From positions 1 through 45,705 of IMG/VR virus record IMGVR_UViG_3300033149_002665: a stretch of DNA of 45,705 nt; one strand, 5' to 3'. The DNA comes from a virus. A program made the translations under genes and the position numbers. This document shows positions 1 through 45,705 of the stretch, one piece after another. The notes under the pieces are model-generated. The model ran no database searches, was not told where the DNA came from, and saw only the letters and a program-made list of their open reading frames with translations. Position 1 is the first letter of the stretch. Every line of letters begins with the position of its first letter.

Positions 1-918
1 AATTCCAAAGTCTGGATCTAATGAGAAAAATGGTTCTAATTTTTGTGGACGAGTATGATGAACATGTTCTGCTTTTTCTCCACAATAAATACATTTGTAA
101 TCATCCCGTTTTAGAACAATTTCTCTAAATGTTTGATATTCTTCTGGAATATATAATTTATCATTATTTTTATATGGGTCCGATTTCAAATTAAATAAGG
201 CACATTCTTTTTTACATTTTTCACAACAATAAAAATATGAACCACCATTTCCATATTTAGATTCTAATTGTCTAATTCTTTCAAATATTTGTAATAAAGT
301 TGGAACAAATCGATTTCCATTTTCTTTAGAATATTTACATTTACTATTTTTACAATGTATTTTGATAAGTCCACTTTCTTTATCTGGAATAGGATTTTCT
401 ATTATACAAAAAAATGGATGATATTTAACTAAAAAGTCATAATTAATTCTTCTAGTATTATCATGTTTCCATGATTTAGTTATTTTCTTTTTCATCATTT
501 GTTTATAATTTGAATTTTTCCATCTATTTTTAATATTTATACTTTGTTTTTTCTTATTATCTTTACTATTAATTTTTCCATTTGGATTGTTCCATTGATT
601 TTTCATAATAATACTTCTCTTTCTTTTATATTCATTTGTATGATATTTACTAGTTTTTCTTTTCCATGCTTCTTGAATAGATTTACTCAATTTTTCATTT
701 CTATTTAAAAAGCCATTATTTAAGTTAGACCACGCTAACTTTAAACCAAAAGAGTGTTTTTCTTTATATTGTGGATCTTTATGAAGTTCTTTAGAATAAT
801 TACTATTTTTATTTCTATATATTGGACATTGTGCTACATATTTAGAACAACACCATTTTTTAACTATTTTAAAGTAATATTTTGCTTCTCTTCCGCAACC
901 ATAGTCACATAATTTCAT
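1..918 (-). CDS. HNH homing endonuclease, N-terminal part (cut by window edge)
   Basis: The frame is open through the left edge, so 306 residues are visible and the C-terminal end lies outside. It begins with a Cys-rich module (CDYGCGREAKY, then CCS and CP), continues through a long basic middle rich in Lys and Trp, has a second zinc-like cluster (HCKN..C and CCEKCKKEC) and ends in an HNH nuclease core (CIYCGEKAEHVHH). The first and last parts closely match the complete HNH gene near 28 kb, down to the DNA, but the middle differs and lacks clear SEET repeats. HNH enzymes of this kind cut DNA and spread as selfish free-standing genes in phages. The start ATG has only a weak ribosome site, and a copy of the putative minus-strand promoter lies just upstream. 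The HNH call is firm; the homing role is inferred from family habits. Confidence 0.85.
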   Translation of the reverse strand, partial: MKLCDYGCGREAKYYFKIVKKWCCSKYVAQCPIYRNKNSNYSKELHKDPQYKEKHSFGLKLAWSNLNNGFLNRNEKLSKSIQEAWKRKTSKYHTNEYKRKRSIIMKNQWNNPNGKINSKDNKKKQSINIKNRWKNSNYKQMMKKKITKSWKHDNTRRINYDFLVKYHPFFCIIENPIPDKESGLIKIHCKNSKCKYSKENGNRFVPTLLQIFERIRQLESKYGNGGSYFYCCEKCKKECALFNLKSDPYKNNDKLYIPEEYQTFREIVLKRDDYKCIYCGEKAEHVHHTRPQKLEPFFSLDPDFGI

Positions 919-932
919 TTTCTTATTAAACC

Positions 933-950
933 TTTTTATAATTTTGTTCT
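933..950 (-). promoter_or_regulatory. Putative phage promoter copy (AGAACAAAATTATAAA)
   Basis: Read on the minus strand this matches the recurrent AGAACAAA plus AT-rich element found before several minus-strand genes. It ends about 15 bases before the HNH start. The assignment as a promoter is inference from repetition and position. Confidence 0.4.
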
Positions 951-964
951 GGAGGATGAAAACT

Positions 965-1999
965 TTGAAAAAAGAAATCCTAATTGATGATGAAACAAAA
1001 AGCATAATAATTGGAAATTTTGATAAACAATTTAAAAATGATAAATATGAATTATTATTTAATACAAAAACTGGGTTTGAAGTATTAAGAGGAATCAATG
1101 GAAATAATGATCCTTTTGTTACTGATCTGCCAACTATGATAGATGTTGGAATTATGGGTCATTGTTCAAATAAATGTCACTTTTGTTATCAAGGAGATAA
1201 TCAACAACCAAATATGAAACTAGATGATTTTAAAAAAATTATTGATGAAACAAAACATCATGTAAATCAAGTTGCTCTTGGAGGAAGAGGAGATCCAAAT
1301 TTACATGAAAATTTTAAAGAAATAATTGAATATTGTAATAAAAATAATGTTGTTCCAAATTATACTACATCTGGAAGAAATTTAACAGATGAACAAATTG
1401 AAATTTCTAAAGGTTGTGGTGCAGTTGCAATCTCTGATTATGATCAACTTTGGACATATCAAGCTTTAAACAAATTTATAAATGCTGGAATTAAAACAAA
1501 TATTCATGTTATATTTTCTTCTGAATCTTTTACTAGATGTATGAATATTTTATTTGGTATAGACATATGGAATCAGAAAATTGATGTTAAAAAATTAAAT
1601 GCAGTTATATTTCTTTTATTTAAACCTCAAGGAAGAGGAAAGAATTTACAACAATGGATTCCTTCAAGAGAACAATTAAAAAGATTTGCGAAAATGATAA
1701 AAAAACCATATTGTGCATTTCAAGTTGGTTTAGATAGTTGTATGGTAAATAAAATTAAATCATTTGCACATTTTACTGAATATGAAAAGATGTTTATTGA
1801 TACATGTGAAGGATCTAGAATGTCGGCTTATATTTCTCCAGATATGAAGTTATTACCATGTTCATTTGGAGATTCAGATAAATATGGAATTTCTTTAGAA
1901 AATAAATCAATTGAGAAAGTATGGAACAATGGAGATATATTTTTAGAATTCAGAAATTTATTAAAATCAAATTCAAATGAATGTCCTTATGGATTATAA
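965..1999 (+). CDS. Radical SAM enzyme
   Basis: The CxxxCxxC signature (CSNKCHFC, about residues 67-74) binds the 4Fe-4S cluster that cleaves S-adenosylmethionine. It is followed by a GGRGDP stretch that fits the radical SAM barrel. The C-terminal part (CEGSRMSAYISPDMKLLPCSFGD, in pieces, then ECPYG) holds extra cysteines like those of SPASM/twitch domains, which typically bind another cluster in peptide-modifying enzymes. GGAGG at 951-955 touches an ATG at 956 and is too close to serve it, so the TTG nine bases downstream is preferred; the ATG would add three residues. The gene leads a plus-strand run of small genes including three with a shared N-terminal motif, which are possible substrates. 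The substrate itself cannot be read from the sequence. Confidence 0.88.
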   Translation: MKKEILIDDETKSIIIGNFDKQFKNDKYELLFNTKTGFEVLRGINGNNDPFVTDLPTMIDVGIMGHCSNKCHFCYQGDNQQPNMKLDDFKKIIDETKHHVNQVALGGRGDPNLHENFKEIIEYCNKNNVVPNYTTSGRNLTDEQIEISKGCGAVAISDYDQLWTYQALNKFINAGIKTNIHVIFSSESFTRCMNILFGIDIWNQKIDVKKLNAVIFLLFKPQGRGKNLQQWIPSREQLKRFAKMIKKPYCAFQVGLDSCMVNKIKSFAHFTEYEKMFIDTCEGSRMSAYISPDMKLLPCSFGDSDKYGISLENKSIEKVWNNGDIFLEFRNLLKSNSNECPYGL

Positions 2000-2017
2000 A
2001 GCAAGGAGAAATTAAAA

Positions 2018-2245
2018 ATGAAATTATTTATTATTAAGTTTTGTGTATTTCTACCATGGTTATTAATTAAATTCTTTATTTATAGTGGAGTACTTCCAAA
2101 AGATCATCCATATTTGAAATATTGTCCCTCTCTTGAAGAATTAGCAAAAAAAGGAAGTTATTTAATTTTCTTTTTTGGTGGAATAATGTATACAATAATT
2201 TTTTATACTAGTATTCTTTTAATATTTGTAGTAAAAAATTTCTGA
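2018..2245 (+). CDS. Small membrane protein, two predicted helices
   Basis: A 75-residue protein with two hydrophobic stretches (about residues 3-25 and 48-71) separated by a short polar loop (PKDHPYLKYCPSLEELAKKG). A strong AAGGAG site precedes the ATG and the gene follows the radical SAM gene by 18 bases, so they are probably co-transcribed. The second helix ends at a TGA stop. No family was recognised; it is likely an inner-membrane protein with two passes. A holin-like role is possible but the lysis genes are elsewhere. Confidence 0.75.
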   Translation: MKLFIIKFCVFLPWLLIKFFIYSGVLPKDHPYLKYCPSLEELAKKGSYLIFFFGGIMYTIIFYTSILLIFVVKNF

Positions 2246-2257
2246 GAATAATATAAA

Positions 2258-2419
2258 ATGATAGAAGTAAAAAATATTATTTTATTAAAATTTCCAAAAG
2301 ATTTTGATATTAATAAATATTTAAGTGTAAGAGAACAAGCAAGAATCATATTTCATGAAGGAGCTTCAATTCCAACTAACGAAGTATTAGAAGTATTAGA
2401 AGAAATAAAAAATTTATAA
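2258..2419 (+). CDS. Small unknown protein (53 aa)
   Basis: A short frame starting MIEVKNIILLKFPKDFD and ending EVLEVLEEIKNL. It sits tightly between its neighbours, leaves no intergenic space, and has the Lys/Glu/Ile-rich make-up of the surrounding genes. The ribosome site is weak, so translation may depend on the upstream gene. No recognised domain. Confidence 0.6.
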   Translation: MIEVKNIILLKFPKDFDINKYLSVREQARIIFHEGASIPTNEVLEVLEEIKNL

Positions 2420-2445
2420 AAAATTTATATTGGAGAATATAAAAA

Positions 2446-2847
2446 ATGAAAATTAAAACTAATTTTGTAACAAATAGTTCTACTTGTAATTTTGTAATGA
2501 TTGGATTTCATATTAATACAGAAAAAGAAAATTATAAAATGTCAGAACAAGAAATTATTGAATGTATAATCAATGATGAAAATATTAAAATAGAAAATAT
2601 AGATGAAATAGAAAATATAATTGAAGAAGCTAATGATTTTCATATATTAAGATCAGGAGAAGATGGAACCCCAAATGATAATACAATTATTATTGGTTAC
2701 CACTTAGCAACATATTCTTCTGACAATTATGATTGGTCGAAACAACAAATTAATTTAAATGCATTAACAGATATAATTAGTGAACTAAGAAAAAAATTTG
2801 GATATAATGGAGAAATGAATTTATATTTTTCTACGAGATTGTGTTAA
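2446..2847 (+). CDS. TNSS-motif protein 1
   Basis: A 133-residue protein whose N-terminus (MKIKTNFVTNSSTCNFVMIG) matches those of the next two genes, while the rest is unrelated to them. The body is acidic, rich in Glu, Ile and Asn. I recall many unnamed bacterial proteins, mostly in anaerobes, that begin with a similar MKIR.DFVTNSSSSSF motif, with no function that I know. The motif looks like a leader or recognition sequence: short, strictly at the N-terminus, and fused to different bodies. TGGAGA precedes the ATG. It differs from the other two in having Thr-Cys-Asn where they have Ser residues. Confidence 0.82.
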   Translation: MKIKTNFVTNSSTCNFVMIGFHINTEKENYKMSEQEIIECIINDENIKIENIDEIENIIEEANDFHILRSGEDGTPNDNTIIIGYHLATYSSDNYDWSKQQINLNALTDIISELRKKFGYNGEMNLYFSTRLC

Positions 2848-2865
2848 TAGAAAGGAGATATTATA

Positions 2866-3348
2866 ATGAAAATTAAAAAGGATTTTATTACAAATTCTAG
2901 TTCTTCAAGTTTTATAGTAGCTTGGGATAAAGAAATAAAATGTTTTGAAGATGTTTATAAATTTATACCTAATATAGAAAAAGCAATGGCTGTATTACAA
3001 GATTCAAAGAATCAAACTCCTTTAAAAACTGATATATTAAATTATTCAAATACTATTAAAAGAATTCATAGTGTAATTAGAAGTGGTACATTTGATGGTT
3101 ATTTATCTTTATCTTATGATGATATAATAAAGAATGATGATTATAGAAAAAGGTATAAATTATGGAAGTGTATTCGAGAGGAGAATAGAAAAATATCATT
3201 AAAATTAGCTAAACAATTTGTAAAAGAAAATATTGATAAAGTTTTTTATATTTTTCATTATTCAGATAATAATGGAGAATTTTGGTCTCAAATGGAACAT
3301 GATGGAATTTTCTATGAGTTACCATTTATTCATGTAAGTCACCATTAA
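2866..3348 (+). CDS. TNSS-motif protein 2
   Basis: A 160-residue protein that starts MKIKKDFITNSSSSSFIVAW, the clearest copy of the shared N-terminal motif. The remainder is a soluble, charged and aromatic-rich domain ending in several His residues (FIHVSHH) with no family I recognise. GAAAGGAG gives a strong ribosome site. It sits 18 bases after the preceding motif protein and 14 before the next, so the three form one transcription unit. The first 15 codons are nearly identical at DNA level to the next gene, pointing to recent duplication or selection on the motif. Confidence 0.85.
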   Translation: MKIKKDFITNSSSSSFIVAWDKEIKCFEDVYKFIPNIEKAMAVLQDSKNQTPLKTDILNYSNTIKRIHSVIRSGTFDGYLSLSYDDIIKNDDYRKRYKLWKCIREENRKISLKLAKQFVKENIDKVFYIFHYSDNNGEFWSQMEHDGIFYELPFIHVSHH

Positions 3349-3362
3349 GGAGTTTATTAAAT

Positions 3363-3722
3363 ATGAAAATTAAAAAAGATTTTATTACAAATTCTAGTAG
3401 TGCTAGCTTTTTAATGTGTATAAAAACGGATGAAAATATTACTACTTTAGAAGAATTTGAAAAATGGTTTAGTAATTATATGGATATTTATATCGATAAT
3501 TTAAAGGAATATTGTCATAGTAGTTCATTTCCATCTTTTTACAATCCAGGTAATATTAGACAAGAGTCTGGAAATCTTTTTGTAATAATAGACTCTTGTT
3601 TATTATATAATAATTATAAAAATGTTCCACAATATATGAGAGATTTAATTTTAAGACATTTAATTGATAATGATCTAAAAGGAATAAAGAATATAACAAT
3701 CAAAGTAGAAAAAGATGAATAA
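3363..3722 (+). CDS. TNSS-motif protein 3
   Basis: A 119-residue protein that starts MKIKKDFITNSSSASFLMCI, the third tandem copy of the motif. The body (residues 21-119) is different again, with an acidic first half and a C-terminal stretch (GIKNITIKVEKDE) that looks like a beta strand. AAGGAG precedes the ATG. No function is known to me. The pattern of one conserved leader and three unlike bodies is the main reason to treat these genes as a set. Confidence 0.83.
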   Translation: MKIKKDFITNSSSASFLMCIKTDENITTLEEFEKWFSNYMDIYIDNLKEYCHSSSFPSFYNPGNIRQESGNLFVIIDSCLLYNNYKNVPQYMRDLILRHLIDNDLKGIKNITIKVEKDE

Positions 3723-3793
3723 AAGAATTCAAGAATGGTGTTATACAATAGACGTTTTTTGATGAATGGCCAGATTAAAAAGGAGAAATAAAT

Positions 3794-4372
3794 ATGAAAT
3801 ATGGAGATAATATAGTTTTAAAAGCAATAGATTCTTCTATAGAAAAATATCAAAAAATTTTACGTTTAGAAGGTTACGAAAGAGGACAAGAAAATTGTGC
3901 ATTATGTTCTTTATTTGTTAAAGATGAATGTACAGAATGTCCAATATTTGTAAAAACAGGAAACAAACTTTGTGCAGAAACTCCATGGGAACAATTTTAT
4001 CTACATTGGTCAAAATGTCATTCTAAATATTTAGATATATATAATAGAAGAATTGTTTGTAATGAATGTGAAAAAATTATTAAAAAAGAAATAAAATTTT
4101 TAAAAGAAGTTAGAAAAGAATTTACAGAAGAATATCAAGAAATTTTTTATTATGTTGGTCAACTATTTGAACATATGTGTGGAGATATTTACATATTAAC
4201 ATCTTGTCATTCAAATTGTTCTTTGGTTAATTTAAACAATGGACATTGTTATTTATATAGTTATAAAGTTAATGATATAGCTCATATTAATAAAAAAGAA
4301 TTCAAATGTATATGCGAAGGCAATGATAAATTTTTTCATATATATAAAGGGAAATTAAAATATGAAAAATGA
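3794..4372 (+). CDS. Cys-rich, probably zinc-binding protein 1
   Basis: A 192-residue soluble protein with ordered cysteine pairs: CALC near residue 36, CTECP near 50, a Cys in NKLCAETPWEQF, a His/Trp segment (HWSKCHSKY) and a further CNEC pair near 93. This layout (CxLC, CxxCP, then C..TP..) is familiar from unnamed phage proteins and suggests zinc binding. The next gene is a paralogue with the same spacing. AAAGGAG precedes the ATG. The last 11 bases overlap the start of the paralogue, so translation is probably coupled. Function unknown. Confidence 0.8.
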   Translation: MKYGDNIVLKAIDSSIEKYQKILRLEGYERGQENCALCSLFVKDECTECPIFVKTGNKLCAETPWEQFYLHWSKCHSKYLDIYNRRIVCNECEKIIKKEIKFLKEVRKEFTEEYQEIFYYVGQLFEHMCGDIYILTSCHSNCSLVNLNNGHCYLYSYKVNDIAHINKKEFKCICEGNDKFFHIYKGKLKYEK

Positions 4373-4946
4373 AATTATATTAGATGCTTTATATAGAACA
4401 ATAAAAAAATTTAAAGACATGTTAGAATTAAAAGAAGTAGACTTATCTTTACAAAAATTTCCTATCTGTAATATAATGCCTGCTTGCAGAGATTGTCCAG
4501 TTTATCATATTTCTTCAGACTTTAAATGTGATTTATCACCATATGCTAAATTTATAGAACACTGGGATGATAATCACAAGAACTATTATAAATCTAATGA
4601 TAAACATAAATCATCTTTTTCAGGAAATGAAAAAGTAATTCTTTGTCCAACTTGTGAACAATATATAGAAGAAGAAATATTACTTCTTATGCGAGCGCAA
4701 CATAAATTTTGTATACGACAAAATATACATTTTATAGGTCAAAAATTAAAAAATTCAAAGATAAAAAATAGTCCTATATATATGATTTGTAGATCATCTT
4801 ATGATAAAGTTTGTTTAATTAATTTGGAATCTGGTAATAGATTTGATGAACCAATAGATGTTCCTTCTGTATATTATATTACACATGATAAGTTTGACTT
4901 AATTACAAAAGGAGGAAAAAATGATTTTTATCCAATTGAAGAATAA
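4362..4946 (+). CDS. Cys-rich, probably zinc-binding protein 2
   Basis: A 194-residue paralogue of the preceding protein. It keeps the order IC near residue 35, CRDCPVY, a Cys in DFKCDLSPYAKF, an HWDDNH segment and CPTCEQYIEEEI. Overall identity looks low apart from these landmarks, so the pair is an old duplication. It overlaps the upstream gene and ends about 90 bases before the secreted-protein gene. No catalytic motif is visible; a metal-binding structural or regulatory role is the most that can be said. Confidence 0.8.
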   Translation: MKNEIILDALYRTIKKFKDMLELKEVDLSLQKFPICNIMPACRDCPVYHISSDFKCDLSPYAKFIEHWDDNHKNYYKSNDKHKSSFSGNEKVILCPTCEQYIEEEILLLMRAQHKFCIRQNIHFIGQKLKNSKIKNSPIYMICRSSYDKVCLINLESGNRFDEPIDVPSVYYITHDKFDLITKGGKNDFYPIEE

Positions 4947-4970
4947 ATAAAATATAAACATATAAATTTA

Positions 4971-5000
4971 TTTCTTATATATATTAATTAATGAGATAAA
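4971..5000 (+). promoter_or_regulatory. Putative plus-strand promoter element A
   Basis: The stretch TTTCTTATATATATTAATTA and the following ATGAGATAAA closely match 5511-5540 (26 of 30 positions by eye), and both lie 35-60 bases before a well-formed ribosome site. Related versions lie at 10911-10940 and 18411-18440. A promoter is the simplest reading. Confidence 0.4.
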
Positions 5001-5035
5001 AAATATGTTTTATATTTTAAAGGAGGTAAAAGATC

Positions 5036-5317
5036 ATGAAAAAAGTTATGGTTATTTCATTACTGACAGTCTTTATTATGTCGTTTGCTGTAGTCGCTTC
5101 TGCGGAATATGATTCAATCCTCATAAGTGGTGAGCATTTGTATCAGGATGGAAAGAAGGTCAGTATAGGAGAGGCGGCTGAAAATTCCATTATCCATACA
5201 ATAACTTCTACAAAGCCAGTTGTCATCATATGTGAAAATGCTGATTTTCTGACATTGCACTTGTTGACTGATATGTTAAAATCAAGTTCAATATCATATG
5301 TTGTTGTGGAGAGATAA
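5036..5317 (+). CDS. Small secreted or periplasmic protein
   Basis: A 93-residue protein with a classic signal peptide: MKK, a hydrophobic core (VISLLTVFIMSFAVV) and an ASA cleavage site followed by EYDS near residue 24. The mature part is about 70 residues with several hydrophobic strands (KPVVIICENADF, SYVVVE) and no recognised family. A very strong AAAGGAGG precedes the ATG. Codon use and base composition are clearly richer in G and C than all neighbouring genes, so it was probably acquired recently from a bacterium. The frame stays open past the TAA for another 26 codons (NCILDKTCMVDGSNYTG and on), so the gene may once have been longer. Confidence 0.78.
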   Translation: MKKVMVISLLTVFIMSFAVVASAEYDSILISGEHLYQDGKKVSIGEAAENSIIHTITSTKPVVIICENADFLTLHLLTDMLKSSSISYVVVER

Positions 5318-5446
5318 ATAAATTGCATATTGGATAAAACCTGCATGGTGGACGGTTCAAATTATACCGGCCGCGAGAATACCAGAAGCGAGGAAGCCTG
5401 CCTTTGATCAGGTTACAGGGTGTCTGGTTCCAATATGTTCAATTGG
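5318..5446 (+). other. GC-rich segment with possible RNA structure, no clear gene
   Basis: This stretch is far richer in G and C than the phage average and belongs to the same foreign patch as the upstream secreted-protein gene. Complementary pieces are visible: AACCTG with CAGGTT, and ACCAGA with TCTGGT enclosing a CCTG/CAGG pair. It could be a small structured RNA or the degraded end of the acquired gene. It does not fold as a tRNA. Confidence 0.35.
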
Positions 5447-5495
5447 AAAAATGAAGACTTGAGTCTAATTTAAATAGATTACAGTCTTCATTTTT
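5447..5495 (+). terminator. Intrinsic terminator hairpin
   Basis: AAAAATGAAGACT at 5447-5459 pairs perfectly with AGTCTTCATTTTT at 5483-5495, with a loop that holds a smaller inverted repeat (TCTA...TAGA) and a T-run at the end. It closes the transcription unit of the secreted-protein gene. Confidence 0.85.
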
Positions 5496-5510
5496 CTTTT
5501 GTTTAAAATA

Positions 5511-5540
5511 ATTTCTAATATATATTAATTATTGAGAAAA
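5511..5540 (+). promoter_or_regulatory. Putative plus-strand promoter element B
   Basis: A near-copy of the element at 4971-5000 (ATTTCTAATATATATTAATT then ATTGAGAAAA), placed directly after a terminator and about 30 bases before a GAAAGGAG ribosome site. The terminator-element-gene order supports a promoter. Confidence 0.45.
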
Positions 5541-5571
5541 CAAAATTTATTATTTTGAAAGGAGAAATAAC

Positions 5572-6072
5572 ATGAGAGAAGTACTATTAGTAAAGGAACT
5601 TTATCCAGCAGTCAGAACATGGTTAGTTTCATTGTTATCAAGATTTGAAGATTCTGACATGTTTGAAGGTGGGAGTTTTAGGTTTGGATATTATAATCCT
5701 AGTAAATCAGATATGGATTTCTTTGTTTATGTTCCAGATGAAAAAGGTGGTGTTTTTCGAGGACTTCTTGAAGCTAATGGATTTACTCTTAATAATCTTG
5801 CCACTTATTCCTTTCTTTTACCAGTAAATGTTTATGAAAGAGATTTTATTCAAATAGTTCAAATACTAGATATAAAATCTTATAAACTACAGAAAGAAAA
5901 CAATGAGTTAATTGAGAAACATATTCAAAGTAATAGAGAGTTATTAAGATTTGTAAAAGAAATATATCAACATTCAGAATTAGAAGAAACTGATTCAGGA
6001 AGAAAGAAGAAAGTATTTGAATATAGTGGTTCAGATTTGTTTAATATGCTATTAAGGTCTGTAGGAAAATGA
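5572..6072 (+). CDS. Nucleotidyltransferase-like protein
   Basis: A 166-residue protein. The segment GGSFRFGYYNPSKSDMDFFV (residues 29-48) fits the GS...G..SDxD signature of the polymerase-beta-type nucleotidyltransferase fold, in which the two Asp residues bind metal. A possible third carboxylate is the Asp in YERDFIQIV. The C-terminal third is helical and charged. Such minimal enzymes transfer a nucleotide to RNA, protein or a small molecule; the target is not visible. It has its own promoter-like element and terminator, so it is a single-gene unit. The family call is based on one motif and should be treated as probable. Confidence 0.6.
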   Translation: MREVLLVKELYPAVRTWLVSLLSRFEDSDMFEGGSFRFGYYNPSKSDMDFFVYVPDEKGGVFRGLLEANGFTLNNLATYSFLLPVNVYERDFIQIVQILDIKSYKLQKENNELIEKHIQSNRELLRFVKEIYQHSELEETDSGRKKKVFEYSGSDLFNMLLRSVGK

Positions 6073-6076
6073 TGAT

Positions 6077-6131
6077 AAAAAATACTTTAATCTGAATGAT
6101 TGAAATTTCTTTTTAGATTAAAGTATTTTTT
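6077..6131. terminator. Bidirectional terminator between converging genes
   Basis: A 17-base stem, AAAAAATACTTTAATCT at 6077-6093 with AGATTAAAGTATTTTTT at 6115-6131, has A-run and T-run flanks and so can work on both strands. On the minus strand it overlaps the last codons of the endonuclease gene. Confidence 0.88.
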
Positions 6132-7962
6132 TGTTGTTTTTTAAAATAAATTTTAATTTACCACAATCCCATATTCGATAATAACCTTGTTCATTTCTTA
6201 ATTTCCATTCTGGAATATCTTTTGGCTCGTCTGGTTTCTTTCTTAAATTAAATCTATGGATTCTACCCATTATATTATTACCAAAATACCAATAATCTGG
6301 AGAAGTTTGATGGGATAAATTAAAACCTAATTTATAATACATATTACCATAAGACCATCGTAAATCAGCATAACTAAAAATACTATTCCATTCCCAATTA
6401 TTTTGAAAATATTTTAACATTTTACTAGAAATACCAATTATTCTATATTTAGAAGAGGAACAAAATCTACTAAGCTCCCATGTTAATTTGTCTTTTGGAT
6501 TTCCTCCTCTAGAAATATTTCCATAACCAAAAGTCATGACTGCTACTAGTTCATTTTTAAAAAATGCTCCAAGTTTTATTTTTGAATAATCTTTTCCTTG
6601 AATATGATATTTTTCTAAAAATTCATTTTTTTCAGATGGAGAAATTTCTTTGATAATACAATTTCTTGCATATATTTTTTTATTATTTGATAAGTTTAAT
6701 TTATGTATAATCATATTTTTAACAATATCATTTTTCATAATCCATTCATCTTCAAATATATGAATAAGCTGAACTCCTTTTTCTTTACAACCAATAGTTT
6801 TATTTAAATGATATTTTTCTGGTTTATCTAAGTTTAATTCTGAATGCCAATATAAACCATCAAATTCAAAAGCTATATTTCTAGATGGAATAAAAATATC
6901 AACTTCTAAATTTCTTTTACTTTCGAAATTCTTTATTAAACCAACATAACTAGTTAAAATTTCTTCATTAGTATTTAAATGTTGTTTAATAAAATCTACA
7001 ATTTCTTGTTCTAAATTAGAAACATGTTTGAAATACGGAAAACATTTTGGACATTTACAATCATAATGAATTATTGAATCAAATAATCTTTCAAATTTTT
7101 CTCCACATTTTTCACAAGAAAAAATAGATAATATATTACAACCATTATATTTTTCTAATTTTATATTTCTTTTTGACAATTCTTTTTCTATTTTTGGAAT
7201 ATAATTTTTCAAAAATGTTTCTCTTCTTTTTATAAGAATTGATTCTAAATTCTCTCTATAAGCTTTTTTAATATGATCTCTTTGTTTTTTATTTACTAAA
7301 GGATTTTTTGATGGATGAGTAACATTATGTTTTTTTAAATAATTTAGTTCCTTTTTTTCTTTAGTAATAGGAGACAATGATACACATTTAGAACTACAAT
7401 AATCAGAAAATCCTTTTTCTAAAGATGCAAAACTAGTAAATTTTTTACAATTATCTACCATATTATAACATAAACATATATCTTCATTAGTTGTTTTAAA
7501 AAATTTTATGTAATATTCTTCTACTGAAAGATTATGAATCTTAATATGTTTTGAAATAGAAGAATAATTTAGAAATTGTATACCACAAATTTGACATTGA
7601 AGTTTATTTTTTTTATTAATAGTTTGTTTTTTTAAAAGTATAATTAATTTTTTTCTTATATTATTTAATTTACTTTTTGTTTTTAAAGTAGATTTTATTG
7701 AATAACTTCTTTTCTTATTTTTTTCTTTATCAACATTTTTTAAATTACAATCATAACATATATTACCAGAATAACCTTTATTTAAACCAAGAAATTTTGT
7801 TTCATTATTACAAAATTTACAAATACCTTCATTTAGTTTACGTAAAAATTTGTTGTAATATTCTTGAATATTAGTTTTACAGGAAGATTTAGGATTAGTT
7901 AGATGAGAAACTAGACCTTGATTTGTTTTAAATTTTTTATTACAAATTTTACATATATACAC
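6118..7962 (-). CDS. Free-standing homing endonuclease, Vsr-like (EDxHD type)
   Basis: About 614 residues. The N-terminal half holds several zinc-finger-like pairs: CKICNKKF with a later His, CKFC, CQICGIQF..HIKIH, and CEKCGEKF with CPKC. The nuclease core is DIFIPSRNIAFEFDGLYWHS followed by a YHLNKT segment and IHIFEDEW, the pattern of Vsr-like phage homing endonucleases such as I-Bth0305I. A C-terminal domain (SRFCSSSKYRIIGISSKMLKYF and on) is also usual in such proteins. The GTG start is chosen because GGAAGGGAG lies nine bases upstream; a TTG nine bases earlier would overlap that site. The gene lies just after the tail sheath gene, a typical place for a selfish gene next to an essential one, and its ribosome site lies inside a terminator stem. 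Confidence 0.85.
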   Translation of the reverse strand: MYICKICNKKFKTNQGLVSHLTNPKSSCKTNIQEYYNKFLRKLNEGICKFCNNETKFLGLNKGYSGNICYDCNLKNVDKEKNKKRSYSIKSTLKTKSKLNNIRKKLIILLKKQTINKKNKLQCQICGIQFLNYSSISKHIKIHNLSVEEYYIKFFKTTNEDICLCYNMVDNCKKFTSFASLEKGFSDYCSSKCVSLSPITKEKKELNYLKKHNVTHPSKNPLVNKKQRDHIKKAYRENLESILIKRRETFLKNYIPKIEKELSKRNIKLEKYNGCNILSIFSCEKCGEKFERLFDSIIHYDCKCPKCFPYFKHVSNLEQEIVDFIKQHLNTNEEILTSYVGLIKNFESKRNLEVDIFIPSRNIAFEFDGLYWHSELNLDKPEKYHLNKTIGCKEKGVQLIHIFEDEWIMKNDIVKNMIIHKLNLSNNKKIYARNCIIKEISPSEKNEFLEKYHIQGKDYSKIKLGAFFKNELVAVMTFGYGNISRGGNPKDKLTWELSRFCSSSKYRIIGISSKMLKYFQNNWEWNSIFSYADLRWSYGNMYYKLGFNLSHQTSPDYWYFGNNIMGRIHRFNLRKKPDEPKDIPEWKLRNEQGYYRIWDCGKLKFILKNNKKIL

Positions 7963-7968
7963 AAAAAA

Positions 7969-8016
7969 CAACTCCCTTCCTTTTTATTTTTTTGTTCTAT
8001 AAAAGGAAGGGAGTTG
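7969..8016 (-). terminator. Sheath-gene terminator that also hides the endonuclease ribosome site
   Basis: CAACTCCCTTCCTTTT at 7969-7984 pairs perfectly over 16 bases with AAAAGGAAGGGAGTTG at 8001-8016. On the minus strand the stem is followed by TTTTTT, so it is a standard terminator for the tail sheath gene. The 3' arm of the stem contains the GGAAGGGAG that serves the endonuclease start, so in read-through RNA the site is base-paired. The loop contains ATAGAACAAA, the core of the putative phage promoter. Confidence 0.85.
7981..8000 (-). promoter_or_regulatory. Putative phage promoter copy in the hairpin loop
   Basis: On the minus strand this reads ATAGAACAAAAAAATAAAAA. Transcripts starting just downstream of it would lack the 5' arm of the hairpin and so leave the endonuclease ribosome site free. 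The promoter role is inferred. Confidence 0.4.
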
Positions 8017-8030
8017 ATATTTAGTTTAAC

Positions 8031-9986
8031 TTATACAATGAAAAAGTTTAGTTCGATTTTTTCTAACACCCGGACCGGATTTAATGTTACATTCACGTGA
8101 CAAGTTTTTGTTTTCTTTTCATAAGCAGTAGCACCGACTTCAACACTATAATCATATAATCCTCTTCGTCTTTTAATATCTTCTAGAAATTCAACTATAT
8201 CTCCACCAATTAAACTCCAAGTAATTTCATCATTTTGCTCGAAAATAAAATACCTACAATATTGTTCAAGTGCTCTTTTGCAATAAAGAACTAACCTTAC
8301 AATATTAAGGTCTTGAAGAGCGGATGCTTTTGCTTGAGTGGTTAATTGTCCCCATAAAACATACCCGGGATTAAATTTAACCAGAGGATTAATCTGTTTT
8401 AAATACATTTGGTCACGCTGACCCAATCTTGGATTAAAACGAAGATCTTTAATTGTATCAATAGATGCTCTATTAAATCCAGCAACTGCAAACCAAGGTT
8501 CAGCAACAGAATCATTTCTCGGTAACAAATATGCAACATGATATACAGGAGAAAACCAAACATCTTTTCCAGTAAAAACATCATATACTTTATTATACTC
8601 TTCATAAAGAGCACAAAAGTAATTATTAAAAGTGTGTGTATTAACTCTGCTATTAATACATGCATTATAAGTTGCATTATCACCATTATCTATTAAAGCA
8701 ACACAGTCTCTTCTAGTTTGAACAAGAGTACTAATTTGAGTTTTAACATCATCTGGATATCCACAATCAAAAACAGCCGTGAAGTAAATATTTTCAGTAT
8801 CTAGAATATCATCATCAATTGTTCCAGCATATGCATTTGCTAAAACTTCAGTAGCTTCAGTAGTATCTAGATCTCCAGCAGCATCTAATAATGCACCATC
8901 AGATCCTCTTCTAAGAGGAACTGGAATGCTAGAAATAAAAGCATCAGAAATTTCAGTATATGTTTCTTTAATTAAATATGTAATAGTAGAATTAACATTA
9001 AAAGAAGTAGTTGCTCCATTCCAATTTCTAGCAGAACCTGTCAGATTTCTATCATCAAAAACATTAATAGAAGTACTACTTCCTCCAGTTGCAGCTCCTA
9101 ACCAACCCCAAATCTTATTACCAGTTCCATCAATAGCGATAACTACATAATTAGCATTTCCAGTTTCAGTAGCATTTTCCCAATCAGAAAAATCTTGTTT
9201 ATTATCAGATATTTCTGCAGCTCCATCAGTCAAAGTAACAGATACATCTCCAATATCTTTATCATAAATTTTAGAAACTAAATCATGACCACTAGAATAT
9301 GCTCCACTAGCCAAAGTCATTTCAGCTCTTAGAACACTAGAATAAGTTTCTAAAACATCAACAATAAATAAAGATTCTCCATTATCATCAACAGCTTTTG
9401 AATTGAAAGAAACATTAAATGATTCTATTACAACATCATCTCCATCAGACTGTTTTTCATAAATATCTAATACATAAACTCCTTCAACCATTGGATTAGA
9501 ATATTCAGTAATTCTAACTCCAATTGCATTATAATACTCACCTCTTCCTATTGGATATAGAAAAGCAATTGGATAAATATGACCAGCCTGTTCTAGATTT
9601 GTTTGTAATTCACTTTTTGTATTAATATCACTAATATGAGTCACTACAACATTAGCAGTACTATCTGCATTTGTAAATCTTGCTTCAATTCTCATATTTG
9701 CAAAAGCAGCATTATCTGGTAAACATCTTATGTGATATAATGATCCAGATTCACCTAAGTAATTATAAGCTAAATAAGGTCCCTGTCCATAATGTTTTCC
9801 ATACTTAGCTATATTTGGTTCTCCAAATTCTGCAACATAATCAGATCTTGAACCAATAAATTTTAATTTATTATCTTCACCTTTTTCTGCAAGAGAACAT
9901 ATAAGACCAATTGTACTTGGAACTTGTTGTGTATAGGTCGAGAGGTCAATAATTTTGGTATATACACCTGGTGAAATATTAGCCAT
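8031..9986 (-). CDS. Contractile tail sheath protein
   Basis: A 651-residue protein starting MANISPGVYTKIIDLSTY, the N-terminal pattern of phage tail sheath proteins, then a region with KFIGSRSDYVAEFGEPN and LAYNYLGESGSLYHIRCL that matches the conserved first domain. The variable middle is rich in Ser, Thr and Asp. The C-terminal third (FAVAGFNRASI, LYLKQINPLVKF-type text, RALEQYCRYFIFEQND, SVEVGATAYEKKTKTCHV) fits the sheath core that packs around the tail tube. Contraction of the sheath drives the tube into the host. GGAGG lies upstream. The length is similar to the T4 sheath. It is followed by a strong terminator and an endonuclease gene. Confidence 0.93.
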   Translation of the reverse strand: MANISPGVYTKIIDLSTYTQQVPSTIGLICSLAEKGEDNKLKFIGSRSDYVAEFGEPNIAKYGKHYGQGPYLAYNYLGESGSLYHIRCLPDNAAFANMRIEARFTNADSTANVVVTHISDINTKSELQTNLEQAGHIYPIAFLYPIGRGEYYNAIGVRITEYSNPMVEGVYVLDIYEKQSDGDDVVIESFNVSFNSKAVDDNGESLFIVDVLETYSSVLRAEMTLASGAYSSGHDLVSKIYDKDIGDVSVTLTDGAAEISDNKQDFSDWENATETGNANYVVIAIDGTGNKIWGWLGAATGGSSTSINVFDDRNLTGSARNWNGATTSFNVNSTITYLIKETYTEISDAFISSIPVPLRRGSDGALLDAAGDLDTTEATEVLANAYAGTIDDDILDTENIYFTAVFDCGYPDDVKTQISTLVQTRRDCVALIDNGDNATYNACINSRVNTHTFNNYFCALYEEYNKVYDVFTGKDVWFSPVYHVAYLLPRNDSVAEPWFAVAGFNRASIDTIKDLRFNPRLGQRDQMYLKQINPLVKFNPGYVLWGQLTTQAKASALQDLNIVRLVLYCKRALEQYCRYFIFEQNDEITWSLIGGDIVEFLEDIKRRRGLYDYSVEVGATAYEKKTKTCHVNVTLNPVRVLEKIELNFFIV

Positions 9987-10011
9987 TTTTTAATTCCTCC
10001 AAAATTCTATA

Positions 10012-10033
10012 TAAATATATTATTTGATTCTAT
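10012..10033 (-). promoter_or_regulatory. Weak variant of the putative phage promoter before the sheath gene
   Basis: On the minus strand this reads ATAGAATCAAATAATATATT, one substitution and a base shift away from the recurrent element, and ends about 26 bases before the sheath ATG. Otherwise the region 9987-10169 holds only AT-rich sequence and the GGAGG site; no gene is seen. Confidence 0.3.
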
Positions 10034-10169
10034 TGAATAATATCCTTTCTTAATCTAAGATAATCTAAAACATATTATAATAAATTTATTCTTTTGGTAG
10101 GAATAAAATGATATATATTTTTATATTTAAAAAATTCCAACCATTATTTAGAAATCCTTTTTAATTTTA

Positions 10170-10835
10170 TTAAGTATATAAATACCAAATTACTAATAAT
10201 TGTCTCGTAGCTGTTTTTACAATTGTTGGAAATGTAGCTCTTGCAAACAAATGAAAAGGTCCAGCATATCCTCCAGCATCACTTAATGAACTAAAAAGAC
10301 CACATTCACTAATTTGCTCACCAATTGCATCAATTTGCTGAATCTGAACTGTAATTTTAACAATTAACCATGCATCATCATTAGCAGTGTCCTGTTCAAA
10401 TTCAATTGATTGAAGTGGAGCTTTATAATAATTACCAACTCTGAAATCAGCATAAGAAGCATCTGAATTATTTAATGGTACTTCACTTGCTAAATCAGTA
10501 TCACTATTTGTTGGAGGAATTGGATCAAATGGATCTGCAGGATCTACTCCACCATCTCCAAGACCCAACCAAGAGATATATTCATCTTTATCAGTATTTA
10601 CATTAGCATTTTCTGTATCTACTATTCTTTGTGCAATTAACTCTCTACCAACATATACAACTAAATTACTTTTTTGTATTAACTTCTTCTTATTATCATC
10701 AGTAATTTCAAATATTTCTACTCTACCTTGTGGTCCTCTTTTTTTTGTAAGAGGATCAGAAATTACATTATCATGTAAACAAAATTCACCATATGAATCA
10801 GTAATTTTAATTAATAAATCTTTTTCTTTACTCAT
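10170..10835 (-). CDS. Probable virion structural protein
   Basis: A 221-residue acidic protein with a mostly beta-sheet look. Segments such as SNLVVYVGRELIAQRI, YISWLGLGDGGV and ISECGLFSSLSD are familiar from tail- or fibre-associated proteins of large phages, where a signal for external display follows a Gly-rich loop. No catalytic motif is present. It lies upstream of the tail sheath gene on the same strand, with 183 bases between, and has its own promoter-like element and an AAAGGAT site. It is probably a tail or baseplate component, but the exact part cannot be assigned. Confidence 0.6.
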   Translation of the reverse strand: MSKEKDLLIKITDSYGEFCLHDNVISDPLTKKRGPQGRVEIFEITDDNKKKLIQKSNLVVYVGRELIAQRIVDTENANVNTDKDEYISWLGLGDGGVDPADPFDPIPPTNSDTDLASEVPLNNSDASYADFRVGNYYKAPLQSIEFEQDTANDDAWLIVKITVQIQQIDAIGEQISECGLFSSLSDAGGYAGPFHLFARATFPTIVKTATRQLLVIWYLYT

Positions 10836-10867
10836 ATTAGAAATCCTTTAGATTAATTTTGTAGAAA

Positions 10868-10887
10868 TCATTTATATTTTGTTCTAT
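10868..10887 (-). promoter_or_regulatory. Putative phage promoter copy
   Basis: The minus strand reads ATAGAACAAAATATAAATGA, 33 bases before the structural-protein start. It is one of the best copies of the recurrent element, and the similar copy before the beta-helix fibre gene also has ATGATTT downstream. Confidence 0.5.
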
Positions 10888-10910
10888 AAAATATACTAGT
10901 TTAGAACATT

Positions 10911-10940
10911 ACCTCTATATATATAAATTATTAAGAAAAA
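10911..10940 (+). promoter_or_regulatory. Putative plus-strand promoter element C
   Basis: ACCTCTATATATATAAATTA with TTAAGAAAAA is related to the elements at 4971 and 5511 and stands about 40 bases before the first gene of the next plus-strand cluster. It forms a divergent pair with the minus-strand element at 10868-10887. Confidence 0.38.
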
Positions 10941-10982
10941 TAAAAGAAAGAGGTTTCGAAAAATTATTAAGGAGAAGTAAAA

Positions 10983-11168
10983 ATGGAAAATTTTATTGAT
11001 TTAGATAATGTTTCAAAAAAATTTGATATATCATTAGGAGATGATAATAAACTTTTAAAACTTCTTATGAGTATGCTTGATGCATATATAGATGAAAATG
11101 GAAATATTACATGTAGACTTTGTGGTCTCCCAAATGAATGTTGTAAGTGTGGTTATGAAGAACCATAA
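10983..11168 (+). CDS. Small zinc-ribbon-like protein
   Basis: A 61-residue protein. The acidic first 45 residues end in CRLCGLPNECCKCGY, two CxxC-type pairs in close succession that would suit a single zinc site. AAGGAG precedes the ATG. It opens a plus-strand cluster of tiny genes. Small zinc proteins in phages often bind nucleic acid or host proteins, but nothing here shows which. Confidence 0.75.
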   Translation: MENFIDLDNVSKKFDISLGDDNKLLKLLMSMLDAYIDENGNITCRLCGLPNECCKCGYEEP

Positions 11169-11191
11169 AATTATAAGAAAGGGGTGATAAA

Positions 11192-11326
11192 ATGTCATGG
11201 ATTTATAAATGGCTTGAAAAGCAAGATAAACTGGATAAACGGATATTTAATAGATATAAACGATATTGTATTGAAACAATTGACAATTGGGTTTGTTATG
11301 ATGATCCCATTTATAATTACGAATGA
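11192..11326 (+). CDS. Small unknown protein (44 aa)
   Basis: A short frame beginning MSWIYKWLEKQDKLDKRIF and ending DDPIYNYE, rich in Tyr, Trp and charged residues. An AAAGGGGTG ribosome site lies at good spacing, which is the main support. It stops in TGA. No family recognised. Confidence 0.65.
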   Translation: MSWIYKWLEKQDKLDKRIFNRYKRYCIETIDNWVCYDDPIYNYE

Positions 11327-11391
11327 CAAATGATTGCTGATTTGTTTATAAATGGGTGTGTATTAAACAAATAAAAAGGAGAATATTAATT

Positions 11392-11529
11392 ATGAATTAC
11401 ATGTACATAGAAGGCACTATCGCGTCTATCGTAGAAACAATGCTTCCGAGATTTTCAAGTGAAGAATTGGCATTGCACATGATATTAGATTTTAGTTTTC
11501 ACAATAGACGACAAAGAAAGAAGAATTGA
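11392..11529 (+). CDS. Small unknown protein (45 aa)
   Basis: The frame MNYMYIEGTIASIVETMLPR is followed by FSSEELALHMILDF and a very basic tail (RRQRKKN). AAAAAGGAG precedes the ATG at good spacing. Codon choice has more G and C (ATCGCGTCTATC) than neighbours, a possible sign of a recent arrival. No family recognised. Confidence 0.62.
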   Translation: MNYMYIEGTIASIVETMLPRFSSEELALHMILDFSFHNRRQRKKN

Positions 11530-11530
11530 A

Positions 11531-11701
11531 ATGAGGCTACTGTTCATACGTTCCAGTAATTCCACTCAAGTTTTTAGCAGTATTCTTAAAGATAATGAAA
11601 CATTAATCCCAATTGAAATAGAAATGTTTCATAAATCACATCATGATTCATGTTGGAGAACAGATAGTTTAAATGATATATTTAAAATCCTTCAAATCTA
11701 G
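11531..11701 (+). CDS. Small unknown protein (56 aa)
   Basis: The ATG comes one base after the stop of the previous small gene, suggesting coupled translation. The product begins MRLLFIRSSNSTQVFSSIL and contains a His-rich patch (FHKSHHDSCW). No separate ribosome site is visible. The last 29 bases overlap the next frame. Confidence 0.5.
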   Translation: MRLLFIRSSNSTQVFSSILKDNETLIPIEIEMFHKSHHDSCWRTDSLNDIFKILQI

Positions 11702-11873
11702 TTCTAAAATGTTAGCGAATATTATTTCAAGTGTAAGATCAAAAACAAGAGAGTCATATATTCAATATATAAAATTATTTTCTATAAATTTTATATTTCT
11801 TTTAGTTTCTACATATCTTTTGATATATAACTTAAATAAAATAATGACATTAATGGAGGTATTATTAATATGA
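11673..11873 (+). CDS. Small single-pass membrane protein
   Basis: A 66-residue frame with one hydrophobic helix (about residues 36-55, SINFIFLLVSTYLLIYNL) after a basic, Ser-rich N-terminus. The start overlaps the preceding frame and has no clear ribosome site, so the ATG 36 bases later (MLANIIS) is equally possible. The stop overlaps the next ATG. No family recognised. Confidence 0.5.
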   Translation: MIYLKSFKSSSKMLANIISSVRSKTRESYIQYIKLFSINFIFLLVSTYLLIYNLNKIMTLMEVLLI

Positions 11874-12061
11874 AAAAAAATATATTCGAAAAAATTCTCA
11901 TAATTTTATGTGGTTTTATTACAAATCATAGATATAAATTGTATCCTGAATCTAGAATATGTAAATTTTGTGGAGTTATAGTTAAAAATGAAAAATCTTT
12001 TATAGAAAGGAATTCTAAAAATGACTCCAAAACAAACGTTCAAAATCAAAAGAGAGGTTAG
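11870..12061 (+). CDS. Small protein with a CxxC pair
   Basis: A 63-residue basic protein. It has a hydrophobic N-terminal third (IFEKILIILCGFI) and a CKFCG motif near residue 33 that could take part in metal binding, then a Lys/Asn/Ser-rich tail. TGGAGG precedes the ATG. Its 3' end overlaps the next gene by 41 bases in another frame. Confidence 0.6.
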   Translation: MKKNIFEKILIILCGFITNHRYKLYPESRICKFCGVIVKNEKSFIERNSKNDSKTNVQNQKRG

Positions 12062-12314
12062 AGAAATATTATGTAAAATTCATGAATTTGAATTTGTTAA
12101 AAGACTAATTCCAAAACCAAATGAAGTTGTTTTGATAAGTTTAAAAAGTATTCTAGATCAAATAACCTTCAGAAATGATTGGAAATTAACATTTTGTATA
12201 AATACAGAAGCTATTAATGAAGAGCAGACAATTATATATATTAAATTTAAAGATCTGATTGATAATGAAAGAATTGATATAAAAATTATTAATCAAAAAA
12301 AGGACAAAGTTTAA
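12021..12314 (+). CDS. Unknown protein, 0-frame part of a split gene
   Basis: A 97-residue product starting MTPKQTFKIKREVREIL, with an AAAGGA site. It has mixed helix and strand character and no recognised family. It ends shortly after the sequence CAA AAA AAG, a classic A AAA AAG slippery heptamer placed in the right phase for a -1 shift. A shift would carry translation into a 72-codon open frame (12302-12517) that lacks a good start of its own. Either programmed frameshifting, an assembly error in the A-run, or gene decay would explain this. Confidence 0.6.
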   Translation: MTPKQTFKIKREVREILCKIHEFEFVKRLIPKPNEVVLISLKSILDQITFRNDWKLTFCINTEAINEEQTIIYIKFKDLIDNERIDIKIINQKKDKV

Positions 12315-12517
12315 AAGATCTTTATATTAACAAAGGATATTTATTTTCAATCATCAGCAAAATTAGTAATGAACATGAACGTAAGTTAATGGAAATTGAA
12401 ACAATTTTAAATAACAGTAGAGGAATTTCTATTAATGAATTAATTAACAAAAATATTTATATATCACCACTAGATTATCAACGTGGAAAAAGAAGTGTTA
12501 ATCACTTTCAAAAATAG
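12302..12517 (+). other. Open -1 frame continuing the preceding gene
   Basis: Seventy-one sense codons (GQSLKDLYINKGYLFSIISK and on to SVNHFQK) follow in the -1 frame directly after the slippery run. Composition is protein-like: Ile, Asn, Glu and Lys with no odd repeats. The first in-frame ATG is at 12389 and lacks a ribosome site. The frame fills what would otherwise be a 168-base gap. Confidence 0.45.
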
Positions 12518-12806
12518 TAGAAAATGTAATTCTGAAAGGGTATTAGCAGATCTTGGAATAAGAAATGAAGTTACATTAATTTATCCATGTAGGAGGAAAT
12601 ATGTTGGAAAGGTAATTTTAGTAGATAATAAAATTATAATTGAAAATACAACTCCGGGTTATGCAGCAATTGAAATAAATCTAGAATATTTTCACAACGA
12701 AAAAGAAATAGATTTGTCTAAAATAAAACATAGACGAATCATCCATAGAAAAAATGGCATAAAAGAGTTAAAAGAATTACGAAGCAAATATCTTTCAACA
12801 ATATGA
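12483..12806 (+). CDS. Unknown protein, possibly the third piece of a split gene
   Basis: A 107-residue product from a GTG without a ribosome site (MEKEVLITFKNSRKCNSERV and on). It is a small beta-rich domain (VTLIYPCRRKYVGKVILVDNK in pieces, then IIIENTTPGYAAIEINLEYF) followed by a basic tail. It lies in the same frame as the gene at 12021 and overlaps the end of the -1 frame, so two compensating shifts would join all three into one protein of about 260 residues. A strong terminator follows. No family recognised. Confidence 0.6.
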   Translation: MEKEVLITFKNSRKCNSERVLADLGIRNEVTLIYPCRRKYVGKVILVDNKIIIENTTPGYAAIEINLEYFHNEKEIDLSKIKHRRIIHRKNGIKELKELRSKYLSTI

Positions 12807-12825
12807 ATTATGAATTTGATTCTTC

Positions 12826-12866
12826 AAAAAAAAAAGACCTTAGTTTCTTTTCAGGTCTTTTTTTTT
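12826..12866. terminator. Bidirectional terminator between converging genes
   Basis: AAAAAAAAAAGACCT pairs with AGGTCTTTTTTTTT across a short TAGTTTCTTTTC loop. A-runs and T-runs flank the stem on both sides, so it can end transcription from both directions. Confidence 0.9.
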
Positions 12867-12868
12867 GT

Positions 12869-14080
12869 TTAATCTAATATTGGAGAATTTATATGTTTAG
12901 TATCTTGAAAATCATGTTTATAATTTTTCCAGTCATTTGGAATTTCCTTATCAAATGGAAAATACATTGGTATATACTTTAAAAAGTTATTATTTTTTAA
13001 TTTAGCTTCTATTATCCAACCACCGACTGATGGTATTAATCCACCTCTTTTCATATAATCAGTTTGTGCTTCAAAACAACCACTCTGAAAAGCTAAAATT
13101 GAACCAACTTGAATAAATGCACTTGTATGTATATGTCCTACAAATAAGAATCTAGTAAAACTATAATCAATATTAATATTTTGAATTAATTCATTTAATT
13201 CAAAACCACTTAATTTCTCTGATTTTTTCTGTGCTTTATAGGTAATAGAATAAGGAGAAGCTCCAGATGGATGCCATAATTTAGCTTTGACTTTAGGAAT
13301 TAATGTAATGTCACCTTCATCAAAAGATATATATTTAATATCATTTCTTCTATAAGTTAAAGCTTTTAGTATATTATGTCCATTCTTTTTAATATGAGAT
13401 AAATCATGATTTCCACCAATCATATACCATGTAAATCCTGTTGGTAAATTTGCTAATACAGAATCTTCTTGTTCATCAGCAGAATATGCATATAAATCAT
13501 GTTCTTGTCCACGATATACACCAAAACCAGCAACTATATCTCCAGGAACTAAAATATGTTTTACTCCATATTTTTTACATTCTTCACAAAATTTATTTAA
13601 TGCAGTTATTTGTATATATTTAGATCCAAAATGTAGATCAGAAGCAACTCCAAAAATAATTTCTCTTTTTTTCTCTAGAGGTTTAATTATTTTCTCATTT
13701 TGTTTTATACCATATATTAAACTTTTAGTATGATGATTTATAAATAAATCATATCCATTTTTACAACAATTATTTATAAGTTGATATAACTCTTGATCAT
13801 TACAAGCTAATTTAATACAAATATTTTTTATAGACATAACTTTTTCTTTTTTCATATTTTGTATTAATTGGTTTTCTTTGAATTCTCTGTTTTGTATAAT
13901 AGGATATCTACTTTTTATTGAATATATGTATTTAAAAAACGCTTGTTTGTTACTTTGATAACCGAATTTTTTTACCGCTAACTCATATGCTTTTATTTTA
14001 TCTATACTATTAATCAATCTGCCACTTTCTAATCTATCAATTATAAAATCTTTTAACCCATCATATAGATTATTTGACAT
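12869..14080 (-). CDS. Calcineurin-like metallophosphoesterase with N-terminal helical domain
   Basis: A 403-residue protein. All motifs of the two-metal phosphoesterase fold are present: SDLHFGS (D148, H150), PGDIVAG (D181), GGNHD (222-226) and GHIHT (315-318), with a further His at AKLWHP. The fold hydrolyses phosphodiesters or phosphomonoesters in nucleic acids, nucleotides or proteins. Residues 1-130 are helical and basic, with a stretch that looks like a winged helix (MSIKNICIKLACNDQELYQL), which hints at nucleic acid as substrate. The gene stands alone between a terminator and a baseplate gene, with a promoter-like element 25 bases upstream and a TGGAGA ribosome site. Confidence 0.9.
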   Translation of the reverse strand: MSNNLYDGLKDFIIDRLESGRLINSIDKIKAYELAVKKFGYQSNKQAFFKYIYSIKSRYPIIQNREFKENQLIQNMKKEKVMSIKNICIKLACNDQELYQLINNCCKNGYDLFINHHTKSLIYGIKQNEKIIKPLEKKREIIFGVASDLHFGSKYIQITALNKFCEECKKYGVKHILVPGDIVAGFGVYRGQEHDLYAYSADEQEDSVLANLPTGFTWYMIGGNHDLSHIKKNGHNILKALTYRRNDIKYISFDEGDITLIPKVKAKLWHPSGASPYSITYKAQKKSEKLSGFELNELIQNINIDYSFTRFLFVGHIHTSAFIQVGSILAFQSGCFEAQTDYMKRGGLIPSVGGWIIEAKLKNNNFLKYIPMYFPFDKEIPNDWKNYKHDFQDTKHINSPILD

Positions 14081-14105
14081 ATAAAAAATTCTCCATTATG
14101 TATAT

Positions 14106-14125
14106 TTTTTTATTATTTGTTCTTA
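14106..14125 (-). promoter_or_regulatory. Putative phage promoter copy
   Basis: The minus strand reads TTAAGAACAAATAATAAAAA, matching the recurrent AGAACAAAWWATAAA element, about 26 bases before the phosphoesterase ATG. The rest of 14081-14268 is AT-rich with no visible gene. Confidence 0.45.
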
Positions 14126-14268
14126 ATTAATTGTGTATCAATCCCATAATTCCTTTTGTTTACAACTAGTTATATAGGATGGATTCTAATTATATAATAT
14201 GAAATAAATTACAAGTTTGGTAAGTTAAACATAAGTATTATATATTAAAATATGTATAAAGATATAAT

Positions 14269-16020
14269 CTAATCTTGTATATAAATTTGCATTACATCAC
14301 TTCCATAAGGACAATCAAAACTACCACCCTCATCGAAGTCAACAAACCCTCCAGATTGAAATTCCATTGTAATATTCCCAGTAGAATCATATCCATAACC
14401 ATTTTGAATATATTCAGTATTTAGAATTGATGCATCTCTACATATTAAATAATCATGAAGATCTTGTGTTATAGTAATATCAGGTGTATTATTATCTATA
14501 CAAGCCCCAAGATCATAAAATGACCCACAATCATATGTATTTCTTGAATAATATAAGTCTACGCTTGTTGAGTCAGAACATAATAAAGTAGGATATGGAC
14601 AACATGGATGACTATTAGCAGTTATATAATCATATATAAGTTCTACAGGAATTAAGGGATCTTCATTATCTGAAATTCTTATAGAATCCATTAAAGGATT
14701 GTTAATAACATAAATTAAATCAGCACTAGAAAGTCTACTTCTATATGGTTTAAAAAAGTCTATTACATTTTTAATATCATCTGTTAATGAATATGCTAAA
14801 ACAAAATATGCTAAATTTGGATAACCGCTTCCAATATTAATTTGTATCCAGCGTTGTAAATCTCTTAAGAATCTTGATAAAACTTTATCATCTGTTGTTG
14901 TATCTAATACACTATCTAAGTCCGTTTTCAAAGATGGTCGAAGTTCTTGTAAAATATTTCCAGCAGAATCTAAATTTTTTAGAAATTTATTTGAAGATGA
15001 TTTTGTAAATGTATTTCTAAATAGTATTAAATTAGATTCTCTTATTTGTCTCGTTGCTGGATTAGATATTAAATCATTATATTCATTAATAATTTGTATA
15101 GAAGTTGAAGCAGTTCCATCATATGAAAGATATCTATTTCCACTCACACCAGTCGGATATTTATCATTAAATAAATATACACATGATAAATATATTTCTA
15201 ATAAAGATCCCTTATAACCAAATTGAGTTATTTCAGTATCTCTAGTTGGAACATTACCTGTAGATTTCCAAGAAGCATATTGATTTTCTACATTATACAT
15301 AAGAGCAGCAATAACTGCTTCTAATTCAGATAAATCAGATTGTGTTCGAATACTAAAATAAGGAGTTTTTGATGGAAGATTTATTTTATTTATTAATCTT
15401 AATTCCTCAATTTTACTTTCAGATAGCATCCAATGAGGATCAGAACCTGTCATTATGTCAAAACTAACATCTATAATACTTGCATTTAATGGGGAACCAG
15501 TTGAACTATATACAGATTCTCCTCTAAAAACTAATTCTTCAACAAGGTTTTCAATTAATCTATATTCAATTATTTCTACTGGATTTAAATTGTAATATTG
15601 TAATGCTTCTATAATAGATCTTGGTGTTCCCTTTATTTTATATAAATTGACTAAATCTAAAAAGAAATTAACTTTTGTTTGATTTGTTTCATAATTATAT
15701 AAAGATAATTCTGTTGAGAAATTATAACCGAAACTCCTAAATAGTTCATCAAGATGTTCATCTGGTAATGAAAATGGATCACTTGCTTCTTTTTGTATAG
15801 AGGAAACAGTTTTATGTGTTGCATACCAATTTACTATAAATTCTTTTAATCTTTTATAATCATCCGTATAATAACAATTTTGATCTATATTATCTTTAAA
15901 TAATTTCCTGGCAATTGCTAATTCATCTTTTGACAATGTTTTGATGTTATCTGCAATATCAGTAACAGTTTCTCCTTTAATAACTCTAAATATTTTCCAG
16001 AAATCATCAATAGTAAACAT
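14269..16020 (-). CDS. Baseplate-type tail protein
   Basis: A 583-residue protein. The segment FLDLVNLYKIKGTPRSIIEALQYYNL (in pieces, about residues 119-145) resembles the KGT..A region of P2 gpI-type tail/baseplate proteins, which help form the baseplate wedge. It is otherwise a large, mainly helical protein whose last 130 residues are rich in Cys, Asp and Tyr (PCCPYPTLLCSDS, CGSFYDLGACIDN, CRDAS, FDCPYG), an unusual tail that might bind metal or form disulfides. It lies directly after another likely structural gene, with GAGGAA before the ATG. A baseplate role is inferred from one motif and the neighbours. Confidence 0.6.
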   Translation of the reverse strand: MFTIDDFWKIFRVIKGETVTDIADNIKTLSKDELAIARKLFKDNIDQNCYYTDDYKRLKEFIVNWYATHKTVSSIQKEASDPFSLPDEHLDELFRSFGYNFSTELSLYNYETNQTKVNFFLDLVNLYKIKGTPRSIIEALQYYNLNPVEIIEYRLIENLVEELVFRGESVYSSTGSPLNASIIDVSFDIMTGSDPHWMLSESKIEELRLINKINLPSKTPYFSIRTQSDLSELEAVIAALMYNVENQYASWKSTGNVPTRDTEITQFGYKGSLLEIYLSCVYLFNDKYPTGVSGNRYLSYDGTASTSIQIINEYNDLISNPATRQIRESNLILFRNTFTKSSSNKFLKNLDSAGNILQELRPSLKTDLDSVLDTTTDDKVLSRFLRDLQRWIQINIGSGYPNLAYFVLAYSLTDDIKNVIDFFKPYRSRLSSADLIYVINNPLMDSIRISDNEDPLIPVELIYDYITANSHPCCPYPTLLCSDSTSVDLYYSRNTYDCGSFYDLGACIDNNTPDITITQDLHDYLICRDASILNTEYIQNGYGYDSTGNITMEFQSGGFVDFDEGGSFDCPYGSDVMQIYIQD

Positions 16021-16035
16021 TTAATTTTATTTCCT

Positions 16036-16662
16036 CTATGATCCTTTATTAGAAATGTATCTAAATATTTTATCAGCTAAAAACATTTCAAAACAACATT
16101 CTAAAATTTTATTTGAATCTGATATTAATGAATCATTATTATATCTTTCATATCTTCCATAAATTTTGAAATCTAAATATAAATAAATTAACTTTGCTAA
16201 GTTTGTTTGTATAGAATTATAACTTCCAGATAATGTAGCTGTATTACCAACTATTGTTAAAGAAATATCAGAAGTTGAATCTATAATAACAACACTAGTT
16301 GAATCCATTCTATAATATAAAAGTGCATTTAAAAGCATTCGATCATGATTTTGTAAAAGAAATAAATTATTTCCAGTTGTATCAGAAGTAAAATATTTAG
16401 CTGCTTGAGAATATATCATAATTCGATCTTTAACAATATCTGGCCAACTATACCTACTTGTTATTTCTCTATATAAATAATTATAAGATCTTTCTGAATA
16501 ATTTTCATTAAATAACATTTCAATAAATGATTTACTTGGAAGATATATTGATGTAATAAATGCTGGAATTGATGTACTATATTTATTTATATTATTTGTA
16601 GTTAAAAACTCATTCACGTATGACTGTAATTCAGGTACTAGTTGTACACTGCTAACTGCCAC
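16036..16662 (-). CDS. Unknown, probably tail-associated protein
   Basis: A 208-residue protein from a GTG start with AGAGGA eight bases upstream. It is Ser-, Tyr- and Leu-rich, with a helical beginning and end and a small beta section in the middle (SVVIIDSTSDISLTIVGNTA in part). It sits 15 bases upstream of the baseplate-type gene, in the same transcript. No family was recognised; co-location is the only reason to think it belongs to the tail. Confidence 0.6.
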   Translation of the reverse strand: MAVSSVQLVPELQSYVNEFLTTNNINKYSTSIPAFITSIYLPSKSFIEMLFNENYSERSYNYLYREITSRYSWPDIVKDRIMIYSQAAKYFTSDTTGNNLFLLQNHDRMLLNALLYYRMDSTSVVIIDSTSDISLTIVGNTATLSGSYNSIQTNLAKLIYLYLDFKIYGRYERYNNDSLISDSNKILECCFEMFLADKIFRYISNKGS

Positions 16663-16675
16663 TAATTTTATCCTC

Positions 16676-17230
16676 TTATATAACTTTAATTAAATTTCTA
16701 CTACTAAACATATCTAAAATATGTATAAACATTGTATAGGGATGATAATTCTTAAAATTAAAATCACTTGTTGCATCTGTTGACCATCTTCCACTATGAA
16801 ATCTTACACATTCTTCTAATAAATTTACATGATCTTCTTCCATAAATTTTAGAAAAGTATTTTTCCCTTCTAAAACTAAATCTCCAATAAGTTTATCATG
16901 TTCATTATCAGTATAATCTCTCTGTACAGGATTTTTTCCATATTTAAAAGCATCATGAAGAGAAATAGCAAGTAACAATATATCTCCTTCTTTAGTCCTT
17001 TTTTGAATTCCAAATAATTGCCATATTTTAATACAAGCATATAACATTTCATATGTATGTTCACCAACACTTGGAACTCTACCATCTTCTTTTTTATGAT
17101 ATTTAAGAGTTGATGAAGTTGGTCGATCCCAAATTTTTGGAATTTTATTATTAGCTTCTTTCCAAAAATTAAAAGTATTTTCTGTCATATTTTTTTGTAA
17201 CAGTTCATATATTTTCTCTTCATAATTCAT
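16676..17230 (-). CDS. HD-domain phosphohydrolase-like protein
   Basis: A protein of about 184 residues. The metal-binding order of HD-family enzymes is visible: GEHTYEM, then AISLHDAFKYG, NEHDKLIGD and RFHSGRW. Such proteins hydrolyse phosphate bonds in nucleotides or cyclic dinucleotides. The second ATG is chosen because AAAGGA lies seven bases upstream; the first ATG, six bases earlier, is too close. The gene sits oddly between lysis-type membrane genes and tail genes. Possible roles are nucleotide control or removal of a host signalling nucleotide; the sequence does not decide. Confidence 0.72.
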   Translation of the reverse strand: MNYEEKIYELLQKNMTENTFNFWKEANNKIPKIWDRPTSSTLKYHKKEDGRVPSVGEHTYEMLYACIKIWQLFGIQKRTKEGDILLLAISLHDAFKYGKNPVQRDYTDNEHDKLIGDLVLEGKNTFLKFMEEDHVNLLEECVRFHSGRWSTDATSDFNFKNYHPYTMFIHILDMFSSRNLIKVI

Positions 17231-17260
17231 CACCATTTCCTTTCAATATTATAAATTATT

Positions 17261-17788
17261 TTAAATAAGGAGTATTATTGCAATTAAAGATCCGATTGAA
17301 ATTAAGGACAAAGTTCCTTTATTTATTGCATTGTCCATTTTATGAAGATATCTCTCTTCTCTGTAAGCATTTTCAGAATCTACCCATAAATTTCTATATT
17401 CTTTTGCTTTTAATCTTTCTAATTCTACAAATTCTTTTAGAGAGTTTATAATATTAATATCTGAATTTATAAGTACTTCTTGTTCTTTTATAATTTTTTT
17501 ATATGCTATAATTATATCTAATAAAGCTTCAATCTTAGCATATTCTTTCGGAACTAGTAAAACATATTTTGCTTCATCAATATTTTTTGTTAGTTTAAAA
17601 TCTCCATTTAAAAACTGTCTTTGTATTTTACTTGGTTTTGGAATATCATCTAAATTAATATTATATTGTGGAGTTTTTTCAAATTTTAATTCAGACATTT
17701 CTTTAGCTTCAAATTTTGCTGGAGCACAACTACAAATAAAAAATATAAAAAAAATTAATAAATAAAATAATTTTATATATCGTCCCAT
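17261..17788 (-). CDS. Candidate unimolecular spanin (lipoprotein with C-terminal membrane helix)
   Basis: A 175-residue protein with a lipoprotein-type signal (KLFYLLIFFIFFICSC, lipid on Cys near residue 20-22), a long middle with strong coiled-coil character (residues 85-150, KEQEVLINSDINIINSLKEF and following) and a hydrophobic C-terminal helix (LSLISIGSLIAIILLI). An outer-membrane lipid anchor plus a C-terminal inner-membrane helix on one chain is the plan of single-protein spanins such as T1 gp11, which fuse the two membranes at the last step of lysis. The lipobox is imperfect (ICSC). It overlaps the upstream small membrane gene by 16 bases and lies in a run of membrane genes. Confidence 0.62.
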   Translation of the reverse strand: MGRYIKLFYLLIFFIFFICSCAPAKFEAKEMSELKFEKTPQYNINLDDIPKPSKIQRQFLNGDFKLTKNIDEAKYVLLVPKEYAKIEALLDIIIAYKKIIKEQEVLINSDINIINSLKEFVELERLKAKEYRNLWVDSENAYREERYLHKMDNAINKGTLSLISIGSLIAIILLI

Positions 17789-18108
17789 TTCTCATCAATT
17801 CCTTCATCTATTGTTTTAATTTCATCTCTTGATAAAGTTTTTAATATCTCCTTTGATGCTTCTCTTTTTATTTCTTTAACTTTCTCTCTAGTCTCTTTTG
17901 AAAACTCTTCAGATTCCTCTATATTTGAAGATATTATATTCTGCTTTTTTTCTATTTCATCTATTTTTTTCATTCCAATTTTTTGAGTTATTTTATGTAC
18001 ACTATTTATAATATCACTTTTTTTATTAGTTCCTCTCATAAATAAATAAGCTATAGTTGCTAAACCTCCACAACCTAAAAAACCAAAAATTACTGTCTTT
18101 ACTGCCAT
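17773..18108 (-). CDS. Small membrane-anchored coiled-coil protein
   Basis: A 111-residue protein with one N-terminal membrane helix (VIFGFLGCGGLATIAYLFM, residues 6-24) and a long charged, helical domain (EEFSKETREKVKEIKREASK and on). The helix-then-coiled-coil plan resembles inner-membrane parts of lysis systems, but no family is recognised. It lies between a holin-like gene and the spanin candidate and overlaps the latter, so a role in lysis is plausible. Confidence 0.65.
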   Translation of the reverse strand: MAVKTVIFGFLGCGGLATIAYLFMRGTNKKSDIINSVHKITQKIGMKKIDEIEKKQNIISSNIEESEEFSKETREKVKEIKREASKEILKTLSRDEIKTIDEGIDEKWDDI

Positions 18109-18129
18109 TTCAAAATTTCCCTTTCTGAT

Positions 18130-18381
18130 TTATACTTTTATATCTTCATGTTTTCCATTTTTACCATTATTTTTAACTTTAGAAACTTTAAATGCTTCTC
18201 GTAGAGCATACACTGTAGAAATTACTCCGCCATTAACAGCAGCCCATTCACCACCAGATAAATGATTATGTAAAATAAGATAAGTTGAAATTGTTAATAA
18301 AGCTGCAATAGTTAAAACTTTTACAGATATAATTGTTTCTATAATTTTTTTTCCAACTCCAATCCAAAACTCTTTTTCCAC
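18130..18381 (-). CDS. Holin-like small membrane protein
   Basis: An 83-residue protein. After a short N-terminus it has a hydrophobic helix (VLTIAALLTISTYLILHN, residues 21-38), a GGEWAAVNGGVISTVYALREA stretch that may be a second weakly hydrophobic helix, and a basic tail (KVSKVKNNGKNGKHED). Size, topology and tail charge fit phage holins, which open the inner membrane for the endolysin. The start is GTG with AAGGAG upstream. The neighbouring spanin-like and endolysin genes support this reading, but sequence alone does not prove it. Confidence 0.55.
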   Translation of the reverse strand: MEKEFWIGVGKKIIETIISVKVLTIAALLTISTYLILHNHLSGGEWAAVNGGVISTVYALREAFKVSKVKNNGKNGKHEDIKV

Positions 18382-18410
18382 TTTTTGTTTTCTCCTTTAA
18401 AAAATACTTT

Positions 18411-18440
18411 TTCTATATATATATAAATAATTGAATTTAA
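18411..18440. promoter_or_regulatory. AT-rich element related to the plus-strand promoter-like set
   Basis: TTTCTATATATATATAAATA (from 18411) followed by ATTGAATTTA resembles the elements at 4971, 5511 and 10911 but has no plus-strand gene after it. It lies 30 bases before the holin-like gene on the opposite strand and could serve that gene instead. Confidence 0.25.
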
Positions 18441-18455
18441 GTTCTTATCAATTTT

Positions 18456-18992
18456 TTATTTATTTTTTGATCTTACTTTTTCAATTTCAAGATCAACTAA
18501 ATTTTTTAGATATTTATTTAATGATTTCCAACAATCTCTTTCATTTCTTTCTGGATCTATTCCTTCTTTATATACATTATCATCTGGAGCACACCAATCT
18601 TCTCCATTATTACATTTAACTAAATGATAATTTCCTTCTGTTTTTCCAGGAATAAAAATAAAAAAAGCAGATTCTGAATAAATAGATTTTTCAAAAGCAT
18701 ATCCTTTTACTAACTGACATCTAAAATAATAAATTGGAATTTGCCAATCTCCACCAGCAGAGCATAAACTACATTTAAATTTACATTTTGTGAATTTCCA
18801 CTCATTTTGAGGGATGACAATCTCTCTTTTAGAATTAACCGGATCATCATTTTCTGTATCGAATTTAATTTTAAATTGATCCATTGCTTCTCTTAACAAT
18901 TTAGACCATATATTTGAAGCAATTGGTTTATAATTAAAAAATTCTTCATTTTTACTTTCTTGTATAAATTCTAAATATTTTTTAATAATCAT
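18456..18992 (-). CDS. Unknown protein with a Cys cluster
   Basis: A protein of about 178 residues. A tight CKFKCSLCSAGGDW motif in the middle, followed by Cys in FRCQLV, VKCNNGEDWC and later DCW, suggests metal binding or disulfides. The first part is helical and the last part rich in charged residues. The ATG at 18992 is chosen; a GTG nine bases earlier would overlap the stop of the upstream membrane gene. No family recognised. The position inside a membrane/lysis cluster suggests, without proving, a role there. Confidence 0.65.
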   Translation of the reverse strand: MIIKKYLEFIQESKNEEFFNYKPIASNIWSKLLREAMDQFKIKFDTENDDPVNSKREIVIPQNEWKFTKCKFKCSLCSAGGDWQIPIYYFRCQLVKGYAFEKSIYSESAFFIFIPGKTEGNYHLVKCNNGEDWCAPDDNVYKEGIDPERNERDCWKSLNKYLKNLVDLEIEKVRSKNK

Positions 18993-18994
18993 TA

Positions 18995-19288
18995 TTAACA
19001 CCCAAAGAATGATACTTTTGTAGCTAATTTTAAAATCAAAATCACAATAGTAAAAATAAGAGGTGGTATTGCTCCAGCTATCGCACCCCAGAATTTAGCT
19101 TTATGTTTAATTTCATTTCTCATCACTTCTATTTTAACATTTAAATCAGTTACTCTATTATAAATACTTCCCAATTCATTTCCAATTCTATTCCTATCAT
19201 TTTCTAAAGTAGTTTTTATATCTTCAATATTTTTTGATAAATAATTAATAAGTTCTTTATATCCACTTAAAGAAATATCTACTGACAT
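18995..19288 (-). CDS. XhlA-like membrane protein (coiled coil plus C-terminal helix)
   Basis: A 97-residue protein with a heptad-type helical stretch (NIEDIKTTLENDRNRIGNEL and on) followed by one strong membrane helix (GAIAGAIPPLIFTIVILILKLA, residues 70-91, in part). This order, helical domain then a single helix at the C-terminus, is that of XhlA-type phage proteins that help lysis. GGAGG precedes the ATG. It is the first gene of the minus-strand membrane cluster, so its upstream region should hold the promoter for the whole set. Confidence 0.55.
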   Translation of the reverse strand: MSVDISLSGYKELINYLSKNIEDIKTTLENDRNRIGNELGSIYNRVTDLNVKIEVMRNEIKHKAKFWGAIAGAIPPLIFTIVILILKLATKVSFFGC

Positions 19289-19456
19289 AAATTATACCTC
19301 CAATAATCAGAATCAATCTAAAATATAAAATCATTAGTTTTATATTGAAGTGGAAAAAATTGGGATTTTTCTACTTATAAATATTTAATTTAATTCATAA
19401 ATTTTTAACGATTTTTCTTATTTCTCTTAGAATAAGTAAAAATATCATTAAATAAC

Positions 19457-19476
19457 TATTTATTATTTTGTTCTAT
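19457..19476 (-). promoter_or_regulatory. Putative phage promoter copy in divergent region
   Basis: The minus strand reads ATAGAACAAAATAATAAATA, the exact consensus of the recurrent element. It lies 170 bases before the XhlA-like gene and 35 bases from the plus-strand gene that points the other way. The rest of 19289-19510 is AT-rich with no visible gene. Confidence 0.45.
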
Positions 19477-19510
19477 CATTTATAAAAAAAGAAAGGATGT
19501 GTTTAATAAA

Positions 19511-19864
19511 ATGAGAAAAGTAAAATATAAAGTAGTAAATTTATATGGTCAAAGTATTACTACAAATAATAAATGTTTACATTTATATTATCAAAAAAAT
19601 ACAATTGTAAAAGCTTCAATAACAACCCTTGGAATTTTTGTTTTTCAAACTAGAAAACAAGCAAAAAAATTTATAATAAAAAATAAATTTTTAGGAATAG
19701 CTAAAATAAAAAGAGTTATTCCAATAGGAAGAGGTAAAACTCCAAAGGAAATCTCATTCATGACAAATAATTTATTAAATAATTTTTATAAATATCATAT
19801 GTATTTTACTAGTGATATTCCAGAAGGTACTATTTGTTACCCCGCAGTAAAAGTGTTGGATTAA
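19511..19864 (+). CDS. Small unknown phage protein
   Basis: A 117-residue basic protein beginning MRKVKYKVVNLYGQSITT and ending IPEGTICYPAVKVLD. The ending (GTICYPAV.VL) and a middle part (QARKF-type KQAKKFI, then VIPIGRGKTP) are familiar from unnamed phage proteins of this size. A GTG twelve bases upstream is too close to the GAAAGGA ribosome site, whereas the ATG chosen is rather far from it. A five-codon frame (ATG at 19497 to TGA) ends exactly on this ATG. No function is known. Confidence 0.68.
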   Translation: MRKVKYKVVNLYGQSITTNNKCLHLYYQKNTIVKASITTLGIFVFQTRKQAKKFIIKNKFLGIAKIKRVIPIGRGKTPKEISFMTNNLLNNFYKYHMYFTSDIPEGTICYPAVKVLD

Positions 19865-19896
19865 GAAGAAATATTAATGATAAAAAGGAGACGAAA

Positions 19897-20421
19897 ATGG
19901 AATTAAATTTCTTTGTAAATTGGAAAATGATTTTTAATATGTGTTTATATTCATATCGAATTCCAGAAAATTATTTAGCAAGAATAATTGGTGTTAGTAG
20001 AAGTTCAATAAACAATTGGAAAAGTGGCGGAGAGCCTTGCTCTTATAATAAAATAGAACTACTTTTTATTATTTGGATTTTACATTTTGAAAAACATATT
20101 GAGAAGCTTGACAAAATGAATGTAATACGTTTAGGTGATAATGAATTAACACTTATAAATTGTAGTGAAATTTTACGAAGAGCAGTTAAATTAAATAACA
20201 GTAATCTAATATTATCAGAAACTATTCATACAATATATTTAAAATCATTAGAAAGATTATTTGATAAAATTCTTGAAGGTACATTTATTCAAATTCATAA
20301 GAAGAACTTAAAAAGAGGAAGAATTGGAAGATATTTATTATCTGAATCTGATATTCATGAAACTTTTTTGAATATATATTATTCTTTAAATGATACAAGA
20401 AGACAAAGTTTCTTACAATAA
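19897..20421 (+). CDS. Helix-turn-helix protein, probable transcription regulator
   Basis: A 174-residue protein. Residues 24-43 (NYLARIIGVSRSSINNWKSG) are a clear helix-turn-helix of the Cro/XRE type, with the recognition helix at RSSINNW. The rest is helical with no ligand-binding family recognised. The ATG follows AAAAAGGAG at good spacing; an upstream TTG in the same frame would overlap the preceding gene. It could regulate the divergent lysis block or other phage genes. Its own operator is not evident. A strong bidirectional terminator ends the unit. Confidence 0.75.
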   Translation: MELNFFVNWKMIFNMCLYSYRIPENYLARIIGVSRSSINNWKSGGEPCSYNKIELLFIIWILHFEKHIEKLDKMNVIRLGDNELTLINCSEILRRAVKLNNSNLILSETIHTIYLKSLERLFDKILEGTFIQIHKKNLKRGRIGRYLLSESDIHETFLNIYYSLNDTRRQSFLQ

Positions 20422-20452
20422 TGATATATAAAGATATTTATATTTATGTTTT

Positions 20453-20495
20453 AAAAAACAGTTTTATTTCTTCTTTGAATAAAGCTGTTTTTTTT
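20453..20495. terminator. Bidirectional terminator between converging genes
   Basis: AAAAAACAGTTTTATT pairs with AATAAAGCTGTTTTTT (one G-T pair) around TCTTCTTTG, with A-runs and T-runs on both sides. It ends the plus-strand regulator gene and also lies just after the endolysin gene on the minus strand. Confidence 0.88.
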
Positions 20496-20505
20496 TGTAA
20501 ATTTT

Positions 20506-20994
20506 TTATTCATATAAACTTAATAAATAATTAATATCAATTACTTGATAATTATGTTTCTTGTCTTTTAATTTTAAAATCTTATCATTTCTATTTTCTA
20601 CATAAGCAACATGAACCCAACCTTGTGGAAAATATTCTGCTATTAGTTCTCTAAAATCACAATTATAATAAATCCATTCTATTATAATGATTAATTTTTT
20701 ATTTGATGAAACAGGTTCAATATCTGCTGCATAACCAAAACAATGATTGGATGTTTTAGAACCACCAATAGCTGAATTTAAAGCTTGAGATCTAAAACCT
20801 GAAGTTATTCTTATTGGACCAAATTTATCTCTAACTGGTTGTAAAACATTTTTTGCTAATAATTCTATATTTCTCCATTGTTCTATAGAAGGAACATTTT
20901 TAATTCCCAATCTAATTGCTGTATCAGATTTTACAAATTCTCTATATTTAAAAGATGGTGCATTTTTAATTGCTTTATCTAAAATTACAGACAT
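20506..20994 (-). CDS. Peptidase M15-type endolysin
   Basis: A 162-residue protein with the zinc-peptidase pattern SGFRSQALNSAIGG (65-78), SNHCFGYAADIEP (H84, D91) and GWVHVAY (H128), as in D-Ala-D-Ala or L-Ala-D-Glu peptidases of phage endolysins. It would cut the peptide stems of the cell wall. There is no signal peptide or binding domain, so it depends on a holin for release. A GGGGAA site overlaps the stop of the preceding gene. The lysis membrane genes lie 1.5 kb further left, across two plus-strand genes. Confidence 0.88.
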   Translation of the reverse strand: MSVILDKAIKNAPSFKYREFVKSDTAIRLGIKNVPSIEQWRNIELLAKNVLQPVRDKFGPIRITSGFRSQALNSAIGGSKTSNHCFGYAADIEPVSSNKKLIIIIEWIYYNCDFRELIAEYFPQGWVHVAYVENRNDKILKLKDKKHNYQVIDINYLLSLYE

Positions 20995-20995
20995 A

Positions 20996-21280
20996 TTATT
21001 CCCCTATATAAAAACCATCAGTATTTACATTATCTAACAATCTAGAAAGAACATTTCCAGTTGTTTTCTTTTTTCCTTCATTTATAAAATTTCTCATATT
21101 TAATTCCATAACTTTGAAACTTTCGAGAAATCTATAAATATCATTTAGTATTTGTATTTCAATTGGGTCTGGATCATTTTTTGTTTCTATTTCATCTTGT
21201 ACATAATTGAGTAATTCTATTAAATCTTTCTTTGAAGAGAGTTCCTGCAATAATCTTGAAACTATTTTAGTAGTTTGCAT
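20996..21280 (-). CDS. Small unknown helical protein
   Basis: A 94-residue protein predicted as helices (VSRLLQELSSKKDLIELLNY, then NDIYRFLESFKVMELNMRNF). It is acidic and soluble. TAGGAG precedes the ATG, and its stop is one base from the endolysin start, so the two are translated in series. No family recognised. Confidence 0.65.
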   Translation of the reverse strand: MQTTKIVSRLLQELSSKKDLIELLNYVQDEIETKNDPDPIEIQILNDIYRFLESFKVMELNMRNFINEGKKKTTGNVLSRLLDNVNTDGFYIGE

Positions 21281-21312
21281 AAAATAAATATCTCCTATGT
21301 AATTGTAAATTT

Positions 21313-21903
21313 TTAAGTTAATTTATATATCCACCGGTCAAATAAATTAAATCCACATAAAAGTTTTTCATTTAAATATGGTAAAACTCTAGAAGCTTTT
21401 TGTACAAAATAAGTACAATTTCCATTATCTAACATATAAAAATCATTATCATTTATATTTTTATATACACAAGTAAAAGCATGTCCATTAATAATAACTA
21501 TACCTAAATTATCATCTGGTATATTAAATTGTCTTAATATTATCAATTTTAAAATTGCTTGATCTTCACAATCTCCAGCTCCTTTATGTGCTGTTTCATA
21601 AGAAGGAGACCACAAATCTTTCTCATCACTAGTATATTTAATTTCTTTATTGACTTTCCAATTAACCTTTTTTATTATTTCAAAATCATTATTATTTAGT
21701 TGTCTAGTTTTATAATTTTTACCATATTTTTTTATTACAGAAAATTCTTGTTGTCTCCAACTTCTTATTTTTGGCATATATAAATCTATGTATTTATTAG
21801 ACTCATTTATTTTTGTATAATCATATGGAAGATTACCCTTCGTAAAATGTTTAAATTTTAATATTATTTGTTTATATATTGCAGGAAAAATAATTAAATT
21901 CAT
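21313..21903 (-). CDS. Transglutaminase-like cysteine peptidase-fold protein
   Basis: A 196-residue protein. The triad of the transglutaminase-like fold can be placed: GAGDCEDQAILK (C112), INGHAFTCVY (H141) and YMLDNGN (D159). The GDCEDxAxLK pattern is typical of bacterial transglutaminase-like cysteine peptidases. The N-terminal 90 residues are basic and probably a separate region. Phage members are often virion or cell-wall-acting proteins, and it sits upstream of the endolysin. AGGAGG precedes the ATG. The substrate is unknown. Confidence 0.75.
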   Translation of the reverse strand: MNLIIFPAIYKQIILKFKHFTKGNLPYDYTKINESNKYIDLYMPKIRSWRQQEFSVIKKYGKNYKTRQLNNNDFEIIKKVNWKVNKEIKYTSDEKDLWSPSYETAHKGAGDCEDQAILKLIILRQFNIPDDNLGIVIINGHAFTCVYKNINDNDFYMLDNGNCTYFVQKASRVLPYLNEKLLCGFNLFDRWIYKLT

Positions 21904-21922
21904 ATAAAGAACACCTCCTAAT

Positions 21923-22435
21923 TTAGTATCCTCTTTTTTGTCTCATTTTTTGTAATTCTCTTTCTTTTTTTAATTTTTTATATTCTTCTTGATCTTTTTT
22001 CCATCCAAGATCTATTAACCAACCTCTTCTCGCTAAATATCCTAAACCACCATGGTCATAAATATCAGTGGCTTTAAAAACAGATATCATTTCATGATGA
22101 TTATTTATTTTTAAATATTTATATTTTTTTAGAATGTTATTAAATGCATCCTTTTCAATATCATTATCATTTACTTTAACTACTACAGAAACATATTCTA
22201 CCTTTAAATAATATAAAGCATACCATCTATACTGACCTGGCTCAACAATCCATTTAGTTCCAGCCATATTACAAGTAACAATTAATGGATCTTTTTGTCC
22301 TTCAGTTCTTAAACTTTCTAAAACTTTTGGTTTACTAGATATTTTTTTTTCTAACCATCCTTTTTCCTCTAAATAATGTAATGCTGGAGTACAAATCATT
22401 AAAGGAATTTTCGGAAAATAATAATATTTAGCCAT
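21923..22435 (-). CDS. ParB/sulfiredoxin-fold domain protein
   Basis: A 170-residue protein. VLESLRTEGQKDPLIVT followed by WIVEPGQYRWYALYYLKVEY fits the ParB N-terminal fold (L...G...P..V, then E.G..RW.AL..L), with GQYRW in place of the usual GxHR. In this family the fold binds a nucleotide (CTP) or acts on DNA or phosphate. The C-terminal 30 residues are a strongly charged helix. AAAGG precedes the ATG. The function in the phage is unknown. Confidence 0.62.
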   Translation of the reverse strand: MAKYYYFPKIPLMICTPALHYLEEKGWLEKKISSKPKVLESLRTEGQKDPLIVTCNMAGTKWIVEPGQYRWYALYYLKVEYVSVVVKVNDNDIEKDAFNNILKKYKYLKINNHHEMISVFKATDIYDHGGLGYLARRGWLIDLGWKKDQEEYKKLKKERELQKMRQKRGY

Positions 22436-22450
22436 CTTAATTATACCTTT

Positions 22451-22609
22451 CTACAATTCAAGAGATATATTAATATTCCCTTTAGAATTATTTGCTTTCA
22501 CTTTACCAGCTACTTTTAAATTTTCTGATTTAACATCTTCATTAATTAATATCAATGATTTATTAAAATGTTCAAACCTTATATCCATATCTACCCACAG
22601 TTCTGACAT
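22451..22609 (-). CDS. Small unknown protein (52 aa), possibly frameshifted
   Basis: The frame starts MSELWVDMDIRFEHFNKSL and ends NNSKGNINISLEL. It fills the gap between its neighbours but has no ribosome site. In another frame the bases just before encode MFNIHKCQNCG then a stop; a one-base shift would join this CxxCG start to VDMDIRF, giving a small zinc-like protein. So this may be a broken or shifted gene. Confidence 0.45.
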   Translation of the reverse strand: MSELWVDMDIRFEHFNKSLILINEDVKSENLKVAGKVKANNSKGNINISLEL

Positions 22610-22634
22610 TTGTGAATGTTGAACATGTAAACAA

Positions 22635-23018
22635 TTAACTTTTTATTTCATTTGTTATTTTACATTCAATAATTGAAAATATTTCTTCTTTAAATTCTAT
22701 ATATTTAAAAATAGATGGTCCCTTATCTAATAATTCATAATATTTCTCGTTTTTCATTTTCTCAACTCCAAGTTTAGATAAATATAAATTTCTTGGATTT
22801 CCCCATTGTTTCCAATAAGTAAAATCTTTTAAATATTTATCTCTTCTTTGAATTGATTCTGGTATTGTAAATACTAAACCCTTATCTTTTTCATATTTGT
22901 TCTTAATTGTTTTAACCATTAAATTTGAAAAAGATGGTAATAAAGGAACAGATCTTTTTATACCATATTTCATTATACTTTCAATATTTCTAGATGGAGT
23001 CACATGCAAAACAATCAA
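22635..23018 (-). CDS. Unknown protein, possible ADP-ribosyltransferase-like fold
   Basis: A 127-residue protein. The start, IVLHVTPSRNIESIMKYGIK, has the H.T....I..I...G pattern seen at the N-terminus of RNA 2'-phosphotransferase and DarT-like ADP-ribosyltransferase folds. The conserved catalytic Glu near the end of such proteins could be in FKEEIF but this cannot be settled. The start is TTG with AAGGAG six bases upstream. The family call is tentative. Confidence 0.5.
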   Translation of the reverse strand: MIVLHVTPSRNIESIMKYGIKRSVPLLPSFSNLMVKTIKNKYEKDKGLVFTIPESIQRRDKYLKDFTYWKQWGNPRNLYLSKLGVEKMKNEKYYELLDKGPSIFKYIEFKEEIFSIIECKITNEIKS

Positions 23019-23057
23019 TTAATTCTCCTTTCATATATTCTTAAAAACAATCTTTTT

Positions 23058-23243
23058 TTATTTACTTAATTGATTAACTATTTTTTGTAATAAATTAACT
23101 ATTTTATTTTCATAATCTTCTTGATCAACACGATTAATTCCTTGATTTGAATTATTAATTGAGTTAGATCCAATACATCTTCCTCTCCCTCTTCCAGTTA
23201 AAGGACCCATTCCTCTGGGTCCTGTTTTGTCAAATCTGGGCAT
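23058..23243 (-). CDS. DUF5320-like small Gly/Arg-rich protein
   Basis: A 61-residue protein starting MPRFDKTGPRGMGPLTGRGR followed by GRCIG. This N-terminal pattern (DxTGPxGxGPxTGRGxGxC) is that of DUF5320, a family of small proteins in anaerobic bacteria and archaea, often encoded near nitrogenase-cofactor-like or metal-related genes. The rest is an Asn/Gln-rich link and a helical end (KIVNLLQKIVNQL), as in the family. A phage-borne copy right after a radical SAM gene is unusual. AAAAGGAG precedes the ATG. Confidence 0.75.
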   Translation of the reverse strand: MPRFDKTGPRGMGPLTGRGRGRCIGSNSINNSNQGINRVDQEDYENKIVNLLQKIVNQLSK

Positions 23244-23290
23244 AATAAATTTCTCCTTTTTAAAATATATTTTTTATTAATTAATAAAAG

Positions 23291-24223
23291 TTACCCTTTC
23301 ATACAATTTTCACAAGGAGTTCCTTTTATTTTTTTGTTCAAATGTGCTTTACGTAACTTCCTAAATTTATCACTATTCCAAGCTTCCATAAAAGAAGTTT
23401 TAGTTAAATCTCCCATTTCAAATCTTCCATCATGATCAAAACAACAAGCAGCTAATTTACCATCATATGTAATATGTCCTTCTGTAAAAATACTCCAACA
23501 TGGAATTGGATCTCTTGGATTATCAAATCTCCCAATATTTCCAGCAACATAATCTTTTCCAAAGACTCCAGAAGTTAGACCAGCTTGATTATATAATGGT
23601 AACCAATAATGTTCATCAACATATGGTTTAATTAATTCAACTGCTTCTTTCATTTTTTCATGTTGTTTATTATCATATTTAATAGAAGATGCATATATTC
23701 CACATTTATGACCAGTCTTTTTAAAAACTTCATCTGATATACTTCTAGCATATTTTATATTACTAATTATTTTATTAAATACATCATAACCCGTCATGTC
23801 TTTTGATTGTTTACTATCTGCCCAATTAAAAGAAAATTTAAGAGAATCTAATCCAGCTAACATACTTTCTCTAAGTTTCTTTGGAGTAGATACAACTCCA
23901 TTAGTTGTAATAAAAACATAATCAAATCCAATATGTTTAGCTGAATTAATTGCTGCATTTAAATATTTATATAAATAACTTTCTCCTAAATAAAATAAAC
24001 CAAGTTCTTGAACACCAGACTCTTTTAAATCTTTAATAATATCTAAATATAAAAAGAAATCCATATCTCCTTGTTGTCTCAAACCTTTAGCAGTAGCACA
24101 GAACCAACATTTTAAATTACATTTTGCAGTTAATTCAATTTTTACAGATATGGGAGCTGGAATAATTTCTTTTTTATAAGTTTCAATTAGACCAGTTACA
24201 TTATCAATCTTTTTTGTGATCAT
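23291..24223 (-). CDS. Radical SAM enzyme with SPASM-like C-terminus
   Basis: A 310-residue protein. CNLKCWFC (C35, C39, C42) is the cluster-binding motif for radical SAM chemistry, followed by LGLFYLGESYLY as the GGE-like strand. The C-terminal section has CWSIFTEGHITYDGKLAACC (in part) and CENC, the cysteine set expected of SPASM domains that hold auxiliary clusters. Such enzymes modify peptides, proteins or sugars. The gene lies right after a class I methyltransferase gene and upstream of the DUF5320-like gene, with AAAGGA as ribosome site. The target is unknown; the nearby fibre or sugar decorations are possible. Confidence 0.88.
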   Translation of the reverse strand: MITKKIDNVTGLIETYKKEIIPAPISVKIELTAKCNLKCWFCATAKGLRQQGDMDFFLYLDIIKDLKESGVQELGLFYLGESYLYKYLNAAINSAKHIGFDYVFITTNGVVSTPKKLRESMLAGLDSLKFSFNWADSKQSKDMTGYDVFNKIISNIKYARSISDEVFKKTGHKCGIYASSIKYDNKQHEKMKEAVELIKPYVDEHYWLPLYNQAGLTSGVFGKDYVAGNIGRFDNPRDPIPCWSIFTEGHITYDGKLAACCFDHDGRFEMGDLTKTSFMEAWNSDKFRKLRKAHLNKKIKGTPCENCMKG

Positions 24224-24226
24224 TCA

Positions 24227-24796
24227 CTAATCCTTTATATATCCTAAAATATATTGTTTATAAATTTCTACTTCTTCAAAATATTCATTAATTTTTGAAA
24301 TCCACCATTCTTTTGGTTTTATGGTCATATGATAATTTTCTCCAGTAGTTGGAGAAGATTTACCAGCTTTTGTATATGATATTTTTGTTATAATACCTTT
24401 CTTTGCTAATCTTCTAAACTCCTGAAAAGTGTCATTAATATTTTCAGGTAAAAGATGTTCTAATACATCAAAACAAGTAACATAATCTACAATCTTATTT
24501 GGTAAAGGAATCTTCTTTATATCTGCATCAATATAAACTATGTTTGGATAATTAGTAATTATTTTACCACAACAAACAGAAGCGAAATCAACAGAGTAAA
24601 CTTTCTCTACATTATAATCTTTAACTGCATTAACTCCAAATTGACCATTTCCACATCCAGCATCTAATAAAGTTTTTGGAGATAACTCTTTAAATTTACT
24701 AGATGTTAAAAATGCTTGACCATAATTTTTATCAAATTCCATATTCATCTGGTCAGGATGAAGATATTCAATATATTTTAATTTTTGATTATGCAT
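24227..24796 (-). CDS. Class I SAM-dependent methyltransferase
   Basis: A 189-residue protein with motif I LLDAGCGNGQFG (residues 41-52), an acidic strand end (VYSVDFA), VYIDADIKKIPL and VTCFDVLEHLLPE, the usual order in class I methyltransferases. The small size and lack of an N-terminal domain suggest a small-molecule or sugar substrate. Its start overlaps the stop of the kelch-like fibre gene by eight bases, so it is translated with it and may act on that fibre or on its decorations. Confidence 0.85.
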   Translation of the reverse strand: MHNQKLKYIEYLHPDQMNMEFDKNYGQAFLTSSKFKELSPKTLLDAGCGNGQFGVNAVKDYNVEKVYSVDFASVCCGKIITNYPNIVYIDADIKKIPLPNKIVDYVTCFDVLEHLLPENINDTFQEFRRLAKKGIITKISYTKAGKSSPTTGENYHMTIKPKEWWISKINEYFEEVEIYKQYILGYIKD

Positions 24797-25826
24797 TTGA
24801 ACAACCAGCTAATTCATATCTTGCTTGAGTTAGATCTCCAAAATCTGTGGCATTACTTGGAGTAGATATTGTAATATAACTAATTGTATTAAGTGTAGTT
24901 GGATTATCATCTTGTCCTCCACCAAAGAGTCCACACTCATTACTTCCATTTGAAGTAGATGCTAAATATCCTATATTACTTGCTAAATCTCCAAAATCAG
25001 TTGTATTACTTGGGGAATTAATTGTTATATATTCTATAACATTTATAGGACCACTTCCACCACCAAAAACTCCTCTATTATTCGTATCATTTGAACAAGA
25101 TGCAAGAGAATATCTTGCTGCTATTAAATCTCCAAAGTCAGTAGCATTACTTGCAGAAGAAATATTTATATATCCAATAATATTAGAAGTAGAACCTGTA
25201 TATCCTCCACCAAATACTCCTGTATTAGATGTTCCATTAGAAGTAGCTGCTAAATATCTTACTGCTTGTGTTAAATCTCCAAAATCTGTTGCATTAGCTG
25301 GAGTTGAAACAATAATGAAATCTAATATATTACTATAGCCTGATATATAACCTCCACCAAATACTCCTCTATCATTAGTTCCATTAGAAGTAGATGAAAG
25401 ACCATATCTAGCAGCAGTCAAATCTCCAAAGTCAGTTGCATTAGCTGGAGTAGATATATCAATTTGATTAATTACATTAGTTGGTCCATTTCCTCCACCA
25501 AATACTCCTGTATTAGATGTTCCATTGGAAGTAGCTGAAATAGAATGTTTTGCTGCAGTTAGATCACCAAAGTCAGTAGCATTAGCTGGAGTTGATATAT
25601 TTACATAATCAATTACATTTGTTACTTCTCCTCCACCAAATACTCCAGTGTCTCCAACACTCTCACCCCCAGATACATCTGTAATCCACCAGCCATCATT
25701 ATCAGCATTTCTTATTTTCCATTTTTCATTTACTGTATCATACCAGACATCAAAAGCATTTACATCTGAAGTCGGTTCACTTGATTGTTTCCATTTAGCA
25801 AATCCTCTTGTTATTGTAGTAGCCAT
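24789..25826 (-). CDS. Kelch-like repeat tail fibre
   Basis: A 345-residue protein. The N-terminal 55 residues (FAKWKQSSEPTSDVNAFDVW and on) form a display or attachment region. Six repeats of about 47 residues follow, each with GVFGGG, NVI.Y..ISTP, NATDFGDLT and ARY.LA.TSNG. The spacing fits six blades of a beta-propeller. Proteins built of such units are common as tail fibres of marine and gut phages and likely bind the host surface. Unlike three of its paralogues it has no internal stop. The methyltransferase gene starts inside its 3' end. Confidence 0.8.
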   Translation of the reverse strand: MATTITRGFAKWKQSSEPTSDVNAFDVWYDTVNEKWKIRNADNDGWWITDVSGGESVGDTGVFGGGEVTNVIDYVNISTPANATDFGDLTAAKHSISATSNGTSNTGVFGGGNGPTNVINQIDISTPANATDFGDLTAARYGLSSTSNGTNDRGVFGGGYISGYSNILDFIIVSTPANATDFGDLTQAVRYLAATSNGTSNTGVFGGGYTGSTSNIIGYINISSASNATDFGDLIAARYSLASCSNDTNNRGVFGGGSGPINVIEYITINSPSNTTDFGDLASNIGYLASTSNGSNECGLFGGGQDDNPTTLNTISYITISTPSNATDFGDLTQARYELAGCSNA

Positions 25827-25855
25827 TTTATATGTTTAACTCCATTTTTTTAATA

Positions 25856-26380
25856 TTAATAATATTCATTAAGTATACTAGCTACTGCATCATTTCTTTT
25901 TTTCAATTTTTCAGTTAAACCATCAATTCCATAAGCAGAAAGTATATTAGTAATAATTCCATTTAAATCATCAGAAATATTTTTATTTGAATGTAATTCA
26001 TTTATAAGTAAATATACAACTTTACATAGATCAGCAACTACATCATTTATATCACCTACTTTCGATTCAATTAAAGATCTCACTAAAAGTTTATTTTTAG
26101 CTTTTTGAGCAAGAGATTTAAGTTCAAGTTCATCTGAATTTAATTCTCTTTTTTCTCCTTCTGGATCTTTGGAATCAACTGGAACTTGTGTAACATTTAT
26201 ATATTTAAATCCATTAGCTGTGTCTTCATCAATAATCATTGGATATAAACATTTTAATTCTTTCCATAATCTTTCAGGTTTATCAGTTTCAGCAACTCTC
26301 CATTCACCAATATCTGCTAAATTATGAACTATGGGTCCCTTATTTCTGGGTATTTTATACATGAAATAAACTTTTGACAT
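25856..26380 (-). CDS. Unknown protein, possibly fibre-associated
   Basis: A 174-residue protein starting MSKVYFMYKIPRNKGPIVHN, with an acidic middle (EGEKRELNSDELELKSLAQK in part) and a helical end. No domain is recognised. TAGGAG precedes the ATG. It lies 30 bases upstream of a kelch-like fibre gene on the same transcript, so it could be a fibre partner or chaperone. Confidence 0.6.
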   Translation of the reverse strand: MSKVYFMYKIPRNKGPIVHNLADIGEWRVAETDKPERLWKELKCLYPMIIDEDTANGFKYINVTQVPVDSKDPEGEKRELNSDELELKSLAQKAKNKLLVRSLIESKVGDINDVVADLCKVVYLLINELHSNKNISDDLNGIITNILSAYGIDGLTEKLKKRNDAVASILNEYY

Positions 26381-26420
26381 ATCTTAAATCTCCTACAAAT
26401 ATATTTATTATATAAATAAA

Positions 26421-27572
26421 CTATTCTTCTTCTTTATTTATCTCAATATTTTGTTCTCTATCAGGATCGTTATACATATACCAATCTTCTGTTAAAGAAT
26501 CAATTCCTATTTCTTTTAACACTTTCTTATATTGATCTTTAAATTCTTCTTCAACAACATGTAAGAAATCATATAAATCATCTGCATCTAAAGTATCAAT
26601 CATTTCTTGAATTGTTAAATCTTCTTTATTATTTAATTTATTTAATTTTTCTCCACAACTTCTAATATAATCAGTAGTTAATCTTATAGCAGTCATGGGG
26701 TGAACACCAAATTGTTGAAGATATTCAATTGTACCCATTCCAATTCTACCATTATTAACTAATAAGTCTCTAAATAGATGTAAAAAACCAATTCTTACAT
26801 GATGTTGAACTTCTGCATTCTCTAAATCACTTTCATCCCAATTAGCAGGTAATCCTTTATTTTTACAAACTTGTAAATAAGAACTTTGAAAAGAAGCTAA
26901 ATCTTTTAATGCTCCTTCTATATATAACATTGCATCAGAAATACCAGAAGCTAATTCTTCTAATTTAACTTTCTTTAATTCAATTTTATATTGATTATGA
27001 TTTTTCTTTTTATGAAGATTTTTTAACTTTTCTTGTAATGGATCTCTTTCTTCTTTTGTAAAGTTATTAACTACTAAATCAGATAATTGTAATTCAATCT
27101 CTTTTATTTCATTATTTATTTGTTCTTGCTCATTTTCTAGCTCTGATATTTCATATTGTGTCCATTCTAGTTTAACTTTATCTTTTTTGACTTTAAATCT
27201 ATTTTCTTTTAAAGCAGATCTCTTATTTTCAATCTGTGCAAGACACTGGCGCAGAACCCGGTAAGGTGAACAATCTTCTAACATGGTCAGGGTCATGAGT
27301 TTATTAGTAGAAAATGAGTTTCTTCTGCCAAGCGCTCTAGTAGCACGATTTATTTCTGGCATATTACTAGCAATTCTTGCTAATTTATTTTCGTCAAATA
27401 CATGAAATTGGGCTAATGATTTATTTTTTGGATCAACAGCTCTAGTTGTTATTTGATTAAAAACATTTTTTCTATCAAAAATATTGTCAATTCTTTCACT
27501 AAGAGCATTGATTTTTTCTTTTGTTACTAATAAATCAAAAGTTTCATTTTTTTTTATTTTATTATCTTCCAT
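26421..27572 (-). CDS. Long coiled-coil protein, possibly structural
   Basis: A protein of about 383 residues, almost wholly helical. Residues 120-220 form a long heptad-type coiled coil (LEWTQYEISELENEQEQINN and on). The last 120 residues include VHPMTAIRLTTDYI and acidic stretches. No enzyme motif is visible. The ATG with AAAGGAAA upstream is chosen; a TTG 24 bases earlier would overlap the HNH gene. Its place downstream of fibre and glycosyltransferase genes suggests a virion or scaffolding role, not proven. Confidence 0.6.
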   Translation of the reverse strand: MEDNKIKKNETFDLLVTKEKINALSERIDNIFDRKNVFNQITTRAVDPKNKSLAQFHVFDENKLARIASNMPEINRATRALGRRNSFSTNKLMTLTMLEDCSPYRVLRQCLAQIENKRSALKENRFKVKKDKVKLEWTQYEISELENEQEQINNEIKEIELQLSDLVVNNFTKEERDPLQEKLKNLHKKKNHNQYKIELKKVKLEELASGISDAMLYIEGALKDLASFQSSYLQVCKNKGLPANWDESDLENAEVQHHVRIGFLHLFRDLLVNNGRIGMGTIEYLQQFGVHPMTAIRLTTDYIRSCGEKLNKLNNKEDLTIQEMIDTLDADDLYDFLHVVEEEFKDQYKKVLKEIGIDSLTEDWYMYNDPDREQNIEINKEEE

Positions 27573-27589
27573 AATATTTCCTTTCTTTT

Positions 27590-28876
27590 TTAACAAATTT
27601 TATTAGCTAAATTTCCAGTAGAACATTCTGTTCCAGTTTTATGACCGTATTTGTAATGACAATTCTCACAAACAGATATAGCATAATCTGGATCTAAAGA
27701 AAAAAATGGTTCTAATTTTTGTGGACGAATATGATGAACATGTTCTGCTTTTTCTCCACAATAAATACATTTATAATCATCCCGTTTTAGTACTTCTTGT
27801 CTAAATATTTGATATTCTTCTGAAGAATATAACTCTTCTATTTCATAAGTTCCTTGTTGAATTTCTACTTCCTTTATAAGCTGACTTGCTGACTTATTAT
27901 AAAGTGGACATTCTTGTTTACACTCTTCACAACAATAAAAGTATCCACCATCATTTCCATCAGGATTTTCCAAACAATAAACTCTATATTCAATTTGTCT
28001 CCCAGTTGGAGTAAACCAACCTCCCATCTCTTTTGAATTAGTACAATTATGATTCTTACAGTGTACTTGTATTTCTTTTTCTCCAGGTTTATCTGGATTA
28101 TATCTCATTTTTTCTACTTTTGAGAAAGTTGGATATTTAGTTTTTAACATATTAATTGTTCTTCTACATGGTGAGACTTTTCCTAAATTGTATTGTCTTA
28201 ACTTTTCTCTAGTTTCTTCAGATACTTGTTTTCCTCTATGCGCTTCACCGATTTTTTTTCTAGTATCCTTTGATAAAATTCTTCCTTTTTGACTTTTACT
28301 CATTTTCCTTAAAGTTTCTTCACTTCTATTTTTTGCACTTTCAGATAGTTTATGTAAAGTTTCTTCAGAAAGATGATTATGTAATCCTTTATTCCATGGT
28401 TCTACTCCAATTTTAGCTTTACTCATTTTCTTTTTAGTTTCTTCAGAAGCTTTTTTACCTACAGCAGCTTGTCTTAATTTTTCTCTAGTTTCTTCTGAAA
28501 CAATTCTACCCTTTCTACTTTCACTCATTTTTCTTTTTGTTTCTTCAGATAATGTTTTACCTTTCCAAAAACTAGTTTTTCCTTTTAATGATTCACTTCG
28601 TTTTCTTAAAGTTTCTTCACTTAAGTTTTCTTTTCTTCTTGATTCACTTATTTTTCTTTTTGTTTCTTCACTTAAGTTTTCTGATTTATGTGATATACTC
28701 ATCTTTTTTAAAGTTTCTTTTGAATATATTCCTGTTTTTCCTTTATTCCAAGCAATATGTCCTTTAAATTTTTTCTGAACTTTTGGACATTTCATATAAT
28801 GATCTGAACAACACCATTTCCCATTTTTAAATTGATATTTCGCTTCTCTTCCACAACCATAATCACACATTCTCAT
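27590..28876 (-). CDS. HNH homing endonuclease with NUMOD3-type repeats
   Basis: A 428-residue protein. It starts with a Cys module (CDYGCGREAKY), then about ten SEET.(K/R).(L/M)S(E/K)S repeats with GKT/GR turns, the NUMOD3-type DNA-binding elements of phage homing enzymes. A second Cys module (CCEECKQECP) precedes the HNH core: CIYCGEKAEHVHHIRP and CENCHYKYGH. It shares both ends, but not the repeat block, with the cut-off gene at the left edge. Its ATG overlaps the stop of the glycosyltransferase gene (ATGA), and a promoter-like element lies 35 bases upstream inside that gene. Confidence 0.92.
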   Translation of the reverse strand: MRMCDYGCGREAKYQFKNGKWCCSDHYMKCPKVQKKFKGHIAWNKGKTGIYSKETLKKMSISHKSENLSEETKRKISESRRKENLSEETLRKRSESLKGKTSFWKGKTLSEETKRKMSESRKGRIVSEETREKLRQAAVGKKASEETKKKMSKAKIGVEPWNKGLHNHLSEETLHKLSESAKNRSEETLRKMSKSQKGRILSKDTRKKIGEAHRGKQVSEETREKLRQYNLGKVSPCRRTINMLKTKYPTFSKVEKMRYNPDKPGEKEIQVHCKNHNCTNSKEMGGWFTPTGRQIEYRVYCLENPDGNDGGYFYCCEECKQECPLYNKSASQLIKEVEIQQGTYEIEELYSSEEYQIFRQEVLKRDDYKCIYCGEKAEHVHHIRPQKLEPFFSLDPDYAISVCENCHYKYGHKTGTECSTGNLANKIC

Positions 28877-29661
28877 TTTATGACTCCACTTTTCTTTGTT
28901 TTATCCCATATATTTATTACATTTGTTCTATTTTCTTTTGAATCATGTAAAGTTTGTTCTCCTTGAATATTTCTTTTACAAATTTTAACTAAATGTTCAG
29001 GTAAAAGGTCAAATGAATACATACCATTATGTCTTAAAGGAATTGTGAAATCAACATATATATTATAACCAAGGTCTCTAAATCTACGACAAATATAATA
29101 ATCTTCTGGTAGATAATAATGATCTATCACACCAATTTTAAAAACATCCCAGCAACGATTTGTAAGAGATGCTCCTCTAGAAAACTTTGAATCATCATAA
29201 TATTCATCAGATACTTTAATAATATCATTAACTGCTTTTCTAGAAAACATTAACACAGCATTTCCAACATGTTCTACATCAGCTAATCCAGTTTCATCAA
29301 AATTATATATTTCTCCAACATTTAAAATTGGTAATCCATTTTCATCAAAACCTTTTAATGGAACAGGTAACCCAATTATATCTTTTTTTCTTGCTAACAT
29401 TTTTGGAATAGCATTATTTGGAATACTCATATCAGCATCAATCCAAACAATATGAGTGTATTTAGGATTTTGATAAAAATAAGAAATTAAACTATTTCTA
29501 GCTTTTGGTACTAATGAGTTATTTCCAATATTAGCAAAATCTATTTCAATATTAGAATTCATTGCTCCTCTTAATAAAGCTGTCATTGAAGAAAAGTAAT
29601 CAATATGTAATTGACAACCATAAGCTGGAGTTGCAATAAAAAGACTTATATTCTCTTTCAT
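28873..29661 (-). CDS. GT-A-type glycosyltransferase
   Basis: A 262-residue protein. The motif THIVWIDADMSIPNNAIPKM (residues 79-98) contains the DxD-type signature (DAD) that binds the metal and nucleotide sugar in GT-A enzymes. Upstream are SLFIATPAYG and NSLVPKARNSLI, as in family 2-like enzymes, and downstream GNAVLMFSR and YLPEDYYICRRFRDLGY, which fit the acceptor-side ED motif. It would add a sugar to a glycan or protein. The gene follows a kelch-like fibre and precedes the HNH gene, in the row of decoration enzymes. AAAGGAG precedes the ATG. Confidence 0.8.
   Translation of the reverse strand: MKENISLFIATPAYGCQLHIDYFSSMTALLRGAMNSNIEIDFANIGNNSLVPKARNSLISYFYQNPKYTHIVWIDADMSIPNNAIPKMLARKKDIIGLPVPLKGFDENGLPILNVGEIYNFDETGLADVEHVGNAVLMFSRKAVNDIIKVSDEYYDDSKFSRGASLTNRCWDVFKIGVIDHYYLPEDYYICRRFRDLGYNIYVDFTIPLRHNGMYSFDLLPEHLVKICKRNIQGEQTLHDSKENRTNVINIWDKTKKSGVIK
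28911..28931 (-). promoter_or_regulatory. Putative phage promoter copy inside the glycosyltransferase gene
   Basis: The minus strand reads ATAGAACAAATGTAATAAAT, a near-copy of the consensus, 35 bases before the HNH start. A coding sequence that happens to hold the element at just this place supports its being the endonuclease promoter. Confidence 0.42.
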
Positions 29662-29705
29662 TTTTTCTATATTCTCCTTTCAAAAATTAATTAATTAATA
29701 AATTA

Positions 29706-30749
29706 CTAATTTCCTCCTGCATTTGCGGTGTATGCTGGTGCATATAATCCAACAGTTAAATCTCCAAAGTCAGTAGCATTACTTGGAGTTGATGTTGTAA
29801 TATAATCTATAATATTACAATATGCTGCTCCAGTATAACCTCCAGCAAATGTGCATTTATCATTTGTTCCATTTGAAGATGACCCACTTGTATATCTTGC
29901 TTGAGTTAAATCTCCAAAATCAGTTGCATTAGCTGGACTATTAATCGTTATAGTATCAATAACATTTGATACATTACCGCCTCCACCAAATACTCCATTT
30001 TCACTAGTTCCATTTGAAGATCCACTTGGATCATTTCTAGCAGAAGTCAAATCTCCAAAGTCAGTAGCATTAGCTGGAGTTGAAATAGTTACGAAATCAA
30101 TAACATTATTTGTTCCTCCAACAAATACTCCTCTATCATTTGTAGAATTTGAAGTCGAAGTTCCTCCACGCCTACCAGAAGTTAAATCACCAAAATCTGT
30201 TGCATTTGCTGGAGTAGAAATTGTTACTTGTTGTATTGTATTAATAGTTATATATCCCATTCCAAATAAACCAATATCAGAAGTAGAATTAGAACAAGTA
30301 GCTAATTCTCTAGTAGATACAATTAAATCTCCAAAATCAGTTGCATTACTAGGAGAAGAAATAGTAATATATTCAATATTATTTTGACTTGCAACAGTCA
30401 TTCCACCACCAGAAATTCCTCTATCAGTAGGTCCATTTGAAGTGCCTGCTAAAAATCTTATTGCTTGACTCAAATCTCCAAAGTCAGTAGCATTAGCTGG
30501 AGTTGAAACTGTAATTTGTTGTATTATATTAAGGTTTCCAGTTCCACTATTATATCCTCCAGAAAATATTCCAATATCTCCATCAGGAGTTCCTCCTATT
30601 TCATTCCATTGACTATCTCTATAATAGTATATAGTATTTGTACTTTCTTTTACCCACCATTCTCCTTCAGAAACTCCCACACTTGGTTCAGCTTCTTGAA
30701 TATACTCAGCACATGGAATAGTAATATCTTCTTAAGATAATCTTGCCAT
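29706..30749 (-). pseudogene. Kelch-like repeat fibre with in-frame TAA at codon 6
   Basis: The ATG at 30749 has an AGGAG site and begins MARLS, then a TAA at 30732-30734, then DITIPCAEYIQEAEPS and on, closely matching the intact paralogue to its right. The rest of the frame is open for 340 codons and has the attachment part GEWWVKESTNTIYYYRDSQW and six kelch-like blades (GIFSGG, GISGGG, GLFGMG, GVFVGG, GVFGGG, CTFAGG). Restart at the GTG at 30680 has no ribosome site. Thus the gene is either broken, read through, or kept as a silent copy for recombination. Confidence 0.75.
30598..30720 (-). repeat. Direct repeat, copy 1 (fibre attachment region)
   Basis: About 120 bases that code for the attachment region are almost identical, with only a few mismatches by eye, to 31663-31785 in the next fibre gene, far more so than the blades. 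This suggests recent duplication or gene conversion. Confidence 0.8.
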
Positions 30750-30773
30750 TAAAATAAACTCCTACAATTTTTA

Positions 30774-31814
30774 TTATGCATTAGAAGTAGCTCCTAAATT
30801 ATATGATGCAGTTTTTAAATCTCCGAAATCAGTTGCGTTTCCTGGAGTAGAAATAGTTATAAATTGAATAGTATTTACAGAACTTCCAGTAGTTCCTCCA
30901 CCAAATAATCCTCTTTCATTAGTTCCATTTGAACAACCGGCTAAATGAGATGTTGCAGCAGTTAAATCTCCAAAGTCAGTAGCATTAGCTGGAGTTGAAA
31001 TAGTTACAAATTGTATTACATTAGTATATAAATACCCTCCAGCCCAAACTCCTCTATCATTAATTCCATTAGAAACGCTTGTAAGTTTACGTTTAGTTTC
31101 TTTTAAATCTCCAAAGTCAGTAGCATTACCTGGAGTAGAAATAGTTATAAATTCAATTACATTTATATTTGTATTAGTATAACCGCCACCACTTATCCCT
31201 CTTTCATTAATTCCATTTGAACAAGATGCTGCACTTTGCTGTTCATTTATTAAATCTCCAAAGTTTGTTGCATTTCCAGGAGTAGAAATAGTTACATATT
31301 CAATAACATTAGTGTTTCCCGAATCATCAACCCCACCGCAAGAAACTCCTCTATCGTTAGTTCCATTTGAAGTTCCTGAATTCAAATATGTTGCTTCTCC
31401 TAAATCTCCAAAGTCAGTTGCGTTTCCTGGAGTAGAAATAGTTATAAATTGAATAACATTTGAACGTGAAGCAACATATCCACCAGCAAAAACACCTGTA
31501 TCATAACCCCCATTTGAAAAATCAGCATATTCTCGTAAAACAGTTAAAAAATCTCCAAAGTCAGTAGCATTAGCTGGAGTTGAAATAGTAACATATTCAA
31601 TTGTATTTCCAAGACCCTCTCCACCGCCAAAACATCCAGTATCTCCAATTGATGCAGCACCAATTTCATTCCATTGGCTATCTCTATAATAGTATATAGT
31701 ATTTGTACTTTCTTTTACCCACCATTCTCCTTCAGAAACTCCCACACTTGGTTCAGCTTCTTGAATATACTCAGCACATGGAACAGTAGGGCTAGTACTA
31801 TTTAATCTTGCCAT
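30774..31814 (-). CDS. Kelch-like repeat tail fibre, intact
   Basis: A 346-residue protein. The N-terminus (MARLNSTSPTVPCAEYIQEA, then GVSEGEWWVKESTNTIYYYR in part) is the attachment part. Six blades follow with headers GCFGGG, GVFAGG, GVSCGG, GISGGG, GVWAGG and GLFGGG and the shared ISTP.NATDFGDL core. It is the intact version of its interrupted neighbour to the left. It lies directly downstream of a sulfotransferase gene in transcription order. It probably recognises the host surface. Confidence 0.8.
   Translation of the reverse strand: MARLNSTSPTVPCAEYIQEAEPSVGVSEGEWWVKESTNTIYYYRDSQWNEIGAASIGDTGCFGGGEGLGNTIEYVTISTPANATDFGDFLTVLREYADFSNGGYDTGVFAGGYVASRSNVIQFITISTPGNATDFGDLGEATYLNSGTSNGTNDRGVSCGGVDDSGNTNVIEYVTISTPGNATNFGDLINEQQSAASCSNGINERGISGGGYTNTNINVIEFITISTPGNATDFGDLKETKRKLTSVSNGINDRGVWAGGYLYTNVIQFVTISTPANATDFGDLTAATSHLAGCSNGTNERGLFGGGTTGSSVNTIQFITISTPGNATDFGDLKTASYNLGATSNA
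31663..31785 (-). repeat. Direct repeat, copy 2 (fibre attachment region)
   Basis: Matches 30598-30720; see that entry. The shared text includes the codons for GEWWVKESTNTIYYYRDSQW. Confidence 0.8.
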
Positions 31815-31854
31815 ATTTTTAAAAACCTCCTAATAATATCATCCCTTTTAATTT

Positions 31855-32646
31855 TTATTTATTCCAAACATTTAACTTTTCTGCATTCTCTTTGCAAATC
31901 TTTTCAATCCAATATTTCGTTTCATCATTTAAATATTGAGAAGATCTCCTTGGTTCATTTGGTTTAAATTCTCTAAGTTGTTTTCCAGGATTCAATCCCT
32001 TATATATTTTATTTACTATTGTTTGTGGTTGTGTTACATTTTCATGATATCTGGCCAATATAAAGATATCTAAGTTTTCTAATATTGTATCAGAATGAAA
32101 TTTCCAAATTAATGCAGATTTTTGTTCTTTACTTTCTGCATTTCTTATTGCTTCTATATCTTTCCATCTATCTGTTTCTTTATAATACCAATAATTAATT
32201 GGTTCTAATTCAGGTCCATTTCCAGCTACATTATACATAGAACCAATAGTATCAAAGGGATTTCTAACACAACAAATATATCTGCATTCTGGAAATACTT
32301 TTCTATATATGGGAATTCTATTTAAAGATGGAATAGGACTTTTAATTCCAAAAATGAAATCATCATTATCTATTTTATATATACCTCTGGAAGTTTTATT
32401 ATTTGTTTCTTTTAATGTATCTTCTATTTGTCCACCACTTTTTCTAACTACCATATGAGTTTTTTCTCTATTTAAAACTTGTTTATACCAATGATCAAAT
32501 AATTCTTTAATTCTCTCTGGTTCACTTGGTATATATAAAAGTGGAGGTTCATTCATAATTACAGCATTTGAAAATTCATTACAAATACCACAGAGAAAAC
32601 TTGTTCCAGATCTTCCAATTCCCGTTATTAGAATATATGGATTCAT
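31855..32646 (-). CDS. Sulfotransferase (PAPS-dependent type)
   Basis: A 263-residue protein. GIGRSGTSFLCGI (residues 9-21) is the 5'-phosphosulfate-binding loop and ICCVRNPFDTIGSMYNVAG (in part) the 3'-phosphate-binding motif (RNPxDxxxS) of cytosolic-type sulfotransferases. Between them lies NEPPLLY. A His in WKFHSDTIL may be part of the active site. The family moves sulfate from PAPS to hydroxyl groups of sugars, Tyr or small molecules. It is a paralogue of the protein at 34.1-34.9 kb and shares much sequence with it, and an APS-kinase-like gene upstream could supply the donor. Confidence 0.82.
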   Translation of the reverse strand: MNPYILITGIGRSGTSFLCGICNEFSNAVIMNEPPLLYIPSEPERIKELFDHWYKQVLNREKTHMVVRKSGGQIEDTLKETNNKTSRGIYKIDNDDFIFGIKSPIPSLNRIPIYRKVFPECRYICCVRNPFDTIGSMYNVAGNGPELEPINYWYYKETDRWKDIEAIRNAESKEQKSALIWKFHSDTILENLDIFILARYHENVTQPQTIVNKIYKGLNPGKQLREFKPNEPRRSSQYLNDETKYWIEKICKENAEKLNVWNK

Positions 32647-32659
32647 TTAGTTTCCTTTC

Positions 32660-32992
32660 TTAATTACCATTAGCATTTGATGTTCCAGCAAGTTTAAACA
32701 TAACAACAGTTAAATCACCAAAATCAGTTGAATTACCTGGAGTAGAAATAGTTACAAAACTAATTACATTTGTATAACCTCCAGAATTACCTCCTCCAAA
32801 TACTCCAATATCTCATTCATCTAATATTTCACTTTCATATTCTAAAACTTTTACATAAAATTCTCCATCATGAAAATATGCATTCTTATCATCCGAGTCA
32901 ATCCAAGTATCTCCTGCTTCACTGTCAGAAGGCGGTGCTGTATTCTGTACATATGTTCCACCTTTTCTTCCATAATCTGTTATGATAGACAA
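32660..32992 (-). pseudogene. Short kelch-like fibre, one blade, in-frame TGA at codon 60
   Basis: The TTG start has AGGAG ten bases upstream. Fifty-nine residues (SIITDYGRKGGTYVQNTAPP and on to YESEILDE) form the attachment part, then a TGA at 32813-32815, then DIGVFGGGNSGG, a single blade and the ending KLAGTSNANGN. The text around the TGA is identical to that in the next copy. The ending matches the last blade of the next copy, so this looks like an internal deletion of five blades by recombination between repeats. In paralogues the TGA position is a GGA (Gly) codon. Confidence 0.72.
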
Positions 32993-33046
32993 TATGTTTT
33001 ATCTCCTAAATGAAGTAATTTTATTTTATTTATTCTTTAATATTTA

Positions 33047-34114
33047 TTAATTGCCACTTGCATTTGAAGTTCCAGCTAATTTAAACATAGCAATTGTTAA
33101 ATCTCCAAAATCTGTTGCATTACTAGTAGAAGAAATAGTAACTTTATCTATAACGTTACTTCCAGGATCTGTTGCACCAGCAAATAATCCTGTATCATTA
33201 CTTGCATCAGAAGCTGCTGCTATTTGATATTTTGAAGATGATAAATTACCAAAGTCCGTAGCATTAGCTGGAGTTGAAATTTCAATAAAATCAATAATGT
33301 CTACTGTTCCCCAACCACCGCCACCAAAAATTCCACGATCAGTAGTTCCATTAGAAGTAGCAGCTAAATAATATCTAGCAGCAGTTAAATCTCCAAAGTC
33401 AGTAGCATTAGCTGGAGTAGATATTGTTACATAATCAATTCTATTTCCTACTCCTCCATAACCACCAGCGAATACTCCACGGTCAGTAATTCCATTTGAA
33501 GTAGCTGATAATGCATTTCTAGCACTTGTTACATCACCAAAATCAGTTGCATTAGATGGAGTAGAAATAGTAATATAATCAATATTATTAACTCTATTAC
33601 CTGAACCAGTGCTATCACCACTTCCTCTTAATCCAGTATCATTTGTTGAATTAGAACACATTGCAGGTTCTAAAATAGTTTGAGTTAAATCTCCAAAATC
33701 AGTAGCATTAGATGGAGTAGATATTATTATTGAATCTAAAAGATTAATAACACTTCCTGTAGTTCCTCCTCCAAATACTCCATCATCAGTAAACCCATTT
33801 GAAGTAGCTGCTAATCCTTGTCTTGCAATAGTTAAATCTCCAAAATCAGTTGCATTACTTGGAGTATCAATTGTAACAAAACAAAGTGTATTTATATAAC
33901 CTCCAGAATTACCTCCTCCAAATACTCCAATATCTCATTCATCTAATATTTCACTTTCATATTCTAAAACTTTTACATAAAAACTTCCATCAAAAGCATA
34001 TACATTTTTATCATCTGAATCTATCCATGTATCACCCATTTCACTGTCGGAAGGGGGTGCTGTATTCTGTACATATGTTCCACCTTTTCTTTTATAATCT
34101 GTTGCAATACTCAT
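33047..34114 (-). pseudogene. Kelch-like repeat fibre with in-frame TGA at codon 60
   Basis: An ATG-started frame, 355 sense codons in all, with attachment part MSIATDYKRKGGTYVQNTAP and on, ending EILDE, then TGA at 33935-33937 and DIGVFGGG. Six blades follow (GVFGGG, GVFGGG, GLRGSG, GVFAGG, GIFGGG, GLFAGA). There is no further stop up to the natural TAA. Translation from the ATG would stop at 59 residues; an ATG in another frame overlaps the TGA, but none restarts the blades. The blade part alone could begin only at a weak internal start near 33661. Confidence 0.74.
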
Positions 34115-34145
34115 AGTAAATATAATCCTATATTGAATAAAAATT

Positions 34146-34943
34146 TTATTTATTCCAAACTCCTAACTTTTTTGCATTCTCCTTACATATCTTTTCTATC
34201 CAATATTTCATTTCATCATTTAAATATTGAGAGGATCTTCTTATTTCACTTGTAGTAAATTTTTTTAGTTGTTTTCCCAAATCCAATCCTTTATATATTT
34301 TATTAATAATATCCTGAACATTAATTACACTTTCATGATATCTAGCCAATATGAAAATATCTAAATTTTCCAGAATAGTATCAGAATGAAATTTCCATAT
34401 TAATGCTGTCTTATATGCTTTATTACGAGTGTTATTTATAAATTCAATATCTTTCCATCTAGAAGTGGTAGCTTTATAATAAAAAAAATTAATTGGTTCC
34501 AAACTAGTTCTCTGATTAAGAACATTATATATAGAACCACATGTATCAAGAGGATTTCTTATACATGCAACATATCTACATTCTGGAAATACTTGTCTAA
34601 AAATAGGAATTCTATTTAAAAATGGAGTTGGGTTTTTAATTCCAAAGATAAAGTTTTCATTATCAAAATCATAGATACCTTTTAAAGATCTATTATTAAT
34701 TTCTTTCATTGTATCTTCTACTTCATTACCATCTTTTCTAATCATTTTATAAGTTTCTTTTTTACTAATTATTTGATTTCTCCAATATTCAAAAAATTCT
34801 TTTATTCTATATGGTTCATCATATATATTACATTTTACAGGTGGTTCATTCATAATTATAGCATTTGAAAATTCATTACATTTTGAGCATAAATAACTAG
34901 TACCTGATCTTTCTATACCAGTTATTAAAATATAAGGAGACAT
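34146..34943 (-). CDS. Sulfotransferase (PAPS-dependent type)
   Basis: A 265-residue paralogue of the sulfotransferase at 31.9-32.6 kb. It has GIERSGTSYLC (9-19) for the phosphosulfate, and VACIRNPLDTCGSIYNVL (in part) for the 3'-phosphate site. The C-terminal 60 residues (RRSSQYLNDEMKYWIEKICK in part) are nearly the same in both. Two copies, each next to a fibre gene, suggest duplication of a fibre-plus-enzyme unit. The gap to the next upstream gene is two bases. Confidence 0.82.
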   Translation of the reverse strand: MSPYILITGIERSGTSYLCSKCNEFSNAIIMNEPPVKCNIYDEPYRIKEFFEYWRNQIISKKETYKMIRKDGNEVEDTMKEINNRSLKGIYDFDNENFIFGIKNPTPFLNRIPIFRQVFPECRYVACIRNPLDTCGSIYNVLNQRTSLEPINFFYYKATTSRWKDIEFINNTRNKAYKTALIWKFHSDTILENLDIFILARYHESVINVQDIINKIYKGLDLGKQLKKFTTSEIRRSSQYLNDEMKYWIEKICKENAKKLGVWNK

Positions 34944-34945
34944 AT

Positions 34946-35533
34946 TTAATCTTCTATTAAATCACTCCTTGTACTTGCAGACAAACATAAATAAAAATTA
35001 CCCTGTTCTTCTTTTGTTGCCCAAGTATAAATTGGATCTCCATTCTCATCAAATTGATATTCTTGAGTTTCATAATTTAGAAGTTGACTACTTATATGAT
35101 CTACTTTAAAAGTTTTAAAACCTAAGTAAAATCCAGGTTGAGTCTTTTTATTACCTAAGCAGGCTGAAATAAAAAAAGCTGGCATAAATGGAATTGTTAT
35201 AGTAAATATATGTTTTCCAGAATTCCATCCATTTGTATTTGATTCTTTTTCAATATAATTTTTATCTCCGAAACGTCTTGCATTTGTTAACCAAAACTCT
35301 TTTTTATAAAATGGAGATACTGGATATCTTAATGTTCCAAATGATATATCAAATCTTATACCAAAATAAGTTACATTTGCAACTTCACTTTCATTAAAAT
35401 ACTCTTTATGTTCAATAGTTTTAGGTCTTAATGTTCCTAATTTAATTGGCATAATCATAAAAGTCGGCATAAATTTACTATTAATTCCAAAGTGGAAAGA
35501 ATAACCAAAAGGTTTTTTCATAAGAAATTTCAT
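34946..35533 (-). CDS. Unknown protein, possibly beta-rich and virion-linked
   Basis: A 195-residue protein with many aromatic and hydrophobic strand-like segments (GYSFHFGINSKFMPTFMIMP, FTITIPFMPAFFISACLG) and an acidic end. No family was recognised. Its ATG overlaps the stop of the upstream gene by one base (TAATG) and it lies between a beta-helix fibre and a sulfotransferase, so it belongs to the same unit. Confidence 0.6.
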   Translation of the reverse strand: MKFLMKKPFGYSFHFGINSKFMPTFMIMPIKLGTLRPKTIEHKEYFNESEVANVTYFGIRFDISFGTLRYPVSPFYKKEFWLTNARRFGDKNYIEKESNTNGWNSGKHIFTITIPFMPAFFISACLGNKKTQPGFYLGFKTFKVDHISSQLLNYETQEYQFDENGDPIYTWATKEEQGNFYLCLSASTRSDLIED

Positions 35534-35880
35534 TACTCAGCTCCTTCTGTTATTTTTTTAATTTCTGGTTTTTCTATATGTGTTATTCTTTTAATATCTT
35601 TTGTTTCATCTGGTAATAAACTAATTATTAAATCTCTTACTTCAATTGATTTATTTCTTGCTTTAGCAGCATCTACCTGACATCCTCTTATTGCACCTTC
35701 TAAAAATGGAAGATAACTTACAATTTCATCAAGAACATCAATAACTCTCTTTTCAACATATGCTGGCGGATCACCGGGTTTCTGAGGTTTAAATTCCATT
35801 AAAGCTTCTCTTTTGAATGCTTCTTTAAAACATTCCTTAAATATCTGCTTAATTTCTTCTTTATCTTTTTTAGATAGCAT
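35533..35880 (-). CDS. Small helical unknown protein
   Basis: A 115-residue protein, charged and helical, with a Pro-rich kink (KPQKPGDPPAY) after residue 30. No domain recognised. It follows the beta-helix fibre gene, and its stop overlaps the next start, which suggests coupled translation. It might be a fibre partner or chaperone. Confidence 0.6.
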   Translation of the reverse strand: MLSKKDKEEIKQIFKECFKEAFKREALMEFKPQKPGDPPAYVEKRVIDVLDEIVSYLPFLEGAIRGCQVDAAKARNKSIEVRDLIISLLPDETKDIKRITHIEKPEIKKITEGAE

Positions 35881-35905
35881 TAATTATATTACCTTTCTTT
35901 TTTTA

Positions 35906-37006
35906 CTATGAAATATCAGGATATTGTAATGTACCTACTGCAGCTGCTGGTCTAAAAGCAGTGTTGGCTGTAATAGAACCAGTTATTCCTTGTCCAACAG
36001 TATGGTTATTATCAACAAAGAAATTACCATCTTCAGGAAAATATTGTCCACCTGTTCCCATATTTGCTTTAGCATGTGCTGTGACTGTGACATTAGTATT
36101 AAATGTATCTGAATGAGTGTGAGTCCATGCACCATCTGTGGTTCCACCAGTTGCTGTATATTCATCTCCTGCTCCAGTTCCTCTTAAAGCTAATACCATT
36201 CCTTTAATTCCAGCACTTGTATCAATAAGCATTCCATTTGCTGTATCATTACGATACATCCAAACTTTAGCATCAGCATCCCAAATAATATTTTTTAAAC
36301 TAGAACTAATACCACTTCCAGAACCAGAAAATCCTGATTTCCATTCAGTACCATCACAACAATGAATACAAGATGAACCAGGAGTTATAATAGATATTAA
36401 TGTAACAGAGTCGCTTCCATATACATAAATATCACCATAACCTTCTTCACCAGAATTATTTATCCAAAAACGAATACCAGTAGAAGAACCTTCACTTGGT
36501 AAATCAACACTTATATTAGCAGTACTATCTGATTGTAAAAATTGAAATCTTTCATCAGCTGTTGTTAAAACAAGATGGTTAGCTATAGAAGCATTATTTG
36601 AATTTTCGCTAAGCAATAAAATTGAGCTTCTATTAAAATTAGCACTTTGTGTTGAACCCCACCAAGCATCATCTTGTGGATATGTTGAAACAGTAGTTGT
36701 ACCTGCTCCAGCAAATATTTGATATGCTCCAGCATTTACATGTCCATTAATTGTTAAAGTTTTTCCATTATCTACACTAATTGTAGCTCCTTGAGGAACA
36801 GATAATGTTACATTTGCTGGAACTGTTACATCATTTGATAAAGTCCACGTAGTTGGAGATATAAATAATACTCTATCAGCTGCTCCAATTGCTGTTAAAG
36901 CAGCTTGTATAGTTACATCAGTTTTAGCAGTACCGTAAGCCCTTGCATCAACATAAGGACCATTAGTTATAATTACATCTGGTTGAACATATGCTCTTTC
37001 GGCCAT
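35906..37006 (-). CDS. Beta-helix tail fibre or spike with collar-like end
   Basis: A 366-residue protein. Residues 15-90 (DARAYGTAKTDVTIQAALTA, then WTLSNDVTVPANVTLSVPQG) have the look of a right-handed beta-helix start, with the ARAYG..D entry often seen in tail spikes. The end (WTHTHSDTF, AHAKANMG, FRPAAAVGTLQYPDI) resembles the collar-domain tips of tail fibres with the HTH and RPAAAVGT motifs. It is richer in Ala, Thr and Gly than its neighbours. AGGAGG precedes the ATG and a promoter-like element lies 25 bases upstream. Confidence 0.78.
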   Translation of the reverse strand: MAERAYVQPDVIITNGPYVDARAYGTAKTDVTIQAALTAIGAADRVLFISPTTWTLSNDVTVPANVTLSVPQGATISVDNGKTLTINGHVNAGAYQIFAGAGTTTVSTYPQDDAWWGSTQSANFNRSSILLLSENSNNASIANHLVLTTADERFQFLQSDSTANISVDLPSEGSSTGIRFWINNSGEEGYGDIYVYGSDSVTLISIITPGSSCIHCCDGTEWKSGFSGSGSGISSSLKNIIWDADAKVWMYRNDTANGMLIDTSAGIKGMVLALRGTGAGDEYTATGGTTDGAWTHTHSDTFNTNVTVTAHAKANMGTGGQYFPEDGNFFVDNNHTVGQGITGSITANTAFRPAAAVGTLQYPDIS

Positions 37007-37030
37007 TGAGGATCCTCCTCTTTATAATCT

Positions 37031-37050
37031 AAATCATTAATTTGTTCTAT
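37031..37050 (-). promoter_or_regulatory. Putative phage promoter copy
   Basis: The minus strand reads ATAGAACAAATTAATGATTT, shared with the copy at 10868-10887 through ATGATTT. It sits 25 bases before the beta-helix fibre ATG. The rest of 37007-37126 is AT-rich with no visible gene. Confidence 0.5.
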
Positions 37051-37126
37051 TCCTATGTTACATCTAGTTTTTATAAGTATTCGATAAAAATCCTCAATTC
37101 ACAAAAAAACTTTTAATAAAAAAACT

Positions 37127-38428
37127 CTATTTCTTCCAAAAATACAACATTGATAAATGTCCACCTTTAAAATCTAATTTATAATAGTTAAACCATTTTG
37201 AAAATTTTTGAATTATCTTTTTATCAAAGTCTTTGAATCCTAATATAAAATGATGATATTCAAGAGATATTTTATTTATTTTTTGTAAATTCTCATCTGT
37301 TATCTCTCTTAATATTTCATATTCTGCTCCTTCTACATCAATTTTTAAAAAATCTATTTTTTCAAAATAATTTTCTTCAAATAAACTATTTATAGATCTA
37401 CATTCTACTTTAACAATTTGATTTGTTTTTGTATTATTTGTATTATTATATATTAAAGAATGTCCACCAATATTTTGATCAATATATAAATTAGATAATT
37501 TATCTTTACCTGCAATAGCATAATTAAATGCTTTACAATTTGGTGGTTTATTTCTTATTAAACATTTAAAATTTTCCTTATGAGGTTCAAAAGAATATAC
37601 TTTTTTAGCTTTACAAAACTTAGCAAAACGAGAAAACATTCCAATATTAGCACCAATATCAACTACTATATCATCTTCATCAATTACACATTTATCATGA
37701 AAATATTCTTTTTTTATGAAAATATCTTCATACATTCTCTTTGTTAACCAAGGTTGATAATTTGGATCTAATAACTTATTTATTTTAATTGGTTCATCTT
37801 TATCTGGAATATATAAATAGTTATATTTTGGTTCTAATAATCTATATAACATGTCATTTAGATCTCGTCTATCTTTCTTATTTTTTTCATTTTTTAATTC
37901 TCTTGACCAACCAAAATCAATTAATACCCAATCTAAATTATCTTTTACAATTATATGATCTTCTTTTATTTCACAATGAGATATTTTTACACTTTCAAGA
38001 TCATTAATTATTTGTTCACATTGTGCATGTAAGTATAATGGATCCAACTTTGTTGATATTTGAGAAAGTTTAATACCTCTAATATATTCCATATCTACAT
38101 AAGAATTATCTTTTAATGATCCATTTTTAAATTTACCTATTTCATATATTTTCGGGAAATGAATTGAATTTGACAATCTTTCCATGCATAATTTCCAACC
38201 AAATAAAGGGTCTTCTTGAACATAATGTCCTTTAGAAATCCAACATAAATGATTATTTTTTTCATCAATCCATATTTGAGATTGTCCACCCTCTAATTCT
38301 TGTTTTCTTTTATATGAAGATAAATTAAAATTTTCAGAATTTGCTATATTACTACATCTTCTAGTTTCTTCTATTTCATTTCCATTTCCAAAATATTCAA
38401 TTTTTTTCTCACCACATAATTCGATCAT
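37127..38428 (-). CDS. Kinase-like / FkbM-type methyltransferase fusion
   Basis: A 433-residue protein of two parts. Residues 50-200 look like a small protein-kinase-fold domain: YVDMEYIRGIKL as the hinge, SHCEIKEDHIIV as the catalytic loop (Glu in place of the usual Asp) and LIDFGWS as the metal-binding DFG. Residues 235-433 are an FkbM-type methyltransferase: VVDIGANIGMFS (256-267), YSFEPHKENF and LKIDVEGAEYEIL. A kinase joined to a methyltransferase recalls WbdD, which caps O-antigen chains with methyl phosphate, though with the order reversed. It overlaps the giant glycosyltransferase gene by four bases. Confidence 0.82.
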   Translation of the reverse strand: MIELCGEKKIEYFGNGNEIEETRRCSNIANSENFNLSSYKRKQELEGGQSQIWIDEKNNHLCWISKGHYVQEDPLFGWKLCMERLSNSIHFPKIYEIGKFKNGSLKDNSYVDMEYIRGIKLSQISTKLDPLYLHAQCEQIINDLESVKISHCEIKEDHIIVKDNLDWVLIDFGWSRELKNEKNKKDRRDLNDMLYRLLEPKYNYLYIPDKDEPIKINKLLDPNYQPWLTKRMYEDIFIKKEYFHDKCVIDEDDIVVDIGANIGMFSRFAKFCKAKKVYSFEPHKENFKCLIRNKPPNCKAFNYAIAGKDKLSNLYIDQNIGGHSLIYNNTNNTKTNQIVKVECRSINSLFEENYFEKIDFLKIDVEGAEYEILREITDENLQKINKISLEYHHFILGFKDFDKKIIQKFSKWFNYYKLDFKGGHLSMLYFWKK

Positions 38429-41400
38429 TTTTTAAAAACCTCGGTTATTGCTTTTAAAACGGATGTTTCTGTTATTTCTTTACTACATATAAAATTATTA
38501 TCTCTTGGACACCAATTCCAATTTCCTCTATCAAATACTAAATTAGGATCATTTAAACAACCATGACAAACATTTTTATTAATAATTCTTTTAATTCCAG
38601 TTTGGAATTCCAACATTTCCAAACTACAACCAGAAATCATTATTACTGGAATATTTAAAGCCCATGCTAACCAAGCTAAACCTGAACTTACTCCAATAAA
38701 TAAATTACAATTTTTTAATCTATAAATAGTTTCTTGAATTGGTCTATTATGATATTTTTCAACCCCATTTAAATTTGTAGATTCTTTGCTTATAGATAGT
38801 ACTTTATAACCAATCTTATTTATAAAATCAACTACTTTTTGCCAACCATTTTTTCTATTCCAATATTTACATTGTAAAGTAGAATGTTCAGATATACAAA
38901 CATATTTTTCTGGAACAACTTTAAAACCTTCATCATCATTATTTATAACAATTTTTGGTTTAATCTCTGTATAATCTAATCCTAAAGTATCTGAAGCTAT
39001 TTTTTGTAATGGGATTGTTCTCCAATTATTTTTATTTTTATTATAATCATTATCAAAACAACCAATTGTATATGAAGCATATAAATTATGAACAACAGTG
39101 CCCGGTTCAACAAAATCAATTTCTTTATAATTTTCTCTAAACAAATCATTCCAAAATGTAGAAACTATAACTTTACAATTATGTTTCTTTCTAAACTCTT
39201 CAGTATATGGAAACCAGGCAATTGTATCTCCTAATGACTTACTATCAAGAGTTATTAAAACTCTTTTATCAGAAGCATCAAAAATATGACTAAATATAAT
39301 TTTATCATCTAGTTTTGAAACTACTTTCCAATTAGTAAAATATTTTCTAAATGGTCTCAAATATTTTCCAGGAGAAACTTGATCTTTATATATTATTTCT
39401 TCATTATCATTATCAATAAATTCAACATCATAAATTTTATTATCATCTCCTTTTACACTTAATTTTGGTCCATCTATGAAAAAGAGAGAAAAATGATTAT
39501 TTGTATAATCTTGTTTACCATAATTTCCCCACACCCATTTGACACATTCAATTGAATTATCATAAAATTTAAATGTTGTTTCATCATAAATTTTATTTGG
39601 ATCTAATTCTAATGTTTTAAATATTTCATTATTTATATAAACTTCTATATTATAAATATCTTTTCTCTTCTTAAATTTATACCAATGAACCATAGACTTT
39701 TCTATTTTCATATCATCAGTTTCATTATTATTATATTTATCTATAACTTTATAATTAATACTATTTTCACTATTATTAATAATAAATAAAAGTGTTTCAT
39801 TTGAATCTTTTATATCTGATAATAATGCTCTGATTTTTGGTTCTTTATCAGATTTATTAATTATGTTTCGATTAATTATAATATCATTTGCTATTTCATT
39901 ACTAAATATTGTTGAATATTTAAACATATCATATACAGTAAAATATCTATGTAACCAATGTTCAAAAACAAACTCTTCATTTCTATTAGATTTCTTAGCT
40001 ATTTCTTGACCAATTTCTTGATACTCTTTCCAACTAGAAACTCTTTTTAATTTGCTATTAAACCATTTAATATCAAAAGACATAATATTTGTTGTTATTC
40101 CAGAATCTATTAAATATTCGAAACCAACAAATTTATTTCTCTCTTTTTTTACTTTATCTAAATATTTATCTAAATCAATAATGGTATCTGATTCAATATA
40201 ATGTCCAAATATATATCTATCTGAACAAAAGTTTAAAGCATTTTTTATCATTGATAAAATAGCTGCTGATTGATAATTTCCATGTTCAAATTTACCAACT
40301 ATTTTTAAATAATTTTTAGCTTCATACCAATAATTTAAAGACCAATCATCACTTAAAATATTTTCTTTCTCAAAGAGAATAAAATCAACTTCTTTTTGAA
40401 TATCTTCAGGTAATGGATAATGAGTTGTAATAATGATTGGAAATCCTTTATCTTTTACTTTCTTTATTGTATCTTTAAGTAATTTTCTTTTTTCTTGATT
40501 ATCAGCATAACAACCAATTATAAAAACTTCATTATCAACTTTATATTCTTCTTTTTCTTTTTTATAAGCATTTATATAAAGACAATTCTGATTATGAGAC
40601 CATAAATCTTTAATTGTAATATCATAAAATCCAGATTCTTTTAATAATTTTGTAATCATATTTCTAGTAAAACCAATTCTATGTTGTTCACCTTCCCATT
40701 CTTGATGACCAAATATAAAATTTAAACCATCTGTCCATTTATCTTCTTCTGAAAGCTCAAGAAAATGTTTTATACACCATTCAAAATTTGGAACATTAAT
40801 AGATAATTTTCCGTCATATTTTAAAACTCTATACCATTCTTTTAATACATCAAAAACTTCATGTTTAGATACATGTTCTAACATATGAGAAGACGTAATT
40901 TCATTTACTGAATTATCTTTAAACTGTTTAAGATCTTTAGCATCTAATTTTAAATCAGCTTTTTCATGATATTTATCTATATTTATATAACCATCTCGAA
41001 TATGTTTACCACAACCAATATTCAGTTTTATTTCATTCTTAACTAAAACAGTATCTTTTGAAGATAAATCAACTATATGTTTTAATGCTATATTAGCAGC
41101 ATTTTCCCATGAAAATTGTTTTCTAATGTTTTCTGATTTTCTAACAGCTTGTCTTTTACATTCTGAATATTCTTCATATACATAACGCATAGTTTTTTTC
41201 AGATGATCGAAATCAGGTTCAGCCCATAATCCAGGAACGTCATCTCCTTGCATAAATATTTTTTGCGGCGGTTGCATATCTTTTATTAATACTTTATGAG
41301 ATATTCCATCAGCAAATTCTAATTGAGCTCCATAATCTGAACATATAGTTGGAATACCACAAGCAATTGCTTCTATTAATGGTAAATTCCAACCTTCAGA

Positions 41401-42729
41401 TCTAGAACATGAAACTAATACATGTCCATGTTGTAAATAATATAAGTAATCTCTAAAAGGTGGAAAATGTTCTATTTTAATTCTATAATCATTTAAATCA
41501 TAATATTTTAATCTTTCTTCAGTTGAATTCATTCCATCAACTGGAAATTTATTATCTATTGAACATATTAATTCTACTCTTTCATCTTTATCAAATTCTT
41601 CTATAAATGCTTTAATTATTTCAGTTGTAGATTTTCTATAATCCCATCTTCCAAATAATAAAAATTTAAAAGTAGTATTATATTGATTATTAATTTCTTT
41701 ATCATCAAGAGGTTTAAATATATTTCCATCAACTCCTTCTGGAACTATTTTTACTTTATCTTCTGGATATCCTTGTTCAATACTGCATTTTCTTTGCCAA
41801 TAAGTTGGAACCCATAATTCATCATATTCTAAAAGTTTTTTAAAAAATTTTTCTGGTTGTCTTGTAGACTCCCAAACATTATATGCTATTTTTAATCCTT
41901 CATATTTATGATAGAAATAATAATGATTGGTTTCATTAAGAATTATATTTATTGTTTTTGAATTTAAATCTTTTTTATATGGTTTTCCAACTTTCCAAGG
42001 TGCTTCTGACCATTTTTGTTCAATTATCATATTTTTCTGTTCTTCTGATAAATATGAAATATCAGGATAATGAGAAAAATTTCTAACTCTAACTGGTAAT
42101 AATTGATTTAGTGTAGTAAAAAATTCTCTAGAATGATTTGCAAAACCAGTATGTCCTATAAAACTAGTATGTGCTAATATACTTATTGGAGAACTTAATT
42201 CAATATTTTGTAAATTAGAATAACTAGAATTTATCATAGGTTTTTTCTTAGCAAATAGGAAAACTCCAGGTTGAGAAGAATCCGATTCTAAAAATATTAT
42301 TTCAAAATCTCTGAATATTTTTTTTATATCTTCTTTTGTAAACCTCCAGTAATCTTTTGGATATCCATGATATGGAAAACCAGGAGATCTAGTAGTAATT
42401 AGTATGTAACCATTATCTCTTAAAACTCCTTTCATATTATTGATAGCATTTTGCCAATCTTTTACATGTTCTATCATTTCACAAGAAATAAGAATATCAA
42501 AAGAATTTTCTTTATTTATAAGTAATAAATCATTAACATCACATATTTGATCTACATCTTTTCCAGATATTATATCACATCCAATATATTTTTTTGGATG
42601 TAAAGATTTAATATAAAACCTTGGGGAACCATTTACGTTTCTACTACCAACTTCAATAATCTCTTTATTTTCTACTTTTTCTTTATCTAAACATTTTTCT
42701 ATAAATTTTAGACATTCAGAATTACACAT
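38425..42729 (-). CDS. Giant methyltransferase-glycosyltransferase-heptosyltransferase fusion
   Basis: A 1434-residue protein. In order: a methyltransferase (IIEVGSRNVNG, ISCEMIEHV, about 20-165); a GT4-type glycosyltransferase (ILAHTSFIGHTGF, FGRWDYRKS, SRSEGWNLPLIEAIACGIP, about 180-545); a second methyltransferase (LNIGCGKHIRDG, TSSHMLEHV, about 575-715); a GT-A-like part (FIIGCYADNQ, GHYIESDT, about 730-920); a beta-rich link; and from about 1156 a GT9-type domain with LDSKSLGDTIAWFPY and GVSSGLAWLAWAL. That domain ends with CHGC (1388/1391), C1407 and C1415, the iron-site pattern of TibC-type autotransporter heptosyltransferases. It would build and methylate a glycan. Both neighbours are kinase-methyltransferase fusions. 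Confidence 0.88.
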   Translation of the reverse strand: MCNSECLKFIEKCLDKEKVENKEIIEVGSRNVNGSPRFYIKSLHPKKYIGCDIISGKDVDQICDVNDLLLINKENSFDILISCEMIEHVKDWQNAINNMKGVLRDNGYILITTRSPGFPYHGYPKDYWRFTKEDIKKIFRDFEIIFLESDSSQPGVFLFAKKKPMINSSYSNLQNIELSSPISILAHTSFIGHTGFANHSREFFTTLNQLLPVRVRNFSHYPDISYLSEEQKNMIIEQKWSEAPWKVGKPYKKDLNSKTINIILNETNHYYFYHKYEGLKIAYNVWESTRQPEKFFKKLLEYDELWVPTYWQRKCSIEQGYPEDKVKIVPEGVDGNIFKPLDDKEINNQYNTTFKFLLFGRWDYRKSTTEIIKAFIEEFDKDERVELICSIDNKFPVDGMNSTEERLKYYDLNDYRIKIEHFPPFRDYLYYLQHGHVLVSCSRSEGWNLPLIEAIACGIPTICSDYGAQLEFADGISHKVLIKDMQPPQKIFMQGDDVPGLWAEPDFDHLKKTMRYVYEEYSECKRQAVRKSENIRKQFSWENAANIALKHIVDLSSKDTVLVKNEIKLNIGCGKHIRDGYINIDKYHEKADLKLDAKDLKQFKDNSVNEITSSHMLEHVSKHEVFDVLKEWYRVLKYDGKLSINVPNFEWCIKHFLELSEEDKWTDGLNFIFGHQEWEGEQHRIGFTRNMITKLLKESGFYDITIKDLWSHNQNCLYINAYKKEKEEYKVDNEVFIIGCYADNQEKRKLLKDTIKKVKDKGFPIIITTHYPLPEDIQKEVDFILFEKENILSDDWSLNYWYEAKNYLKIVGKFEHGNYQSAAILSMIKNALNFCSDRYIFGHYIESDTIIDLDKYLDKVKKERNKFVGFEYLIDSGITTNIMSFDIKWFNSKLKRVSSWKEYQEIGQEIAKKSNRNEEFVFEHWLHRYFTVYDMFKYSTIFSNEIANDIIINRNIINKSDKEPKIRALLSDIKDSNETLLFIINNSENSINYKVIDKYNNNETDDMKIEKSMVHWYKFKKRKDIYNIEVYINNEIFKTLELDPNKIYDETTFKFYDNSIECVKWVWGNYGKQDYTNNHFSLFFIDGPKLSVKGDDNKIYDVEFIDNDNEEIIYKDQVSPGKYLRPFRKYFTNWKVVSKLDDKIIFSHIFDASDKRVLITLDSKSLGDTIAWFPYTEEFRKKHNCKVIVSTFWNDLFRENYKEIDFVEPGTVVHNLYASYTIGCFDNDYNKNKNNWRTIPLQKIASDTLGLDYTEIKPKIVINNDDEGFKVVPEKYVCISEHSTLQCKYWNRKNGWQKVVDFINKIGYKVLSISKESTNLNGVEKYHNRPIQETIYRLKNCNLFIGVSSGLAWLAWALNIPVIMISGCSLEMLEFQTGIKRIINKNVCHGCLNDPNLVFDRGNWNWCPRDNNFICSKEITETSVLKAITEVFKK

Positions 42730-42745
42730 TTTAAAAACTCCTTTT

Positions 42746-43963
42746 TTAGTACACTTTAAATAAATGTCTTAACCCACCATGTTTATTTGTTGTTCTAATA
42801 AAATATACTTTCTTATCAGTTAAACTTTCTAAATATTTTTTAATATCTTCTTTTGATTTTAAAGACTCTACTTTATACATACCGCTACTTTCTAATCCAG
42901 AAGTTTGAAAAAATGTTTCTTTACTTTTCTCAAATAAATTTGATAAAATGTTATCTACTTTATTTTTTAATTGTTTATGTAACCACATATGAACATTCAT
43001 ACAAAGAGATAAATCAACGCTTTCAAATCTGGTTTTTTCATCAACTTTATTATTTATATTCAATTCACTCAAATTAAAAAACTTCTTTACTTTTTTTAAA
43101 AAATTAAAAACATGTGGATCTGATTCATATATAAATATAATATTTGGATTGAATTCTCTTAATAATCCAAATGAATTATATCCAACAGAAGATCCAATAT
43201 CTATAATCTTTTCTGGTATTATTGAAATATTATTTAATATTGTATTAAATTCTTCTTCAGTGTTTTTGTGGTATAATATGTTTTTGAAAGAAGGTATGTC
43301 TATTTTATGGTAAGATTTTCCTAAATTTACAGATGAACCATCGTAATAAATATCTCCAAATTTAGAAATAATATTTTTTAAGTCTTTAATATTATTTTCG
43401 AATTTTTCATTTACTACAGAAATTTGTTTTTGTATTGTTTCTATTGATTTTATATCATCAATAAAATAATCACTATTTAAATTTTCTGGAATTCCTACTT
43501 CTATTCCATCAGTTTTTGACCAATAAAAATCAACCAACTTAATTTTTCTATCTCGTTCTGAAAATAATAAATTTCCAGGATTAATATCACGATGGTGAAT
43601 ATTTTTAGTTTTTAACAAATAAAGTATTTCATTAGTTTGATTTTTAAACTCATTAAATGAAATACTAAATAACATTCTTTTTATATTATTGTTATCTATT
43701 CCTTTAGAATTTCCAAGAGAAAATGTATATCTCCTCATTATATAACCATCATTGTAAATATATAATATTTCTGGAGAATATGGATTATTATTATCATAAT
43801 TAAATTTTTCTATACATTTTAATTCATTAGATAAACTAGATAACTTATTAATATTATTATCAAAATATTTTTTTCTTATATAAGATTTATTTAAGAAAAA
43901 TATTTCTGATTGGAATGTTTTTAAGGATTTTAATTGCTTGTTCTGATTCATCTGGTTCTTCAT
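42746..43963 (-). CDS. Kinase / methyltransferase fusion
   Basis: A 405-residue protein. The first half is a kinase-fold domain with IHHRDINPGNLLF (H124, D126, N131) as catalytic loop and LVDFYWS as the DFG-like motif, here DFY. The second half has IIDIGSSVGYNSFGLL (253-268) and FIYESDPHVFNFL, a methyltransferase-type nucleotide site. The ATG is chosen because AAAGGA lies seven bases before it; it lies 77 bases inside the upstream APS-kinase-like gene. It is only distantly related to the fusion at 37-38 kb. Together they flank the giant glycosyltransferase and may cap its product with phosphate and methyl groups. Confidence 0.78.
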   Translation of the reverse strand: MKNQMNQNKQLKSLKTFQSEIFFLNKSYIRKKYFDNNINKLSSLSNELKCIEKFNYDNNNPYSPEILYIYNDGYIMRRYTFSLGNSKGIDNNNIKRMLFSISFNEFKNQTNEILYLLKTKNIHHRDINPGNLLFSERDRKIKLVDFYWSKTDGIEVGIPENLNSDYFIDDIKSIETIQKQISVVNEKFENNIKDLKNIISKFGDIYYDGSSVNLGKSYHKIDIPSFKNILYHKNTEEEFNTILNNISIIPEKIIDIGSSVGYNSFGLLREFNPNIIFIYESDPHVFNFLKKVKKFFNLSELNINNKVDEKTRFESVDLSLCMNVHMWLHKQLKNKVDNILSNLFEKSKETFFQTSGLESSGMYKVESLKSKEDIKKYLESLTDKKVYFIRTTNKHGGLRHLFKVY

Positions 43964-44297
43964 AAGTAATTCCTTTCCAAAGATCTCCACCATCTATATA
44001 AATTAGTTTGAATTCTCTAATCATATTTTTTGCTTTGTTCCTCCATTCTTTTTTAGGACTTATACATGAAACTATTACTGTAAATCCTTGCTCTTCTGCA
44101 ATAGAAGCTATACACACCATTCTTAATATATGATTTTCTCGTCCTTTATCTGAATAATCTTGATCTTGAATTCTATTTCTAATATCATCTGCATCTAAAT
44201 GTAAAGTTTTTATACCCATTACATTTAACATTAATTTTAATTTTTTAGAAAGTGTTGTTTTTCCAGAATTTGCTTTTCCAGTAAACCAATAAACCAT
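43887..44297 (-). CDS. APS kinase-like P-loop protein (short)
   Basis: A 136-residue protein. WFTGKANSGKTTLSKKL holds the P-loop; HLDADDIRNRI, DKGRENHILRMVCIA and VIVSCISPKKEWR match the APS-binding and core motifs of adenylylsulfate kinase (CysC), which makes PAPS from APS and ATP. It is shorter than the usual 170-200 residues and lacks the RDxKGLYxKA segment; the end (GGDLWKGITYEEPDESEQ in part) keeps only the last piece. So it may be a trimmed APS kinase or a related small kinase. The two sulfotransferases downstream on the same strand make PAPS supply an attractive role. Confidence 0.72.
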   Translation of the reverse strand: MVYWFTGKANSGKTTLSKKLKLMLNVMGIKTLHLDADDIRNRIQDQDYSDKGRENHILRMVCIASIAEEQGFTVIVSCISPKKEWRNKAKNMIREFKLIYIDGGDLWKGITYEEPDESEQAIKILKNIPIRNIFLK

Positions 44298-44310
44298 TCT
44301 AATATTTTCC

Positions 44311-44330
44311 TATTTTTTAATTTGTTCATA
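44311..44330 (-). promoter_or_regulatory. Weak variant of the putative phage promoter
   Basis: The minus strand reads TATGAACAAATTAAAAAATA, close to the recurrent element, and ends 14 bases before the APS-kinase-like start, with the TAGGAAAA ribosome site between. Confidence 0.28.
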
Positions 44331-44346
44331 TTTTAAATATCTTATT

Positions 44347-45153
44347 CTAATTTTGATATGCTACAAGTTTAGTCATCTCTAACCAACCGTTATGATTACT
44401 TGCACACCCATCAACATCTCTCCATAGTTTAATGATAACAGTACAAGTGGAATTAGTTAAATGATCATTTGCTAATTTAATATTAGTAAGAGCTAAAATA
44501 TCATAAACACTTGCTACATTTGGAGGATCTATTTCATCTTCAAGTGGACCTGAATCTGGGCTAGCTATATCTGGTATATCTCCATCTTCTACTACCCAAA
44601 AACTAGCATTTAATGAAACGTCTCCAGTATTTGAACTTGACATACAATATGATATTTCAAAATTTATATCTGTTGATATTGAAAATGTCCTTGGTAATCT
44701 AAAATGACACCATACTGCACCGTCTGCTAATGGACTAAACCTTACAACTCTTGCCATATTCCAAACATTAGATTCCTCTACTGCATTCATAGTTCCATCA
44801 ACATCAAATACGTCTATTTGTATTTCTTTATCATCACTTCCACTTGATCCTACTTTCCATGTAGTTCCATCACAAGCAAACCATTTAAGTTCATTTTGAT
44901 ATAATGTATCAATTGTAGAACCACCGTCATCTTTTACTACTAAATTATATGAAGCAGATGTTGTATTATTGATAAAGAAAATTGATCCATCACTAATCGC
45001 TTCAGCTGGTAAAATAACATCTCTGTTTGAACCATTAGCATCTAAATATTGTACTTGAGGATCATCAATACTAATAGTTTTTGTTCCATTTAAAATTTCA
45101 GTATTACTCTCAAATTGAAATCTACCCCTCATTTGAGTACCATAATTTTTCAT
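44347..45153 (-). CDS. Tail-fibre-like protein
   Basis: A 268-residue protein. Residues 1-100 (ILNGTKTISIDDPQVQYLDA, DVILPAEAISDGSIFFINNT) resemble attachment parts of other phage fibres, with WFACDGTTWKVG close to the beta-helix fibre's CCDGTEWKSG. The last 150 residues (FDVDGTMNAVEESNVWNMAR and on to WLEMTKLVAYQN) are a beta-rich tip domain that is repeated almost word for word in the next gene. It probably acts as a fibre with a receptor-binding or trimerising tip. Confidence 0.72.
   Translation of the reverse strand: MKNYGTQMRGRFQFESNTEILNGTKTISIDDPQVQYLDANGSNRDVILPAEAISDGSIFFINNTTSASYNLVVKDDGGSTIDTLYQNELKWFACDGTTWKVGSSGSDDKEIQIDVFDVDGTMNAVEESNVWNMARVVRFSPLADGAVWCHFRLPRTFSISTDINFEISYCMSSSNTGDVSLNASFWVVEDGDIPDIASPDSGPLEDEIDPPNVASVYDILALTNIKLANDHLTNSTCTVIIKLWRDVDGCASNHNGWLEMTKLVAYQN
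44349..44815 (-). repeat. Tandem duplication, copy 1 (fibre tip domain)
   Basis: About 470 bases that code for the tip domain match 45175-45645 with long identical stretches, for example the codons for NHNGWLEMTKLVAYQ and VEDGDIPDIASPDSGPLEDE, and a few divergent patches between. Confidence 0.85.
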
Positions 45154-45170
45154 TTTTTAAATTCCTATAT

Positions 45171-45704
45171 TTAACTTTGATATGCTACAAGTTTAGTCAT
45201 CTCTAACCAACCGTTATGATTACTTGCACACCCATCAACATCTCTCCATAATTTAATAATAATTAAACATTCAGTTGTTGATAATTTTGCATTTGCTAAT
45301 TTAATATTTGTAAGAGTTAAAATATCATATGTGCTGGCAGTATTAGGTGGGTCTATTTCATCTTCAAGTGGACCTGAATCTGGACTAGCTATATCTGGTA
45401 TATCTCCATCTTCTACTACCCAAAAACTAGCATTTAATGAAACGTCTCCAGTATTTGAACTTGACATACAATACATTATTTTAATTAATACATCTGAAGA
45501 AGTAGACCATCCAGCAGGTAATTTAAAATGACACCATACTCCACCGTCTGCTAATGGACTAAACCTTACAACTCTTGCCATATTCCATGAATTTGCCTCT
45601 TCTACTGCATTCATAGTTCCATCAACATCAAATACTTCTAATTGCCACTCAGCTACTCCTATTCCAGAACTACCTGAAGATCCACTTGTTCCACTTGTTC
45701 CACT
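45171..45704 (-). CDS. Tail-fibre-like protein, C-terminal part (cut by window edge)
   Basis: 177 residues are visible up to the right edge, and the frame is open through it. The visible start is a Gly/Ser/Thr repeat (SGTSGTSGSSGSSG), a collagen-like linker common in tail fibres, then VAEWQLEVFDVDGTMNAVEE and a tip domain that nearly equals that of the next gene. The two genes are probably products of tandem duplication, with divergence in the strand pairs around residues 60-75 of the tip. Confidence 0.72.
   Translation of the reverse strand, partial: SGTSGTSGSSGSSGIGVAEWQLEVFDVDGTMNAVEEANSWNMARVVRFSPLADGGVWCHFKLPAGWSTSSDVLIKIMYCMSSSNTGDVSLNASFWVVEDGDIPDIASPDSGPLEDEIDPPNTASTYDILTLTNIKLANAKLSTTECLIIIKLWRDVDGCASNHNGWLEMTKLVAYQS
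45175..45645 (-). repeat. Tandem duplication, copy 2 (fibre tip domain)
   Basis: Matches 44349-44815; see that entry. Divergence is clustered in two short patches, which may be surface loops under selection. Confidence 0.85.
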
Positions 45705-45705
45705 A

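Follow-up and report, generated by a model that had tools for sequence, protein, structure and literature searches.

Organization of the locus

The window, which is the whole 45,705-nucleotide stretch (positions 1-45,705) of the IMG/VR virus record IMGVR_UViG_3300033149_002665, encodes on its minus strand a 1434-residue protein that combines methyltransferase, glycosyltransferase and TibC-like domains (Table 1). The reading frame is intact, with zero internal stops. Both methyltransferase domains, the GT4 domain and the GT9/TibC domain pass Pfam or NCBIfam cut-offs, which bears out the original prediction that two methyltransferases and a GT4-type enzyme lie on one chain. The E-x7-E motif is present in the GT4 domain as EGWNLPLIE. 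When the whole 1434-residue protein was searched, PF08241 matched with E=7e-17, the best stretch being residues 593-643.

Table 1. Features of the locus, in order of position; residue numbers refer to the 1434-residue fusion protein
Feature	Coordinates	Strand	Evidence or remark
FkbM methyltransferase with kinase-like N-terminal part	37127..38428	-	PF05050 E=1.5e-23; kinase match below cutoff
Fusion protein, 1434 aa: MT - GT4 - MT - probable GT-A - TibC-like	38425..42729	-	
TibC-like domain, aa 1060-1433: N-terminal beta-barrel + GT9 catalytic domain	38431..39552	-	TIGR04414
Predicted iron finger, C1388-C1415	38485..38568	-	four Cys kept in each of 71 distinct relatives
D1168, equivalent of TibC Asp-110, catalytic base	39226..39228	-	invariant in 71 distinct relatives
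Probable GT-A glycosyltransferase domain, aa 706-985	39775..40614	-	Foldseek GT-A matches, modest scores
SAM-dependent methyltransferase domain 2, aa 562-705	40615..41046	-	PF08241
GT4-type glycosyltransferase domain, aa 180-560	41050..42192	-	PF00534; phrog_2170 E=1e-35
SAM-dependent methyltransferase domain 1, aa 1-165	42235..42729	-	PF13489/PF08242, phrog_32762
Kinase-like part (below cutoff) and weak methyltransferase-like part	42746..43993	-	
APS kinase family	43887..44297	-	PF01583 E=8e-21
Fibre gene, 3' part, runs off contig; begins within SGTSGTSGSSGSSG	45171..45705	-	proposed substrate

The segment of residues ~706-985, originally described as GT-A-like, has no match in Pfam. The top Foldseek matches of its AlphaFold model (pLDDT 77.5) in the PDB are exclusively GT-A glycosyltransferases and nucleotidyltransferases, at modest scores (E ~1e-4, TMq ~0.35), so that a GT-A fold is probable. 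One Asp of the segment is invariant among relatives and one Glu is nearly so.

The FkbM gene overlaps the end of the fusion gene by 4 bases and possibly encodes a further glycan-modifying enzyme. The APS kinase may possibly supply PAPS for the nearby sulfotransferases. At the right edge of the window lies the Gly-(Thr/Ser)-Ser triplet repeat SGTSGTSGSSGSSG, of which the contig end leaves just four triplets in view. A run of this kind, (G[ST][ST])x4, occurred in 1/119 and 0/41 control loci. The C-terminal fibre domain, used to look beyond the edge, had no relative in IMG/VR.

The TibC-like domain and its relatives

TibC-type enzymes attach heptose to Ser in the repeats of bacterial autotransporter adhesins. 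The TibC-like ending that had been proposed for the fusion protein is confirmed by a TIGR04414 match of 279.2 bits, against an equivalog cutoff of 200 (E=5e-83), and by a phmmer match to TibC (E=6e-53). The AlphaFold model of the domain (pLDDT 89.9) predicts the N-terminal beta-barrel and the GT-B catalytic domain of TibC (4RAP/4RB4), on which it superposes with a TM score of 0.83 over 374 TibC columns. In a structural search with the model, the best 21 matches were TibC chains without exception.

The alignment extends to single residues. C1388, C1391, C1407 and C1415 correspond exactly to C339, C342, C358 and C370 of TibC and would form the iron finger, in agreement with the four-Cys iron pattern first noticed at the GT9-type end. 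Three of the four donor-binding residues of TibC that contact ADP-heptose are kept, namely Thr-226 (T1284), Lys-230 (K1288) and Trp-305 (W1353), the last being invariant in 71 distinct relatives. The equivalent of Asp-110 is kept as well, so that the GT9 domain has not suffered the loss of catalytic residues that would have spoken against the original prediction; Arg-286 is replaced by Thr (T1334) and is Arg in 13/71 relatives. The beta-hairpin thumb of TibC, the hydrophobic tip of which makes contacts in the dodecamer, is shortened to a segment of 19 residues compared with 29 in TibC and has no Phe-Val tip. In about half of the relatives the thumb is longer, in many of them with Tyr-Met. Since Arg-286 is not conserved and the thumb is shortened, the donor and the oligomer may differ from those of TibC. 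The C-terminal domain is best read as belonging to a viral branch of the TibC/AAH (BAHT) family, and as a GT9-type iron-finger enzyme that is predicted from the sequence to O-glycosylate proteins.

More than 450 stretches in IMG/VR encode relatives, in which the upstream modules are reshuffled. L091 and L092, for instance, have stand-alone enzymes. The viral family is large and its domains are arranged in many ways, so that the "glycan assembly line" of the original prediction is one reshuffled form and not unique. Cellular copies are rare. A search of 369 Gammaproteobacteria yielded just the two strong matches already known, and no further TibC-like copy was found in the taxonomic order of one of these two bacteria. 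In the tree, the window sequence groups with L008, L009, L010 and L012, all from phages, and this group of five is well supported. The long branch of TibC keeps the tree from showing where the enzyme arose or which way it was transferred. Neither TibC-like enzymes of phages nor phage fibres carrying heptose turned up in a literature search of limited scope.

Collagen-like repeats beside the enzyme

Gly-(Thr/Ser)-Ser collagen-like repeats, in which nearly all triplets contain a serine, were found at 49 of 72 non-redundant enzyme loci, at a median distance of 1.5 kb. The sequenced Microcystis phage Mel-JY01 (PP395634) likewise carries the fused enzyme next to long GTS-repeat proteins. L008, a close relative of the window, bears such a repeat; in the close relatives L009 and L012 none was present within the 10-12 kb examined. 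The longest run consists of 921 uninterrupted triplets, and the repeats are almost free of proline. Neighboring repeat proteins score above the cutoff of Pfam Collagen (PF01391) in L028 (E=3e-82) and, with two proteins, in L091; that of L092 falls just below it, and the visible repeat of the window is too short for a match. The Y position of the triplets is occupied by Ser in 81% and by Thr in 3.5%, which fits the modification of Ser, not Thr, by TibC (PMC4358343). The known heptosylated peptides of TibA are SGG-rich (PMC3835316).

In short stretches alone the linkage gave a weak signal (repeat in 7/120 vs 0/119), and it was therefore computed again on whole virus records. Among records picked for repeats 19/50 contained the enzyme, against 1/50 controls, in counts that ignore phage kinship. 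The single enzyme-positive control record also bears a Gly-(Thr/Ser)-Ser repeat; 31 of the 50 repeat-bearing records, many of them fragments, show no enzyme. Among loci selected by their sheath gene, the repeat was present in 12/39 with the enzyme and in 0/41 without it, such that within one sheath lineage repeats were found only alongside the enzyme. In three bacterial genomes from two phyla, the only six-triplet repeats genome-wide are located 0.2-5.7 kb from the enzyme gene. Since such enzymes adjoin collagen-like genes in numerous viruses and in a small number of bacteria, it is probable that viruses put sugars on collagen-like fibres of their own. The earlier suggestion that the phage may modify fibres it encodes itself is supported.

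Proposed function and comparison with known systems

We consider it fairly probable that the viral branch of the TibC family O-glycosylates Ser of the phage's own collagen-like Gly-(Thr/Ser)-Ser fibres. From the computed architecture, fold, site conservation and linkage we infer the following steps. Before virion assembly, or in its course, the TibC-like domain would use an ADP-sugar in the host cytoplasm to place a sugar, most likely heptose or one closely related to it, on Ser of the repeats. The glycan would be extended by the GT4 and GT-A-like domains of the fusion, and the sugars so added would be methylated by its methyltransferases; in the phage of the window they may also be sulfated with the help of the neighboring APS kinase and sulfotransferases. 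The sugar coat could serve the stability of the proline-poor triple helices, shielding or adhesion. More tentatively, and at somewhat less than even odds, collagen heptosylation may be widespread in viruses and rare in bacteria, with TibC-type enzymes loading the Y-position Ser and fused modules extending, methylating and perhaps sulfating the glycan. Heptose would then take the part that hydroxyproline or glycosyl-threonine plays in stabilizing other collagens.

It is less likely that the Gly-x-Ser fibres receive a sugar other than heptose. In favor of such a switch, just 13/71 relatives keep Arg-286, the TibC residue in contact with adenine N1, and the available DNA of most loci contains no HldE-like gene. 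Some hosts, cyanobacteria for example, may lack the ability to make ADP-heptose. However, the equivalents of Asp-110, Thr-226, Lys-230 and Trp-305 are kept, and L067, L082 and further loci have split HldE-like genes next to the enzyme, which point to ADP-heptose; such genes occur in a minority of loci, score below the equivalog cut-offs and are absent from the window. Loci with HldE-like genes have Val or Thr at position 286, so that ADP-heptose may be used without Arg-286.

A role in preventing superinfection through changes to the glycans on the host surface (LPS or O-antigen), proposed for pelagimyophage glycosyltransferases and rfaE (PMC7029224), would suit the GT4, FkbM and sulfotransferase neighbors, and GT9 relatives include LPS heptosyltransferases. 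It is rather improbable because the domain matches protein-modifying TibC far better: the heptosyltransferase I profile scores 17 bits vs 279 for TIGR04414, and LPS heptosyltransferases give TM ~0.5 vs 0.83 with the same model. Moreover, the linked gene encodes a Gly-x-Ser repeat protein, bacterial genomes included.

Just as improbable is that other structural proteins are glycosylated instead of the Gly-x-Ser repeats. Several fibre-like proteins are encoded close to the enzyme gene in the window, and what TibC recognizes in beta-helical adhesins is their fold and not a sequence motif (PMC3835316). The Ser/Thr/Asn-rich ATDFGDL-repeat proteins of the window, originally favored as substrates together with its beta-helix fibres, occur in 0/170 related loci and were rejected as a general partner of the enzyme; the repeat that recurs near it is Gly-(Thr/Ser)-Ser. 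Least probable is a mere co-travel of enzyme and repeats in one group of large phages, despite the frequency of both in T4-like environmental phages and viral counts that ignore kinship, because of the restriction of repeats to enzyme-bearing loci within one sheath lineage (12/39 vs 0/41) and their position, in three genomes from two bacterial phyla, nowhere but beside the enzyme.

In a few pathogens, enzymes of the TibC type are known to modify adhesins and are linked to virulence. The type is far commoner in environmental phages, where it occurs in many domain arrangements and is tied to collagen-like Gly-x-Ser proteins. If the proposed O-glycosylation of phage fibres is correct, many phage genes so far labeled only "methyltransferase FkbM" or "glycosyltransferase" gain a concrete, testable sugar and substrate. 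It would also hint at a way of stabilizing viral collagens that are poor in proline, and it raises the question of a viral origin of this virulence enzyme.

The phage enzyme resembles TibC/AAH (BAHT; TIGR04414; 4RAP, 4RB4) in its fold, including the N-terminal barrel (TM 0.83), in the catalytic Asp, Thr-226, Lys-230, Trp-305 and the four iron-finger Cys, and in a repetitive Ser/Gly-rich partner protein. It differs in being part of a 1434-residue fusion, in the Arg-286 to Thr exchange and the shortened thumb, and in its partner, a collagen-like Gly-x-Ser protein among phage genes instead of an autotransporter. With the LPS heptosyltransferases WaaC/WaaF it shares the GT-B/GT9 superfamily and an ADP-heptose type donor site, but these have neither barrel nor iron finger (TM ~0.5). 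BclA of Bacillus and mimivirus collagen likewise contain Gly-X-Y repeats, which are glycosylated there, by other enzymes, and proposed to be glycosylated here. Sugars are thought to improve the hydration of BclA, and bacterial collagens favor Thr at Y (PMC8968730), unlike the present repeats with their 81% Ser. Phage-encoded glycosyltransferases decorate virion proteins of the mycobacteriophages Che8 and Rita (PMC11256854, citing Freeman et al. 2023); that account reports glycosylation of the major capsid proteins and names neither a TibC-type enzyme nor a collagen-like repeat.

The fusion protein and its TibC-like domain

The original prediction placed two methyltransferases (MT), a GT4-type glycosyltransferase (GT) and a GT9-type end on one chain, and in the window protein Pfam and NCBIfam indeed identify two SAM-dependent MT domains, one GT4 domain and, at the C-terminus, a GT9/TibC domain. 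The virus record (45,705 bases, GC about 23-31%) also contains a contractile-tail sheath gene. No Pfam family matched the stretch between the second MT and the TibC part. Its AlphaFold model (pLDDT 77.5) had only GT-A enzymes and nucleotidyltransferases as top PDB structure matches, with modest scores, and among aligned relatives one Asp is invariant and one Glu nearly so.

The C-terminal domain scores 279 bits against the NCBIfam equivalog cutoff of 200 for autotransporter O-heptosyltransferases and aligns with TibC at E=6e-53. Its AlphaFold model (pLDDT 89.9) has a TM of 0.83 to TibC across the barrel and catalytic domain; the structural matches that follow are other GT9 enzymes and LPS heptosyltransferases, with a TM of ~0.5. 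In the TibC structure, Asp-110 is the proposed catalytic base, ADP-heptose is held by Thr-226, Lys-230, Arg-286 and Trp-305, and iron by Cys-339, Cys-342, Cys-358 and Cys-370 (PMC4358343). The GT9 domain was inspected for loss of catalytic residues; the base is kept as D1168. The donor-site residues Thr-226, Lys-230 and Trp-305 correspond to T1284, K1288 and W1353, and Arg-286 to T1334, while the predicted four-Cys iron pattern is recovered as C1388, C1391, C1407 and C1415. Judged by alignment, the domain retains the catalytic base and the iron site of TibC and, of the donor-site residues, all but Arg-286. Pro-300 of TibC is Ser in the window protein, as in AAH, in which Ser-294 permits the use of both heptose epimers (PMC4358343). 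The TibC thumb links dimers into a dodecamer (PMC4358343). Since the window thumb is ~10 residues shorter and lacks the Phe-Val tip, a TibC-style dodecamer built through the thumb is unlikely.

Relatives are encoded by at least 483 stretches in one IMG/VR scan and by 452 in a second, the two sets overlapping. All of 71 distinct TibC-like domains share Asp-110, Trp-305 and the four Cys, and 68 keep the Lys-230 equivalent. In 66 of the 71 proteins it forms the C-terminal part; 22 of the 71 are stand-alone enzymes and 46 have at least 600 residues, contig ends having cut some of the frames. The modules upstream of it reshuffle among relatives (see table). Phages with the domain include two huge ones, of 636 and 735 kb. 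Patterns derived from the phage domains gave six matches in a scan that took one genome per species from 84,980 species of bacteria and archaea; three of the six (L089, L090 and L093) look like phage contigs within MAGs.

Features of the window and of stretches from other records (L-handles, local coordinates)
Feature	Position	Description
CxxxCxxC proteins, two	944-1999, 23291-24223	motif characteristic of radical SAM enzymes; the second among fibre-like genes
Adjacent small proteins, three	2446-2847, 2866-3348, 3363-3722	common start MKIK.(D/N)F(I/V)TNSS, then unrelated sequence
Related ATDFGDL proteins, four	24789-25826, 29706-30680, 30774-31814, 33047-33661	5-6 copies of the ATDFGDL unit each, GVFGGG motifs
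Sulfotransferase-family genes, two	31855-32646, 34146-34943	PF13469
Fusion protein	38425-42729	1434 aa; minus strand; uninterrupted frame
APS kinase	43887-44297	PF01583
GT4-GT-A-MT-TibC	L028	
GT4-MT-GT-A-TibC	L008	
GT4-GT-A-TibC	L012, Microcystis phage Mel-JY01	
GT4-TibC	L025, L093	
MT-GT-A-TibC	L081	
MT-like insert	L002:8455-10308	~240 aa, separating the two lobes of the TibC-like domain
Open frame of 9.6 kb	L050:11466-21056	921 uninterrupted Gly-X-Y triplets, 89% Ser/Thr/Gly; leaves the stretch's end
Second, shorter GT9-like protein near TibC-like gene	L033:710-1651, L041:7092-8087	also in L015, L050, L065, L080

Linkage to Gly-(Thr/Ser)-Ser repeats

A recurrent type of neighbour of the enzyme genes encodes a long collagen-like protein with Gly-(Thr/Ser)-Ser repeats, and the right end of the window cuts into SGTSGTSGSSGSSG, ~3 kb upstream of the fusion frame. 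Virus records of 20 kb or more were selected solely because their DNA encodes tandem G-T-S-like triplets, and 19 of these 50 contained the enzyme, versus 1 of 50 controls picked by a G-P-x DNA pattern (Fisher p=6e-6; here and in the next two comparisons related phages recur, so that counts are not fully independent). The single enzyme-positive control also has a 78-triplet G-S/T-S/T repeat. Within one phage lineage, represented by 80 loci picked by their T4-like tail-sheath gene, repeats were present in 12 of 39 enzyme loci and in none of 41 enzyme-free loci (p=6e-5). Within the sequence examined, 49 of 72 non-redundant enzyme loci had repeats (median distance 1.5 kb); under a strict definition the count was 42 of 72 versus 1 of 119 controls, which were shorter on average. 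Independent of phage kinship are three bacterial genomes (9.2, 3.8 and 2.3 Mb) in which every six-triplet G-(S/T)-(S/T) site lies on the enzyme's contig, at distances of about 5.7, 1.2-2.0 and 0.2 kb, respectively. Genuine repeats of this type were found in 2 of 273 other Gammaproteobacteria. At two of the bacterial enzyme loci, L091 and L092, the repeat proteins are short: they begin like lipoproteins and carry the repeat and an acidic region.

It had been proposed that the phage may decorate its own fibres, with its Ser/Thr/Asn-rich repeat proteins and beta-helix fibres as tempting substrates. The recurrent Gly-(Thr/Ser)-Ser neighbours favour own-fibre decoration. The window's ATDFGDL repeat proteins, perhaps of propeller-like fold, are not a general partner, their motif being absent from all 170 enzyme loci and from 273 control loci.

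Acceptor, donor and proposed pathway

In 14,852 repeat triplets near the enzyme, Ser fills 81% of the third positions and Thr 3.5%. Loci in which no enzyme was detected have similar repeats (Ser 76%, Thr 5%), so the Ser bias characterises the repeats themselves and does not prove that they match the enzyme. Sites mapped for TibC are Ser, not Thr, and one of them reads N-S-G (PMC4358343), and TibA peptides carrying heptose are rich in SGG (PMC3835316).

Genes resembling halves of HldE accompany the enzyme gene in five loci (L066, L067, L072, L082 and L084) and were found neither in the G-P control loci nor in the enzyme-free sheath loci. The best curated matches in L067 and L082 are heptose-7-phosphate kinase and heptose-1-phosphate adenylyltransferase, below the equivalog cut-offs. 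As position 286 is Val or Thr in the enzymes of HldE-accompanied loci, an enzyme without Arg-286 may still use ADP-heptose. No HldE-like gene was seen in the window, whose donor would have to be supplied by the host. HldE-like genes also adjoin Gly-x-Ser repeat genes in L125, L146 and L206, with no TibC-like domain within the stretches examined; these loci may use another heptose-using enzyme or a TibC-like enzyme further away. The second GT9-like proteins (see table) are of the LPS-heptosyltransferase type, below all cut-offs.

From the computed sequence, fold and linkage we infer all chemical steps of the following pathway. Priming of Ser in a Gly-x-Ser fibre would fall to the TibC-like domain and lengthening of the glycan to the GT4 and GT-A-like domains, and the two fused MTs with a neighbouring FkbM methyltransferase would finish it, perhaps together with the APS kinase and the two sulfotransferases. 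The presence of these last genes in one region suggests that the phage may produce PAPS and sulfate a glycan or a protein. Possible benefits to the phage would be stabilisation of a proline-poor triple helix, shielding or adhesion.

Comparison with known systems

Glycosylation of virions has already been described in mycobacteriophages (PMC11256854), and glycosylated collagens are known in Bacillus and mimivirus (PMC8968730). No report linking TibC-type enzymes to phages or collagen-like repeats was found in the literature searched. The score, the fold and the catalytic and iron residues of the window enzyme make it a member of the TibC-type family in a broad sense. Unlike the characterised enzymes of this type, it lacks Arg-286, a TibC-type thumb and an autotransporter partner, three features that place it outside the bacterial autotransporter heptosyltransferases in the strict sense. 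Its predicted activity is that of an enzyme which works like them without strictly being one.
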